DNA from: Spiroplasma endosymbiont of Nebria brevicollis
Lineage (GTDB): Bacteria; Bacillota_I; Bacilli_A; Mycoplasmatales; VBWQ01
NCBI RefSeq assembly: GCF_964030895.1
Contig: NZ_OZ034986.1
Location: 744,001 to 808,000 of the forward strand
DNA: 64,000 nucleotides
Reading direction: 5' to 3'
Below, one piece after another: positions 1 to 64,000 of the stretch (the first letter of the stretch is position 1; every line of letters begins with the position of its first letter). The notes below the pieces were generated by a model. The model was not told where the DNA came from and ran no database searches. It was given only the letters and a program-made list of their open reading frames with translations. Both the position numbers and the translations under genes were made by a program.

Positions 1-59
1 GTCATAGTTGTTAATGATGTTAAACCTATAATTCCTAAAAATTTTAAAATTAATCGCAT
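1..59 (-). CDS. Start of a signal-peptide protein, cut by window edge
   Basis: Reading leftward from an ATG at 59 gives 19 residues beginning MRLILKFLGIIGL, a basic start followed by a hydrophobic stretch. This is the usual beginning of Spiroplasma secreted or lipoproteins. The rest lies outside the window, so no family can be given and a lipobox cannot be checked. It could also be a decayed fragment, since the next kilobase is full of broken genes. Confidence 0.4.
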   Translation of the reverse strand, partial: MRLILKFLGIIGLTSLTTM

Positions 60-100
60 ATTTAAGACCTCATTATAAAATATATTGTGTATTGTATAAT

Positions 101-280
101 TTATTTTTGTTCAAATTCATTAATTATAAGTTCTATTACTGATCCGTTAGAAACACCCAATTTTTTAGCCATTTCATCAATTTTAACTTGAACTGATTTT
201 TTTAAATATATAGTCATATATGATTTTTTATCAATTGTTGTTTTAGGTAATTTAGCTGCTAAATTTTTGAATTTCATCAT
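101..280 (-). CDS. Ribbon-helix-helix (CopG-like) small protein
   Basis: A 59-residue product. It has a short beta segment (SYMTIYLKK) followed by two helices with the turn KLGVSNGSVIELI, which is the layout of a ribbon-helix-helix DNA-binding protein. In Spiroplasma such proteins usually sit beside plasmid partition or replication genes. The reading frame stays open for about ten codons upstream of the ATG (residues KITRRYRP), so this may be the C-terminal part of a longer gene that has lost its start. The fragment next to it also looks plasmid-derived. Family assignment rests on pattern only. Confidence 0.45.
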   Translation of the reverse strand: MMKFKNLAAKLPKTTIDKKSYMTIYLKKSVQVKIDEMAKKLGVSNGSVIELIINEFEQK

Positions 281-340
281 TGGTCTATATCTTCTTGTGA
301 TTTTATAGTTTTATAAAATCCTTTTCCTAATTTCATCATC

Positions 341-629
341 ATTATTCTCCTCTTTTAAAACCAAATTTTCTAGTTTTTCAATTCGTTTTTTAAGAACAAA
401 ATTTTCTCTTATATTTTTAATAATTAGTGTAACTACAAAATTAAAATCTTGCTCTTTACAAAAATAATTAACAATTTTTTTAAATTCATTTGATACAGTT
501 CAATCTATTTCATTTGTCCAATTTTATTTAAGGAAAACCAAAATAATTTTTCTTCATTCTTTGATAATTTTTTATTAGTTAAAGCTCTAGATACAATAAT
601 AAAAATAATATTATGTTGTGCTAGCAAAT
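341..629 (-). pseudogene. Frameshifted plasmid-type hypothetical protein
   Basis: Two minus-strand segments in different frames read as one protein. The first contains ALTNKKLSKNEEKLFWFSL, the second EIDWTVSNEFKKIVNYF and then a helical, charged tail. They join near 525 through a frameshift. No start codon with a ribosome binding site is visible. I do not recognise the family. It lies just upstream of the ribbon-helix-helix gene and is probably part of the same decayed plasmid-like segment. Confidence 0.35.
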
Positions 630-735
630 CCTATTTTAATGTAATAGTTTACTATCATTAAATTTTTAAGGTTATTTTAATGTTCATGATAAACTTATAG
701 TGTAAATAGTTATTTAAAAGAAAGGAAGTTTAAAT

Positions 736-2147
736 GTGGCAAAATTAAAAAAATTTCAAGCGCACTCAGATAATTCAGAAAAATTTATGAATGAAACTCA
801 GCAACAAAGTGAAAAAACTGTACTAAAAGGTTTTAATATTGAAATTAAACCTGGTGAAAGAATTGGTATTATTGGTGCTAATGGTAGTGGTAAATCAACT
901 ATTACTGAAATTTTAGCATCAATTCGAAAACCAACTTCAGGAACAATTGAAAAAAAGAAGGTGTTGTTAACAGCAACGTTTAAACATCTTGTTAAGCGTT
1001 ATTCATAAACCTGACTTAGTGTTTTAGACGAAGTATCTACGGGGTTAGATATTGAAGTACGTGAAGAAATCTTTGAATTCTTAGAAGAAAATATTGTTAA
1101 GAAAATGTAGCCATGATTCTAGTTTCTCATAACATGAGCGATATTGAACGTTTCTGTACACGTATTATCTATATGCACAATGGTGATATCATTGAAGAAC
1201 ATACAGTTAAGGATGTAGTTAAAAAATATGGTTCAGTTCATGACTATACATTCCAACAATTTAAAAAATATAAAAAACCAAGTGTTGCTGTTGGAAAAGA
1301 ATTATTACGTAATAAAAAAGGTCAAACTGACCCTAATAAAATAGTTAATGCCTTAAGTACTAATCCTAAAAAACAGCGATCGCTGTTAAAATTAATGTTT
1401 AAATATTACTTGAAAGGTTTCTTTGTTCCGTTTTTCTTAATTATTTATCCCATCTTAATTTTGGGAATTCAAGGTTTCTCTATTCAAAATGCTGGGTCTG
1501 TTTTATAGCAAGATTAGCATTAGTGCGGCAAATGATTGCTGGAATCGCCATTGTTAATATTATTTCTGTTGGTATCTTTGTTATTCCTCAAACAATTATT
1601 GAATTTAAAACATCTGTTTTATTAAAAAGAATTGGAGCAACTAATATTCATCCCTTGTTTTTTGTTAGTGCTGTTATAGTCATGGGATTAGTTATGTCAA
1701 TTATTTCATTCTTATGAACATTACTATGAGGTGGAGTTTATTTTGGTGGAACTTATGGTTGAGGAAATATTGCTTTGCCTAAACAAATTGCCATTTCTAT
1801 TCCGTGAATTTTAATTATCTTTGTTAGCACCATTAGCATGGGATTAATGTTAGCATCGTTATTTAAAACAATGACTTCATTTTTTGCTGTAGCTAATGTA
1901 TTATATTTACCGATTGCTTATTTGAGTGGTTGGTTCTATCTTACCAATTGATTTAATTATTGGAACTCCTGCCTTAAATGTTATTAGTTATTGCTCACCA
2001 TCTAAATATTCAACCTTACCATATTTTAATTGTTGATCAGGAACATTTAAAATGACATGGGAAATGTATATTTATGGGGGAGTTAGTTTAGTAATACTTG
2101 CTGGTTTTATTGGAATTACTGCTAAAAAATTAAAATGACAAAATTAA
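736..2147 (+). pseudogene. Fused ABC-2 exporter (ATPase + permease), broken
   Basis: The first segment starts at a GTG (736) behind AAGGAAG and has a Walker A motif GANGSGKST. After about residue 78 the frame is lost. It resumes near 1018 in a Walker B-like segment VLDEVSTGLDIEV, then H-loop ILVSHNMSD at 1113. A permease part with about five membrane spans (1523-1925, 1935-2147) follows, joined through further frameshifts near 1105, 1508 and 1930. Between Walker A and Walker B only ~15 codons remain, so the Q-loop and LSGGQ signature are deleted. The gene cannot make a working transporter. Fused ATPase/permease exporters are common in Spiroplasma; the substrate is unknown. Confidence 0.8.
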
Positions 2148-2158
2148 TATAAATTGTA

Positions 2159-2188
2159 ATTGACTGGTATATATACCAGTCAATTTTT
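2159..2188 (+). terminator. Rho-independent terminator, perfect 13-bp stem
   Basis: A perfect palindrome (2159-2184) directly follows the broken ABC gene and is followed by a run of five T. It would end plus-strand transcription. It may also act for the minus-strand DUF3137 pseudogene that converges on it. Confidence 0.7.
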
Positions 2189-2216
2189 AATACTTATATT
2201 CGTTTTAAAGATTAAA

Positions 2217-3438
2217 CTACCGACTTATCTTTTTGTTTACTCTAGGTACCATTATAACCATCTCTCTTGAGTTTTTATCAATTTCATATTTAGATATCTC
2301 AGTAGGTTTTAATAAGCCAGAAATTTTTTTATCAATTGTATTTTTTCTTCTCATTTTTTGCTCAGGAATGTTTGTTATTATATCCTTAATTAGTTTTTAT
2401 TAACTAACGCGGAATTTAAATCTAAACTACTGATTCATGCATAAGAACTGATAAAAATGTTTAATGTAAAATCAAGCATGGCAAAAACATCATTTAATAG
2501 GTCTTCTTCACTACTGTTTTTAATAATTAAGTTAAGTAGATTAGCACTACTACTATTAGGTGAACTAATATTCATATATGAATACATTAGTGTTACTTGT
2601 GTTTCATTAACAAAAATATTTGGTAATGGTTTTTGCGTAGCAGCTAAATCAATCATATTGCTCATAACTTTTGGTGTTAATAATTTTCTTAGTTTTATTG
2701 GGTCACTATAATCAAGTGCAAATAATTTTTCAAACTCTGGTGATTCTAATTGATCACCACGGTTAGAACCCAGAATTCTTGAACCTAAAGTTTCTGGTTG
2801 AATTGTAGTTACAACATCTTGAGCATTAATATTACAAGTAAAATATAAATAACGATTATATATAGTGCGGGTGGTTGTTGTTTTTCCTGTTCTTTGAACA
2901 CGAACAATTTTTTCAATCATTGTTCCACAATTAAAATCTTGTTTATTAATATTGCCAACTAAGACTTTTTTCGGTTCACACATGATGATTCATGCCACTA
3001 CCAAATACTAAAAATTTTTTTGGTATAATCGTAAAATTATCTTTAATTTCTAATTGTTCAAAGGCATTATGAGCTGCCATCTTAATGTATTTAGCATTAT
3101 GTTGACGAAAAGCATTTTTATTTTTTTATTAAAAAATTGTCCAATTGTTAAAAATATAGCAGCAAAAATAATGCTAACAAGACCAGAAATAAGAAGAAGA
3201 AGAAGAAGAAATGTTATTTTGAAAGTTTTTCTTCAAGCAACATTATATAAATAATACCAGCAATAAATAGTATGGCTCCGACAATCAAAATTATATATGA
3301 CAATCATTTATATTTATTACTAATAAAGAAACGTTTAAATGAAGTATTTAAAACTTTTTGATAAATACTATTCACATCATCTTTAATTATTTTAATTTCT
3401 TCGTCATTAAAATTAACAATCTTTTTAACTTCTGACAT
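2217..3438 (-). pseudogene. DUF3137-like membrane protein, broken
   Basis: The start is well marked: ATG at 3438 behind GGAGGAA, encoding MSEVKKIVNF. Two hydrophobic spans follow (near 3200-3310 and 3115-3215). The soluble part includes LESPEFEKLFALDYSDP and LRKLLTPKVMSNMIDLA, which match the DUF3137 pattern of FE..F.v.s.D...r.lLtP.fm. At least four frame changes split the gene, near 3230, 3125, 2985 and 2400. A GAA/CTT trinucleotide tract at 3191-3210 lies close to the first. The role of DUF3137 proteins is unknown. Confidence 0.65.
3191..3210. repeat. (AAG)n trinucleotide microsatellite
   Basis: Six to seven AAG units, read on the minus strand as a poly-Leu CTT run inside a membrane span of the broken DUF3137 gene. 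Such tracts change length by replication slippage; here changes would keep the frame. Confidence 0.7.
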
Positions 3439-3614
3439 AATTCCTCCTAATAAAAATAAAGTATAATTGTTATAATATAAAGTAATTATAACTAAAATTA
3501 ATGATTTTTTATTAAATATCACTGGTTAATTCTTTAATTAAGCAGTTTATTGTATGAAAAATTGGAAAAATGAGAGATAATTAATTATACCAACATAGAA
3601 ATAGGAGATAACAA

Positions 3615-3893
3615 ATGGAGACAACCATTACCATCTTATCGTGGATAGGTGCAGTATTAACTAGTATTGTTTTAATACCACAAAGTTTTAAAATTATTAG
3701 AACGTGTGACACGCAATCATTGTCGTTATATATGTATATTATTTTTGAATTATCAGCGGTAGTATGAATTACATTTGCCGCACTTTCAAATCAACCAGCT
3801 ATTATTGTTACGAATAGTATTGTAGCAGTTTTTGCAAGCATGATTTTAATTTTAAAAATTATTAATATTATTAAAAAACATGAAAAACCTTAA
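3615..3893 (+). CDS. SemiSWEET / PQ-loop sugar transporter
   Basis: A 92-residue protein with three membrane spans. The PQ-loop signature IVLIPQSFKIIRTCDT lies in the first span (residues 19-34) and is followed by SLSLYMYIIFEL. Length and motif fit the SemiSWEET family, whose members form homodimeric sugar uniporters in the membrane. The start has AGGAG eight bases upstream. This is one of three SemiSWEET-type genes in the window (others at 29264-29638 and 29638-29990). It stands alone on the plus strand and converges on the esterase gene. Substrate not predictable from sequence. Confidence 0.8.
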
Positions 3894-3915
3894 TCTTTTT
3901 AAACAAAAATTAAGG
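3888..3915. terminator. Short inverted repeat between convergent genes
   Basis: CCTTAAT and its complement ATTAAGG surround a T- and A-rich loop. The stop codons of the SemiSWEET and esterase genes both fall in this element. It could serve as a bidirectional terminator, but the stem is only 7 bp. Confidence 0.3.
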
Positions 3916-4672
3916 GATTATCATTTAGGTAGTTAATTCATCATTTAAAGCCATGACTACCATTTTTATCAATCATTATAGTAGTAGTAATTTTACGCGA
4001 TATTAGTAGTTGTTCTAATCGTATACTATTACTTTCATAATTAGCATTGATTTTACCTTCAAAAAACTTGGGCTCTTTTTTACCAACTCATAACTTAATG
4101 GTTAGGGGTTGATTTTTATTTAGAGTTTTAATGAACAAATCATTAATAATTTGTTCATTAAATCAAATTGCAGGTGATAGTAAAATCATAGTTTTAAAAG
4201 TTAATGCTGAACAATATAACATTTGTAAGCAAAAGTAGGCTCCTAATGAGCAACCAAGGGCATTTAATGAAGTAATTTTTAGTTTAAATTTATTAGTAAT
4301 AAAAGTTAAGACTTCATTTTCAATAAATGCTAAATAGTTTTTGCCATTGCCACCTAAACTATTAATATCACTAGTAGCAAGGATCGGAAAATATTTTGTC
4401 ATTAATGTTTTTACTTCACTATTAGTATATGTTGTTAAATCATTAAATCTTGTCATATTATTAGTGCTACTAATACCAATATACACACAATTACTATTAT
4501 TATTGGTTAGGATATTATGGTCATTTAATAACAAATCTTTACCATCAAATACTAAGTAAGTAACATAACTTTTAGTTTCTTCAAAATTAGGTGGTAAGGC
4601 AATAATAATATCTTTATTCACACTTAGCATCTTACTAGCATAACTAATAACTTGTACTTGATAATTATTCAT
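3899..4672 (-). CDS. Putative alpha/beta-hydrolase esterase
   Basis: A 257-residue protein with two in-frame TGA Trp codons in the C-terminal third. It has the nucleophile elbow GCSLG (about residue 146), then a late His in GSHGFKWW near the end, as expected for the Ser-Asp-His triad of esterase-D-like alpha/beta hydrolases. No signal peptide, so it is cytoplasmic. The start codon lies inside the last codons of the upstream gene (overlap 8 bp), so the two are translated together. Substrate unknown; a role in acyl-ester or drug-ester hydrolysis is inference. Confidence 0.65.
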
Positions 4673-5435
4673 AGTTTCCTAATAAAGTATAATTCATAAT
4701 TCTAATATATAAATTAAAATTCGTTGGTTCTAAAAACATAGCGCTATTAATTAAACTGTCTAAAATTAATAATTTATTCGTAAATAATTGTTGATATGGA
4801 ATAACACTTTTTAGATTGAAACTAGTAATATCACGGTTTACTAAAGTTTTTCTAGTTTCTAAATCTAACAGATAAAATAACATTAAAAATTTACCAAAAT
4901 CATAATTATAAGAAATATTTGTTGGCTTGTTATTAAGACGAACAAATATTTGACCACTAATATGCATTAGTTTTTTAATTGCTAGCAAATGATCAGCTTT
5001 GTCAGTAGGTAGTGGTTTATTGTTTAAAAAGTCAGGTAATAAATCACTTTTTATGGTTTCATTATATCACTGGTTAAAAATATCTTGTGAACCTATATGT
5101 AACAAGGCAGTTTTTACATGTTCATAGTTCCCTAAATATTTTGTTTGACGTAAGAAAACAGGACTTAAAGCTGTAATAGTTAAAATAAAATTAGCAACAA
5201 GTTGTATATTTTCTTTGTAATTAATTTTATTTAATTCTAAGTAAACGCTAATAATTTTCATAAACATTAAATTTTTGTTACTATTAAAAACCAAATGATA
5301 AGCTGTTCGAAAGTCATTGCTCGGCAAAGTTGCTAAGATTTTTTTAATTTCACGTTTAAAGAAATAGTTACTTTTTAAAAGTAACAAATGATTAATTAAT
5401 CGATACTCAGGAACCATATTGTTTTTCCAATCCAA
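4665..5435 (-). CDS. Conserved hypothetical protein, all-helical
   Basis: A 256-residue protein rich in Leu, Asn and Lys with no signal peptide, no membrane span and no recognisable motif; it looks alpha-helical. One internal TGA Trp. A TTG at 5435 gives the longest product (MDWKNN); an ATG six codons later (5417, MVPEY) is an equally plausible start, and neither has a strong ribosome binding site. It lies between nusB and the esterase gene and overlaps the latter. I do not recognise the family. Confidence 0.6.
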
Positions 5436-5495
5436 AATTTACTATTAAAATTACTATACTAACATTATATCATTGATAGGATGTATGAATTACAG

Positions 5496-5903
5496 TTACT
5501 GCTTATTAATTTTATCTAAAACACCATTAATGTACTTGTAAGCATCATTAGGACAGTAGGTTTTAGTAATAATAATTGCCTCATTAATAATAATTTTTTT
5601 ATCAATATTAGTATGGATAATTTCGTAAGAAGCTAAAATTAAAATTGCTTTTTCAATTGCCTTTAAACTTTCAAAGTGTCAATTAGTTTTTAATTGTAAA
5701 TTTATAATATCAATTAAATCATATTCATTTTTAATAATCTCTTTTAAGATATTACATTGTTCGGTAATTAAACTAATACCTTCTTCTTCAAAAATATATT
5801 GTTCAAATTCTTTTTGTGATTGACCATCAAGAAAATATAGATAAAGTGCTTCCATAAGACCAATCCGTTTTTCATGCTGGGTTAGGTTTTTATATTCTGG
5901 CAT
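5496..5903 (-). CDS. nusB: Transcription antitermination factor NusB
   Basis: A 135-residue helical protein of the length and layout of NusB: N-terminal LTQHEKRIGLMEALYLYFL, and C-terminal SLKAIEKAILILASYEI..IINEAIIITKTY, where the family has its conserved LDRAILRLA.YEL and NEAVELAK. NusB binds boxA RNA with S10 (NusE) and supports rRNA transcription. The ATG is chosen for AAGGAAG upstream. It overlaps the stop of the Asp23-like gene by TAATG, as in the Firmicute order yqhY-nusB. Confidence 0.85.
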
Positions 5904-6217
5904 TATTTTTTTACTTCTTCCTTGCAATTGGTGATAAATATTAAATGAGTATTTAACAATACTGAGTTTAATACTGAATTAACACGTTCTAAAATCATTT
6001 TATTAAGTTTACTTTTTAAACTTAATAAATCAGTATCACAATCAACCGCTAATTTGATTTCAGCAATAATTGAATTATTTTCTAAAATTGAAGCATTAAT
6101 AGCAGCAAATTCAACTTGGTAGTTATCACTAGTTAATAATATATAAATTAGCTTTCTAACAACTAATGAAGTTAATTTTAAAGTTCCACGTTTGTTTTCT
6201 TCAATAATAATATTCAT
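5903..6217 (-). CDS. Asp23/Gls24 family protein (YqhY-like)
   Basis: A 104-residue protein starting MNIIIEENKRGTLKLTSLVV, matching the start of Asp23/Gls24 (DUF322) proteins (G.i.is..vi..i). Ribosome binding site GGAGAAG. Its place, directly before nusB with overlapping stop and start and after efp, is the classic Firmicute neighbourhood of YqhY, which has been linked to lipid or envelope homeostasis. The C-terminal half is diverged. Function in mollicutes unknown. Confidence 0.7.
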   Translation of the reverse strand: MNIIIEENKRGTLKLTSLVVRKLIYILLTSDNYQVEFAAINASILENNSIIAEIKLAVDCDTDLLSLKSKLNKMILERVNSVLNSVLLNTHLIFITNCKEEVKK

Positions 6218-6236
6218 ATTCTTCTCCAATCTTTAA

Positions 6237-6803
6237 TTAAGCACGAGATTTGTATTTACCGTCATCAGTACCTATTATAATTTTATCACCATTATTAATA
6301 AACATGGGCGCTTGTAATTGTCAACCCGTTTCAATGGTAATCGTTTTCGTAGTATTAGTTGCACTATTACCTTTGACACCTGGAGGGGCATCAGTAACTT
6401 CTACTTCAATAGATGCTGGTAAATCAACACCAAGAATTTCTGTTTGTTGATAAACTCGTAATTTTATTTCATTGCCCGGTATTAAAAAGTTTTTTTCTCA
6501 TTGTAACCTTGATTTATTAATTCTGATTTCATTATAATCAGAATTATCCATAAAAATTGAATGGTCACCATCGTCATAACTATAAATAGCTGGGCGCTTA
6601 TCAATAACAGCAGGATAAACAGTATCACCACCGGTAAAAGTAATACTAGTAATAGCACCTGTTCTCAAATTTTTAGCTTTTACTTTGACATGTGCTTGAC
6701 CACGACCACTTTTTGAATGTGCTGATTCAATAACTGTTAGAATTTCATTTTTATTATTATGCAGAAATGTTGTACCAGGACGAAAGTCATTAACGTTAAT
6801 CAT
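6237..6803 (-). CDS. efp: Elongation factor P
   Basis: A 188-residue protein with the three-domain EF-P layout: N-terminal KOW-like domain (VNDFRPGTTF), then two OB domains ending ..ETGWQLQAPMFINNGDKI. EF-P enters the ribosomal E site and rescues stalling at polyproline. The tip loop reads KSGRGQAH, so the residue that is usually the modified Lys (KPGKGQA) is Arg (R34). It lies 2 bp after pepP, matching the common pepP-efp pairing. One internal TGA Trp. Confidence 0.93.
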
Positions 6804-6805
6804 GA

Positions 6806-7882
6806 TTATTTATTTTCCTTTCAAACATTTACTTCTCGTAGTGATTTAGTTAGAATTTCATATCCATCGTTAGTAACAAGAATATCATCTTCGATTCTTA
6901 CACCACCAAGATCAGGGATATAAATACCAGGTTCGACAGTAATAACCATACCTGGAACTAAGATAGTAGGTTCATTTTTAATTACTCATGGTGCTTCATG
7001 AATTTCAATTCCTAATCCATGACCTGTTCCATGGGTAAAGTATTGACCGTAACCTTTTTCATTAATATAGTCACGACAAATTTTATCAATTTCACAAATA
7101 GCAATGCCTGGCTTAATAGCTTTAATACCTGCCATTTGCGCAGCTTTTACAATTCCATGAATTTCATTTAATTTAGAATCTACGTTTCCAATAGCGAAGG
7201 TTCTAGTCATATCTGAACAAAACCCTTCATAAACACAACCAAAATCACAAGTAACTAATTCGTTATTAGCAATAAGTTTATCACTTGCTTTACCATGGGG
7301 CATTGATCCACGAACACCTGAAGCAACAATAGTATCAAATGATGCTTTAGTTGCACCATATTTAGTGAAGGCTCGTAAAATAACATCTTCAACGTCTTTC
7401 TCACTAACACCAGGTTTAATAAAGTTTAAAACTTCATTAAAAGCTAAATCGCCAATAGCACATGCCTTAGCAATTCTTTTAACTTCTGATTCATCTTTAC
7501 TAGCACGTAAATCATGTACATATACAGGTTTAAAAGTAATATTAGACATAACTTTTTTTCATGATTCTAATTGAGCATACGTAATGTACTCAGCTTCAAA
7601 ACCAATTGTTTTAACTTTTTGTTCACTAGAAATGGTAGTTAAACTAGCAAAAGGGTTAGTGAAATTTTGACAATTAACATTTTTAGCTTTTAGTTTACCT
7701 TCAGTAATATAACGACCATCAAGTAGTAACGTAGCGTTTGTTTTGTTAATTAATAAGTAACCCAGATTAGAAAAAAAGTCACTATATCAAAATCGATTTT
7801 CTGGAGCATAGAATAGCATAGCATCAATTTTTTGCTCACTTAAAATATTTTTTATGGTTTCATGTTTACTAGAACTATTCAT
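6806..7882 (-). CDS. pepP: Xaa-Pro aminopeptidase (M24 family)
   Basis: A 358-residue protein. The N-terminal creatinase-type domain spans about residues 1-125 and the C-terminal pita-bread M24 domain the rest. Metal ligands are visible: [18 protein letters not shown] (two Asp), HGTGHGLG (His), [12 protein letters not shown] (Glu) and GGVRIEDD (Glu). It removes an N-terminal residue before proline, using two divalent metal ions in the cytoplasm. Three internal TGA Trp codons. The stop lies just before the efp start, so the pair is likely one operon. Confidence 0.9.
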
Positions 7883-7945
7883 CTTTAATTCATTCCTTTT
7901 TATAATTTTAATTTTATTTGTTATACATATATTGTACTCTAAATT

Positions 7946-7983
7946 AAAGAAAAGAAATAAGGTTTTACTTATTTCTTTTCTTT
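7946..7983 (-). terminator. Long hairpin at the end of rpmG
   Basis: A 16-bp stem of A/G-rich and C/T-rich arms around a short loop overlaps the last codons and stop of rpmG. The T tract on the minus strand is weak, so this may act as a terminator or as a 3' stabiliser. Confidence 0.45.
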
Positions 7984-8118
7984 ATGTAATGTATGTTGAT
8001 TACAACTTGAGCAATATTTTTTAGTTTCTAATTTTTCAGTTTGAGTTTTTTTATTACGATCTGCAATGTAGTTTTCTTCTTTACATACATCACATCTTAA
8101 AGTTAGGCCATCACGCAT
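7969..8118 (-). CDS. rpmG: 50S ribosomal protein L33
   Basis: A 49-residue protein with the zinc-binding pattern [14 protein letters not shown] typical of the Cys-containing L33 form. It begins MRDGLTLRC behind a strong GGAGGTG site and ends in a basic tail. It is part of the large ribosomal subunit near the E site. It stands alone between lemA and pepP. The four Cys are intact. Confidence 0.93.
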
Positions 8119-8245
8119 TAGGCACCTCCTGGAATAATTATTATTAATTTAAGTTATACACAATATACTATTATTACATAATTAAGTAATAAGTGCAATT
8201 AAATCAATGATTGTTTCCAATATTTTTCCTTTGAATAAACTAGTA

Positions 8246-8281
8246 AAAACAAATTTTAGTAGAAAGACTAAAATTTGTTTT
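8246..8281 (-). terminator. Rho-independent terminator of lemA
   Basis: A stem of about 14 bp (AAACAAATTTTAGT with its complement) directly follows the lemA stop codon. On the minus strand it is followed by TTTTT. Confidence 0.6.
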
Positions 8282-8292
8282 AATTATTAGTT

Positions 8293-8895
8293 TTATGACA
8301 GATCAATTTTAACATCTTGACGATCATTCTCAGAAGCAGCAAAATAGTCTTTTGAAATTAAATGTAATGATTCAGCTACAACATTACTAGGAAATGTTTT
8401 AATTTTACTATTAAATACTTTAATATTAGCATTGTAAAATCTTCTTGCAGCAGCAATATTGTCTTCACAATCTTTTGCTCCTGACTGTAATTGTAAAACA
8501 GTTGTATTAGCTTTTAAATCAGGATAGTTTTCTAATAGTGCATTAAACTTACCAAAGGCAGAATTAAGCCCACTGTCAGCTTTAGAAAAATCTTGCATTG
8601 TTTCCATTTTTCCATTTCTTAAAGCAATAATTTGTGATAATGTTTCTTTTTCAAATTTCATGTACCCTTTAGTAGCATCCAATAATTTTGTTAATAAATC
8701 AAAACGACGCTTTAGTTGAACATCAATATCAGAAGCTGTTTCTTCAATTGATTGTTGTAGTCGTAAAAAGTTATTACGAGAAACGATGAACATAATAATA
8801 GGGATAATTAAAATAAAAGATAAATATACCATAATTTTTCCCAAAAGTGATGGTTGTGCTTTAAATGATTCATTACTAGGTTTGATTGTTGTCAT
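8293..8895 (-). CDS. lemA: LemA family protein
   Basis: A 200-residue protein with one N-terminal membrane span (about residues 20-41, IMVYLSFILIIPIIMFIVS) and a long helical domain. The family pattern is clear: SDIDVQLKRRFDLLTKLLD, then ENYPDLKAN, then NIAAARRFYNANIKVFNSKIKTFPSN. LemA proteins are membrane-anchored helical bundles of unknown function found in many mollicutes. Monocistronic by its surroundings, with a terminator downstream. Confidence 0.93.
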   Translation of the reverse strand: MTTIKPSNESFKAQPSLLGKIMVYLSFILIIPIIMFIVSRNNFLRLQQSIEETASDIDVQLKRRFDLLTKLLDATKGYMKFEKETLSQIIALRNGKMETMQDFSKADSGLNSAFGKFNALLENYPDLKANTTVLQLQSGAKDCEDNIAAARRFYNANIKVFNSKIKTFPSNVVAESLHLISKDYFAASENDRQDVKIDLS

Positions 8896-9062
8896 AATGT
8901 TTCTCCCTTCTTGAATATATAAATTAATAAACTAAATATTAATATTTAGTCCGAATTCTAATTTAAATATTTCCTTTACACATTAAACCACAATCATTTT
9001 ACTATATTTTTAGTACTAAGTTATTAAATATCCTTTTTATTTAATTTTATAATACTTTTTAT

Positions 9063-9718
9063 TTAAGTTGATATGATACTATAATAGTTTTCGCGTCCAA
9101 TAATAATATGATCTAATAAAGTAATATTTAACATTTTAAAATTACTTTTTATTTCTTCGGTAATATGTAAATCTGAAAGAGAAGGTTCACTGTCTCCACT
9201 TGGATGGTTATGAATACAAATTACTTTGTTAGATTTATGAACAAGTGCCAAATGAAGCATATCTTTAACGTCAATTTTTAGTGTGTCATTAGTGCCTTTA
9301 TATAAAAGATTTTGATGAATTAATTTATTTTGATTATTTAACAATAATAAATAAAAATGCTCTTGTGTTAAATTTTGAAAATAAGCATGCACTAGATTAA
9401 AAACATCTTCTGGCCAAATAATTTTACTATACTTTTTCTGATTTTGAATGATTTTGATACGCTTGGCAAGTTCCAAACAACTTAAAATTTCTAACAATTT
9501 ACTAGTGCCAATACCCTTAATTGTTAATAATGATTTAAATGTCACTTTACTTAAATTTTCAATGCCACCAAAATTATTAATAATTTCTTGCGCTAATAAT
9601 AAAACATTTTTTTCTCTGGTTCCTGTTCGTAAAATAATAGCTAATAATTCATTATCTGTCAAAGATTCAAAGCCATATTTAATGGCTTTTTATTTTTATC
9701 AATTGTTCTAAAACTCAT
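9063..9718 (-). pseudogene. radC: RadC (JAMM) protein with an N-terminal frameshift
   Basis: From 9662 to 9063 the frame is intact. It includes the helix-hairpin-helix-like TIKGIGTSKLLEI and the JAMM motif CIHNHPSGDSEPSLSD, so the RadC fold is complete. The family N-terminus KAIKYGFESLTDNELLAI continues upstream only after a one-base shift in an A-run near 9690, linking to MSFRTIDKNKK from an ATG at 9718. Without the shift translation would need a TTG at 9662 with no clear ribosome binding site. The ATG at 9718 overlaps the end of the small peptide gene by 11 bp. Either a real frameshift, slippage, or a sequencing error. Confidence 0.75.
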
Positions 9719-9989
9719 AAAATGGTGGGATTAAATGACCAAATTGCTTAGTAAATTTATCAAAATCATCCTTAAATGCTTTCATTTCTTTACTATCATC
9801 TTTAGTATTATCTCATTTACTTTCAATGCCACCTGGTAATTTAATACTACCACTAACACTATTTCATAAACTTTTAACGACAGGAACAGCAAACATTGCT
9901 AGTAATCCTCCAAAAAGTAATTGTAAGAACCCACCATTTTCATTTTGACATTCTTCATCTGTCATTGGTATTAAATTTGTTAATTCCAT
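9708..9989 (-). CDS. Double-glycine-leader peptide, bacteriocin-like precursor
   Basis: A 93-residue protein behind an excellent AGGAGG site. The start MELTNLIPMTDEECQNENGG looks like a class II bacteriocin leader ending in Gly-Gly (residues 19-20). Next comes a hydrophobic, Gly-containing segment (residues 21-45, LQLLFGGLLAMFAVPVV), then a charged tail rich in Lys and Asp. Such leaders are cut by the C39 peptidase of ABC exporters; a ruined exporter of that type lies at 18525-20409. The last codons overlap the radC start. No immunity gene is obvious next to it. The call is inference from leader shape. Confidence 0.5.
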
Positions 9990-10157
9990 TTTTATCAACC
10001 TCCTGCTAATAATTAAATATTGTCGTAAATATTTCCTTTTTTAATTTTTAAACTTTTCAAATTAAGAATATAAAAATAATCACGTCTAAATAAAACGTAA
10101 TAAAAAATAAGTTTAAAAATTAAAAATATGAATAGACTACAATTTGGGAATTAATGT

Positions 10158-10922
10158 CTATATTATTATGACTGGTTGTTGATGTTTATATTTAATTACT
10201 TCTAGTTGACCATTAAATGCTTGATATAAAAAATCATGAATAAAATCAACAAATTTTTGTTCCATATAATGACCAACTAAAAGTACATTAATTCCATAAT
10301 CTTGGGCTTCAATGATATGATGTCATTTCATTTCCCCCGTAATAAATAATTGAATACTATTAGGCAAGATAGTAATGGCATCACCGCCAGCCCCAGCAGA
10401 TAATGCAACATTGTTAATAATTTGCTGTTGATTACCAATTAATTGCAAATATTCAATATTAAAATAAGTCTTAACATTTTTAATAATCGTAGAAACTGAT
10501 AGTGCTTGATTTAAATTACCAACAATTGCTAATTTATCTTGACCTAGAAAATTAATATTTTCTAAATTTAAACTCTGTGCCATTAAGACATTCATACCTT
10601 TTTCATCCCTATCAAAATTAGTATGAAGGGTATAAACATTAATATCATTATTTTTAATTTTTTGATATAATTTCTTTTTTCATGGCGAAATACTAGGATG
10701 ATTAATATCACTAGCAAAAACAAGTGGATGATGACAAATTATTAACTCAATGCCATCAGTAAGTGCCTGTTCTAAAACAGCATTAGTAATATCTAAACAT
10801 ACTAAAATTTTATTAATATTAATTTTTGCTTTAATTTGTCATCCTATAAAATCTCACAAACAAGCATTGGCAAGTGGAAATTTATCTTCAATGACAGTAA
10901 TGATTGTTTTTATGGGCAACAT
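10158..10922 (-). CDS. Nif3-like dinuclear metal protein (DUF34)
   Basis: A 254-residue protein. Motifs of the Nif3/YqfO family are present: WDFIGWQI near the start, ICHHPLVFA around residues 61-69, LHTNFDR, and GHYMEQKF near the end, which hold the two metal ions. Often annotated as GTP cyclohydrolase I type 2, though the true reaction is uncertain. The gene follows rpoD by only 8 bp, a conserved neighbourhood in Firmicutes. Length fits the short form without the inserted PII-like domain. Confidence 0.88.
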
Positions 10923-10930
10923 ATTAGCAA

Positions 10931-12280
10931 TTAACCTTTGTAGAATTCTTTAATATGTTTAGATTTTGATGGATGTTTTAATTTTCTAATAGCTTTAGCT
11001 TCAATTTGTCTAATTCTTTCTCTAGTAACTGCAAATTCTTTTCCTACTTCTTCTAGGGTTTTGGGTGAATCATATTTATTAATGTGTCTATGTACTACTT
11101 TATCACGTAATAATTCTGTTTTGTCTAAACTGGTATCATAATGTAATTGTAAACTGTTAACAACCATTTTTAGTTCATTGATTTCAGTGTCATCTTCACA
11201 TAGTTCTAATAGTCTTCTTAGTTTTGTTGGTAAAATTCCAAAGCGCATTCTAATAACTTTTTCTTCACGCTTAGTTAAAACTTCGGCAAAAACACGGTCT
11301 AATTGTTCACGTAATCAATGTCTTTCGGCATATTCATCAGGTGATAACATATTTTTGTCTTTAATAAAGTCGCCAAAATGCGTGTCATCTTCTTCACCAA
11401 TGGGTTTTTCTAGTGAAACTGGTTCAATAGCTAGTTTTTTAATTTCTCGTACACGATCTGCTGTCATGTTTTGACCCATCTTTAGGGCAATCTCTTCATG
11501 TGTTGGATCACGACCTAATTCTTGTGTTAAGTTTCTTTCAATTCTTGTTAGTTTATTAATTCGTTCTACCATGTGAACCGGAACACGAACCATTTTTCCT
11601 TGATCTGCTAAACTTCTAGTAATTGATTGTCTAATTCATCAAGTAGCATAAGTTGAGAACTTGTAACCACGACGATAATCAAATTTGTCAACGGCTTTAA
11701 TTAAACCAATATTTCCTTCTTCTATTAAGTCGGCAAAATCTAAACCACGATTTAAATGTTTACGTGCTACAGATACTACTAATTTTAAGTTTGATTTAAT
11801 TAATTGTTCACGACCATATATACGTTCTTCATCATCTTTTGATTCTAACATTTTGGCATATTTAATTTCTTCTTCTTGACTTAAAATTTGACTAGTTCCT
11901 AAAATATTAAAATATGATTTAATGCCATCTTTTCTTCGTGTGTCATTAGAAATACCCATTGTATTTTTAAAACTTAAATCGCTAGCTAGAATATCTATAT
12001 CTAAATCAACAGAAACTTGGTATTCGTCAAGTTCTAAAAAACTAATATCATCTTCGTCTTCTTCATCTATTAAAATATCGGTAAAAATAGCACCTTCTTT
12101 TTCTAAACGATCAAAGATTTCTTCAATTGTATCATCATCCAATTTTAAATGACTAAAGGCTTTAATAACTTCTTCTTGTTTGATATCTTTATTGTTTTCC
12201 AATTTAACAATTAGATTACGTTCTACTTCTTCTAATGTTAGTAATTTTTTTAGTTTAACAGTTGGGTTTTCTTTAGCCAT
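10931..12280 (-). CDS. rpoD: RNA polymerase primary sigma factor
   Basis: A 449-residue sigma-70. Regions 1.2, 2 ([31 protein letters not shown] with a TGA Trp), 3 and 4 ([23 protein letters not shown]) are intact, so it should recognise -10 and -35 elements. The acidic N-terminal 120 residues are lineage-specific. Between region 4.1 (MRFGI, 345-349) and 4.2 there are about 55 residues where other sigma factors have six or seven; this insert is helical and charged. The gene order dnaG-rpoD is the classic macromolecular-synthesis operon. Confidence 0.95.
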
Positions 12281-12309
12281 GATTACACCTTATCCTTATT
12301 GTAGTTTAC

Positions 12310-14103
12310 TTATTGTTTAATTTTTGTTTTTAAAAGTGATATTTGTTTTAAAAGTTGAATTTGAGTAGTAAGATTTGTTTCATTTTTTAATTTATCATTA
12401 ATACCTCTTATCTCATATTCAATTAATTCATTACTAATGATTTTTAAATAATCAATAATAATTCGTGGTTTTAAATCAAATGTTTTATCTTTGTATTGAT
12501 TGATAATGGTTTGTAAAGTATTTAATAGTAAATTTGTTTGGAGTTGATTGATAATAGTTGTGAAGTCAATATATTTGATAGTTTCATTTTGATAAATTTG
12601 ACTAATTAAAAAATATAAGGTCATATAATCTTGATGTGGAAAAATAAACTTTTCTTTTTCTAAGATTACATAAACATCACGTGACATTAATACTAGAAAT
12701 ATAAGTTGTTTTTGGGCTTCAATAATTTTATTTTTAGTTACTAATATAGTTTGTGGTTTTTGATAATTACTAATAACTGGTTTCGAAATTACTGTTTCTT
12801 TAGATGATGGTTTTTCTAGTGGCAAAATTTGTGTTAAATCATTAATTGTTAAATTGGTAATAGTTACTAAATGATTTAAATAAAACTTTTTAGTAACAAT
12901 ATCAGTCATTGTTTCTCATATTGGCAGCAATCATTTAAGAAAAGCATTAAGTTGATAACTATCTTTTTTAATGTCATTTTGGGTTAAACCTAAATTAATA
13001 GCAAATTCAAAGGGATGGATAGTACTAGCAATGATACTTTTAAATTGGTCAGGATATTTATTTATCAATTCATCAGGATCATATTTAGTATTATTATTAA
13101 TAATTTGAACTTTAAAATTTTGTGATAAAAGGATAGTGGCAATTTTTAAGCAAGCTAGTTTTCCTGGAATATCACCATCTAAAAAAATAATAATAGTATT
13201 AGTGACTTTTTTTAAAAGCATAATATGTTCTTGTGTTAAATTAGTTCCCATCAAGGCCACACTAGTTTTAATATTATTTGTGCTTAGGGCAATGGTGTCC
13301 ATAAAGCCTTCTGTTAAATAAATGGCATCATCTTTTTTTAAACGTAATTTGACTTGCTCAAAATTATAAAGGATATTACCCTTTTTAAAAATTTGTGATT
13401 GGGGGCTATTAATATACTTAGCACTTTTATCATCTTCAAGGTAACTACGAGCTGAAAATCCAACACAATTACCGTTATTATCTTTGATAGCAAAAATAAT
13501 ACGATTGAAAAAACTATCAATAACTTGGTCATTATTGTTAATTTTTGCTAAACCCAAGTTAATTATGTCACTGTCTTTATAACCTTGGGCACGCAAGTAA
13601 TCTAGTAATTCATTTTTACTTGGTGCATAACCTAAATTAAAACTTTTAATTGTATCAGAATTAATATTACGAAATTCTAAATAGTTCATGGCTTTTTTTC
13701 CTGCATCAGTTAACAATTGATAACTAAAAAATTGCATGGCTGTGTTATTGATGGTTATTAATGGATTAATTTTTGGTTCGATAGTACTATCAATAAGATT
13801 AATATCATATTCTCTTAAATTAATATTAGCACTTTCTGCTGCTTCTTTTAAGGCATTAATAAAACTAATGTTTTTAAATTTTTGTAAGAATATAAAAACA
13901 TTACCTTGTTCACCACAAGCAAAACATTTATAAATTTGTTTGGATTCTGAAATTGATAATGATGGCTCTGAGTCTTCGTGAAATGGACAGATAGTTCAAA
14001 AATTATTGCCTTTTTGAATCAAATTTAAATATTTACCGATTACTTTAACAATACTAATTTTTGCTTTAATTTCACTAACTTTTTTATTAAACTCTAAATC
14101 CAT
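12310..14103 (-). CDS. dnaG: DNA primase
   Basis: A 597-residue primase. The N-terminal CHC2 zinc finger (CPFHEDSEPSLS..YKCFACG, residues ~39-65), the TOPRIM core (AIYLTEGFMDTIAL, then IIFLDGDIPG) and a diverged C-terminal DnaB-binding part are all present. It makes RNA primers at the replication fork. Two TGA Trp codons fall around residues 390-395. It follows glyS by 13 bp and precedes rpoD by 29 bp, so glyS-dnaG-rpoD is likely one operon. Confidence 0.95.
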
Positions 14104-14116
14104 ATTTCACACAACT

Positions 14117-15523
14117 TTAACAAATAATATCTAATTTGTTATATAAATATTTTTTAAGACCACTTAAAGGCACTATTTCTTGTTGAGTAGTATTACGGTC
14201 ACGAACAGTTACAGTACCTTGTTCTTCAGTTGCATAGTCAACTGTCACACAATACATAGTACCAATACCATCTTGATAACGGTAAGACTTTCCAACATTA
14301 GCAGCAGTTTCATATATCACTTTTAATTGAGTATGCTTTAAATCCTTAAAGATTTTAGTAGCAAGTGCACCAAATTTATTTTTATTAGAAGGCATAATTG
14401 CAACTTGAAATGGAACAATGCTTTTATCTAATTTTAACACTATTCTTTCCCGACCGTCAGTTAGAACTTCTTTAGTGTAAGCTTCACAGATTAAAGCTAA
14501 TAAAAGACGCTCTACACCCATTGATGGTTCAATTACTGATGGAATTACCATTTTTTTAGTACTAACGCTAGGGTCTTGAACTTCCATTTTGACACCAGAA
14601 CTTTCGCTATGTTTTGTTAAATCATAGTTACCACGGTTGCAAATCCCACATAATTCACTCATGCCAAAGGGAAAGTTGTATTCAATATCGGTAGTTGCCA
14701 GGGCATAATGAGCTAATTGATTGGTTTCATGTTGTTTAAAACTAAGATTTTTAGAATTTGATAATCCAACACTTGCTAGAAATACTTTACATTGATTAAC
14801 TCAATAATCAAATCATGTGTTATCCTTTTGTTTTTGTGTAATAAAGAAAAATTCTAATTCCATTTGTTCAAATTCTCTAGTACGGAAAATAAAATTGCCT
14901 GGAGTAATTTCATTGCGAAAACTTTTGCCAATTTGGCCAATTCCAAAGGGAATCTTTTGATTAACACTTTTTCTCACATTATTAAAATTAATAAAAATAC
15001 CTTGTGCCGTTTCAGGACGTAAGTAAATTTTATTATGTTCATCTTTGATTACACCTTGATGAGTTTCAAACATTAATTGGAACTGACGAATTGATGTTCA
15101 GTTTTCTTGACCACATTTTAAGCATTTAATATGATTAGCAACAATAAACTTTTCTAACTCTTCATTGCTTCAACCATCAAAGATAATGTCAGGGCGCTGA
15201 ACATTAATTAGATTATCAGCACGAAAACGTGCTTTACAATATTTGCAATCAATTAATGGATCGCTAAAATTACTAAGGTGACCAGAAGCAGCTCAGACTT
15301 TAGAATTCATTAAAATAGAACTGTCTAATCCTACATTGTATTGGTTTTTTTCAACAAAAAAATCTCATCATTGCTGTTTAATATTATTTTTAAGTTTGAC
15401 CCCAAGTGGTCCATAATCTCAGGTGTTAGCAAGTCCAGAATAAATTTCTGAGCCTTGAAAAATAAAACCTTTTTCTTTTAAATGGATAATTATTTCTTTA
15501 AATAAACTATCATTACTAGCCAT
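14117..15523 (-). CDS. glyS: Glycine-tRNA ligase (alpha2 type)
   Basis: A 468-residue class II synthetase of the eukaryote/Gram-positive dimer type. Visible motifs: [15 protein letters not shown] near the start, [37 protein letters not shown] (motif 2), and the motif 3 region [16 protein letters not shown]. It charges tRNA-Gly with glycine. The start at 15523 has GGGAG upstream. It is the first gene of the glyS-dnaG-rpoD group. Several internal TGA Trp codons. Confidence 0.95.
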
Positions 15524-15569
15524 ATTTTTCTCCCTTTATTATCTTATATATTTATTCATAAAATAATGA

Positions 15570-15615
15570 TACATGTTACTACCATTTTATGTACTATAAA
15601 TGGCAATAACATGTT
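15570..15615. terminator. Imperfect hairpin upstream of glyS
   Basis: CATGTTA-containing arms of about 19 bases with two mismatches form a hairpin in the gap between the recO remnant and glyS. It may end transcription from the era side, or act as a leader element for glyS. I see no T-box sequence in it. Confidence 0.35.
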
Positions 15616-15689
15616 AATTTTTCTATATTAAAAAATTAATTAATAATTGTATTTTAATCATATTGACTTATTTTTATTTTGTCAACTGT

Positions 15690-16248
15690 TTATAAGTTTT
15701 TTTTATAGGGAGTAGGAATTACACTATATGTTTGACAGTGGTATTCTAAAATATTGATAATATAATTAAGTTCTTTTTGAGTAATTTTTCAATTATTAAT
15801 ATTGTCTAACTCCATAAGTGTATTAAATAATGGTAAGTTATTAGTTATTACTAGAACCACAATTAATACAGTTTTTAAAATTAAATTGAATACCTTGTAA
15901 TGATAAAGTATGAAACAAAAGGAAACCATACATTTTTTCTATGTGCTATATGTATAATTTCTTTTTGATAACAATTTTATTAAAATAATAAATCAGTTTT
16001 AAAACATCACGATTTTTATGTAATTGTTTAAAACTTGATAGTTGCTCATAGGGAATCCAAATCTCATCTTTGCTATTACTACTGACAATAAACATTCATA
16101 CATCTAAGATGTGATAGTTATGAAAATATTGTTGGAGTTTGGATAATGATACAACTTTAATACCACTATTGTCTGTTAAAATTGTAATGTTACGATTTGG
16201 AAAATAAGCATCAATTTTTAAAATTACTCCTATGGTAATATTAAACAT
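15690..16248 (-). pseudogene. recO: RecO-like recombination protein, broken
   Basis: The ATG at 16248 follows era by two bases, the usual place of recO. The first 100 residues resemble a RecO OB domain (GVILKIDAYFPNRNITILT). A TAG stop then interrupts at about 15950. The same frame continues with GFLLFHTLSLQGIQFNF and CINCGS, the C-terminal RecO zinc-motif area. It is stopped again near 15850, and a last segment in another frame ends at 15690. RecO loads RecA with RecR in the RecFOR pathway. Assignment relies on position plus weak similarity. Confidence 0.6.
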
Positions 16249-16250
16249 TT

Positions 16251-17147
16251 TTAACTATAACCTAAATCTTTTAGTTTTCGTGGATTATTACGTCAATCTG
16301 GCATTACTTTTACAAAAGTTTTTAAAATAATGTGTGAGTCAAAAATATTTTCTAATTCCATTCTTGATAACATACCAATTTCTTTAATCATAGAACCTCC
16401 TTTACCAATAATAATTCCTTTTTGCGAATCACGTTCTACAACAATTACGGCATTAATTTCAGTAATATTAGTTTTGGCTTCATAATTAATATTTTCAATC
16501 AAAACAGCAACACTATAAGGGATTTCTTCTTCAGTTAAATTTAAAATTTTTTCACGAATAATTTCTTTTATTAAGGTACTATCAGAAACATCATCAACAT
16601 TTTCTACTAAGTAATTTTTATTACCAACTGGTAAATATTGATGGATTTTTTTTAAAAGAATATCAAGGTTAACATCTTTAGTTGAAGAAATGGGAATAAT
16701 TTCTTGAAATGGTAGTAAATCTTTTCATTCATTAATTTTGTTCATTAACTGTTCTTTATTGACAAGATCAACTTTTGTTAATAAAAGAAAGATGGTAGTA
16801 TCAACGCGTTCTGATAATAATTTAATAATATGTTGGTCACTGCCACCAATGTATTCGTCACACGGTGCTAGTAAACAAATAATATTAGTTTCTTTCGTGG
16901 CACGATTAGCTGTTCGATTCATCATACGACCTAATTGATTATGTTGTTTATGAATTCCTGGTGTATCAAAGAAAATGATTTGCATATCTTCACTATTGTA
17001 AATACCTTTGATTTGGTTTCTTGTTGTTTGTGGTTTATTGGAAACAATAGCTTTTTTTTCTTTTAAAATAGTATTTAGTAAAGTTGATTTACCAACATTA
17101 CTTCTTCCTACAAAACTAACGAATCCTGACTTAAAATATTCACTCAT
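16251..17147 (-). CDS. era: GTPase Era
   Basis: A 298-residue GTPase with G1 GRSNVGKST, G3 DTPG and G4 TKVD, the Era-typical switch RNQIKGIYN, and a C-terminal KH domain with GKGGSMIKEIG. It binds 16S rRNA and helps 30S maturation. Two TGA Trp codons. Located directly after cdd (3 bp), as in Bacillus. Full length for the family. Confidence 0.96.
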
Positions 17148-17150
17148 AAA

Positions 17151-17585
17151 TTAATTTCCTTTCAATGCATTGGGTTTAAAGGCCATAGGTAATAGGTCTT
17201 CAACAGCAACGCTAATAATAGATTTAATGTCATTATTATCATTTTTACTACTAATATAAATAATTGCTTCACTAGGCATGGTTTCAATCATAAATTGACG
17301 ACAAACACCACAAGGTGAACCAATTATTTTACTATCAGTTATTAAAAATAAATAACTAATATCATCTTTTTGATATCCTTGCGCAAAGACTTGGGCTAAA
17401 GCATTTCTTTCAGCACAAATACCAGCAGAGTAAGCAGCATTCTCGACATTAACACCAGTAATTTGGTTACCATTTTTTAATGTGACAATGGCAGAAACTC
17501 TAAATAAAGAATATGGTGCATAAGCATGGGTTTGTAATAACTTAGCTTTTTTTAATAGTGCTTGTAAATCTGCTGTTTGTTTCAT
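17151..17585 (-). CDS. cdd: Cytidine deaminase
   Basis: A 144-residue enzyme of the homotetrameric class. The catalytic set is complete: NVENAAYSAGICAERNAL (zinc ligand Cys and catalytic Glu) and SPCGVCRQF (two zinc ligand Cys). It deaminates cytidine and deoxycytidine to uridine forms in pyrimidine salvage. It lies between ybeY and era, 12 bp after ybeY. Confidence 0.96.
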   Translation of the reverse strand: MKQTADLQALLKKAKLLQTHAYAPYSLFRVSAIVTLKNGNQITGVNVENAAYSAGICAERNALAQVFAQGYQKDDISYLFLITDSKIIGSPCGVCRQFMIETMPSEAIIYISSKNDNNDIKSIISVAVEDLLPMAFKPNALKGN

Positions 17586-17597
17586 ATAAACAACTCC

Positions 17598-18071
17598 TTA
17601 GTTTCTAGTAATATTAAGTTGATTTAAAACTTCATCTTGTAAACCAAACATAATGGTTTCTTCTTCAACAGTTTGATGATCATATCCTAAGGTATGAAGT
17701 AGCCCATGAAGGAATAAGAAACATAACTCTCTTGTTAAACTATGAACATAGGTTTGGGCTTGATTAACAGTCTTGGCATAGCATATATATACATCCCCTA
17801 AATCTCTAATTTCATCATCTCCTGTGGGGAAATCGTCATCTTCGCTACCAAATGATAGGACATCAGGTACATAATCTTTTTGACGATAGTCAATATTCAA
17901 TTGTTGACTTGTGGCCTCATCACTAAAAATAACAGCAATCATTCATGGTTTTCTGGCATTTAATTTGCTAGCAAGCGTTTGCAAAATTTTTTGTGAAAGA
18001 ACACCAAAGGTTTTAATCTCATAACTATGCTCATTGTAAACATTTACCATATTTAAATTTTTAGTAACCAT
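17598..18071 (-). CDS. ybeY: Endoribonuclease YbeY
   Basis: A 157-residue protein. The zinc motif HGLLHTLGYDH (three His) is intact, and YVPDVLSF fits the family TDVLSFP. It takes part in 16S rRNA 3' maturation and ribosome quality control. One TGA Trp near residue 44. First gene of the ybeY-cdd-era group. Start at 18071 has AGGAA upstream. Confidence 0.94.
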
Positions 18072-18118
18072 TTTTGATTCCTAATTTCTTTTTATTTAAA
18101 TTATATCAATATTTAAAT

Positions 18119-18523
18119 TTATGTTGTAAAATTATTTCAAATAAATACTAATAAACTTTCATTTTGGGTCATTATTAGGACTGGTTGGTTAGAATATGTA
18201 TTATCATTCATGTTTTTAGAAACCAAAAATTGTTCATTATTAATTCATTGTGGAAAGTTAATTGTAAGGTAATTATTGTTAGAAACTAAAAAAATAGTAA
18301 TTTTATTAGTGTGCATTTGTGTAAAATGTGTTTTTTTAAAATTAACAACATAAACAAATTGTCCTTGTTGTTCATATTTACTATCATTAATAAAAATTAT
18401 TTGGCCACTAGTGGCTATAACTTGTGGTTTTGTAATAATACTTAACATTAAAAGTAAACTCATAAATAAACCAGTAATCATAACGGTCATGGTAATGACT
18501 TGATAATGGATATTTCATTTCAT
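18119..18523 (-). CDS. Membrane-anchored protein, possible HlyD-like accessory
   Basis: A 134-residue protein with one N-terminal membrane span (about residues 11-32) and an extracytoplasmic part rich in beta segments. The piece ITKPQVIATSGQI after the span resembles the start of HlyD/LcnD accessory proteins of bacteriocin exporters, but it is far shorter. Its ATG overlaps the stop region of the ABC exporter pseudogene, so it belonged to that operon. Function unproven. The frame itself is intact. Confidence 0.45.
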
Positions 18524-18524
18524 A

Positions 18525-20409
18525 TTATTTTTTCCCTTCTTCAATAAGTTCTTGTAAATTAATAATATTAGTAAATAATGGTTTTAATGTTAAATCATGA
18601 CCAGCATAAATAATAATAGTATGTGGTAAGGTTGTTACTAGTAATGTTATTAAAGCAACTTTCATTTCACTATTAACATTGCTTAAGATTTCGTCTAATA
18701 ATAACACTTGACAATTACTGAAAAATAAACTACAAAAGACAATGATTTGTTTTTGACCTTGACTGAGATTAGAGCCATAATCATGACACATATAAAATGA
18801 TGTTAGACCTATAACTTGTAAAATATTATCAATACCTAGTTGTTGTCACAAATATAATTTTTCGTTAGTAGAGAAAAATGATAAAATATTTTCTAAATCA
18901 CTACCATGATAAATATAAGGATTAGGAGATAAATAAATACATCTTTTTTGTCATGTGTGACGATTAATAGTTTGTAAATCAATATTATCATTAATATTAA
19001 TACTTCCACTTTTTGGAATATATTTATGTGCAATTAGCATTAGTAATGAAGTTTTACCAATTCCTGACGTTCCTACTATCATATTAGTATTTTGCAATGT
19101 TAAATTCAGGTTAGTAAACAAAGTTTTGTTATCCAATTTAAAATGACAATTTGTAATATTGATTTTGGTAATAGGTGGTAAAATTGTTAATTTATTGTTA
19201 CTGTCTATTTTTGATTCAAATTAAAAAAGGTGTTAATTCGTTGTCAAGAGTTAGTAAAATCTGGTCAAAATATGAAAATGCTACCAAGATTAGTAAAGAA
19301 ATTAACTAAATAAACATTAATAGAAGTAATGAAAATTAGTTGTGATAAATTAATTTTGTTATCAAAAATTAAGATAACAGCTAAATAAATAGTAATGAAA
19401 TTAATAATATTTTTAATAATGCTAATGATTGTATTATTAAAAATTTTTAAACTATTTAGTTTTCAATCATTTTGTAAATGTTCATTAAATTTGGTTTGTA
19501 ACATAGATTCCATGTAAGGGTGCAATTGACGAAAATAAGCATCTTCAAATTCATTTTTAGTTAAAATAATTTGCTGTTGTAATGTTAATTTGGTTGTTAA
19601 TGCTTGTTTAACCATTGGTTTTTTTTCATAACATAACCATAATATCAATTAATAATGTAATAATGCCATTACTTAAATTTACAAGAAAAAGCATAAAATT
19701 AATTTTTAATAAAACAATAGTTACTAATAAAAATGTCATGGCATTAACAATGATTTCTAAGGTATTATGACAAAACATAATACTAATATTATCAATATCT
19801 TGATACATTTGGCACAATTGACTACTACTATAATTTGTCATTTGTAATGGCGTATTTTTAAAACACTGCTGATGAAGATTATTAGTTAAGTGGATTGTAA
19901 AAATCTTTGTAAACTTCTGATAAATTTTATTTAAAATATATTCCATAATAATTTTAAACATATTAACAGCAAAGAATACTAGTAATAATGTCACTGCTAA
20001 TGCAAGACTATTATTAGCAATAATTTGATTAATAAAGTTTTTATAAAAAACTTGTGCCATAAAAAAGGTATTTACTAGTAAACAGTTACTAATAATCACA
20101 GTAAGTGCAAAAACTAAGTATCTAGGTAATAATAATGATTGTTTAATTGTTATTGAATTGTTAATAATAGGTTTCTCGATATTTGTTTTCTTGCTAGTAA
20201 TAACAATATTGCTAAACGTTGTTTCATAATCACTAATCCTAGTTCATAGAAGTTCAAAATCAGCAGGATTGGCAATTAGTAATTGATTTTTATGTTTTTT
20301 TTAAATCATTAATTAAAATTTTACGTTTAAAAAAATAACGATAAAGCATTGCTAAACATGCTAATCCACAATCATTATTTGTTTCTTGTTGAATAAAAGG
20401 ATACTTCAT
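18525..20409 (-). pseudogene. C39-peptidase ABC exporter, broken
   Basis: ATG at 20409 begins MKYPFIQQETNNDCGLACLA, the catalytic-Cys motif of C39 peptidases fused to bacteriocin exporters. A frameshift near 20300 leads straight to KNQLLIANPADF, so the middle of the peptidase with the catalytic His is deleted. The membrane domain follows (20100-19626; 19640-19210) with a frameshift near 19640. The ATPase domain follows after another shift near 19215: Walker A GTSGIGKTS, signature NLSQGQKQ, Walker B VLLLDEI. It once cut and exported double-glycine-leader peptides. It cannot be functional as a single protein. Confidence 0.82.
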
Positions 20410-20463
20410 AAAAAATCACCGCCAATGATTAATTGACGATGATTACCAAAATTTCCTTTTTTA

Positions 20464-20679
20464 TTATTTACGAATTTTCTTTTTTTTAGCGGCATTTGCG
20501 CGTTTTTCACGAGTTTTATCACGTGAAGAAAGATAATGGTCGTGTCTTTTTTGTGCTCTTTTTGTTTCTTGCGCTTTTTTACTGAAGTTTTTTAACGCTT
20601 TTTGAAAGTCTTGCTCACCAACTGTTCGCTCTTCGTTTTCATTGTTATCTGCTTGTGGTGATTGTTTCACTGATTGCAT
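20464..20679 (-). CDS. Small basic protein, possibly ribosomal bS21-like
   Basis: A 71-residue, very basic protein. The segment ALKNFSKKAQETKRAQKRH followed by HYLSSRDKTREKRANAAKKK recalls the ribosomal S21 pattern (ALrrFkrkv...vrrreyy.kps.krkrk..a.rk), preceded by an acidic N-terminal extension. Ribosome binding site GGAGC. No better candidate for S21 is in this window. The match is by eye and weak. Confidence 0.45.
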   Translation of the reverse strand: MQSVKQSPQADNNENEERTVGEQDFQKALKNFSKKAQETKRAQKRHDHYLSSRDKTREKRANAAKKKKIRK

Positions 20680-20969
20680 TCATGTCAGCTCCTATATTTT
20701 CGTTTTACTTAATAAGTATATTAGTAAATCATAAAATTAGCAATAACTTTCAGAGAATAATGAGTTTTTATTTTCAAAAATAAAAAAATAAAGCACACCA
20801 TTAGTATCATTTACCTAATATTATCATAATTATTAGTCAAACATTAGCGTTTGAAATTTTTATATTTACTAATTATTTTTTGATATTTCAAAGATATTTT
20901 ATCATATTTTTTTAAATACTATCTGTTATGCCATAAATGATAGTGGGGGCTAAAATTGTTTCTTTAAAA

Positions 20970-21551
20970 CTAATTTTTGTGGTCCGTGTCTAAAGTATTA
21001 TTTTTAGCCGGTGGTAAGTAATCACTTAAATATCCTAACAAAGTAAATGTTGAATTTTCATCGTTAACATACCAGATGTCACTAGTTTTACCTAATTGTT
21101 CAAACATAGTTTGACAGAAAATACGGAATGAATCTAAGATTTTACGATTGGTTCAACCACCATATGCTTCTGCTCAAAGTGGTGTATCTCAATGAAATAA
21201 GATGGGTATAATTTGTACGTTATTGGCTTTTAAACTAGCAAAAACATTTTTGTAAAAGATAATACCTTCCATATTAATGGAAGAATCATTAATAAGCATA
21301 ACTCGTGTTCAATCTAAATTGTAAACTAAACCATTTAAACCCATTTGTCCCATAATTTTACTATCAGTTTCATATTTATGATAAAAGTCATTCTTGACAT
21401 TCATTCCTTCAAAAAAGCGATTTTTTTTAATTTTAAACCAATGGTCTCAGATGGTTGGGGTTTTGCCATCAATGGCAAAAGCACCTTCAGTTTGCGGACC
21501 AGAAAAGGCGCTACCTCATAAGAATTTGTCAGGGAAACTATATTTTTTCAT
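20970..21551 (-). pseudogene. Glycoside hydrolase family 1, C-terminal half missing
   Basis: The first 193 residues of a GH1 phospho-beta-glucosidase are present: FPDKFLWGSAFSGPQTEGAF at the start, LDWTRVM, and LFHWDTPLWAEAYGGWTNR. The acid/base region, normally TFNEP, reads WYVNDENS. Translation ends at TAG near residue 194, whereas family members have about 470 residues; the nucleophile region (TENG) is absent. The start overlaps the end of mupG by 14 bp, so both were made together. A truncated protein could not catalyse hydrolysis. Confidence 0.75.
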
Positions 21552-22662
21552 TGTTATTACCGCCGATAAACTTAAAAGGACGATTAGATACTAAGTAAGG
21601 AATAAAGTTTAAATCTTCTGGTGCTAATTTTCCTACAACATTACGAATCCCGTCGTTTTTAATTTTATTAGTAATAATATGGAGTTCACCACAATAGTTT
21701 TGTGCATTATTATTAAGGATTACCACATCACCAATTTCTAATCATTCATTAGTTTTGTGCTTGGGGATTGATAAGTCTTTATACGTAATGCGAGACATAG
21801 AACTACGAATTAAATCTTGGGCTAAATCAGGACGAACACTATGAATATTGTTATCAAAAATAATAGTTTTTTCATTAGCAGTAACATCTTTACTTAATTG
21901 AATATTTAAAGATAAGGTTTCATAATCAATATTGTTGATTTGGATTAAATCATCTTTAGTTAAAAACTGATTAGCAACAATAACCATATCTAAACATAAA
22001 GCAACGTAGTGGCGAATTTGTGTTGTTAATGGCCAATCACGGTGCATTTCTAATGCTGGTAAATTGTCATTATAAACTCATGGTCCTACCTTGTCTTTTC
22101 CTAATAGAGTAACAAATGAAGCAAACGGAATTTTATTCATGATACTTTCTGCTTGATTTAAAGAAAAAAAATCAATATCAGCACCTGTATAACGTTGGGG
22201 ATAGAAGTTATAACAACTAATTAAGTTTTTAGCATGAGCGTTATATTGTAATAATAAGCGTTCTACTTCATCAATGGCATGGGAACCGTTAATAATAATT
22301 TTAAAGTTTAATTTATTTTGGCTTAATTTGGCTTGTTCTTGAATGGTAATCCCTTCATCACAGCGAATTCCGGTAACACCTTGATTTTTAAATCATTTAA
22401 TAAATTCATCACGTTTAGCAATATTAAGTTTAAAATCATTAATAAATTCTTGATTAATATCAACATAAACATCTATATTATATTTTTTAGCGGTTGTTGT
22501 TAAAACTATTAATTTTTCTAAATGTTCTTTTTCGGTTGGTTTAAAGTTAATTAAAGTTGTGAAAATGGTTTGTATTTTATTTTCACCCAACAATTGGGTG
22601 TAACTAGTAAGTTTTTCTAAGGTTGTTAAATGTAAATAAATTGATGCACCAATTTTTGTCAT
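21538..22662 (-). CDS. MupG-like 6-phospho-N-acetylmuramidase family (DUF871)
   Basis: A 374-residue protein with an N-terminal TIM barrel (IGASIYLHLTTLEKLTSYTQLL, then IFTTLINFKPTEKEHLEKL, VYVDINQEFI) and a C-terminal cyclophilin-like domain, the two-domain layout of DUF871/MupG. MupG cleaves MurNAc-6P-GlcNAc after PTS uptake. Mollicutes lack peptidoglycan, so here the substrate would come from other bacteria, or be another phospho-disaccharide. Two TGA Trp codons. Paired with a truncated GH1 gene. Confidence 0.8.
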
Positions 22663-22865
22663 ATTTTTGTTTCTCCTTATGGTTTCTCAAGATTTTTTTC
22701 TCTCCCTTTTATGTACAATTGAAATTTTACCACATAAATATCGAGAAAAACCAAATGTTATTCATGTCAGAAATTCCTAAATTAAAAATTAAAAAAGATT
22801 GAACAATCAATTTTAAGTGTATATAATCTTTATCACCTGTATTGTTAGAATAGGAAAAAATATAA

Positions 22866-23546
22866 ATGGAAAATATAGAAGTAAGAACAAGAAAAATTAT
22901 TGAAGATAATTACCGAACCCTTTTTATTAATTTTGCAAGAATAAGGTATAAGTCAGTTAACAATACTATAACTAAATCAGATTATGAACAGTACGAAGAA
23001 TTAATTAAAAATATAAAATTTATTTCAATTCTAAAAGAAGAATGAAAATCAAAAAATTTTAAAAAGAAAGAATTATTAGACCTAAATAACAATATTCCTA
23101 GTCTTAGAAACCCTTTTTTACTTTTTTCTGGGAGTTGGATTGTAATTTTAGTCATTACGTTTATAATAATATCTTCTACTATTCCGATAGTATGACTAGG
23201 ATTAATACTATTAATACCAGTCATACCCTTTATTAAACCTTTTAAACCAATAATTTCTCATATTAAAAATTTATTTAGAAAAATTAAAAATAAGAAAATA
23301 AAATATCAAAATGAAGCAAAAGAAAGAAAAATGAAAAAAATATTAAATCAATACGATATAAAACAAGAAGATTATACTATTTGAAAAACTAATTATTTTT
23401 CTAACATTGAAAACAAAATCAACACAAACATACAAAGTTCTGATAAGCAAGATAAAAGTATTAAACAAAGCACTATAGATGAAATAAATGCAAGTGAATC
23501 ACAAAATAACACCAAATGCAAAAAGAAATTCAATGCCATGCGTTAA
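22866..23546 (+). CDS. Two-span membrane protein, unknown
   Basis: A 226-residue protein. The N-terminal 85 residues are charged and helical. Two membrane spans follow (about residues 90-108 and 111-128), then a basic, Lys-rich cytoplasmic tail that turns polar near the C-terminus. It stands alone on the plus strand inside a minus-strand block, which suggests later insertion. Just downstream (23560-23640) a short segment HVYFDEYMKLNEFNNAL could be a transposase remnant. Family not recognised. Confidence 0.65.
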
Positions 23547-23682
23547 TTAAGTTTACTATCAGATTTCTCTCACATGTATACTTTGATGAATATATGAAAC
23601 TCAATGAGTTCAACAATGCTTTGAATACACAACAAGTTTGAGAATTATAATTACCCTATATATTTCTTAAAAAAATTTAAAG

Positions 23683-24360
23683 TTAAAAAATATTTTTATG
23701 TAAAAATACTAAACAATTACCTTGTTTAATTTTTAAACTAGGAACATGGTTAGGTAATACTAAAAATTCATTACTAAATGATTGTGTATCATTAGTACTA
23801 ATAATAATGTCTTGGTTAGGATAGTATTTACAACCACTAAAATTATAAATAACTGGTTGGTTGTCATAACTAAAAAAGGAAATATAGTCATAAGTAAGTT
23901 GCTGTTGGGTAAAAGTGTAGTGTTCATTACTTTTTAACATAAAACAATAATTATTTTCTCCAAGTAAAATGGGATTGTATTGTTGATATTTTAAACAAAT
24001 ATTAATGCTTGCCATTAGCATGTCTCAACGTGTCCCATCAGCTACTAACACAATTTGTTGGAAATTTAGTTTGCGTTCTAAAGCTGACATAATGGCTAGT
24101 TCACTATCAAGTTGGTCTTTAACACTATTAAAAACAATCATTTCTAAATGTAAATTTTTACGATCTTTATTTATTTTTGATAATTGTTGTTTGCTTATAG
24201 TATCATTGTCACCACAAATAAAAGCTATCGGTTTATCATTCTTTAATAAATTTATAATTCCAGTTTCAACTCCAACATAAATGGGATTAATAAATTGGCT
24301 AAAATCAATTTTATAATCACGACTGACAATTACTAATTGTTGAAAGTTATCCTTACTCAT
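23683..24360 (-). CDS. thiN: Thiamine pyrophosphokinase
   Basis: A 225-residue protein of thiamine diphosphokinase layout: an N-terminal catalytic domain with YVGVETGIINLL and FICGDNDTIS (family GD.DS), DQLDSELAIMSAL (family T.KD.TD.e.Al), and DGTRWDMLMASI (family GGR.DH...n). The C-terminal part is the beta domain binding thiamine. It transfers pyrophosphate from ATP to thiamine. It overlaps rpe by 8 bp, as in the Bacillus order rsgA-rpe-thiN. Quite diverged. Confidence 0.8.
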
Positions 24361-25033
24361 GAGAAAATAACTTATCCACTTGTGTTTTAATCGGATTGTT
24401 ACTATTTAATAAATAACTACCTGCTACTAAATAATTAGCACCCACATTAATACAAGCGTGGGCTGTTAAATCATTGATACCCCCATCAACACCAATCGTT
24501 AAATTAGGAAAATTATTAGCAATATGTGCTACTAATAATTTAATTTTATTAGTACTATCAGCAATGAAGGCTTGACCACCAGCACCTGGTTTGACACTCA
24601 TAATTAGAATGGTATCAAGGTATGGTAAATAATGAAAGATTTTAGAAATAGCAGTATCTGGGTTAATCGCTAAACCTTTTTTAAATCCCGGATTTTTTCA
24701 CATTAGAAATTCTGTTAGTTGGTCTTTCGTTAATGCTTCATAGTGTAAAGTAATGTTTTTTACTTGTGGTAACATGAATGGTTTTAAATAGTCATGAACT
24801 TTAGGGGTTGTGATTTTAACCATTAAATGACAGTCAAGATTAAAATTTGGATTAAACTGACAAATATCACTTAAAATTTTCGGACCAAAACTTAAGTTAG
24901 GGACAAAATGATGGTCCATGACATCAAAGTGAATTCAATTAATACCTGCTTGTTGTAAATTTGTTAAATCATCTTTCAAAGATAAATAGTTAGCTGTTAA
25001 GACACTAGCTGCAATCGTAACATTAGTTTTCAT
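24353..25033 (-). CDS. rpe: Ribulose-phosphate 3-epimerase
   Basis: A 226-residue TIM barrel. Signature motifs IHFDVMDHHFVPNLSFGP (metal and catalytic Asp), LDCHLMV, ILIMSVKPGAGGQAF and IGVDGGIND are intact. It interconverts ribulose-5-phosphate and xylulose-5-phosphate in the pentose phosphate pathway. In the operon rsmB-prpC-prkC-rsgA-rpe-thiN. Confidence 0.95.
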
Positions 25034-25055
25034 ATAATTTTATTACCTCCGAAAC

Positions 25056-25931
25056 TTATTTTTTAGTGTGTTGAAACTCTCCTAAAATTTTACAATAATC
25101 TTCATAAAAAAATGTGGGAATAACTCTATTTTTCACAGCTAATTTAATAGCACATTCTGACTCTTGTTGATGTAAACAAGTCCGAAATTTACATTTTTGT
25201 CAAATATTATTGAAACTAGGAAAGTTAGTAGCAATATCAACATTAGTTAGGCCTTGTAGTTGAAAAACAGAAAAACCAGGAGTATCAGCGATAATACCAC
25301 CAAGACAAAAATATAACCGTGATTTAGTGGTCGTATGCTTACCACGATTTAAAGCAGCAGAAATATTTTGTGTTCATAATTTTAAATCTTTATCTAGACT
25401 ATTTAAGGTCGTACTTTTCCCAACCCCAGATGTGCCCGTTAAAAGTGATAGTTTATTAATAAAAACTTGTTTTAGTTCTTGTAAACCTTGTTTAGTTACA
25501 TTAGAAAGCAATATCGTTTTAATTCCCAAGTCTTGATAAGATTCGATTTTAGTTCATACTTCGTGGTCTTTGGTTACTAAATCCGTTTTTGTAAAAACTA
25601 AAATCATTGCTAAATGGTAAAAATTAAAAATCGTTAGTAACTTGTTTAGTAAAAAACTACTAAATGCAGGCTGTACTAAAGCACTAACAATTAATACTTG
25701 GTCAACATTGGCGATGCTCGGACGATATAGTTCATTAATGCGTGGTAAAATCTTTTCAACTAATGGATAATTTGGATCAGAAAAATTGACTTCAACATAA
25801 TCGCCAACTAAAATTTTAGGTTTGTTAAACTTCAGATTACCTCTAATTAAACAGCGATGAATAATTTGATTAATAGCCACATCAACAAAATTATTAGCAA
25901 CATTAATGACCATTGCTTGTTGTAAATGCAT
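25056..25931 (-). CDS. rsgA: Ribosome small subunit GTPase RsgA
   Basis: A 291-residue circularly permuted GTPase: OB domain first, then G4 FTKTD, G1 GTSGVGKST, G3 DTPGF, and the C-terminal zinc motif C-x4-C-x-H-x5-C in KCKFRTCLHQQESEC. It acts late in 30S maturation. Ribosome binding site AGGAGG lies directly after the prkC stop. Several TGA Trp codons. Confidence 0.95.
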
Positions 25932-25952
25932 TGCTTAGTTCCTCCTTTAGTA

Positions 25953-26948
25953 TTAGACTAATACGCTAATCATAACACCAATTAAAGCACAAATGATTAT
26001 AATTAAACTAAATAAAAATCATCTTTTAACATAGAAGGGTTGTTTTAACTTGTCAACATTGAGATTAATTGTTTTATTTTTGAGAATTATGACTTGCGTT
26101 TTATTAGTTCGTTTTTCATTTTTACGCGTACTTTCTAAACAAGTGGCAAGATCACTTTGTAATGCTTCAATCGTTTGGTAGCGACCAGCAATGGTTTTAC
26201 AAGTGGCTTTCATAATAATATTTTCCAAACTTTGGGGGATTTTATTATTAATGTCACGAACTAAAGGCATGGGTTCTTTAATATGCTTAGATGCTAACAT
26301 TTGAGGATTTTTATGTAAAAATGGTGGTTTACCAATTAATAGTTCGTATAAAATAATTCCCATCGCATAAATATCACTTTGTGTAGTTGGTTTTTGAAGT
26401 CGCACAACTTCGGGAGCAATGTATTTCATGGTTCCGACAACTTGATTAGCATGTTTTTTTACTTCATAATCATCAATGACAGCAATGCCAAAATCTAAAA
26501 CTTTGATAGCACCGCTGGCTGTTAGGATAATGTTTTCTGGTTTTAAATCACGATGAATAATACCTGCTGCATGACAAGCATTAATTCCTTTTAAAATTTC
26601 TTGGGTAATAGCTACTGCTTCACTAACTCCTAAGACCGAATTAGTAGTTAAATATTCTTTTAAAGTTTTACCTTCTAGTAGTTCAAATACTAAACATCAA
26701 TCAGTTTTATCAATAAAAACATCGTAAACTAAAATGACATTAGGGTGTTTAATGCGTGCTACAGCATTGATTTCTTGTAAAAATCGTTCTTTAATCAAAT
26801 CATCTAATGGGGAAATAGGATTAATAACTTTAAGTGCCACTTTACGGTCTAAAAATTTATCATGAGCTTCATAAACTTTCGCCATGCCACCAGAACCAAT
26901 TTGTTTAGTAACTTGATAGCGGTTGTTTAAGATTTTATTTATTTCCAT
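25953..26948 (-). CDS. prkC: Serine/threonine protein kinase, single membrane span
   Basis: A 331-residue Hanks-type kinase: glycine loop GSGGMAKVYEA, catalytic Lys in VALKVI, HRDLKPEN, DFG, APE, DIYAMGIILYELL. The kinase domain ends near residue 260; a basic linker and one membrane span (last 22 residues) follow. There are no PASTA repeats, which bind muropeptides in walled relatives, fitting a wall-less cell. ATG at 26948 has GGTGGA upstream. Its partner phosphatase gene is next door, so they likely act as a reversible switch. Confidence 0.94.
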
Positions 26949-27048
26949 TAGATCCACCAATACTTTAGTTTTAATTATCGCTTAAATATATTTTACATTA
27001 AAACATATTTATATTACTATATCACACCTACTTAATAGGAATTTTTTG

Positions 27049-27795
27049 TTAATTAATTGCTATTAATAATGCCGTTACGTTATCGGTTGAAGCATTATTT
27101 AGTGCTTGTTTAATTAATAGTTTAACTTTGATATTAAGATTAACTTTTTTCATTAAAATACTAGTAATTTCGTGATTTTCTAAAAAGTCATGAGCACCAT
27201 CACTTGTTAATAAAAAATAGCTATTTGTAGAAATCGGTAAATGAAAAATATCAGTTTTTAAAGTTTTAGATGGACCTAAGGCACTCGTTAATGCTTTTCA
27301 ATAAGTTTGATTTAAATCTAATGGTTCTGGTTGTTCTTCTTGGGTTTTTAAATATAAATTTAAAACATTATGGTCAACAGTTAATTGTTTTAAACCATTT
27401 TCATTAAACAAATAAATTCGTGAATCACCAATATTAACTAAGTAGGCTTTATTGTTAGCAATTAAAACAATTACCATGGTTGTCCCCATATCCATTGCTT
27501 CATGATTGGAGAGACTATACTCATACATTGCTTCATGAATGGTATCAATTTGAGTTTGTAGTCAAGCGTGAATTTGCATATCGTGTTTTAATTTAGTAAA
27601 GTCTGTAGTTTGAAAAAATTTTTTCAACATATTAATAGCCATGTTGCTTGCAATTTCACCACACTTGTGACCACCTAAACCATCACAAACAGCAGCCAAA
27701 CTTTGTCCAGTTTTGTTTGCAATATATAAAGCAGCATCTTGATTGTTTTTACGATAATTACCAATATCAGTTTTGTAACTAGCAATTATTTTCAT
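27049..27795 (-). CDS. prpC: PP2C-type protein phosphatase
   Basis: A 248-residue PPM phosphatase. Metal-binding motifs are present: GNYRKNNQDA, VCDGLGGHKCGE, NIGDSRIYL, LLTSDGAHDFL and STDNVTALLI. It dephosphorylates Ser/Thr residues placed by PrkC, depending on Mg or Mn. It lies between rsmB and prkC, the conserved Firmicute order. Confidence 0.94.
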
Positions 27796-27810
27796 AGTTA
27801 CCACTCATCT

Positions 27811-29094
27811 CTATACTTCTTTTTTTAACTTGCAAATGTAGAAGCCATCTGTTCCTTCATGAAAACCAAAGATTTGTCGTTCTTCAATAATCGTCATTTT
27901 GGGAAATTTTTTAATGAATGTTGCAATTTGATTTTGATTTTCTTCCATGTTAAAAGTACAAGTTACATATACTAACATTCCTTGTGATTTTAATTGTTGA
28001 TATGCTTTTTCTAATAATTGTGTTTGAACAATAATTAGATTATCAATTTGTTCTTTTGTTCAGTTAATCAATTTAACTTCTGGTTTGCGTTTAATTAACC
28101 CTGAAGCAGTACTTGGGGCATCAATTAAAATCTTGTCAAATTTTTGGTTAAAGTTAAAGATAATAGCATCACAAGGTATGATATTGGTGTTAGTTACTCC
28201 TAGTTTAATTAAATATTGATGAGCAATTTTTAAACGATTAGCATTAATATCAGTAGCGATAATGGTTCCTTTATTAGCCATAAGGGCGGCTATGTGGACA
28301 GTTTTTGAACCAATCCCTGCACACATGTCTAAAACTTCATCATAAGGTTTGGGATCAAGCATGTGACTCACAAGCATGCTTGCTTGGTCTTGCTTAATAA
28401 TATTTCCTTCTTGATAAAGTTTAGTGTTGAAAATCGATTTATTACTAATAATACCGTCGGAAACGATTTTACTTGGTTGAAAACCAAAGGTTTGGTAATG
28501 AGCATTAGTTAGCACATGTTGAACCGTTGTTTTTAAGGTGTTAACACGAAAACTAATTAATGGTTGTTTAAGATTATCTTTCATTAGTTGTAAAGCGATG
28601 TTAGTACTAAATTGTGATTTTACTAGGTTGTATAGTCATTGTGGATAACTATGTTTTATGAGTCTGATAGTACTACGTTTGGCTTTTGGTAAATTAAATT
28701 CTGATCTGAATTCAGCAAAACAAAGTTCTAATAGTCCAGAACTAATATGAACCATATCTTTGTTAATTGTTTTAACAATATTTAAAGTATCTTTAGTAAA
28801 CAATTGTCGGTCAGTAATTTCTAGGAAGTAAATTTCATAAAGTACTGTTCATAGAAAGATTGTTAATTCAAAGGGAATAGCAACACTTGGTTGTAAACGT
28901 AATCAAATTTGGTTTAAAATATAATCTAAATAAATTTGATTTTTTAAACTACCAAAAACTAGTTTTTCAATTAGTTCTTTTTCAAACATAGGGAGATCTT
29001 TATCTTGCATCATGTTTGCTAATAAGACATTACAGTGACCTTTTTCTAAGATGACTTTTAATAAAATTTTATATGCACTAGTTTGTATATTCAT
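27811..29094 (-). CDS. rsmB: 16S rRNA m5C methyltransferase RsmB
   Basis: A 427-residue protein: N-terminal NusB-like RNA-binding domain, then a Rossmann methyltransferase domain with SAM motif LDMCAGIGSKT and motif VI YVTCTFNMEEN holding the catalytic Cys. Motif IV, normally DAPCSG, reads DAPSTASG, so the second Cys used for product release is Ser328 (codon AGT at 28111-28113, one base from TGT). The known reaction is m5C967 formation with SAM. First gene of a six-gene operon. The substitution may lower turnover. Confidence 0.9.
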
Positions 29095-29201
29095 TGTTCT
29101 AACCCCACTATATCTTTTTTATTAGTTAAATATATTATAACTTAAATTATTTTTTTTGAATTTTGGAACATAGAGGATAGGATTAAGTAAAAATAAATAA
29201 T

Positions 29202-29228
29202 AAAAAATGCATTAATTGATGCATTTTT
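29202..29228. terminator. Bidirectional-looking terminator
   Basis: A near-perfect palindrome AAAAATGCAT/ATGCATTTTT between the SemiSWEET pair and rsmB. It has T runs on either strand, and would end the minus-strand SemiSWEET transcript. Confidence 0.6.
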
Positions 29229-29263
29229 AGGAAATTTAATTTAAATGAAACTGTTGATTCTAT

Positions 29264-29638
29264 CTAAACTAAATTTGATTTTTGATTTAAATTAACTTTC
29301 CCTTTTCATTTTTTACAGTCTTCACCATATTTGTACATATTATTAATTTTAATGCCTAGGATGATAGCTGCTCACATAGCACATGGTGTATTAGCACAAA
29401 TAACAACTAAATCTTTCATTAAGATTGTTGATTCACTAGCTCCAAAATAGGCAAGGTGACATACACCTCATAATACTCAAAGGCTGTTCGCAATAGTGTA
29501 AATAATAAATGTTGATAAAGAAATACCGTTAGTTTTTTTAGTTTTCACTGTTCGCAATGACTGAGGAAAGAATGCTACTACTGCAATTAAAGTAGCGATA
29601 AATCCAATCGTTGTTACAATTCATCATTGGCTTCCCAT
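29264..29638 (-). CDS. SemiSWEET / PQ-loop transporter, second of a tandem pair
   Basis: A 124-residue protein with PQ-loop motif AFFPQSLRTVKTKKTNGISL and three membrane spans, plus a polar Lys-rich tail of about 30 residues. Its ATG overlaps the stop of the upstream SemiSWEET (TAATG), so the two are translationally coupled and could make a heterodimer. Five or more Trp codons, several as TGA. Sugar specificity unknown. Confidence 0.8.
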
Positions 29639-29990
29639 TATGCATTTACCTCCAAAGTTCCGGCTTTTTCACCTAGCGTTTTCATATTCTTTACTTTAAC
29701 ATAAATAATACAGTTAGTAGCGATAATTGTCGCTGTATAAGGTAATATTAAAGTTGAACCTCATAAGATAATTGATGCTGTAGTTGCTCCGGGTGCTCAC
29801 ATTACTGGTAAGGCAATTGACAATACTCCAAATAAAAAAAAAATAAATTAGCAATATTATAAATAATATATGTTAATAATGTTATGTGCTTAGTTTCTTT
29901 AGTTTTTATTGTTTTGATAGCTTGTGGTATAAATGTTATAACAGCTAAAATGCCTGCTAAATAGCCGATAAATTGAATAAAAATTTCCAT
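29638..29990 (-). pseudogene. SemiSWEET, frameshifted in a 10-T homopolymer
   Basis: ATG at 29990 begins MEIFIQFIGYLAGILAV with PQ motif FIPQAIKTIKTKETKHITL. At a run of ten A at 29833-29842 (T on the coding strand) the frame shifts. Adding one T restores FGVLSIALPVMWAPGATT and a third span ending NMKTLGEKAGTLEVNA. It may be a real mutation, polymerase slippage, or a sequencing error. Start has GGAGAAA upstream. Confidence 0.7.
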
Positions 29991-30241
29991 TTTATTTCTC
30001 CTTTTCTAATCTCTCTGTTGATAATTATATTTTACTTATATTTTTTTTAAAATACAAAGCGTTTTTAAGATATTTTAAAAAATATTTTGTATTAATTTAG
30101 TTAAGTAATAACTGCTACTATCAGTAGTATTTAAATTATATTTTAGCTTGTAATTTAAATGCTAAAAGTTATAATGTTATGAATAGTTGTAACCACGGAT
30201 TATTTATAACAAAATATAATAATACATAAGTAGTGAAAAAT

Positions 30242-30358
30242 TATGAATTCAAAAAATAACTATTGCTTTTTAAACAAACACCAAGTTGTTAATGTACTAT
30301 ATTGTTTTATGTTTCAAAGCCAATGTACTAATCCAGATGAAAAAGGAAATTGTAAATA
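30242..30358 (+). CDS. Tiny Cys-containing ORF before a strong terminator
   Basis: 38 codons, MNSKNNYCFLNKHQVVNVLY..., with four Cys and a polar end NPDEKGNCK. A TATAAT box lies at about 30216-30221. There is no good ribosome binding site, but a strong terminator follows 30 bases after the stop, so this stretch is a complete transcription unit. It could code for a small protein or be a short RNA. Unrecognised. Confidence 0.3.
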
Positions 30359-30387
30359 AAAGTACTAACCGATATCAAGTTATAAAT

Positions 30388-30423
30388 TAAAACAGCCTTT
30401 ACTTTTCGTAAAGGCTGTTTTTT
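30388..30423 (+). terminator. Strong rho-independent terminator
   Basis: AAAACAGCCTTTAC pairs with its complement around a 5-base loop, followed by a T-rich run. It is the most GC-rich stem among terminators in this window. It ends plus-strand transcription of the small unit at 30242. Confidence 0.8.
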
Positions 30424-30454
30424 GATTGAACGTATAACAAAAATAGATATTTAA

Positions 30455-30487
30455 CGAAACCTTACAGTCGCTTGTAAGTCGGTTTCG
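30455..30487. other. Nested hairpin of unusual GC content
   Basis: CGAAACC and GGTTTCG form an outer 7-bp stem around an inner TTACA/TGTAA stem, followed by AGGGG. It is not followed by T, so not a normal terminator. It could be a structured RNA end, a protein-binding site or an attachment/replication element. No function can be assigned. Confidence 0.45.
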
Positions 30488-30556
30488 AGGGGTTGTTTTC
30501 CTTATCTATTGTATATCTTCAAAACCTTTTATATTTTACGCACTACCACTATTTTT

Positions 30557-33069
30557 CTACAAAATTAAAGAACATTTTTGTGTTTTGGAATTGTTTTTTC
30601 TTGAGTTTTTTTGTATTTCTTCTTCTTGAACTTTTTGGACTAATTTTGCAACTTTAACACTATCTCCACTGTTGTAAGAAGCAAGTACAGGTTGTTTAAA
30701 AGAGCACTCTTTCATAGATGCTGTTTCACGAAGTGGTAGAAGTTGTTTTTTATTACTAACTTTATTTGGTTGTTTTAGTACATCATCACTAACTTCTAGT
30801 TCAGATATTTGTTTTTTAGTAGTTAATCAATTTGTTAGTGGTTTTTTACAACTTGTTAAACTATTATTTTGAGCGTCTTGTGCTGAAAGTTGTCGATCCT
30901 GATTTTGTGAATTGTCCAGATATTCGTTCATCGGGTCTATTGCTGTATTTTCACTTGCTTCAAGTTTTTCTTGAGAATCAATACTTTGTTTAAATTGTTC
31001 TAATTGCTTTGGTGGCAAGAAATTTAAAAAATCAATTGGTTTATTACTTTTAAAATCTCTGCGTCAAAAATCATCTAATACTTTGTCAATTTCAGCATCA
31101 TTTATTAATATAATGTTTTCAGGATTAAAATAAGTTTTTGTTGATAAATCTAATTCTAAAATTTGGTTTTTACTTTTTGAAGAATTTGAAGTACCTGAAA
31201 TTAATTTATGTTGTCCTTTTTCTTCATCAAAACCTAAATAAATGGCAGGTCGACCACTTTCATGGTCTTTTACTATATCCCGTTTTAAACGATAAACCAT
31301 AAATGAATCCTTTTTATTTTTTCAAGGTAAAGTATGTTTAATTGGCTGTGGAATAATCTCTGATTGTACTTTAGTAGTTATCCCCTTTGTTTCTGTTGGT
31401 AATAATCTTTCTGCTGATAATTTTTGTTGATAATCATAATAGGGGATTACTTTTGGTTGTGTATCAGTAATTTCTAATTTATTTGCTAAATTAAGTAATT
31501 CTTGCATTTTTTCAGGATTATTAACGCTAATATTTTCTTTTGAACAAGTATTATATATTTGTTCAATTATGTTTTTATTATCAATTGTATTTTTTCTTTG
31601 TTTAATTTTGTTAATTATTTCGAGGTTAGTTGAAAGTTGATTATTTTGTTTTTCACTAGTTATTTTATTTGTGTTTAAAGATTTAATAATCTTATTAACA
31701 CTTAAATTAATTTCAGAATTATTTTTTGCACGTTTAATTTCTTGCAAACTATTAGTAATCTCTTCAAGATTTTCTTGCTCTGAAGTTTTTAGTGCTTTAA
31801 TTTTAGGGACACCTTCTCTTTCTTCAACAATATTATTGGTGTTTTTTTCTTTCTTTTTAAAATTTACTTTTTGTGTTTTAATTTTGCTACGATCTGCTTT
31901 ACCTTTAGTTTTTTCTTTAATTTTTTGGTAAGTATCAACAGCCACATTTGGTTTATCTTCACTATTAAATAGGTGGCATTAATACGTTTGCTTGGGGTTG
32001 TGCTTCAAGTGCTGGATATTTTTCAGTTTCTTTATCAACAATACTTGTTAAATTATCAACTAAGTTCGCTAACATTACATTATGGGCATAGTTTGATTTA
32101 AAAGTGCTGAGCAAGTTATAATAACTTTCATCTTTTGGTAAGAGTAATAGTTTAATCTTTGAAGCAGCAAGAATATTTCCATAAAATAATCTATATTCGT
32201 CTTCTTCATCTGTTTTATTTTTAATTTTTGCTACAAGCGCATTAGTCAAATCCTTAAATTCTGGTTTTTCTTCTTTAAAATCTTCAATTTAATATCTGAA
32301 TTATTAATTTCTGTAGTTAATTCATTAAATAATTTATTAGTATTCGTAAAAAGTTTTGGTTTAAATTGTTGTTCTGTTTTTTTAGCGTCTACGTTTGTTT
32401 TATAAATTAATGCTAAATTGAGACTTTCAATATCGTTTTTCATTTTTTCTTGTAATGATAAATCTAGAGTTAACTCTGAAACTTGAAAATTATCTAATTC
32501 GTTGCTAAGAGTCATTTTAGGTTCTAGCATACAATATTTTTTTATTACTTCGTTCTCATGTTTTTTGTACTCATAATAAGTAGAATGATGATGTTGTAAG
32601 TAAGTGCTAATATTTTTTTCACAATTTGCTAATTGTAATCCTTGTCTAGCATAGCGATTAAGTAACCTAGGCACAAAATCAACAAGTAATTCCTCTTTTT
32701 TTTGCAGCATTTGCTTATAATAATCATTAAATTCTAGAATGCTTTTGTCTAATATCATATCACGAAAACTATTTTCTTTTCCTCTAATAGATGCAACAAC
32801 AGTATCAGGAACTACCTGTGATATTTGAGTACCCTTTTCTAATGCTTCAATTGGAAATTCTTTAATAAATAAAATAGCATCTTTATAACTTACTTTTAAT
32901 AATTTATTAAATACTTCAGTAGCATTTTTACTTTTATTAAAATTTTGTTTCACTCTTTTTCTGATAATGATGAAATGTTTTGCAAATCTATCAGATAATT
33001 ATTAATTGCTGTTTGATGTGCATCAGTTAATTCATGAACAAGTAGTAGTGGCTTTTCTTCTTCTGGCAT
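30557..33069 (-). pseudogene. Large hypothetical protein split by frameshifts
   Basis: ATG at 33069 (AAGGAG upstream) starts MPEEEKPLLLVHELTDAHQ. Four long segments follow in changing frames, with breaks near 32950, 32290 and 31965. The last (31945-30557) is open for over 460 codons including TGA Trp codons. The ancestral product would have had about 835 residues, largely helical and polar. A segment near 31270 reads RDIVKDHESGRPAIYLGF and HKLISGTS, which has a MazF/PemK-like look, but this is weak. No known family recognised; plasmid or mobile origin is possible. Confidence 0.5.
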
Positions 33070-33077
33070 ATTAGCTT

Positions 33078-33200
33078 TCTCCTTGTTTTATATATGTAGT
33101 GTCGCTAACATCATTGATTGAAAATTTTGATTTAATTGTTCTAATGTGGGGGATAATGTTTCAGGACTTTTTTACTTTTTTCAAAATCTATATTGTAATC
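33078..33200 (-). pseudogene. C-terminal remnant of a coding region
   Basis: Two short minus-strand segments, KDYNIDFEKSKK and SPETLSPTLEQLNQNFQSMM, in different frames end at TAA just upstream of the large broken gene. They look like the tail of a lost upstream gene. Too short to identify. Confidence 0.3.
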
Positions 33201-34055
33201 TTTTTGAAAAGGATTTGATGTTAAAAGGAAATACACCTATGAAATTAAAAAAGAAATCGTGAATTATTTCATTCGTAAAAATATTTTTACTGTTTCTTAA
33301 AAAATAATATTAACTTAAAAATAAAAAAATACTTGCCATTTATAAATATAAATAGTTAAGTATTTTATATACACTTTTTTAAGTTAATACTTATTATAAA
33401 TTATTTTTTAACCGTATTCAACCCTATAAGTAGAATAAATTTGTTTGCGGATAGGAATACCTATCTGTTTTTATTCTCCTTTAAAACAAATATAACTCCC
33501 AACTCCAATCTAAAATAAGTAATAGATTTAAAGAAATACTTATTTACAGTCTTTTCATAATAGAATGTTTTTTCAATTCACTTATTAATATTATTAAATA
33601 ATTTTAATAATGCTTTAGATGATATTTGAAAAAAAGAAAGAGGACATAATTCCAGAACTACTGCAACTTGAGTTGCATTTGGAACTAAAGATGACTTTAA
33701 TAATAACAGTTCTGTTTAGTTTACCATAAGTTAAGTGCTAATTGATATTTTTATCGTACAAGGTGCAGGTGACAATAAAGATTTATAAAGCAAGACTTTA
33801 ATTGAGATGACTTAGAAACCCAAAACTCAATAAAATCATATTTTAGGTCGTGTTGATTACTTTTTTTATTTTTCCCCTACTTTTCTCCAAAATTAAAGCA
33901 AAAATCACATCAATAAAAATATATTTCTTTTCCAAAACTTACCATTTAACAGCGTCTATTTCTTACCAAGAAACAATGACAAGATTATCCATGTTATAAT
34001 TTGAAACAGTATAAGAGAATAAAAATAGTAAAAAGAGAATACAAGGAGAGATACT
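33201..34055 (+). other. Non-coding stretch with hairpins and gene debris
   Basis: No intact gene. A 22-codon ORF (33240) is unlikely to be real. A hairpin GGATAGG/CCTATCT followed by TTTTT at 33448-33473 is a terminator. At 33605-33720 a plus-strand fragment WKKERGHNSRTTATWVAFGT is a gene remnant of unknown kind. A TATAAT box at 33995-34000 is a plausible -10 for the MATE gene. Confidence 0.5.
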
Positions 34056-35657
34056 ATGGATATCTATTTAACAAAACGCGAAAAAAAGTTTCGTTTTGCC
34101 AAACCTTGAATCACGATAACTTACTTTTGTATTCCTACCATTTTAATTATGGTCATTCAAGGTTTATATGATGTGGTTGATAAAACCCTAGCGTTACAAT
34201 TTGCAACCGGTGACTTAAGCACTAATGGTTGATATGTTAATGCTTACAATGCATTAAAAGGACTCACTGGAATTGATAAAGTTACTTCCATTCCAATTAA
34301 TGATATGCGTACTTTTATTAATATTGGTACCCAATATGGCTACCAAGTTTATAATTTACAATGAGCTTTTTCAGTCATGATTGGCTTAGGATGCGCATTA
34401 AATTTCTCAATGGCCTATGGACGAAGAGATAAAATAAAAATGCGACAAATTACAGGTAACGGTTTTGCTCTTACTAGTTTGTTTGGATTATTAGTCGGGG
34501 TTATTATGTTTTGTTTAATCTATCCTGGATTCAAAGCAATATTTATTACCGTTCAAATGGGAAACTTATATAATCCCATTACCCAACAAATTGCTTGACA
34601 ATATTGTTATCCCATGATTGTTGGTGCTCCCATGATGTTTTTAAGTTACTATGTTTTATCACTACTACGTAGTGAAGGAAGAAGTAATTTAACTATTATG
34701 ATGATTGTTAGTTCCTTAGCAATTAATATTGGTAGTTCCATTTTCTTTATGACAATATGCCATTTAGGAATGGTTGGCAGTATGTTAGGAACGGTAGTGG
34801 CATGAATTTGTCAAGTTATGATTGGCTTAATAATTATTGTAAAAATGCAAGATAGTAAAACTACTTTTGGTATCCAAGATGTCATCAAAATTGATAAATC
34901 AAATTTATTAGCATTTATGAAATTAGGTTTTCCTAATTTTTTAGCCAATGGTGCTTTAGTATTTACTTCATTTATTTCTACCATTTTAATAGTTCAATTA
35001 CCAAATCAAGACTATGAAAATCATGTTTCTATTCTCCAACAATTAATGTCTTCTATTGCCCCATGAATGATTTTAATTGTTTCGGTTGGTGCTGGTATTA
35101 CCCAAGGTGCACGTAGTATTATTGCTTATAATTACGGTGCTAAAAAATATAATCGCATTTGACAAATATTAAAACGAACTAGTACTTTATTAATTATTTG
35201 GTTTAGTTTAATGTTAATAGTGTTTATTAGTTTTGGCAAAGAAATGATGGAAATGTTTGCCTTTCCTGCTAACTATTCGACCAAGTATCAATGATGATTA
35301 GTATTAAACTTTATGTCTTATCCATTCTGTGCTGTTACTTATATTTGTTTAACTTTATTTCAAGGCACTAATAAATCTTTATTAGCTACCATTAGTAATA
35401 GTTTACGAACAATTGTTGTGGCTTTACCATGTATTGGTATTGGATTTGTTATTAGTATGGCTACTGGTAATGCCATTTACTATTATGGATTTATTGGTTT
35501 AACTGATTTATTTAGTGCTGCTATTTTAATTCCGATTCTCGTTTATAAGTGAAAAAAACATCGTAATAATTTAATTGATGTTACAGATAACTTACAAGAA
35601 CAACAATTTGTTGAACCAATGGTTACTACTCATGAAGTATTAATGGTTAGTAAATAA
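34056..35657 (+). CDS. MATE family multidrug/sodium antiporter
   Basis: A 533-residue protein with about twelve membrane spans and the internal two-fold layout of MATE carriers. Typical pieces: PTILIMVIQGLYDVVD (first span with Asp), SMAYGRRDK, MFLSYYVLSLLRSEGRSN, GITQGARSIIAYNYGAKKYNR, and ICLTLFQGTNKSLLATI. It exports cationic or other small molecules using an ion gradient. Ribosome binding site AAGGAGAG. A long hydrophilic loop (about residues 50-85) after span 1 is larger than usual. Single gene on the plus strand. Confidence 0.92.
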
Positions 35658-35658
35658 A

Positions 35659-35696
35659 ATATGGTTAATAATCAATAACGTGATTATTAACCATAT
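35659..35696. terminator. Hairpin terminator between convergent genes
   Basis: A perfect 15-bp stem (ATATGGTTAATAATC and complement) with an 8-base loop lies directly after the MATE stop, before a minus-strand gene that runs toward it. Confidence 0.65.
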
Positions 35697-35725
35697 AGAT
35701 TAAAAAGAGAGAGAAAATTTAATAA

Positions 35726-36277
35726 TTAGTCTTTCATGTTATCGCCATTATAAGCAACAGCAACAGAAGATGAATTAATAATTTGATTATTTAAATTTAA
35801 GTTTTTATTTAGACCAATATTACTGATGACAGAAACACTTGATACTGGTAAAGTACGAACACGAAATGATAAATCATGAATTTCTGTTTCATTTAACACA
35901 CGTAGTTGGACATCAATTAAATATTGAGCGCCAATTCTAAAATTTTTAATTCAAGTAAGACGATTTAGGTTAGCATAGCAAACATTATCTTCTAAAAAAT
36001 TTAAGATAGCATTGTTACTTGATTTTTTTAAATTAATAAGTGCTAAGTTATCACCAATTGACCCTAAATTTTGTTCATGATGTTCAACTGATGTTTTAAT
36101 AATCGGAATTACTAAACATTTTTTATCAGGAGTTTGTGTTCAAATGATAACTGGTTCGAGAATACAACCAATACAATATTGGTAATTACAGTTAGCATTC
36201 TCACATCTAGTTTCGTTAGTAGTTTTCGTTAATGGAACATTAGCAAAGTAAATGCCACAATTGGTAAGACTTTGCAT
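35726..36277 (-). CDS. Hypothetical protein with an N-terminal Cys cluster
   Basis: A 183-residue soluble protein. Residues 22-38 contain five Cys in CENANCNYQYCIGC and nearby, and could bind a metal. The remainder has a mixed beta pattern with RIGAQYLIDVQLRVLNETE. No signal peptide or membrane span. Monocistronic, converging on the MATE gene. Family not recognised. Confidence 0.65.
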
Positions 36278-36666
36278 TTAATGAACCTCATTTTCTCAAA
36301 ATTATTTATACTAAATCTAAGTTTAATTACCATAAAGGAGTAAATTTGAATCTAAATTTATTATTTTAAATGCTAATGATATAAATTTCTAAAAGATTTT
36401 TTATCATTAATATTATGTGTAAGTTTTGGGTTTAAGGGTAAATATGGAAATAAATTTTATTTGTGAAATTGGAATAGATATTAAATTGTATTTTTAAATC
36501 TAATAAAAACTTATATCAATTGAATTAAAACATAAAAACCCTTATCTGAATGTATTATCCAAATAAGAGCATAAAACCAAATTTACAATTTTAAATTAAT
36601 TAAACTATTTGTTAATTGTCCTAATAATAGGACAATATAATTATAACAGACATAGATATTTATTCA
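36278..36666. other. Gene-free stretch upstream of the IS
   Basis: Very AT-rich, no ORF. It holds one hairpin at 36615-36636 (ATTGTCCTA and complement), probably the terminator of whatever was transcribed toward it. It was probably once the downstream flank of the nuclease gene now at 38289. Confidence 0.4.
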
Positions 36667-36695
36667 ATAGATGCTTGCTAAATAGATAGAATAAT
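36667..36695. repeat. 29-bp direct repeat, left copy (target duplication)
   Basis: Begins ATAGATGCTTGCTAAATAGA and is identical to 38261-38289. The two copies exactly flank the IS, so they are best read as its target-site duplication. Confidence 0.85.
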
Positions 36696-38260
36696 GTCGT
36701 TATCTTATGATAATGTCTTACTAGTTATCTTTTGATTATGTCTCAACCTAAGGTTAAAATAATACCTTAGGTATCATATGAGAAAGGTAGTACTAAGAAT
36801 GAATTAGAAAAATATGAAGTTATTAAAAACTTAGTAGAAAAGAAAGGTAGTAAAAGAAGAACTAGTATTAAACTAAATTGTTCTTTACGAACTATTGATA
36901 GATTAATAAACAAATTTAATAACCAAGGTAAAGAAGGATTTGTCCATGGTAATCGCAATCGAAAACCAAGAAAAACTAAAGATGAAAACATTACTAAAAC
37001 GGTTCTTGAAACATATCAAAGCAAAGTATATAGTAATAGTAATTTCAAACATTTTAGTGAACTACTAGCAACCAATAAAAACATTACAGTATCATACAAT
37101 TTTGTTCATAAAACACTTACTAGAACAGGGATTTTATCACCAAAATGTCAGCGTATTACTAAAAAAAGGAAAGCCAAAGCAGAAAAGGAACAACAAAAAA
37201 TGTTAGACATTAAAATACCAGAAAAAATAGAAGAAAAAACTATAGAAGTAGAGATTTTATCTGAAACAAAAGTATCGAGAATAATATCAAATTCATTAGC
37301 TCATCCAAGAAAAGAAAGAAAAAAATATTTTGGTGAACAAATCCAAATGGATGCTTCTGATCATCTTTGAATTAATGGTGAAAAATGACATTTACACATT
37401 GGAATTGATGATAGCACATCAAGGATTGTTGGTGCATACTTTACACCAGAAGAAACATTAGTAGGGTACTATACTATCCTCAATCAAATTCTAACTGAAT
37501 ATGGAATACCATATGAAATTAAAACCGATAATAGAACCGTATTTAAGTATGGGGCAAAAGAAGAAAAAGAAAATCCTTCTCCCAAAAATCAAGAGAAGGA
37601 CTCACATACCCAGTTTGCTTATGCATGTAAACAGTTAGGCATAGAACAAAACAACATCAGTAGCACAAGAAAAAGGGCGTGTAGAACGTTGTTTGGCACT
37701 TTACAGTCAAGACTAATTACCGAACTTAAGATTGCTAATGTCAAAACAATTGAAGCAGCAAATGAGTTCCTTAAAATGTATATTACTAAGCATAATGGAC
37801 AGTTTGCACTTCATGCTAATCTTAGCACATCAGTGTTCGGACCACAACCAAAATGTGAAGTTATTAATCAAACTTTTGCAATCTTAAGTTCAAGAAAAAC
37901 TAATAATGGTTGTGGTATCAATTTTCAGAATAAATATTATCAACCATATAAAGATAATAAAATTGTAACTTTTAAAAGCAAAACAAAATGCTTAGTAATT
38001 CAATGTTTTGACAAACAATTAGTAGCTTCAATTGAAGAGAAAATTTATGAACTAAGAGAGTTAAATAAGCATCAATCAATATCTAAAAATTTTGATTTAG
38101 ATGTCCCTGAAGCAGAACAAGAAAAGAAAAAATATGTCCCACCAATGACTCATCCTTGAAAAACTAAGTCCTGATAAAATTATCTAAATTCACAAAATAA
38201 GGGTCATAAAAATTCTGGGGATGTTTAAAGAATTTTGAGACATAATCAAAAGTCATTGAC
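36696..38260 (+). mobile_element. Insertion sequence with imperfect terminal inverted repeats
   Basis: A 1565-bp element. Both ends begin GTC, and the outer 25 bases are imperfect inverted repeats (left GTCGTTATCTTATGATAATG, right complement GTCAATGACTTTTGATTATG). A second copy of the left repeat lies just inside (about 36713-36742) and contains the transposase ATG. It carries one DDE-type transposase gene with an N-terminal helix-turn-helix. A 29-bp target duplication is unusually long for this transposase type. Confidence 0.8.
36738..38177 (+). pseudogene. DDE integrase-type transposase, inactivated
   Basis: Reading from ATG 36738 the frame is stopped by TAG at 36768 (codon 11), then stays open to 38177 (about 470 codons, TGA as Trp). 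It has a helix-turn-helix (SIKLNCSLRTIDRLINKF), the first Asp in QIQMDASDHLWI and the second in YEIKTDNRTVF. The segment that should read KGRVERLFGT is out of frame at about 37645-37689: the +1 frame encodes QEKGRVER there, while the open frame gives RKRACRT. Two compensating indels therefore remove the catalytic Glu. Confidence 0.8.
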
Positions 38261-38289
38261 ATAGATGCTTGCTAAATAGATAGAATAAT
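38261..38289. repeat. 29-bp direct repeat, right copy
   Basis: Identical to 36667-36695. Its last base is the first base of the complement of the nuclease stop codon, so the IS landed exactly at the 3' end of that gene without damaging it. Confidence 0.85.
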
Positions 38290-38849
38290 TAACTAAGTTC
38301 TTTAAAAAAATCATCCATTTTAAAATAATCAATACTATGGTCAAATGTTGATGAATAAATAATTTTAAAACTTAAAGAAATACGATTTTCATCATTTAAT
38401 CTTTGAACTTTATCTTTTAATTTATATCTAATATTTTTAATATTTCTAATACTACGATCAGTTTCACGTCTAATATCAAACACAAAAAAACATTTTATTT
38501 CATTAAATAAAATCTCACGATTGGTATCAATATTATGTTGAAAACAACTAAAAGTATCCATAAATTTTTTTGATAAATCACTAACAATATCTTCATGAAA
38601 ATGTTTTTGAATTTTAAATTCAATAAATAAAAACTCATTTTTTTTGTTAAAAGTAATAGCATCAATTGATTTAACACCACGAGTACGATTACAACATAAT
38701 ATTTTTAAATTATCACCATCAATAGCATATTCATTAGAATCTGATGAGTACGTCTTAGAAGCAGTACTATATGAAAGCGTACGAAAAGTCTTTTTATTTT
38801 TTTTATAAATCTTAATTAAATTACTTTTTAATGTCTCATTTAAATTCAT
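38289..38849 (-). CDS. Putative PD-(D/E)XK-type nuclease, ATPase partner
   Basis: A 186-residue protein. The pattern VKSIDAITF followed by EFLFIEFKIQ gives D63 and E77-x-K79, which fits a PD-(D/E)XK nuclease core (D, then E-x-K in the next strand). The C-terminal half is charged and helical. Its ATG overlaps the ATPase stop by 14 bp, so the two are translationally coupled and probably form one complex. By analogy with ATPase-nuclease pairs (OLD-like, PARIS, Septu) a phage-defence role is likely but unproven. Other option: a small restriction-like or DNA-repair nuclease. Confidence 0.5.
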   Translation of the reverse strand: MNLNETLKSNLIKIYKKNKKTFRTLSYSTASKTYSSDSNEYAIDGDNLKILCCNRTRGVKSIDAITFNKKNEFLFIEFKIQKHFHEDIVSDLSKKFMDTFSCFQHNIDTNREILFNEIKCFFVFDIRRETDRSIRNIKNIRYKLKDKVQRLNDENRISLSFKIIYSSTFDHSIDYFKMDDFFKELS

Positions 38850-40320
38850 ACTTATCCAACTCCCTGTATGGATAGCTTAAAGCTTCGTTAATATGGTCTA
38901 AACTATTCTCTTCTATTATACAAGAATTAAAATTTTTATCTTTATTAATGAAATTATACTTAAATGTTAAGTCTTTAAAGTCACGATTTGACAATGAAGT
39001 AATAGTTTCAATAATATAAGGACTATGTGTTGAAACTACTAATTTAAAATTAACAATCCGAGCAATGTCTAATAATAAACGAGCAAACAAATATTGTCAT
39101 TCGGGATGGATATAAGCTTCGGGTTCATCAATAATAACTAAATTACCTTCTTTAAAGAAACCATTACTAATCATTGTTTTAAATGCTTCAATAATTTTTA
39201 AACCACGTGATGAATTAGAAAACTTAACAGTTACCCCTTTTTTAGTTAAACTACCATTTTCCAAGTTGATTTTATTCTCAAAAGCAAAGTAATTATATAG
39301 TTCCTTACTAATTTTTTCTTTAACAAGGACAGCTTTTAAATTACTGTAACGTTCAGTTTCATCGTCATCACTAATCTTACTTTTAAAATCGTCTAAGTAA
39401 TTACATTTTTTAAATTTAAAAATATTATTAATAGATAATTTTAATCTTTCAGTTTCTAACATATACTCAGAAGTTTTTTGAATACGTTTTTCTTCCATCA
39501 TTAAATCTAAAATTTGATCAGTGTCACTAATATACGTAGCATCAAGGACAGGGTTTTCAATAATGTTTTCTAAATAATTAAATTCATTTTCCAATTCAAA
39601 CTCATTATTTGCTTTAATAATAATACTTAATGTTTTTTTGTTATCCAAACTAAGTTTTAACTGACTATCTTCATTACTACAGTTTTTATTTTTTAGTGTT
39701 TCACTATGAAAATTTTCTGATAAGATGTTGGACATTAAATAAGAAATAATATCTTTTTTATCATTAGTGAAAAATATTAAAATTTCTTCAATATCTTTAT
39801 TAATAGTATTAATAACATACTTAATAGTTTTTATTTTGTAGGCATCCTTATTAGTATTAATATCAATTTTTTGTAAAGTAATAATAATTAATTCATCATT
39901 CTTTTTCAATAACTTATTACAATCTTTTAATAAACTAATTCAAAAATCATTAAATTTTTCTTGTTTATTATCAAAATTTTCTACTCATTTTTGTAAAAAC
40001 ATTTTATTACTTATATTAAGTTGTTCATAAATCGTATTAATTTCTTTAAATAGTGGTGTTTCTTTATCTTTATTACTAAAGTTAGTTTCGATAAAAGTAT
40101 CAATCGAACTTTCGATTTGTTTGAATGTACTTTCAATAAAACTAAGAAAATTTTTAACAACTTGTGATTCAATATCACTAGTAGCAATTTTCATCATAGC
40201 AAAAACTAAACGGCTTAAATAACTTTTACCAGTATCATTAATACCAGCAATCACTGTAATATCACCGATATTTAAAGTAGTATCTTTAAATGGCCCAATG
40301 TTTTTTATTTTTAATTTCAT
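38836..40320 (-). CDS. AAA-type (AAA_15/OLD-like) ATPase
   Basis: A 494-residue ABC/SMC-like ATPase. Walker A GINDTGKSY lies at residues 26-34, directly after the LKIKNIGPFKDTTL start seen in OLD/RecF-like proteins. A long coiled middle follows, then signature-like FSNSSRGLKIIEAF, Walker B LVIIDEPEAYIHPEWQ and H-loop VSTHSPYIIETI. No TOPRIM domain; the partner gene supplies a nuclease-like domain instead. ATG at 40320 has AAAGGTGAG upstream. In defence systems such ATPases sense phage components and control a toxic effector. Confidence 0.75.
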
Positions 40321-40483
40321 GTGTAACTCACCTTTATATATTTTTAAATATTTTAAATCATACAAATATCATACCATTTAAGACTAGATAGATGGCAAAT
40401 ATTGAGTATTTTACTTATTACTAATAATGAGAAAATTAAAATATGGTTGACAAATGAAGCACGAATTATATTTTAAAACTTAT

Positions 40484-41314
40484 TTACTGAGGACTACCAC
40501 AATAAAAAGCATTAACTACTATTATTTTACCAAAACTTACTTGTAGCCAGACCGGAGTTGTCGTAAATGTTTCAACCACAGACATACTGTTATCAGTTCA
40601 AGTTAGTGATGGTGTTGCAGATAAAAAGTTAAGTAAAGCAGCTCATTGATTTTGTTTATCATTACTATTTAAATTTAAAGTACAATTACGAGAAAAAGCA
40701 TTAATAGTAAAACCACAAATTTTATTTAAAGCAATATTGTTTGAGTTAACTAACTGTGTTGCTAGTTGGGGAATATTTAAATAATTATTATTTAATGTAT
40801 CTAAATGATATGTTTTCAAAGTTTTATTATTTAGTTTGACACTAACTTCGATAGTACCACCAGAAATTTGATAATCCCAACTACCAGCAGTTATCTTGCC
40901 ATGATTAACATTATCAATAACAGCAGTTAGATTACTAATATCATCAACATCTTGGCTACTATATATTGTTTCAATACCACCAGAAATAAATCCTAACTGT
41001 CTTAATAAATTAGCCGTTTGAAGGTTTTTGGCCGTAAAATCATTACCATTACTAATCAATAATTGCTCTTTGAAATTAGTCTCAGTAATAATTTTACTAT
41101 TAATAAAAATTTCATACATATTTGTTTGGGCATTATACTGTAATTTTTGTTCTATTTTTGAGATATTATCATCACTATTTCATCCTAATAACAAAGCAAA
41201 CTCTGAATCAACTTGTGGTTGATTTCATGCTAAAATTTTACTATGTGCATTAATACTTGTTAAAGATACACTACCAATCATAATAGCACCTAGAAATCGT
41301 AATATAACTTTCAT
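40484..41314 (-). CDS. Secreted hypothetical protein
   Basis: A 276-residue protein with a signal peptide MKVILRFLGAIMIGSVSLTS and likely cleavage after SINA; no lipobox Cys. The mature part has few Cys, mixed strand and helix content, and the piece GGIETIYSSQDVDD recalls GGIETVSQQ in one of the surface proteins of the neighbouring cluster. Family not recognised. It is likely cell-surface or released. Three TGA Trp codons near the end. Confidence 0.65.
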
Positions 41315-41487
41315 AATCGTTACCTCTTTGCATAACCATTAGCATAAATGGTATTAAAATCTAAATAATAAATATTACATAAATAATAATAGTTATTTTC
41401 TAATTTATATTATACATAAAATTTTAAAATATTAATAATCTTTATACTATCATATGTCATCTAGAATAATTAAAAAATAAGAATAAA

Positions 41488-41519
41488 AGTATCTTTGTAA
41501 AAGATTTTACAAAGATACT
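41488..41519 (-). terminator. Terminator after the zinc-ribbon genes
   Basis: A 14-bp stem AGTATCTTTGTAAA with its complement, followed on the minus strand by TTTTATTCTTATTTTTT. Directly downstream of the 41-residue zinc-ribbon gene. Confidence 0.75.
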
Positions 41520-41526
41520 GAACAAT

Positions 41527-41652
41527 TTATTTAACTTGATTAGCACAGATTTTACATATGTTTTTCATCATAGAACCATCAGGATTAGTAGCAATTTCGT
41601 GTTCTTCCGTAGTAATACCACAACCAGAGCATTTCATATTTATATCTTTCAT
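41527..41652 (-). CDS. 41-residue zinc-ribbon protein
   Basis: MKDINMKCSGCGITT then ICKICANQVK: two CxxC pairs at residues 8-11 and 33-36, a complete zinc ribbon. Ribosome binding site GAGAGG. Lies just downstream of a second tiny zinc-ribbon gene; both are too small for enzymes. The resemblance to ribosomal L33/L36-type ribbons is only in size and ligands. Confidence 0.65.
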   Translation of the reverse strand: MKDINMKCSGCGITTEEHEIATNPDGSMMKNICKICANQVK

Positions 41653-41689
41653 TATTTTCCTCTCTCCTTTTTTTATTTAATTTTAAAAA

Positions 41690-41812
41690 TTAACGATTAG
41701 CACATTCTGGACATTTCATTGCTTTTTGTGCTTTTTTAGAGTTTAAAGCAAGGTCGTTACCATTAATTTCCTTATTGCAATCAACACAATGTAATACTTT
41801 TCTTTCAGACAT
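41690..41812 (-). CDS. 40-residue zinc-ribbon protein
   Basis: MSERKVLHCVDCNKEIN then MKCPECANR: two CxxC pairs (residues 9-12 and 34-37). The start follows a run of six G (AAGGGGGG). Likely co-transcribed with the next zinc-ribbon gene. Function unknown; it could bind nucleic acid. Confidence 0.65.
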   Translation of the reverse strand: MSERKVLHCVDCNKEINGNDLALNSKKAQKAMKCPECANR

Positions 41813-41918
41813 TATTTATACCCCCCTTCTAAAATCACCTTTAACATTGAAATTATAACATTATTAAAATAATTTACTTTATTAATCAACTAGAGGTATA
41901 AGTTAACAACTATAAAAA

Positions 41919-41944
41919 ATTCACCATCTAAAAAGATAGTGAAT
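41919..41944 (-). terminator. Terminator of the surface-protein operon
   Basis: ATTCACTATCT pairs with AGATGGTGAAT across a short A/T loop, followed by TTTTTT on the minus strand, about 60 bases after the last surface-protein stop. Confidence 0.7.
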
Positions 41945-42005
41945 AAAAGATTTGTATTACTTGTTATTCCATAATATTAGTAAACTTAACTAACTTTTAC
42001 CTAGA

Positions 42006-43382
42006 CTACTTCATACCATTATTAAAAGTAATATTATCTAGATTATATTGATAACCATAGCCATCACTGTCTACATCATGAACTGCTATCACTGATGAAG
42101 CTTGATAATAAATATTATTATCATCATGTCAAAGATATAAGGCAAAACACATTTGACTTCAATAATAACCATTATCATAATCTTTTTCAATGATAAATTT
42201 ATAGTAATCATCAGAATTTCAGTCATTAGTATAAGCATTATCGAAATTACTTAAATCTGGTGGTTGTTTATCTTTAATGCAATTAGTGTTAGCGTTTAAA
42301 TCACTAAATTTTTTTGAACCTGTATTACCATTCTTAACTTGTAAATAAGAATTGTTACCAAAAACAAAGGTTGGATATAGACTAGTGAAATTATCTCAGT
42401 TATTAGCAATTTTTTTTCAATTAACAATGCTTTGCGGGTCACTTCATCATCATTTATAACCATAATTAAAAGACCCAGCACTAGCACTATCGTTAGTATT
42501 AACATTCAAAGTAAGATTATCCGTATTTCAATTTGAATAATAGATTTCAATTAAATTATTATTACTATCAAAAATATAATTAGTAGCATAATTTTTATAC
42601 AACATACCTTCTCCATCACGTGGTGGTGATTGATAAAGCAAATTATAAACATTATTACTAGTAGCAATGATATTAATGATGCTACTTGTTACACTATCAT
42701 CAAGGTTTTTTAAACTACTTTTACTAATAAAATACTTACCTAAACTAGTAGCAACAGCCATATCAATCCCACCAGGATTACGTTCTGCTTGAGCAATATA
42801 ATACAAACCTAACGTTTCACTCAAACTATTACTATGTTCTACTTTATTAGCTGATTGTTGACTACTAATATCAATATGATTTTCTATACCACCCATTTGT
42901 AAATATTTTCAACTACTATTATCACCACTAAAGTAACTATCACTAAAAATACTTTTACTATAAACATTATAATCATCTTTAATACTTGTTACTTGTTTAT
43001 GATTAATCATCTCTGCTTGCATGTTATTTAGCATATTTTTATTGGCATTAGAAAGATTTAAACTAGAATCAATTGCCAGATTGCCATTGCTATCAACAAA
43101 AAAAGCATTTCGAAAGGGCGTCGTCCCATCACTTAAATTACCAACAGCATGGCTGGTATCATAACTATAATATTTATGGTCAGTTGTTGATTGGTTAGTA
43201 ATTCACTTATCTTGACTTAAATACCCAAATTTATTATTAAATAATGAAGATGGTGTTTGACCATTACTAGGGTTACTATTAAGTTTGTTGTTAATAATAG
43301 TATTGTTAACAACATTCACCGTCATATTACTTGCTAATGTTAAAGTAGTCAAACTACTTAAAATAATTAATATTTGTTTCAT
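42006..43382 (-). CDS. Surface protein A, secreted, cluster member
   Basis: A 458-residue protein with a signal peptide (MKQILIILSSLTTLTLA). Shared with protein B upstream are WITNQSTTDHKYYSYDTSHA near residue 60, HIDISS..ANKVEHSNSLSETLGLYYIAQAE and NYATNYIFDSNNNLIEIYY. The C-terminal 170 residues are unique, rich in Asn, Asp, Tyr and Trp (many TGA). Probably exported and bound to the surface; adhesion is a guess from size and composition. Last gene of a four-gene minus-strand cluster. Confidence 0.65.
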
Positions 43383-43410
43383 ATTTTATTTTCCTTTATT
43401 GAAATAATTT

Positions 43411-45564
43411 CTAACTCATTTGTTGATAATCAATTACATACTTAAAATCAGGGAATGTTATTAAAGCACCTGGACTAACTGATATTCCACTAAATTCACT
43501 TGATATATCAAGCACACAAAATGGATTACTATAACTTTCATTTGTGGCAAATATTAAAGAAACAGTTGTTAACTTACGATCATTACCACTTGTTTCAACT
43601 TTAGTGTGCAATCAAATCATTGTTGTTTTAGTAAGTACATCTCAAAAGTTTTTTTCAGAACCTTCATCATTAGTAATAGATGCTGTGTCAATGTTAAGTG
43701 TTGGAGATTTAGGATCGCCACTTTCTAATTTATAATCAATATTGACATGACCTTTAAAACTAGAGTCAATAACACTATAAGAATTATTGTTAATAGTTCC
43801 CAAGACACTATCTTTGTTATTTGAATCACCAATTAATCTTTTTGTTAAGTTAGATTGTTGATAATAATGTTCGTTATCTTGCAATAAATTAGGATCTTGA
43901 CCATCAGGAAGTTTAATTCCATCTATTGGAACTTGTTTTGCAGGGTCAGATGCTAATTCACTATTAATAAAATTAGTATTTTTACCATGAACTATAATAT
44001 TAATATCTGATAAACTCTCAATAATTCGATATTGTCCAGCTACTGCTGCAATCGTAACAGTAAAAGTTTTACCTTTTTTTTGATTGAAAAGGTTATCACC
44101 TACTTGTAAATTTGTACTAATAGTAAAATCATCATCTTTAATTCCGATATCAGAATCATTAGTTTGAAAATAGGCAGATACATCTTTTTTGATAATATCA
44201 TTAATTTGGGTATTAGCTCTTGCTAGTCCAACGGTTGTTAACTTACCATCGGCATTACTATTATCTTTGTTATCAATATTAATAGTTAGTCAATGTGCTT
44301 GATCAGTGTTAGTATACTTGGTTTCAATTGTAGTTTTTAAATTATCTTCGCCACTTAATTTAACACACTTATTAATTACAGGGATAGTTCCATCATAAGT
44401 ACCAGCAAAGTTAAACTGATTAGCAGCTTGTCAATTAGTAGTAATTGTATAACTAACATTAATAGTATCATTAAAGTTTTTAATTGCATCGCTATCATTG
44501 AAATTAAGGTTAAAATATTTATTATCAAGCTGTTCTGGTTTAATTTTCACTCTATCACTTAATTGACTTTTAAAACTATTAATTACTTTTTCTTTAATTA
44601 AACTTTCAATATCTTTAACTGATTTTGACTCAGGTTTTTCGACAGAAATAACTTGTGGGTCAAATTGCAAGTTTAAATTCTTAATATCAAATTGATTAGT
44701 ATATTGCGTGTAATAAATTTCTACTACTTGATTATTACTATCTAAAATATAATTAGTAGCGTAGTTAGTATTATCATCACTATTTTGATATGGTGCACTC
44801 ATAATATACTGCAAGGCAACATCAGCAGATGAGGAAATAAAAGTAATAATAATACCAGTAAATACTTCATCAGGAACATTAGTTCCTAAAACGCTGCGAT
44901 TCATAAATGCTTTTGCTAAAGCTAAATATGTGTTTAATTCTTCTTTACTTTGGTCTTTCGCTGCTTTACCAATGTAATAAAGTCCTAATCCTTCACTTAA
45001 ACTGTCATGATTTGAAACTTTATTGGCACCAGTAACATCAGAAATATCAACATGCTTTTCAACTTGACTTTCTTGAAGGAACTTTCAATCAGGATTGTCA
45101 CCACTAAATAAATCATTCCGAAATTCACTACCTGTATAAGCATTATCAGTAATACGATTAAAAGCAGTTACTTTGCGATGGACAATTATTTCATCTTTAG
45201 TATTGTTAAGATTATTATAGTCAATATTTGTATAACTATCTTTTTTGTTAATTACTAGTTGTCCACTATCATCAACTTTAAAGGTTGTTCTTGCATTACT
45301 TTTGTCACTTAATTCATAGTTAGCATGACTTGTATCATAACTATAATATTTATGGTCTGTTGTTGCTTGATTAGTAATTCAATCACTATCATTTAATTTT
45401 TGATATTCATCATTAAATATTGGTGTGGCAGAAGCTACTTGTGGTGTTACATTAGTACTTGATTTAATAATACTTTTATGTTCTGTAAAATTAGTGTTTA
45501 ATGCTGCATTTCCTGCTAAGGTTAAAGTAGATATGCTACTTAAAGTCAATAATAAATTTTTCAT
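43411..45564 (-). CDS. Surface protein B, chimera of A-type and C-type parts
   Basis: A 717-residue protein behind GGAGGTAA. Signal peptide MKNLLLTLSSISTLTLAG. Residues ~60-310 resemble protein A (WITNQATTDHKYYSYDTSHA; SLSEGLGLYYIGKAA; NYATNYILDSNNQVVEIYY). The last ~180 residues resemble protein C (LPDGQDPNLLQDNEHYYQQ; ALITFPDFKYVIDYQQ). The middle has domains with LNLQFDPQVISVEKPESKS typical of repeated beta modules. It seems to have arisen by fusion or recombination of its neighbours. Confidence 0.65.
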
Positions 45565-45612
45565 TTTTACCTCCAAAATTATTTTAATATGATTAATATA
45601 GCAATTTATTAT

Positions 45613-47583
45613 TTAATTATTTTGTTGATAGGAAATATTGAAATTAAAGTTAGGAAACATTAATATAGCGCCATCATCAATTGAGATTCCTGTTTTTTTT
45701 ACAAGGTCAAAACTATATAAAGTATTATCACCATTAGTATGTGGTGGATCAATGGTACTAGTGAATACTAATTTTACACTATTTAAAATTCTATCTTTTT
45801 GTCCTGATGGTGGATTTTTTGTCACACTAGTATATAAATAAATATTTTTAGTTTGATTAATTAAATCGTAAAAATTACTTATTTTTTGATTAGGATTTTT
45901 AATATCACTAATATTGAGAGTAGTAGATTCTATTGACCCTGACGTTTCTAATTGATATTGGGAAGTAAACGAACCAGTAAAACTATTTTTTTTAATACTA
46001 TAAGCATTTTTTAATTGATTTTTTAAACTATCTTTATCATCGCCCATTAAATTTGCTAATAATGTTGCTTGTTGGTAATAGTGTTCATTATCTTGCAAGA
46101 TATTAGCATCTTGTCCGTCAGGTAAATAAATACCATTTAGTTTAAATCCCGCAGGCGAATTATGATTTTGGGTCGTAGCACTATTATTAGTACCATGAAC
46201 TGTAATATCAAATGATAAATTACCAGAAAGTTTATAACCTTCTTGCTTTGGAGAAATAGTAATTTTACATTGTTTACCTGAGATACCATCATTATTTTGA
46301 AAGAGATTATCTTTTAGTTTTAAGTCAGAAGTAATTTGAATATTATCAGTTTTCAGGTTAAGTAAACTATATTTCTTATTAAAGTAACTTACTACAAGGG
46401 GTTTAATAGCTTCATTAATTTTACTATTGGCTGTTATTAACCCTGTATCTGTTAAACTAGTATCAATATTATCTTTATCAGTTTTATTATCAAATATTAT
46501 GTTTAATCAATTATCAGGGTTTGTTTCTTGTTCAGGATATTTATTTTTAATTTCTGTTTGTAATTGTGCCTCTCCATTTAGATCACATATTTTATTTTGA
46601 ACATTAACACTAGATTCTAGTTTTCCAGTAAAGTTATCTTTATTACCATCTGTAGTTGTAATTTGAAACTTAACAGGAACTGACTCTGTATTAAAATTGT
46701 GGGGTTTATCATCATTATCATTAAAAGTAATATTATAATCACTATCAGGAATAGTAGGAATTTGTAAAATTGATTTTAGTTTAGTTACAAACGCATCTTT
46801 AATTGCTGGTTGAATATATTGAACAATTTGCGGAATAGTAGCATTAGTACTACTTTTGTAGTCAGTATAAATTACTTGATTGGGGTTTAAGTCTAACTTT
46901 ACATTTTTAAGTTCAACTGTCAGCAAATTCGTGATTGTAACTTTAATTACAAAATTAATATTATTATTTACGATACCAAAAGCTTTAGCTTCATCACTAG
47001 TATTTACTTTTAAATCATATGATGTACTTTGATTATAGTTGCTTGGTCATTCAAAGGTATTATTAGTAACTTGTTGATTGTTAACTGTAAAATCAACTGC
47101 TGGATTATTAATAATATTAGTAAAGAAACCATTAGGTAATGATTTAACAGTTTGTTGGGAAACTGTTTCAATGCCACCAACTTGTAATTTGTTATCAATT
47201 TGGTTTAAGATGGCGCTAAAACTAAGACTGTCTTTATCCTTAGCACTATGAATTTGTCAAAAAACTGGATTAGCATTATCTTTAAAAAAGTTTTGTGTAG
47301 GTGCTAAGTCAATTGGTTTATTATCTGGCTTATTATTTTCATAATATTGTTCTCATAAATTAGCATTGCTATGAGGATTAAAATTACTATCACTATAGCT
47401 AGCATGATTGGATACTAATAACGTAGTTGTTGTTATACCTGTTATACCAAACACTAATAAGTAAATACTAATTAATAATCAATTTTTTTTATGATTTTTT
47501 TGTAACTTATTTTTAATAAGCGTTGGGGTTTTATCAACATTAGTAATAATTGTTGGTCTATGATTAATTGTTTTTGGTTTCAT
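45613..47583 (-). CDS. Surface protein C, membrane-anchored
   Basis: A 656-residue protein. A basic 35-residue N-terminal cytoplasmic part is followed by one membrane span (about residues 36-57, WLLISIYLLVFGITGITTT), so it is a type II anchored protein. The extracellular part has two domains related to the B middle region and a C-terminal module (LPDGQDANILQDNEHYYQQ; AILMFPNFNFNISYQQ) shared with B. GGIETVSQQ occurs near residue 130. No catalytic motif seen. Confidence 0.65.
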
Positions 47584-47631
47584 TGGTATTTCTCCTTTCT
47601 ATTCATACTTGTTTTTAATAAACAAAAATTG

Positions 47632-49197
47632 TTATTTTAAACGTTTACGTTTACGAAGCAATAAAATCACAAATGGTAAAATAATTAAAATACTAAAAAA
47701 TATACAAGCAAGAATAATAGTCTTTCAATTATTAACCAAAGTTTTAGAAGATGGTTTGGTATTAATATGAAATGGATTTGGATCATCACTATTGGTTGTT
47801 AAATAATTAATATAGTTATGTTTAGCAATAGCACCTTGATAAGTAATAAATTGACTAACTAACGCACTAGCATTATCTTTTAAATCGTTAACTTCAAGAT
47901 TATTAGTACTATTTAGATATTGTTGAAATCCTTGGAATGTCACATTACTATCAGCAAATAAATTAGTACAATTACTAAAAATTGGAGCTTGGTCTTGATT
48001 ATAAATAGTAACATATTGACCTGATGCTTGTTGTTGAGCTTTGTCTTGCACATTTAAAGCAAGATAGTAAACTTGGATTCCTGATGATGAACTACTTGCT
48101 GTTAATGTATAATTATTAGCAATAGGGTTTGTTGTTGTACTATCAATAGTTAAAGTTTTAGCATCAACATTGGCATAAGTTCATTTTTCATAAGTAGGGA
48201 TTTTAACAGTAGCATTTCCTTTAGCATAGTTCATAACAAGTAAGTTGTCATTACCAGCAACATTTTGAACTAAATATTGACAATCAACATTAGTAATATC
48301 ATTTTTAGTGCCCATAGTAAAACTTAATTGAGATGTTTTATTACTAATAGTAATATCATGGTGCACTACTTCATTGGTAGCAGAACCACTAGCATCAACG
48401 CTAAAATTAGTAGCGTTAAACCCAGCACTAGGATTATGAGCAATAATAGCATAACTAAGATTGCCATTTTCAATTGGTTCAATGTTAGTAGTACCAGATT
48501 TAATAACTAATTTTTCTTCTGGTTTAGCTTTAGCTAAAATAACTAACTCATTTTCATTTTCACTTTTAATATTATTATCACCGATTGGAATAACTTTTAA
48601 ACGTTCAGATAATGATTGATTAATAATATTTTTGCTAGCTTGCAAAGTATAAGGTACTGAAAAATAATTGGTAAAACTACTTTTGGGGTTAATCGTGGCA
48701 AACAAACCATTATTAATGCTGGTTGACAATTGATCACTATAGTTAAGATAGACACTACCAAAACTAGAAATTCCACTATCAAAATTTTTATTTGCAAAAC
48801 TACGACCAATAATTGTCTTATCAAAATATTGTTTTCCATCAGTGGGCATAAAATGATTAGTCTTGTCGTCAATTTGTCCTTGGAATGCGTTAACTACTTC
48901 TTTACTAATAAAATCATCACTAATTGGTGCTTGTAACTGATTAGCGATTTGGTCTCATTGCTTGAATTCAACATTAATTAATTTATCTTTATTATTTTTT
49001 ATTAATTGTGCATAATTATCATTAATCTTATTTCAGGTATTAGCTAATTTAACATCATTATTATTATTTTCTTTAACAGTAATATGAAATCCTGGTAAAG
49101 TATGATTACTAGTAGTAGCAAAAGTTAAGCCAGAAGTAAGTGCTAGTGTCGATAGTAATGCTGTAAATTTATAATTAAAATGTGATATTTTTATCAC
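47632..49197 (-). CDS. Surface protein D, type I membrane protein
   Basis: A 521-residue protein starting at GTG (49197) behind AAGAAGGTGA. N-terminal signal peptide (FTALLSTLALTSGLTFA), a large Asn/Ser/Thr-rich extracellular region, a single C-terminal membrane span (TIILACIFFSILIILPFVILLL) and a basic cytoplasmic end RKRKRLK. This is the layout of mollicute adhesins. First gene of the cluster. No similarity to A-C was noticed. Receptor unknown. Confidence 0.65.
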
Positions 49198-49384
49198 TTT
49201 TAATCACCTTCTTTCATTTTTAATTTGGTTTCTTGACTTTGAAAAATCACTTAAATATGGAAAAAATTTAGTTTTATTAAAATAAAAACTAAAGTTTAAA
49301 TAACCAAATCATAAAATTTATAATTGAATAATAATTTTAATATTTATATAAATAGGGCAGTTTATATATTCATATATCCATTAA

Positions 49385-49420
49385 AATTATAAGGATTAAT
49401 TACTAGTAATCCTTATAATT
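49385..49420. terminator. Long palindrome
   Basis: AATTATAAGGATTA and its perfect complement around an 8-base loop. It lies between the surface cluster and a transposase remnant and may end transcription of either side. Confidence 0.5.
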
Positions 49421-49459
49421 AATAATAAACTTTTTTTCTTAAAAAGCAATAAATAATAT

Positions 49460-49720
49460 TAGGAGTTGATTTATTTTGTTTCCTTCATATGGTATTCATT
49501 CTTGGGCTAAATGTGCAAATCAGTTTACTAATAAAACATTACCATCAAAACAATTAGGACATTTTTTACTTAAAACTATTCCATATTCTTCTGCTAAATC
49601 TTTTAAATCTTGATGATAATATTGCTTACCATTATCAATATGAAGGATTAAATTTTAATTTGTTCATTAGTAAAGTACTTTAATGCTTGTTCTACAACTA
49701 GGTTTAACTAACGAAAAATA
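49460..49720 (-). pseudogene. IS3-type transposase remnant
   Basis: Minus-strand fragment HIDNGKQYYHQDLKDLAEEYG, then CPNCFDGNVLLVNWFAHLAQEW. It matches the region around the second Asp and the Glu of IS3/IS150-like integrase domains (HTDNG.QY, ESFFAHLK.E). The Glu position is lost and both ends are missing. Confidence 0.6.
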
Positions 49721-49923
49721 ATCCATTGTTGTTGAAAACTATCATCCTAAAAATTCTTTTGTAAGAAAAACACAAACTGCATTTATATATAATAGACATT
49801 GTCATAAGATAACACCACTAAAACATGTACTATTATATCTAATATAATTTTTAATATTTGTTAAAGTTTATGCATAAACTAAATATATAATATAGTTTAT
49901 ATTTTTAAAAGGAGAAATAAAGC
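49721..49923 (+). other. Short remnants upstream of the coiled-coil gene
   Basis: Plus-strand fragment NYHPKNSFVRKTQTAFIYN at about 49738-49800 has no start and is unidentified. A good ribosome binding site (AAAGGAG) precedes the next small ORF. Confidence 0.3.
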
Positions 49924-50052
49924 ATGGCAAAAAACAATAAAAACATGACTACAGATGATTTAATTACCCGAATTGTAAAGGTAAGTTTTCTAAATGAAAA
50001 AGAAATAACAATACTATATTTTGAAAGAAGAGAAAAACATGCCATGGTTTAA
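49924..50052 (+). CDS. Small ORF before the coiled-coil gene
   Basis: 42 residues, MAKNNKNMTTDDLITRIVKV, with AAAGGAGAAATAAAGC upstream, the best start signal in this region. Its end overlaps the start of the next ORF (ATG at 50039). Unrecognised. It could be the N-terminal part of the broken coiled-coil protein. Confidence 0.45.
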   Translation: MAKNNKNMTTDDLITRIVKVSFLNEKEITILYFERREKHAMV

Positions 50053-51275
50053 TATTTTTCAGGATAATAAACCTGACATTGAAAACGTTGATTTTGATAT
50101 CATTTTTGATGAATTTAAAGAATTAATTTCAGAATGAAAAAGCAATACCAAGATTTTTTCGAATAATGTTGAAAATACAATAGAAAACAGTGCAACATCA
50201 TCAGCTATTGTTGCTGCATTACAAGTAGTAAATGAAGAAAAAATAAATAACACTATTAAACATTTAAAAGATAGTTTAAAGTATCAATTATTTTGATTTT
50301 TTTGAGAAAAAAATCAAAATTAAAATTATTAATGATTTAAAAGAGAAAATAAAAAAAATAAATAGTCATATTATTAAAACAAACAAAGAAATTCAAGATA
50401 TTAAAAATGATAACGAAGAATATTTAAAAAATGAAAGTATTAAAGATTTTCATTCGGAAAATAATACAACTTTTTTAAAATCTTTTATAATTAAAAATAA
50501 AGAAGAAGCAATACATATTAAAAATGCAAATTTAAAAAATGAGAAAATAAAAAATGATTTTTTAAGTCATATTAATCAAACTGAAAAAGAGGCTATTAAA
50601 GAAATTGAGGAAATTAATAAAAAAATTAAAAATTTAGAAATAGAAAATGAAAAAAGGAAAATTTTATTACTTTATAATAAAAAAACATGAAAATAAAAAA
50701 TGACTTTTTCAAATCAACTAGACATGAAAAACAAATTTCAACTTTTTTTAAAGACCTCAATAAATTATTAGAAAGTAAAAAATTTATCGAAACTATTGAT
50801 AAATGATGAGAAGTTACCTAAAACCAAAATGAAATTTTAAACTTCGGTACAATTTTTTAAAGATCAAGAAAAACTGAATTTTGAAGAAAAAACAAGAAAA
50901 TTACAAGAAGAAAATCAAAATATTTTAGAAGAATGAGAAAATAAAATAAATGAAGTAATTGAAAACTATGAAAAAGAACTTGAAAATGAAGAAAAGGAAA
51001 TCATGAAAAAATTAAAAGAGAATACTGAGGAAAAATTAAAAATTTTAAATCCATCAAATGAAATATCCCAACCCCTAAAAGATTCTAAAAAAGAATATGA
51101 TGATGAAATAAAAAAATTAAAAAATGAAATAATAGAACTTAATAAAAGAATCATTAGTATTAATTATTTATTAGTTAATACTGAAGAGGAATTAAAAGAA
51201 TATAAATCTAGTATTGAATATGCTGTAGAAGAAAACGAAGAAACGGCAGGGGCTGCTTTCCAGTTAACTGTGTAA
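50039..51275 (+). pseudogene. Coiled-coil protein broken into four pieces
   Basis: Segments 50039-50323 (MPWFNIFQDNKPDIENVDF), about 50310-50697 (coiled, IKNLEIENEKRK), 50687-50821 and about 50843-51275 (coiled, ending FQLTV). They lie in different frames separated by frameshifts or stops. The sequence is dominated by Lys, Glu and Ile heptads, so the ancestral protein was a long coiled coil. Its last residues (ETAGAAFQLTV) differ in composition and may come from an insertion junction with the IS1-like remnant that follows. Confidence 0.6.
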
Positions 51276-51361
51276 CTTAGTTTTACAAAATTACTGAGAA
51301 GATATACGGAAGAAAAATTTGCAACGCAAATATAAAATAACATGATAAAGTATTCATAGAA

Positions 51362-51525
51362 CAAAATATCATGTTATTTATAAAAACAATATCAACGCAA
51401 GATTTATCGGTATGAAAAGTATGATATTTAGAATTCCAATTCCTAAAAAATACTATTGTAATAATTGCAAACGACATTGAAAAACTCAATTTAAAGTAAA
51501 ATCCCGTTCTTTTTGGTAATAATTT
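51362..51525 (+). pseudogene. IS1-like zinc-ribbon transposase remnant
   Basis: Plus-strand segment PKKYYCNNCKRHWKTQFKVK resembles the C-terminal half of the InsA zinc ribbon of IS1 (RY.C..C...W..QF). The N-terminal Cys pair and the catalytic InsB part are absent. Confidence 0.45.
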
Positions 51526-51543
51526 AATAATCAAAAAAGTAAT

Positions 51544-51582
51544 AAATTGTTGCTTACAATTTGATTAATAAGCAACAATTTT
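51544..51582. terminator. Terminator-like hairpin
   Basis: AAATTGTTGCTTA and complement with a 13-base loop. It lies just beyond the stop of the TDT transporter on the minus strand and could end that transcript. Confidence 0.55.
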
Positions 51583-51606
51583 CAACATGTATTTTTAGTT
51601 AGCAAA

Positions 51607-52695
51607 CTATTCAAAATATTTTACTATTTTTGGTAAATGCTGATGTTTGTCAGGATGTACAGCAATTTTAGTAATACTATGGATACTAAATCCAACTAGT
51701 AAATATAGCATAACAAGCGAACTGATAACTAACTCAGCAAATGCTTCTGTTTTAAAAATTATTAATACATCAGAACTTATACTGTAATTAGCAGCAAATC
51801 ATGATGCAAAAACAATTCGTGCTACCGCGCCAATGGCTAATGGAAATGAATAAGCAGCAAAACCAGTATTAAATTTAGTGACGAAAACTTTAATCATACT
51901 AATATAAGCAATAAAGGTAAACGTAATAGCAATTCCTGCTAATAAAAACATAAACACATGATTCTCATTACTTGTCCCACTAAAGTCAAAAAAGTAAGTA
52001 ACTAACAATAGACTTGCAGGAGCGGCAATAATCCCGATTGCCGGTAGTTCCGTAGTATGTATTGCTGTCACAAATAAGTAACGATATAAAATTAAACAAG
52101 TTAAGATAATAAATCCAACAAAACTAAAGTATCATAACGCTTGTAATAAAGTAACATAGTTAGCACCACCAAGTTGCCCTGGTAAAATAGCACAAGCAAC
52201 AGGAATTCCTACTAATGGTACATACCATGCTCCATCAACATCTTTAATGTCAAACCACATTGCTCTTGTCACTAACCATCATACTAAATAAACTAGTTGA
52301 CAAATTAAACCAATATATCATAGCGTAATTCCAAAGTAGAATAAACCACCATAAATAGACCCTTTACCAATCGCAAACTCACCAATGGCCATAGTAGTCA
52401 TGAATAGGACTGGTAAGTGTGAACTTGCACTACCACTCTTCATTTCTTTTCAGAATCATTGGGGATTACTTAGTACTTTTAATAAACATAAGAATAAGAA
52501 AAAACTAGCTAGGGTAATGGTCACGTATTGAACTCAATCGCCATTGAAACTAATACCAGGGAGATTTCCTCCAACTGTTGCTTTGTTATATTGGGTGAAG
52601 GCAATGCCTAAAGTTGTTAATCCTAACGCCACAGCAGTAAGCGCTAAAGGAATATGTAATAATTTTTTTTGAATTTTTATTAATGTATTTTTCAT
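51607..52695 (-). CDS. TDT/SLAC1-family transporter (TehA-like)
   Basis: A 362-residue protein with about ten membrane spans. Segments HIPLALTAVALGLTTLG at the start and GAWYVPLVGIPVACAI resemble the tellurite-resistance/dicarboxylate transporter family (P.....g.a....lg; ...W..P..g......). It probably moves anions such as dicarboxylates. Many TGA Trp codons. Single gene with a ribosome binding site AAGGTGAGA. Confidence 0.8.
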
Positions 52696-52853
52696 TTATC
52701 TCACCTTTCCTTATGAATTATATCTTATTAGTAGAAGGAATTTTAAAAAAATTTAAAAATAAAAATCATAAATTAAAATGCGCTATAATGTATATGAATA
52801 CATTATATAAGAGTATATAAAATCATAATTTCTCAAGAAATGAGTGACTAGTG

Positions 52854-53069
52854 ATGAATAAAAAATATTTTAATGATGCAGAGTGATTAAGAAGAAAAAA
52901 TCTTCGTAAATTTAGTTTCCGTTTGCTTGGTTTACTTATCATAACACTATTTTTAATTTTTGATTTAATTTTAACTATTGATTATCCCAGTACTTTTGAA
53001 AATTCAGAAGTAAAGAAAGCAACTGAACGATTATCGATATACTATGCGTATTTTACAACGGGCGAATAA
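52854..53069 (+). pseudogene. Pr6Pr-like membrane protein, cut by the prophage
   Basis: 71 residues: MNKKYFNDAEWLRRKNLRKF, one membrane span, then ERLSIYYAYFTTGE and a stop. The start resembles Spiroplasma Pr6Pr membrane proteins, which continue FTTQSN with several more spans. The match ends at about 53060 and the next bases (GGCGAATAAAATATACGTAT) belong to the element. A TATAAT box lies at 52784-52789. This marks the left boundary of the inserted element. Confidence 0.6.
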
Positions 53070-53074
53070 AATAT

Positions 53075-53160
53075 ACGTATAGATATATTTTCAATGAGAG
53101 AAATATATCTTTAATTGTTGATATAATTATATCATATATTATCATTCTTGTAAACAATAA
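53075..53160. other. Candidate left end of the element
   Basis: An inverted repeat AGATATATTT/AAATATATCT (53080-53113) lies about 20 bases inside the disrupted gene boundary. It could be the terminal repeat or a transcription terminator. The matching right end is out of view. Confidence 0.35.
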
Positions 53161-53235
53161 TATCACTTTAATTTTACTATTTTAATCTAAAAATTCCTAA
53201 CTATTTAGGTAAAGATTTATTTAATTTTATATTAA

Positions 53236-54417
53236 CTAAAAACTAATATTTTGTTTATTAAAATATGCTACTCTTGCATTTAACATATTAATAAATGTTT
53301 TAGAATTATATGATTTTGCACCATTTCCTTTTAATGACTTTACTAAATGAAAAACAGTACTTTCAGCATAACAACCAATATTTCAATCTGCTCCTTGATT
53401 AATAATACCTTGAGTATTATTTTTAAAATAATTAAATGTTTTTTCATCAACATTATTTTCTAAAATATTAATAAATTGATTATAATTACCGTTTTTAAAA
53501 GAAGCAGATGAATCTATATACTTAGTTCAATCAGTAGATTCTTTTTTCTTTCCCCTTTTACCAACAAATGATTTTCAAAGATAACTAAAAGCATGAAATT
53601 TATCTAATATATAATAACCACCTAATAATTTAGCCATTGCTCTTATTGATAATGCACCATCACCTGCAATTATTAAATTAAGATTTTGAGATTCTAAATC
53701 TTTTAAACTATTTATTTTAATATCATAATTATTATTAATAGTTTCAAAAACAAAATTATATACTTTATCTTGTGTTATATTATTACTATTACCAGTTTTA
53801 TATAATAAAAAAGCAGTAGTTTTATTTAATAATTGATTTCTATTTTTACCAATATTAATTTTATGAGTATAAAAATTAAAAATTCTAATACAATGTTTTT
53901 CTATTATTCCATAATCATTTCTTAAAAATTCATAACAATCATCAATATCAATATGAAGTTTTTGATTATCTAATACTTTAATTTTTTCTTTTAAAGGTTG
54001 AATAGTAAATTTACTATTTTTTATTATATTACTAATAGTTTGATTTGAAATAGGACAATCGGGTAACATATCTTTAATATCACATTGTCTTTTACCTTTA
54101 TGTATTTGTTTTAATATAAAATTTAATAAACGATTAGTACAATTTTTATATTTTAGAATTTTAATAAAATTTTTTACTGGACATATATTTTCATTAGTTT
54201 CTAAATTTTTATATATTCTTAATGGAAGATAAGATTTTCCAAAAGGATTAATAATTAATTTTACTCTTCTTTGTATTAATTTATATTTATTTTTATCATA
54301 AGTTTTAAAATAATTATAATCATAATTTAATAAATCTTGTTCATATTCTTTTATTTTTAAATTTGTATATTTAATATCTAAACTATCATAATCATATTCA
54401 TTATTAATTAAAGTCAT
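53236..54417 (-). CDS. UPF0236 / Mbov_0401-type transposase-like protein
   Basis: A 393-residue protein. The layout matches the UPF0236/ISLre2 group: N-terminal zinc- and HTH-like part (QCDIKDMLPDCPISNQTISNI), then DDE-like strands LHIDIDDCYEFLRND, LIIAGDGALSIRAMAKLLGG, ILDKFHAFSYLWK, and WNIGCYAESTVFHLVKS at the end. In mycoplasma integrative elements the Mbov_0401 homologue acts in mobilisation. Here it sits at the edge of a prophage, opposite to the head genes, so it may be the element's recombinase. Full length, one TGA Trp in the middle. Confidence 0.7.
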
Positions 54418-54475
54418 AATATTAATTCCTTTCTTTAAACTACAAATAATTATATATAAGAATAATAGTAAATGT

Positions 54476-54481
54476 TATAAT
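54476..54481 (+). promoter_or_regulatory. -10 box of the phage head operon
   Basis: TATAAT 27 bases upstream of the terminase small-like gene. The -35 region is poor. The opposite strand carries the start of the UPF0236 gene about 60 bases away, so this gap holds divergent promoters. Confidence 0.45.
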
Positions 54482-54507
54482 ATACATAAGGATAAAAGGT
54501 GAATAAT

Positions 54508-54873
54508 ATGCCAAAACAAAGAAAAGAATTAGGAGATTATGAGGTTAAAATTAGTAATTATTTACGAACAAAAAATAAAACATTAACACCACAAGGATTA
54601 AATAATGCTCTTGGAATTGATAGAAAATTTATATATGATTGCCGACGTAGAAATAGTCCATGACAAGTAAAATTTTTAAAAAGTTATGATAAAGCACGTA
54701 GTATTATTTCAACTCATATGTTAGAAAAAGCATTAGTAACTCCACAATTAATTTATGAACATTGAAGAAAATCACATCCAAATGAATTTGATATAAATGA
54801 AGAAGATAATAACACTCAAAATGATATAATTATTAATATTACTGAACCAAGAAAAATAGAAAATAATGACTAG
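54508..54873 (+). CDS. Terminase small subunit-like protein
   Basis: A 121-residue basic protein with a helix-turn-helix (LTPQGLNNALGIDRKFIYDC) followed by a helical part (KSYDKARSIISTHMLEKAL) and an acidic, Asn-rich tail. This is the layout of small terminase or DnaD/KrrB-like DNA-binding proteins of phages. It is the first gene of the head operon, the usual place of terS. Ribosome binding site AAAGGTG. An alternative is an early regulator. Confidence 0.5.
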
Positions 54874-54904
54874 AAAATCTATAATAAATATAGATTTTTT
54901 CTTT
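54872..54904 (+). terminator. Intra-operon hairpin with T run
   Basis: AAAATCTAT and ATATAGATTTTTT with a short loop directly after the terS-like stop. It could weaken transcription into the capsid genes or separate early from late. Confidence 0.6.
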
Positions 54905-54976
54905 ATTTTAAAGGGGAAAAATGATATAATTAATATTAAGGAAACAGTAGCCATTCTGCGAGTTTAGGAGTTAAAT

Positions 54977-55507
54977 ATGGAAAACTTTAACTGAGATAAA
55001 AATAAAAATTATACTAATGAAGAATTAGAAAATTTATTAGAACAACACCGAAATTTTGTTTATAAAAATACTAAGACTGAATTAGAACCAAAACTACAAG
55101 AACAACAAACTAAATTAAAAGAATATGAAACTAAAATTAATAGTTATGAAGAGCAACAATTATTTTCTAATATTAAAGATACTAAAAAAGTAAATTTAAT
55201 TAAAAATTTAATGAGTACTGATAATTATAAATCTTTATCTAAACAAGAAGCATTTAATAAAATAAATGAAGATTATAAAGAATTTCTTATTGATAAAATA
55301 TCAGAATCTTTTAAACAAGAAAATAAACCTAATACAAATGATTTTAATCCTAAAACTCTTTTAGATTTACATACAAATAGTATTAATCCAGAAGAATTAG
55401 AAAGAAAATTAAATGAAAAAGCAAAAACTACAGGTATTACTGACCCTAACGAATTAGAAAAACTTGTAAATTTAGCAAGAGGAAATGCACTTAAATCTAT
55501 TAAATAG
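54977..55507 (+). CDS. Scaffold-like protein
   Basis: A 176-residue, highly charged protein, coiled from about residue 12 to 75 (LENLLEQHRNFVYKNTKTEL, QEQQTKLKEYETKINSYEEQ), with a short basic helix at the C-terminus. Size, coiled-coil start and position directly before the capsid-like gene match phage scaffolding proteins (GP20/DUF4355 type). Start behind TTAGGAG. No protease motif seen. Confidence 0.6.
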
Positions 55508-55519
55508 AAAGAGGATAAA

Positions 55520-56863
55520 ATGGCAATTCCACAAATACCTAAAGCATTTATTATTGGTGGTAATACACCTACTGAAAATGCTGTTTTAAGTGTACTTGAA
55601 GCACAAGTTCGTGGTGAATTAACTGCTGAAATAAGTACTTTATTTATGAGAAATACTGTTACTGCTGACCAAATAGCAAATATTAGTGGTGTCGCAATGG
55701 CAATATATAGAGCAACAGTTCGTGTATTATGAGGTTCAACATGAGATGAATTTACTGGTACTAAAAGACAAAAAGGAACAGTTAAAACAACAACATTAAT
55801 TATTGATAAAGAATTAACAATTGATTTTAATATTCCAGAATTTGATATTGAAAGATTTATGACTTCACCAGCAAATGTAGCAACTCAAATTGTTTCAAAT
55901 TGAACAAGTTCATTTATGAGAAATTTAAGAGAAAATTTTGAATTAATATTTTTACAAGGTACCAAAGATTATGCAATTGCTAAATCATTAGTATTACCTT
56001 TAAATTTAAATAATATGACTAAAGAACAAGCATTAAATGCTTATTATATAATTGGAGAAAGAAATAATAAATTAATTAAAAAAGTAGATGATATTACGGT
56101 TGGTATTAATAAAGCAGATTTAACTGGTGCTTGTGGTATTGATAGTAGTTTTAATTTGGCAAAAGCATTTACATTATTAAATTATGGTCAAATTGCTGCA
56201 AATACTTTAGCAACTGGTAAAAGATATACAAATCAAATTATGGGTATGGAATTTTATGAAAGTTTTTATTTAGAACAAGATTTTATTCATGATACAGTTT
56301 CTGGTATGCATTTAGAAAAAGATTATAATTTATTAAATTTATTTGGTGTAGTTTATAACAGATATATGTGAGGTATGCCTATTTCATTTACAAAAGTAAG
56401 AAATAAATTAGATAATGCAACAGATAATATTCGTATTATTGGGAAAGCATTATATGCATTACCAAGTGCAATTAGACCAGATTTAATGTATATTATTCAA
56501 GAAAAAATGCCAACAATTGATGAAATTAAAACAGCAAGAGCAAAAAATTATAAAACAGACCCAACTAATGTTAATGCTACTTATCAATCAACAGATTATG
56601 ATAATATGAATATTTTAGATTTACAAAATATAATTTATTATAAAGATTTAGGAAAAATTACTATTGCTAGTGATAATCCTACTAGTGATGAATTAGATAT
56701 AGCAATAGTAAATTCTGGTAATGTTGGATTTACACCTAAAAAAGCAACATATACTAATATTACTAATACAAGTGCAACTATGACTGGTGATAATAAAGAA
56801 TATTATGGAACAGTAAAAATAACATTTTCAAAAGTAAAAAAGAAACAAGTTAATAATGACTAA
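55520..56863 (+). CDS. Major capsid-like protein with a C-terminal beta domain
   Basis: A 447-residue protein. It begins MAIPQIPKAFIIGGNTPTEN; a mixed alpha/beta core (WTSSFMRNLRENFELIFLQG; NLLNLFGVVYNRYMWGMPIS) runs to about residue 345. The last ~90 residues are all-beta (GFTPKKATYTNITNTSATM, YYGTVKITFSK), like immunoglobulin-type domains fused to capsid proteins. Position after a scaffold-like gene and length support major capsid. I could not match it to a named capsid family by eye. Three TGA Trp codons. Confidence 0.6.
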
Positions 56864-57146
56864 TATATATGAATATTTTAATTATAAAAATGAAATTATT
56901 ATAAATTCACCAAAACCAGAAGATTTAACTACTAGTAATGATTTAAGAGCAATATTACTTGATGAATATCCTAAATTAAGAAATGATTATTTTATAGTAA
57001 GTGATATACATGATGATTTTGCTATATGTGTTGGAGATAATATAAATTGTCAAGGTAAAGTAATAATTCAAATTAAAAAATCTACTAAATTATTAAAAGG
57101 AGAAAATAAACATGCCACAACATGCTGAGACTACATCATTGAGTAA
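56856..57146 (+). CDS. Small phage protein, unknown
   Basis: A 96-residue acidic protein (MTNIYEYFNYKNEIIINSP), with a beta-rich end DDFAICVGDNINCQGKVIIQ. It overlaps the capsid gene by 8 bp and the next gene by 35 bp, so all three are coupled. Possibly a head-completion or capsid-associated protein. Confidence 0.55.
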
Positions 57147-57981
57147 TTATACTTTAATAAAATTAATTAGAACAGGTATAAGTCCTATTTCAGCAATGAT
57201 TGGAACCAGTGCTTATTATGGTCAATTAATAGGTAATCCAATATTAGGCTCAATTAATAGTTTATTATTTGGTAAGAAATTAGGTTTAGATATTTGAGCT
57301 TTAAATCAAAGACCAAGTAATAAAACTAAATTTATTAATACTTCTAAAAAAATATTATTAGGTTTAGGAACAATTAGTTTAGTAAATTATACTAAGTTTT
57401 TAAATACTGTTATTAATCCCATAGAACCTACTACAACATCATTTCCTATTACTAGTACTACAGCACCTATACATACAACAACATTAATCACTACAAGTAC
57501 AACATCTACTACTGTTAATCCATTTCCAGATAATTTATTTAATATTTTATTTAATAATAATCCTAATAATTTAATGGATTGAGATACTTATATTTCATTA
57601 AATGCTTATGGTATTTCAAATCTTATTAGTGGAATTACTGAATTAATACCTAATAGATTTGAACCAATAAGAAAAATAGCAAATATGGGTACTGGTGGGT
57701 GTTTAATTAGTAGTGGTGTAGCAATGGGTATTAATAATGATTTTAATAATGCTTATGCTATTCCTACAATAATAGCGGGTGCTAGTGAAATTATACATAA
57801 TTTATTACCAATGAAAACAAATCATGATAGAGAAATGCAAGAAACTAGTTTTATTGATAATGAAACTCAACCAATAATATCAGATGATAATATTTTTGAT
57901 TGAGATAACTATGAAATAAGAAATACTATTAATGATTATGTTCCTAATATTCAATGTAATAATAGTAATTTTAGTTTATAA
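57112..57981 (+). CDS. Membrane protein with a Thr-rich linker
   Basis: A 289-residue protein behind AAAGGAGAA. Two hydrophobic regions (about residues 22-55 and 78-92), then a Thr/Ser/Pro-rich segment (TTTSFPITSTTAPIHTTT) at about 104-145, then a Gly-rich hydrophobic hairpin (MGTGGCLISSGVAMGINN). The end is acidic. It might be a virion membrane or DNA-injection protein. No family recognised. Confidence 0.55.
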
Positions 57982-58898
57982 TGTTACCTTTAATTATTAG
58001 ATTAATATATTCTGCATTAGCAAGTGATGATATTCGTGTATTAATTGTTAGTTTATTAAAAAATTATAGTAAAGATAATGGATTAAAATCAGTGTTAGAT
58101 AGTGAAAATGTTTCTATTGAAGAATTAAATCAACCTTATTCAGTTTTTAATCCTAATATTGCTAAAAAATTATTATCTATTTTAAAACCTAATGAATTAA
58201 CTATTTTAAAAACTGAATTAGATAAATTATTTGTTAATCCAATTAAAAAAGTTAATAATTTATTTAAAGATAATAAAACTAAAGATACTAAAGATTTAAA
58301 TAATAAAGATGTAAAAGAAACTGATAATAAAGATGATAAAGGTTGAGTAATATTATCTAGTTCATGATTAAAAAAAGGTTTATTTTATAAATCTAATAAA
58401 TCACTTAAATTAGGATTATTACAAGTTTTAATACAATCTGATACATATAAAAATAAACGTTGATATGGTCCATATACTTATCCTAATGTAAATGAAGAGA
58501 CTTGAGAATTAATGAAAGTTCAAAAAGGTAAAAATGGTAGTGGTGCTGGAACAATATTTTGAAGATATTTTTTAAGGGGTTTTTTACCTTCACAAATACG
58601 TAAATATGTTAAGAAACAACTTAAAGAAGAGAAAGGTATTAGTAAAGGTAAACAACGCTATAATGTGCTTAAATCAACTAATATTAATGTATTAAAAACA
58701 ACTGCATTTATTAATAGATTAGAACGTGGATTTTTTAAACTTAAAGAATTTAAAACTTTACCAAAAACTGAATTAGGTAGTAGAGCATGAAGAGTAGAAA
58801 GAAAAGAATATTTAAATTTTCATAAAACAAGTAGTACTACTAAAAATATAGGTATTTCTATTTATAAAAATAAAAGTAAATATAAAACATGAAAGTAG
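57981..58898 (+). CDS. Basic structural protein, unknown
   Basis: A 305-residue protein; start overlaps the previous stop by one base (TAATG). N-terminal helices, then a Lys/Asp-rich repeat (NKTKDTKDLNNKDVKETDNK), then a globular basic part with WYGPYTYPNVNEETWELM and GKNGSGAGTIFWRYFLRGF, somewhat like the KTSC-type fold. The C-terminus is very basic. It could bind the phage genome or act as a tail-tube/portal substitute. No strong match. Confidence 0.5.
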
Positions 58899-58906
58899 GT
58901 GATTAT

Positions 58907-59422
58907 ATGGATATAGATTTAACAAAACCTATTAAACCAATTGGTATATGAAATACTATTAATCCAATATCAAAAGATAATAAAGAATATAAAAAATTAA
59001 ATAAAATTTGATTTAATAAAAATAGTACTCATATAGATAAAATCAAAATATTAATATCTAATATTTTAAAAATAACTAGTCATATTATTGGTATATTAAT
59101 AACATTATTTTTTACAATAACACCATGATTACTACCTAAAATACCAATAGAAATGGGAATTGGAAGTTATACAACTCAATATAATTTTACTTGACCTGAC
59201 CATTTAATATTAACTTTATTTCCAATGTTTAGTCATATAGGAGTAAATGTTATTACTAAATTAGGTAATTATGGAAAATTAATTAAATATGGATTAATAA
59301 CAATTCCAATTATTATTACAAGTCCTTATTTAATTTATCAATATCAACAAATTAAAAAACATAAAAAAGAATGTATTTTATGTAAAAATCATTCAAATAA
59401 AATTCAAATAGAAAAGGTGTAA
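58907..59422 (+). CDS. Two-span membrane protein
   Basis: A 171-residue protein with membrane spans at about 56-75 (SHIIGILITLFFTITPWLL) and 127-147 (GLITIPIIITSPYLIYQY) and a C-terminal CILCKNH pair near a basic tail. Start behind AAAGTAGGTGA. Unknown; lysis or assembly possible. Confidence 0.5.
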
Positions 59423-59428
59423 TAAAAA

Positions 59429-59770
59429 ATGAATTTAACAGTATATTTATTAAGTGGAATTATAGGAGGAGCAGTTACTAGTGGTGTTATTATTACTTTT
59501 GTATTATCTATTATTTCAAAAAAAATTAAAAAAAATAAACAAGATATAGTTGCTAAAGAACTTAAAATTAATAAATTAATTGAATATATTATTTTAAATA
59601 TTAAACAATTAAATGATAGATTACAATTAACAGAAACTCCTATTGCACAAAAATTAGATGCTTTTGATGTTGATGAAAAAGATTTTGAAGATTTTATTAT
59701 TGCTCAAAAAGCAAAACGTCAAGAATTAACAAATAAAGATAAGAAAAAAGTAACTAAAATTAAAATTTAA
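59429..59770 (+). CDS. Small single-span protein
   Basis: A 113-residue protein. One N-terminal span with small residues (YLLSGIIGGAVTSGVIITF) and a long charged cytoplasmic tail. Size and layout are holin-like, and mollicute phages need no endolysin, but this is only a possibility. Last gene before a terminator. Confidence 0.5.
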   Translation: MNLTVYLLSGIIGGAVTSGVIITFVLSIISKKIKKNKQDIVAKELKINKLIEYIILNIKQLNDRLQLTETPIAQKLDAFDVDEKDFEDFIIAQKAKRQELTNKDKKKVTKIKI

Positions 59771-59797
59771 AGGGTTTAAATACCCTTTATTTTTACA
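59768..59797 (+). terminator. Terminator inside the phage head module
   Basis: AAAGGGT and ACCCTTT with a short loop followed by ATTTTTA, directly after the small single-span gene. Confidence 0.65.
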
Positions 59798-59811
59798 TTA
59801 AGGAGTAAATT

Positions 59812-61647
59812 ATGGCAATTAAAGACCCAATATTATTTATTACAGTTGAAGAATTTAAATTATCAAAATATTTTAATGAATTATTATTTGATAAAGTAAC
59901 TACTCCAGATAATGAAATTTGATTTGCAATATCTGTAGCTAGTAGTAATATTGATTATTTAAGTGGTTTTACTATTAGTAAAAAATGACCAGAAATAACA
60001 CCAACAGATTTTACAGATAATGTTCAAACAGCAACTACTAATTATGTTAGATTTTTATTAACTAAAGATGTAGATTATTTACGTGGTCAAGGTTCAATTA
60101 GTCAAGGTGGATTAACTTATAGTGAAACTAATCCAGATGACCCTTATTTTATCCCACCCGAAGTATTTAATTATTTAAGAAAAATTAAAGAATATCCAAA
60201 TATTAAAGGTTTTAATTTAAAAGGAATAGAACCACAAAAAAATAATTATTTTAATAAATTTATTTCAAATTGTGGAGAAGATAGTCCATTAAATGCATAT
60301 ATACCATATACTAATATAAAATCATTAGATATTAGAACTAAAATTACTATTACTAATACACAAAATATGTTAAGACCAGTTGTTAATATTGATACTAGAG
60401 GTATTAATACAAGTACTACAGTACCTGAATTTAAAAGTCCAAAAAAAACTATTAATATTAAATATGATAAAGAAACTCATATAGTTAATAGTGATGTTAG
60501 TGATAAAGTAATTTATTTTGATGACCTTGATGATAAAAAAAATGCTATTGAAATTTTAAAACATACTTTAGTACCTAATTTTATATATAAATGAGTTGCT
60601 TATAAAAATTTTAATCCGTTTACAGAAGATTACTCAAGTTATTTAAATGGAACTTTAATTCCAAAAAAATATGCAGATGATAAATTATTATTAAAACAAG
60701 ATAAATTAATTGCAGGTACTAATATAACTATTAAAGATAATATTATTAGTGCTACTGGGGGAAGTTCAGTTGATGAAAATAGAATATTTGATAATAAAGA
60801 TGATAAAGATACTACTACTAATTTAATTAATAATGTTATTAAAAAAGGTAATATTACATTAACATATAGAAATAATCCGTTTGTAACTGATGATTTAGAT
60901 ATTCCACATAAAAAATATGTTGATGATAAAATTAATGAATTAAATTTTATTAAATGAAAATCAGTTGGTACTATTAGTAATGAAAATGATAATATTGCAT
61001 TTAATTTTAAATTAAACACTTTATATAGAGTTGCTTATTCATGAGCATATCTTAAAAGTAATGGAAGTAGTAAATATTTAATTTTTATGTGAAGAGGCGC
61101 ACCTGCTATATTAGATAGTACATTTCAAGCAGAAAATAATCAAAAGGTAGTAACTAATTATGTTGATTTAGGTGTTACATCAGCAATGATTTATTTAAAA
61201 AAATATAATTATCAAACTGGTTTTTTGCTTTCATTAGAAGAAGCAGAAAATACAAATACTAAAAATTATAGTGAACAAATATTACCAATAACTCCACCAA
61301 TACCACCAACACCTTGTCCATGTCCAAAATGAAAAGAAGTAGGAACAAGACAAACTAAAGATAGAATTTTATATACTTTTATTGTGGGTAAAAAATATAG
61401 AGTTACTTATATGTGATACGGAGATACGCAACCTATTTCTTATTCTATAACTAAAGAATTTGATAAACTAGTATCAAACAAGATTGATTGTATATATACA
61501 ATAGATAGTTATGTACGAAATTGAAATGTAGTTAAAAATAGAATTGAGTTGTTTAAATTAGAAGTTAATAATATTTGTATTAGAATTAACAACGCTGGTG
61601 GTATTACTTATGGAAATATTTTAAAATTAGAAGAATTACAAGAATAA
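59812..61647 (+). CDS. Connector-like domain fused to a fibre-like protein
   Basis: A 611-residue protein behind AAGGAG. Residues 1-130 (FITVEEFKLSKYFNELLFD; NEIWFAISVASSNIDYLSG; TTNYVRFLLTKDVDYLRG) resemble small helical head-tail connector proteins. From about residue 280 the text is typical of tail fibres: YADDKLLLKQDKLIAGTNIT, IPHKKYVDDKINELN. A proline-rich hinge (TPPIPPTPCPCPKW) separates two similar C-terminal modules (KWKSVGTISN... and KWKEVGTRQT...), perhaps receptor-binding. Fusion of these roles is unusual. Confidence 0.55.
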
Positions 61648-61650
61648 ATA

Positions 61651-61681
61651 TAAAAAGTTACCAATTAAGGTAACTTTTTAA
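61651..61681. terminator. Bidirectional terminator between converging modules
   Basis: AAAAAGTTACC and GGTAACTTTTT around AATTAA, with A/T runs on both sides. It can end both the plus-strand head operon and the minus-strand operon. Confidence 0.8.
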
Positions 61682-62085
61682 TTAGATTGTGTGGGAATGT
61701 TATTTTTAGGTTTTCTTTTAAATTTAAAATTTATTTTTAATTTAGGATATTTTTTAAATAATTTTAAAATAATTGGAATAAAATAAAAACATAAAAACTC
61801 AATACATCCAAAAATAATATAAATGTAATAAAGTTGTTTTATATTTAAATTATTATCATAAAGATAAATTAAAATTGGACTTATAAATAAAAAACTTAAT
61901 AATATATATATATATATATAATTTTTAAAATTCTTATTTTCACATAAAAAATTAAATAATTTATAAGATAAAAACATCAAAAACATAAAAAAAATAGACA
62001 TACTTATTGAAATTGTATAAGGAGAATGTGTAAATTCTCTTCATCATAGCCAATCATCTGAATTATTACGATTTAAAAAATACAT
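61678..62085 (-). CDS. Three- or four-span membrane protein of the prophage
   Basis: A 135-residue protein behind GGAAGTGATT. Polar start MYFLNRNNSDDWLWWREFTH, then hydrophobic spans with an (AT)n-encoded YIYIYIL run, ending in a basic tail. Unknown function; it could act in superinfection exclusion or lysis. Immediately downstream of the large structural gene. Confidence 0.5.
61900..61920. repeat. (AT)n microsatellite inside a gene
   Basis: About ten AT units encoding alternating Tyr and Ile in a membrane span. A change by one unit would shift the frame, so this could switch the gene on and off. Confidence 0.65.
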
Positions 62086-62131
62086 ATTTTAATCACTTCC
62101 TAAAATTTAATTATATTTTAATTCTAACAAA

Positions 62132-64000
62132 TTATCTTGCGTTTAAAACTATTTTATATACATTTGATTTTATATTGTTCATAAATCTATATGCTGAACT
62201 TTTATCTTGGTCTCTTGGAGTATGATTTTTAAACTCTATTTTTGATAAATTAGCTTCTAAATAAAAAGTTCAATTTAAATTATTATTATTTATTATACTT
62301 AAATTTATGGGATAATAACTATTAATTTTTTGTTCATAAAAATAAGATGAACCGATAGGTTGAGTATATTCTATTTTTAAATTAAATTCAGTTTCAACTA
62401 ATTTATAATATTTTCAATTATTATTAGAATTAAAATAAACTATTGCTAAATTATCTACATAATTATATGGTATTACATAAAAATCTACATTATAAAAGGA
62501 TTGTGGATAATCACCATTATTAAGATTTAAATCTTTTAAATCAATTGATAAAAATGTATCTTCTTCTTTTGCAGGATGAAAACTTTCACTATTAATATTT
62601 ATTTTAGTTGAGCCACTATCAGCATTTTTTGAATTATGTGTTGTTTCAATATCATAATTATAATATATAGTTATACTTTTATAATATCTTTGTAAATCAT
62701 TAAAAGTATTAATTAATAATGTTGGGTCTAAATAATCTTTTAAATTAATATCCTTAGATGTATTTATTGTTTTATTATTATTTAATCATTCTTTAGTATT
62801 ATCTTCTGCATTTTCTGTTATTAACATTACATCATTTGCTGTCATTTCTATTTTTAAATCAGGTATTATAATTATTGATTTTGCTATGTTTTGTGGACTT
62901 GGTGGTAATATGTTTGCTGGATAACTAAAAGTTATTTCTTCACTTTCTTCATATTCATCATGATTTAATTTATATAAAGTAGTTCAATTAAAAGCATTAT
63001 TAGTTAAAGCACCTTTATTTTTATATCTAAATTGAGCAACTGAAAGTTCATTATAATCTCCTTGATAAGTAAATGGATTATCACTATAAAATGTATGTCT
63101 TTCTTCTCCTTGATGTAATGATTGAGTTACAATTGTATCAATAATATAAGCATAATTAGAACCATCACTAACACCATTACTTGTTGGATTTCATTGACAA
63201 TCTTTATCTAAATTAGTTAATGGACTTGCTATATCTAAAAATTCTGTATCTTCTGCTAAAATATAAACTTTATTATTTTTCTTTTGTGATAAATCAACTG
63301 TACTAATTTGTTCTTTAGTGGTTAATTTATGACCAGTAGTAGGGTCTCATGGATATACTGATATTCTATCTGTAAGTTTCATAGTCATAGCAGTTGTAGA
63401 AACATTAGCACCTAATAATTTACCAATAGCAAAATCATTATCATTAGTAAATGCATTTAATGGAATTAAACCACCATTACCAATAATATTTTCTAAATTA
63501 TTTGTAAAAAATGCTGACATAAAACCATTAAAATATAACATTTTTTTATATTGTTGATTATTTTGATTAATAATAAAACCAATTGGAATACCTAAACTTA
63601 AAACATTTAATAATTTACCAATTAATGGTATATCACTTAAAGCAAAAGGTAATCATTGTACACTATCATAAGGCATTTGTATTAAACTACTAAATACTAC
63701 TGAATTAAAATTTAATATAGCACTCATATATTTTTGACTTATTTTTGAATAATCTACAGTTGGTGAACCAATAATTAAATTAGTATCTGGGTCTTTATAT
63801 TTAAAATTACTAGACATATCTACATTATAATTACCAGAGATATTATTAATATTTCATTCACTATCTCAAAAGAATTTAGCTTCTCCAATTGCTGTACCAT
63901 TACTATTAGTTGCTTTTGTTTTATCAAATGCTAACATACCTTTAAAATCTTTTGTAACAAATAAATTTGCTTGTAAATTTAAACTAGTTGATAATCATTC
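62132..64000 (-). CDS. Large tail-like structural protein, N-terminus outside
   Basis: 623 codons in one frame up to the window edge. The visible part is beta-rich, Asn/Asp-rich and lacks a signal peptide in view. A hydrophobic segment near 63525-63680 (LPFALSDIPLIGKLLNVLSL, then GIPIGFIINQ) is followed by Gly-rich text (NNLENIIGNGGLIPLNAF). Short-tailed phages have tail-knob proteins with such internal membrane-active loops (phi29 gp9). That parallel is inference from shape; no sequence match is claimed. Confidence 0.5.

Follow-up and report, generated by a model that had tools for sequence, protein, structure and literature searches.

Mollicute surface genes are already known to undergo domain shuffling. 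Among the described systems, the adhesion-related proteins ScARP/SARP1 of Spiroplasma citri carry 6–8 sarpin repeats of 39–42 aa, which are absent in ScARP4a, and a C-terminal transmembrane helix (PMC2386487, PMC3485318), and ARP genes were reported to be fast-changing in S. poulsonii (PMC8208695). In Mycoplasma genitalium, mosaic genes of the surface adhesin MgPa arise by recombination with MgPar partial copies located elsewhere in the genome, and switching was observed within a strain (PMC2169797). Here, we analyzed a stretch of 64,000 nucleotides (the window) containing an array of four genes, A to D, in which gene B had been predicted from the letters alone to be a chimera of its tandem neighbours A and C. 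No description of the A and C families was found in the literature.

The window belongs to a single-contig genome of 1.49 Mb (G000) from an insect-symbiont Spiroplasma that we place in the S. ixodetis group; male-killing and protective symbionts are among the members of this group. Genetic code table 4, in which TGA encodes Trp, was used for all gene reading; genes D, C, B, and A are whole under this table and broken under table 11. They lie head to tail in the order D–C–B–A on the minus strand, as do the modules and spacers described within the array, with spacers of 28–48 bp. Gene D (47632–49197; 521 aa) possesses a C-terminal membrane anchor and is unrelated to A, B, or C by BLASTP, while its relatives in other genomes sit elsewhere. 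Gene C (45613–47583) encodes 656 aa with an N-terminal membrane anchor at residues 36–54 and is followed, after a 48-bp spacer (45565–45612), by gene B, for which the predicted coordinates (43411–45564) proved correct and which encodes 717 aa from an ATG preceded by GGAGG. A 28-bp spacer (43383–43410) then leads to gene A (42006–43382; 458 aa), with a signal-peptide-like start and no further membrane segment. Downstream of A, a terminator-like hairpin (41919–41944, minus strand) is a weak candidate, since one such hairpin was found against 1.5 expected by chance.

Pairwise comparison by composition-adjusted BLASTP upheld the predicted chimera. The A-like N part of B (residues 1–288; 44701–45564) shares 42% identity (E 7e-58) with the A_N module of A (residues 1–285; 42528–43382), and the C-like C part (residues 293–715; 43420–44688) shares 36% identity (E 7e-59) with the C_C module of C (residues 224–654; 45622–46914), while A and C match each other at E 0.76 at best. 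HHalign likewise showed no relationship between the A-family (20 rows) and C-family (7 rows) profiles (probability 0.5%). By these alignments, B is a single-breakpoint mosaic that joins the front of A to the back of C, and not a full-length paralogue of either, because A and C have nothing detectable in common. The sharing with A extends over about 288 residues rather than the roughly 250 first proposed, and that with C over about 423 residues instead of roughly 180, the latter figure corresponding to the best-conserved tail alone.

The breakpoint lies near residues 284–304. The last A-specific block (NYATNYI.DSNN...EIYY) stops at about residue 284, the adjusted BLAST alignments switch from A to C at residues 288/293, and the AlphaFold model of B displays a low-confidence linker at residues 289–304 (pLDDT <50; 44653–44700) between two better-modelled parts. 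The exact point is not fixed, because unadjusted local alignments overextend on both sides. At the DNA level, A and B are about 40–75% identical in most 60-bp windows and reach 80–88% in two short conserved blocks. The join is thus ancient judging by these identities, since most of the shared DNA is close to saturated, and a recent join is ruled out on the same ground. A rise in A–B similarity just before the junction (80%) was considered as a trace of gene conversion and is too weak to call.

Both A and B begin with a hydrophobic, signal-peptide-like segment lacking a lipobox cysteine, as judged by hydropathy only and with no dedicated predictor. In all three proteins, a lipobox cysteine after the signal peptide is absent, the first cysteine occurring at residue 368 in A, 400 in B, and 333 in C, which sets them apart from the mollicute variable lipoproteins. 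From the signal-peptide and membrane segments, we infer that these proteins are surface-located or secreted, and B may be an anchorless form of the outer module of C. As in ScARP/SARP1, the A and B proteins belong to multi-copy exported Spiroplasma families with a signal-peptide-like N-terminal start. Unlike ScARP/SARP1, B is chromosomal and has neither sarpin repeats (self-BLAST detected no internal repeats) nor a C-terminal transmembrane helix, which is likewise absent from A and C. Adhesion or another host contact would be our guess at the function, with adhesion suggested by analogy with the ScARPs.

Neither Pfam nor NCBIfam yielded a match above the curated cut-offs for A, B, C, or D, and sequence searches of solved structures returned nothing credible. 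The AlphaFold model of A (mean pLDDT 69.6) gave no fold match below E 0.001, and the best fold match of B, to an S-layer protein (E 8e-5), was discarded as not meaningful at a TM-score of 0.12. Within the C half, two helix-plus-strand units resemble each other at the level of predicted secondary structure, a comparison that did not establish sequence homology between them.

We compared five relatives from the genus (G004, Spiroplasma ixodetis SHM; G005; G006, Spiroplasma sp. AdecLV25b; G007, Spiroplasma of Danaus chrysippus; and G008). The family was present in 6/6 genus genomes and in 0/292 other genomes sampled from the order. Orthologues of C (39–40%; 663–664 aa) occur in G004, G005, G007, and G008, and in all four of these genomes an A-family start follows about 18 bp after C, the gene being reduced to its beginning in G004. 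An intact A_N::C_C gene is absent from all five relatives, and intermediates toward B are likewise missing; in G006 the contig stops within A, so the missing B and C there carry little weight. The genus also holds a second, diverged locus where a C-like gene precedes an A-like gene. At this locus, a RarA-like AAA gene lies between the two in G007 and its fused or broken remains in G005 and G004, while in G006 the two genes are only about 8 bp apart.

Scattered A copies, some whole and some partial, are frequent in the window genome and its relatives. Partial copies elsewhere recall MgPa/MgPar, as does the making of mosaics by exchange among copies, observed here in sister genomes only; the present mosaics differ in being between-genome ones, and the copies are for the most part whole or decaying genes, not a silent archive. 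In the window's own genome, a short signal-peptide-like start is joined directly to an A_C module (L074:6331–6927). At L076:5469–6593, an A-family C-terminal part (86% to that of L045) is preceded by an N part whose KTVAGAINELKQ motif recalls phage tail fibres. IS256-like elements interrupt several A-family genes (L031:8161–9399 and L031:12263–13501; also in L032 and L049), which then terminate in IS-encoded FSNLC...LQK. A scan of genome contigs with B alone as the query gave no match. A phage origin was set aside, as phages and viral contigs yielded no match, and so was a plasmid origin, for which the sole match was partial and A-like, on a plasmid of the Drosophila atripex Spiroplasma.

In G007, a second C-type half (the C3 fragment, L035:7346–8500) lies directly before an A-family start. 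In a tree of the R1 region (B residues 333–440), this fragment and B group together (99/96; alternative rejected, p-AU 0.009), which makes the B-type C half older than the split of these species. In a tree of the tail (556–721), it groups with the C of G007 itself (99/99; alternative rejected, p-AU 0.019), so that in at least one lineage the tails were exchanged later. Because long branches are present in the tail tree, the identities over residues 601–721 (68% to its own C versus 41% to B) count as much as the support values. The conflict between the two trees is best read as indicating later exchange. For the N half, B grouped with G007_A3 (81/93), only weakly suggestive of an old lineage, and a grouping of B with the A copies of the window genome was not rejected (p-AU 0.19). 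A reading in which G007_A3 and the C3 fragment are pieces of a single broken B orthologue is unsupported, because one and the same insertion-sequence end adjoins both, and beside C3 no A_N remains. Relatives of the window genes at 58889–61647 adjoin the C3 fragment as well. The window further encodes an Mbov_0401-family ICE transposase-like protein (53236–54417; E 2.5e-65), and since the neighbours of this gene have relatives beside C3, an integrative element may lie near both places.

The A genes of sister genomes are clear mosaics. G007_A1 resembles G008_A1 for about 65–70 informative sites and then switches abruptly to a G005_A1/G008_A2-like sequence (maximum chi-square 88–108; 0/500 shuffles as extreme). 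Between the C genes of G004/G005 and G007/G008, one patch at about 1101–1300 is 86–88% identical, against mostly 91–100% elsewhere. The original prediction had suggested module exchange by recombination; the mosaic, with no A–C similarity, agrees with it, and the direct evidence of recombination comes from these relatives and not from the window's genome. The recA gene is whole in the window genome and G008 and is broken, partial, or not found in G004–G007, so the exchange in some lineages may be older than the loss of recA.

Tandem duplication that ends inside two neighbouring genes is a general route to chimeric genes and leaves the chimera between both kept parents. We consider it fairly probable that C followed by A is the original arrangement in the S. 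ixodetis group, that one tandem duplication made B, and that later exchange between paralogues remodelled the array. According to this scheme, a membrane-anchored C followed by an exported A would have formed the ancestral pair, and a duplication running from within C to within A would have produced C–[A_N::C_C]–A in one step, both parents being kept whole. B would then be exported by the signal peptide of A, carrying the outer module of C without its membrane anchor, while homologous exchange between paralogues would have continued to remodel the array. The observed elements of this explanation are the mosaic, the conserved C–A order, the similar junctions, and the recombination in sister genomes. 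The order C–B–A is the one left by a single tandem duplication, for which both the C–B and the B–A junctions should run from a C end to an A start, and the B–A junction with its flanks resembles the C–A1 junction of relatives, a likeness that extends to the ACATTCCCTGATTTTAA stretch close to where the C half ends. Gene order and junctions thus make the single-duplication mechanism probable. The explanation as a whole also draws on the second C-like/A-like pair in the genus, on the position of the breakpoint in a linker, and on the whole recA of the window genome. Here too, both parents are present with the chimera between them, and no DNA footprint of so old an event survives the great divergence between A and B.

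Other explanations were weighed against this one. Full-length paralogy of A, B, and C with unequal divergence, the reading that would have overturned the original prediction, could draw on the unadjusted local alignments, which continue past the junction on both sides; this overextension disappears under composition adjustment, and A and C, with E values near 1e-58 to their respective halves of B, share no sequence or profile similarity, so we regard this reading as refuted at the sequence level and exceedingly improbable overall. A stepwise assembly, in which dispersed A and C copies fused, perhaps aided by insertion sequences, and B came to lie between C and A only secondarily, would fit the common whole and partial A copies, the A_C modules attached to different N-termini (L074, L076), and the insertion sequences cutting A genes. 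We find it unlikely, since B sits exactly between its parents in the order and orientation of one duplication, flanked on each side by a C-end/A-start junction, although single-event and multi-step origins of B leave much the same pattern.

The chances are about even that the genus ancestor already carried C–B–A, from which deletion between repeated C_C or A_N segments removed B in the relatives. The R1 tree, which places the B-type C half before the G000/G007 split, speaks for such a loss, as does the retention in G007 of this half adjoining an A start, with a B-like N half elsewhere; the N part of that copy is missing, so an A_N::C_C structure cannot be demonstrated there. An ancestral B leaves its first making unexplained and is compatible with the tandem-duplication model, not opposed to it.

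If the single duplication holds, duplication across a gene pair would offer a wall-less symbiont a concrete route to a new exported protein with the parents kept. The comparisons also name gene families that lack a Pfam or NCBIfam model and were encountered here in a single Spiroplasma group only, save for the partial Spiroplasma-plasmid match. Variation of the cell surface is a plausible role that the mosaic may serve; the join in B is old. Only tentatively, heritable insect symbionts might reshuffle modular exported proteins, built on an anchored-plus-exported pair, by duplication and exchange, with the C module also occurring anchorless as B. If true, this would amount to a protein-diversification system facing hosts without adaptive immunity.

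Compared with AdecLV25b (L036) over 38289–41314 and 42006–43382 of the window, an AAA ATPase is 98–99% identical, as is its partner of 186 aa, while the neighbouring gene E is 86% identical and A is 76–86% identical and interrupted. The exported-protein genes A and E diverge much faster than the adjoining genes, making them candidates for host contact. The ATPase, of AAA_15 type, and its small partner gene of no known family (38289–40320) could constitute a defence-type pair.
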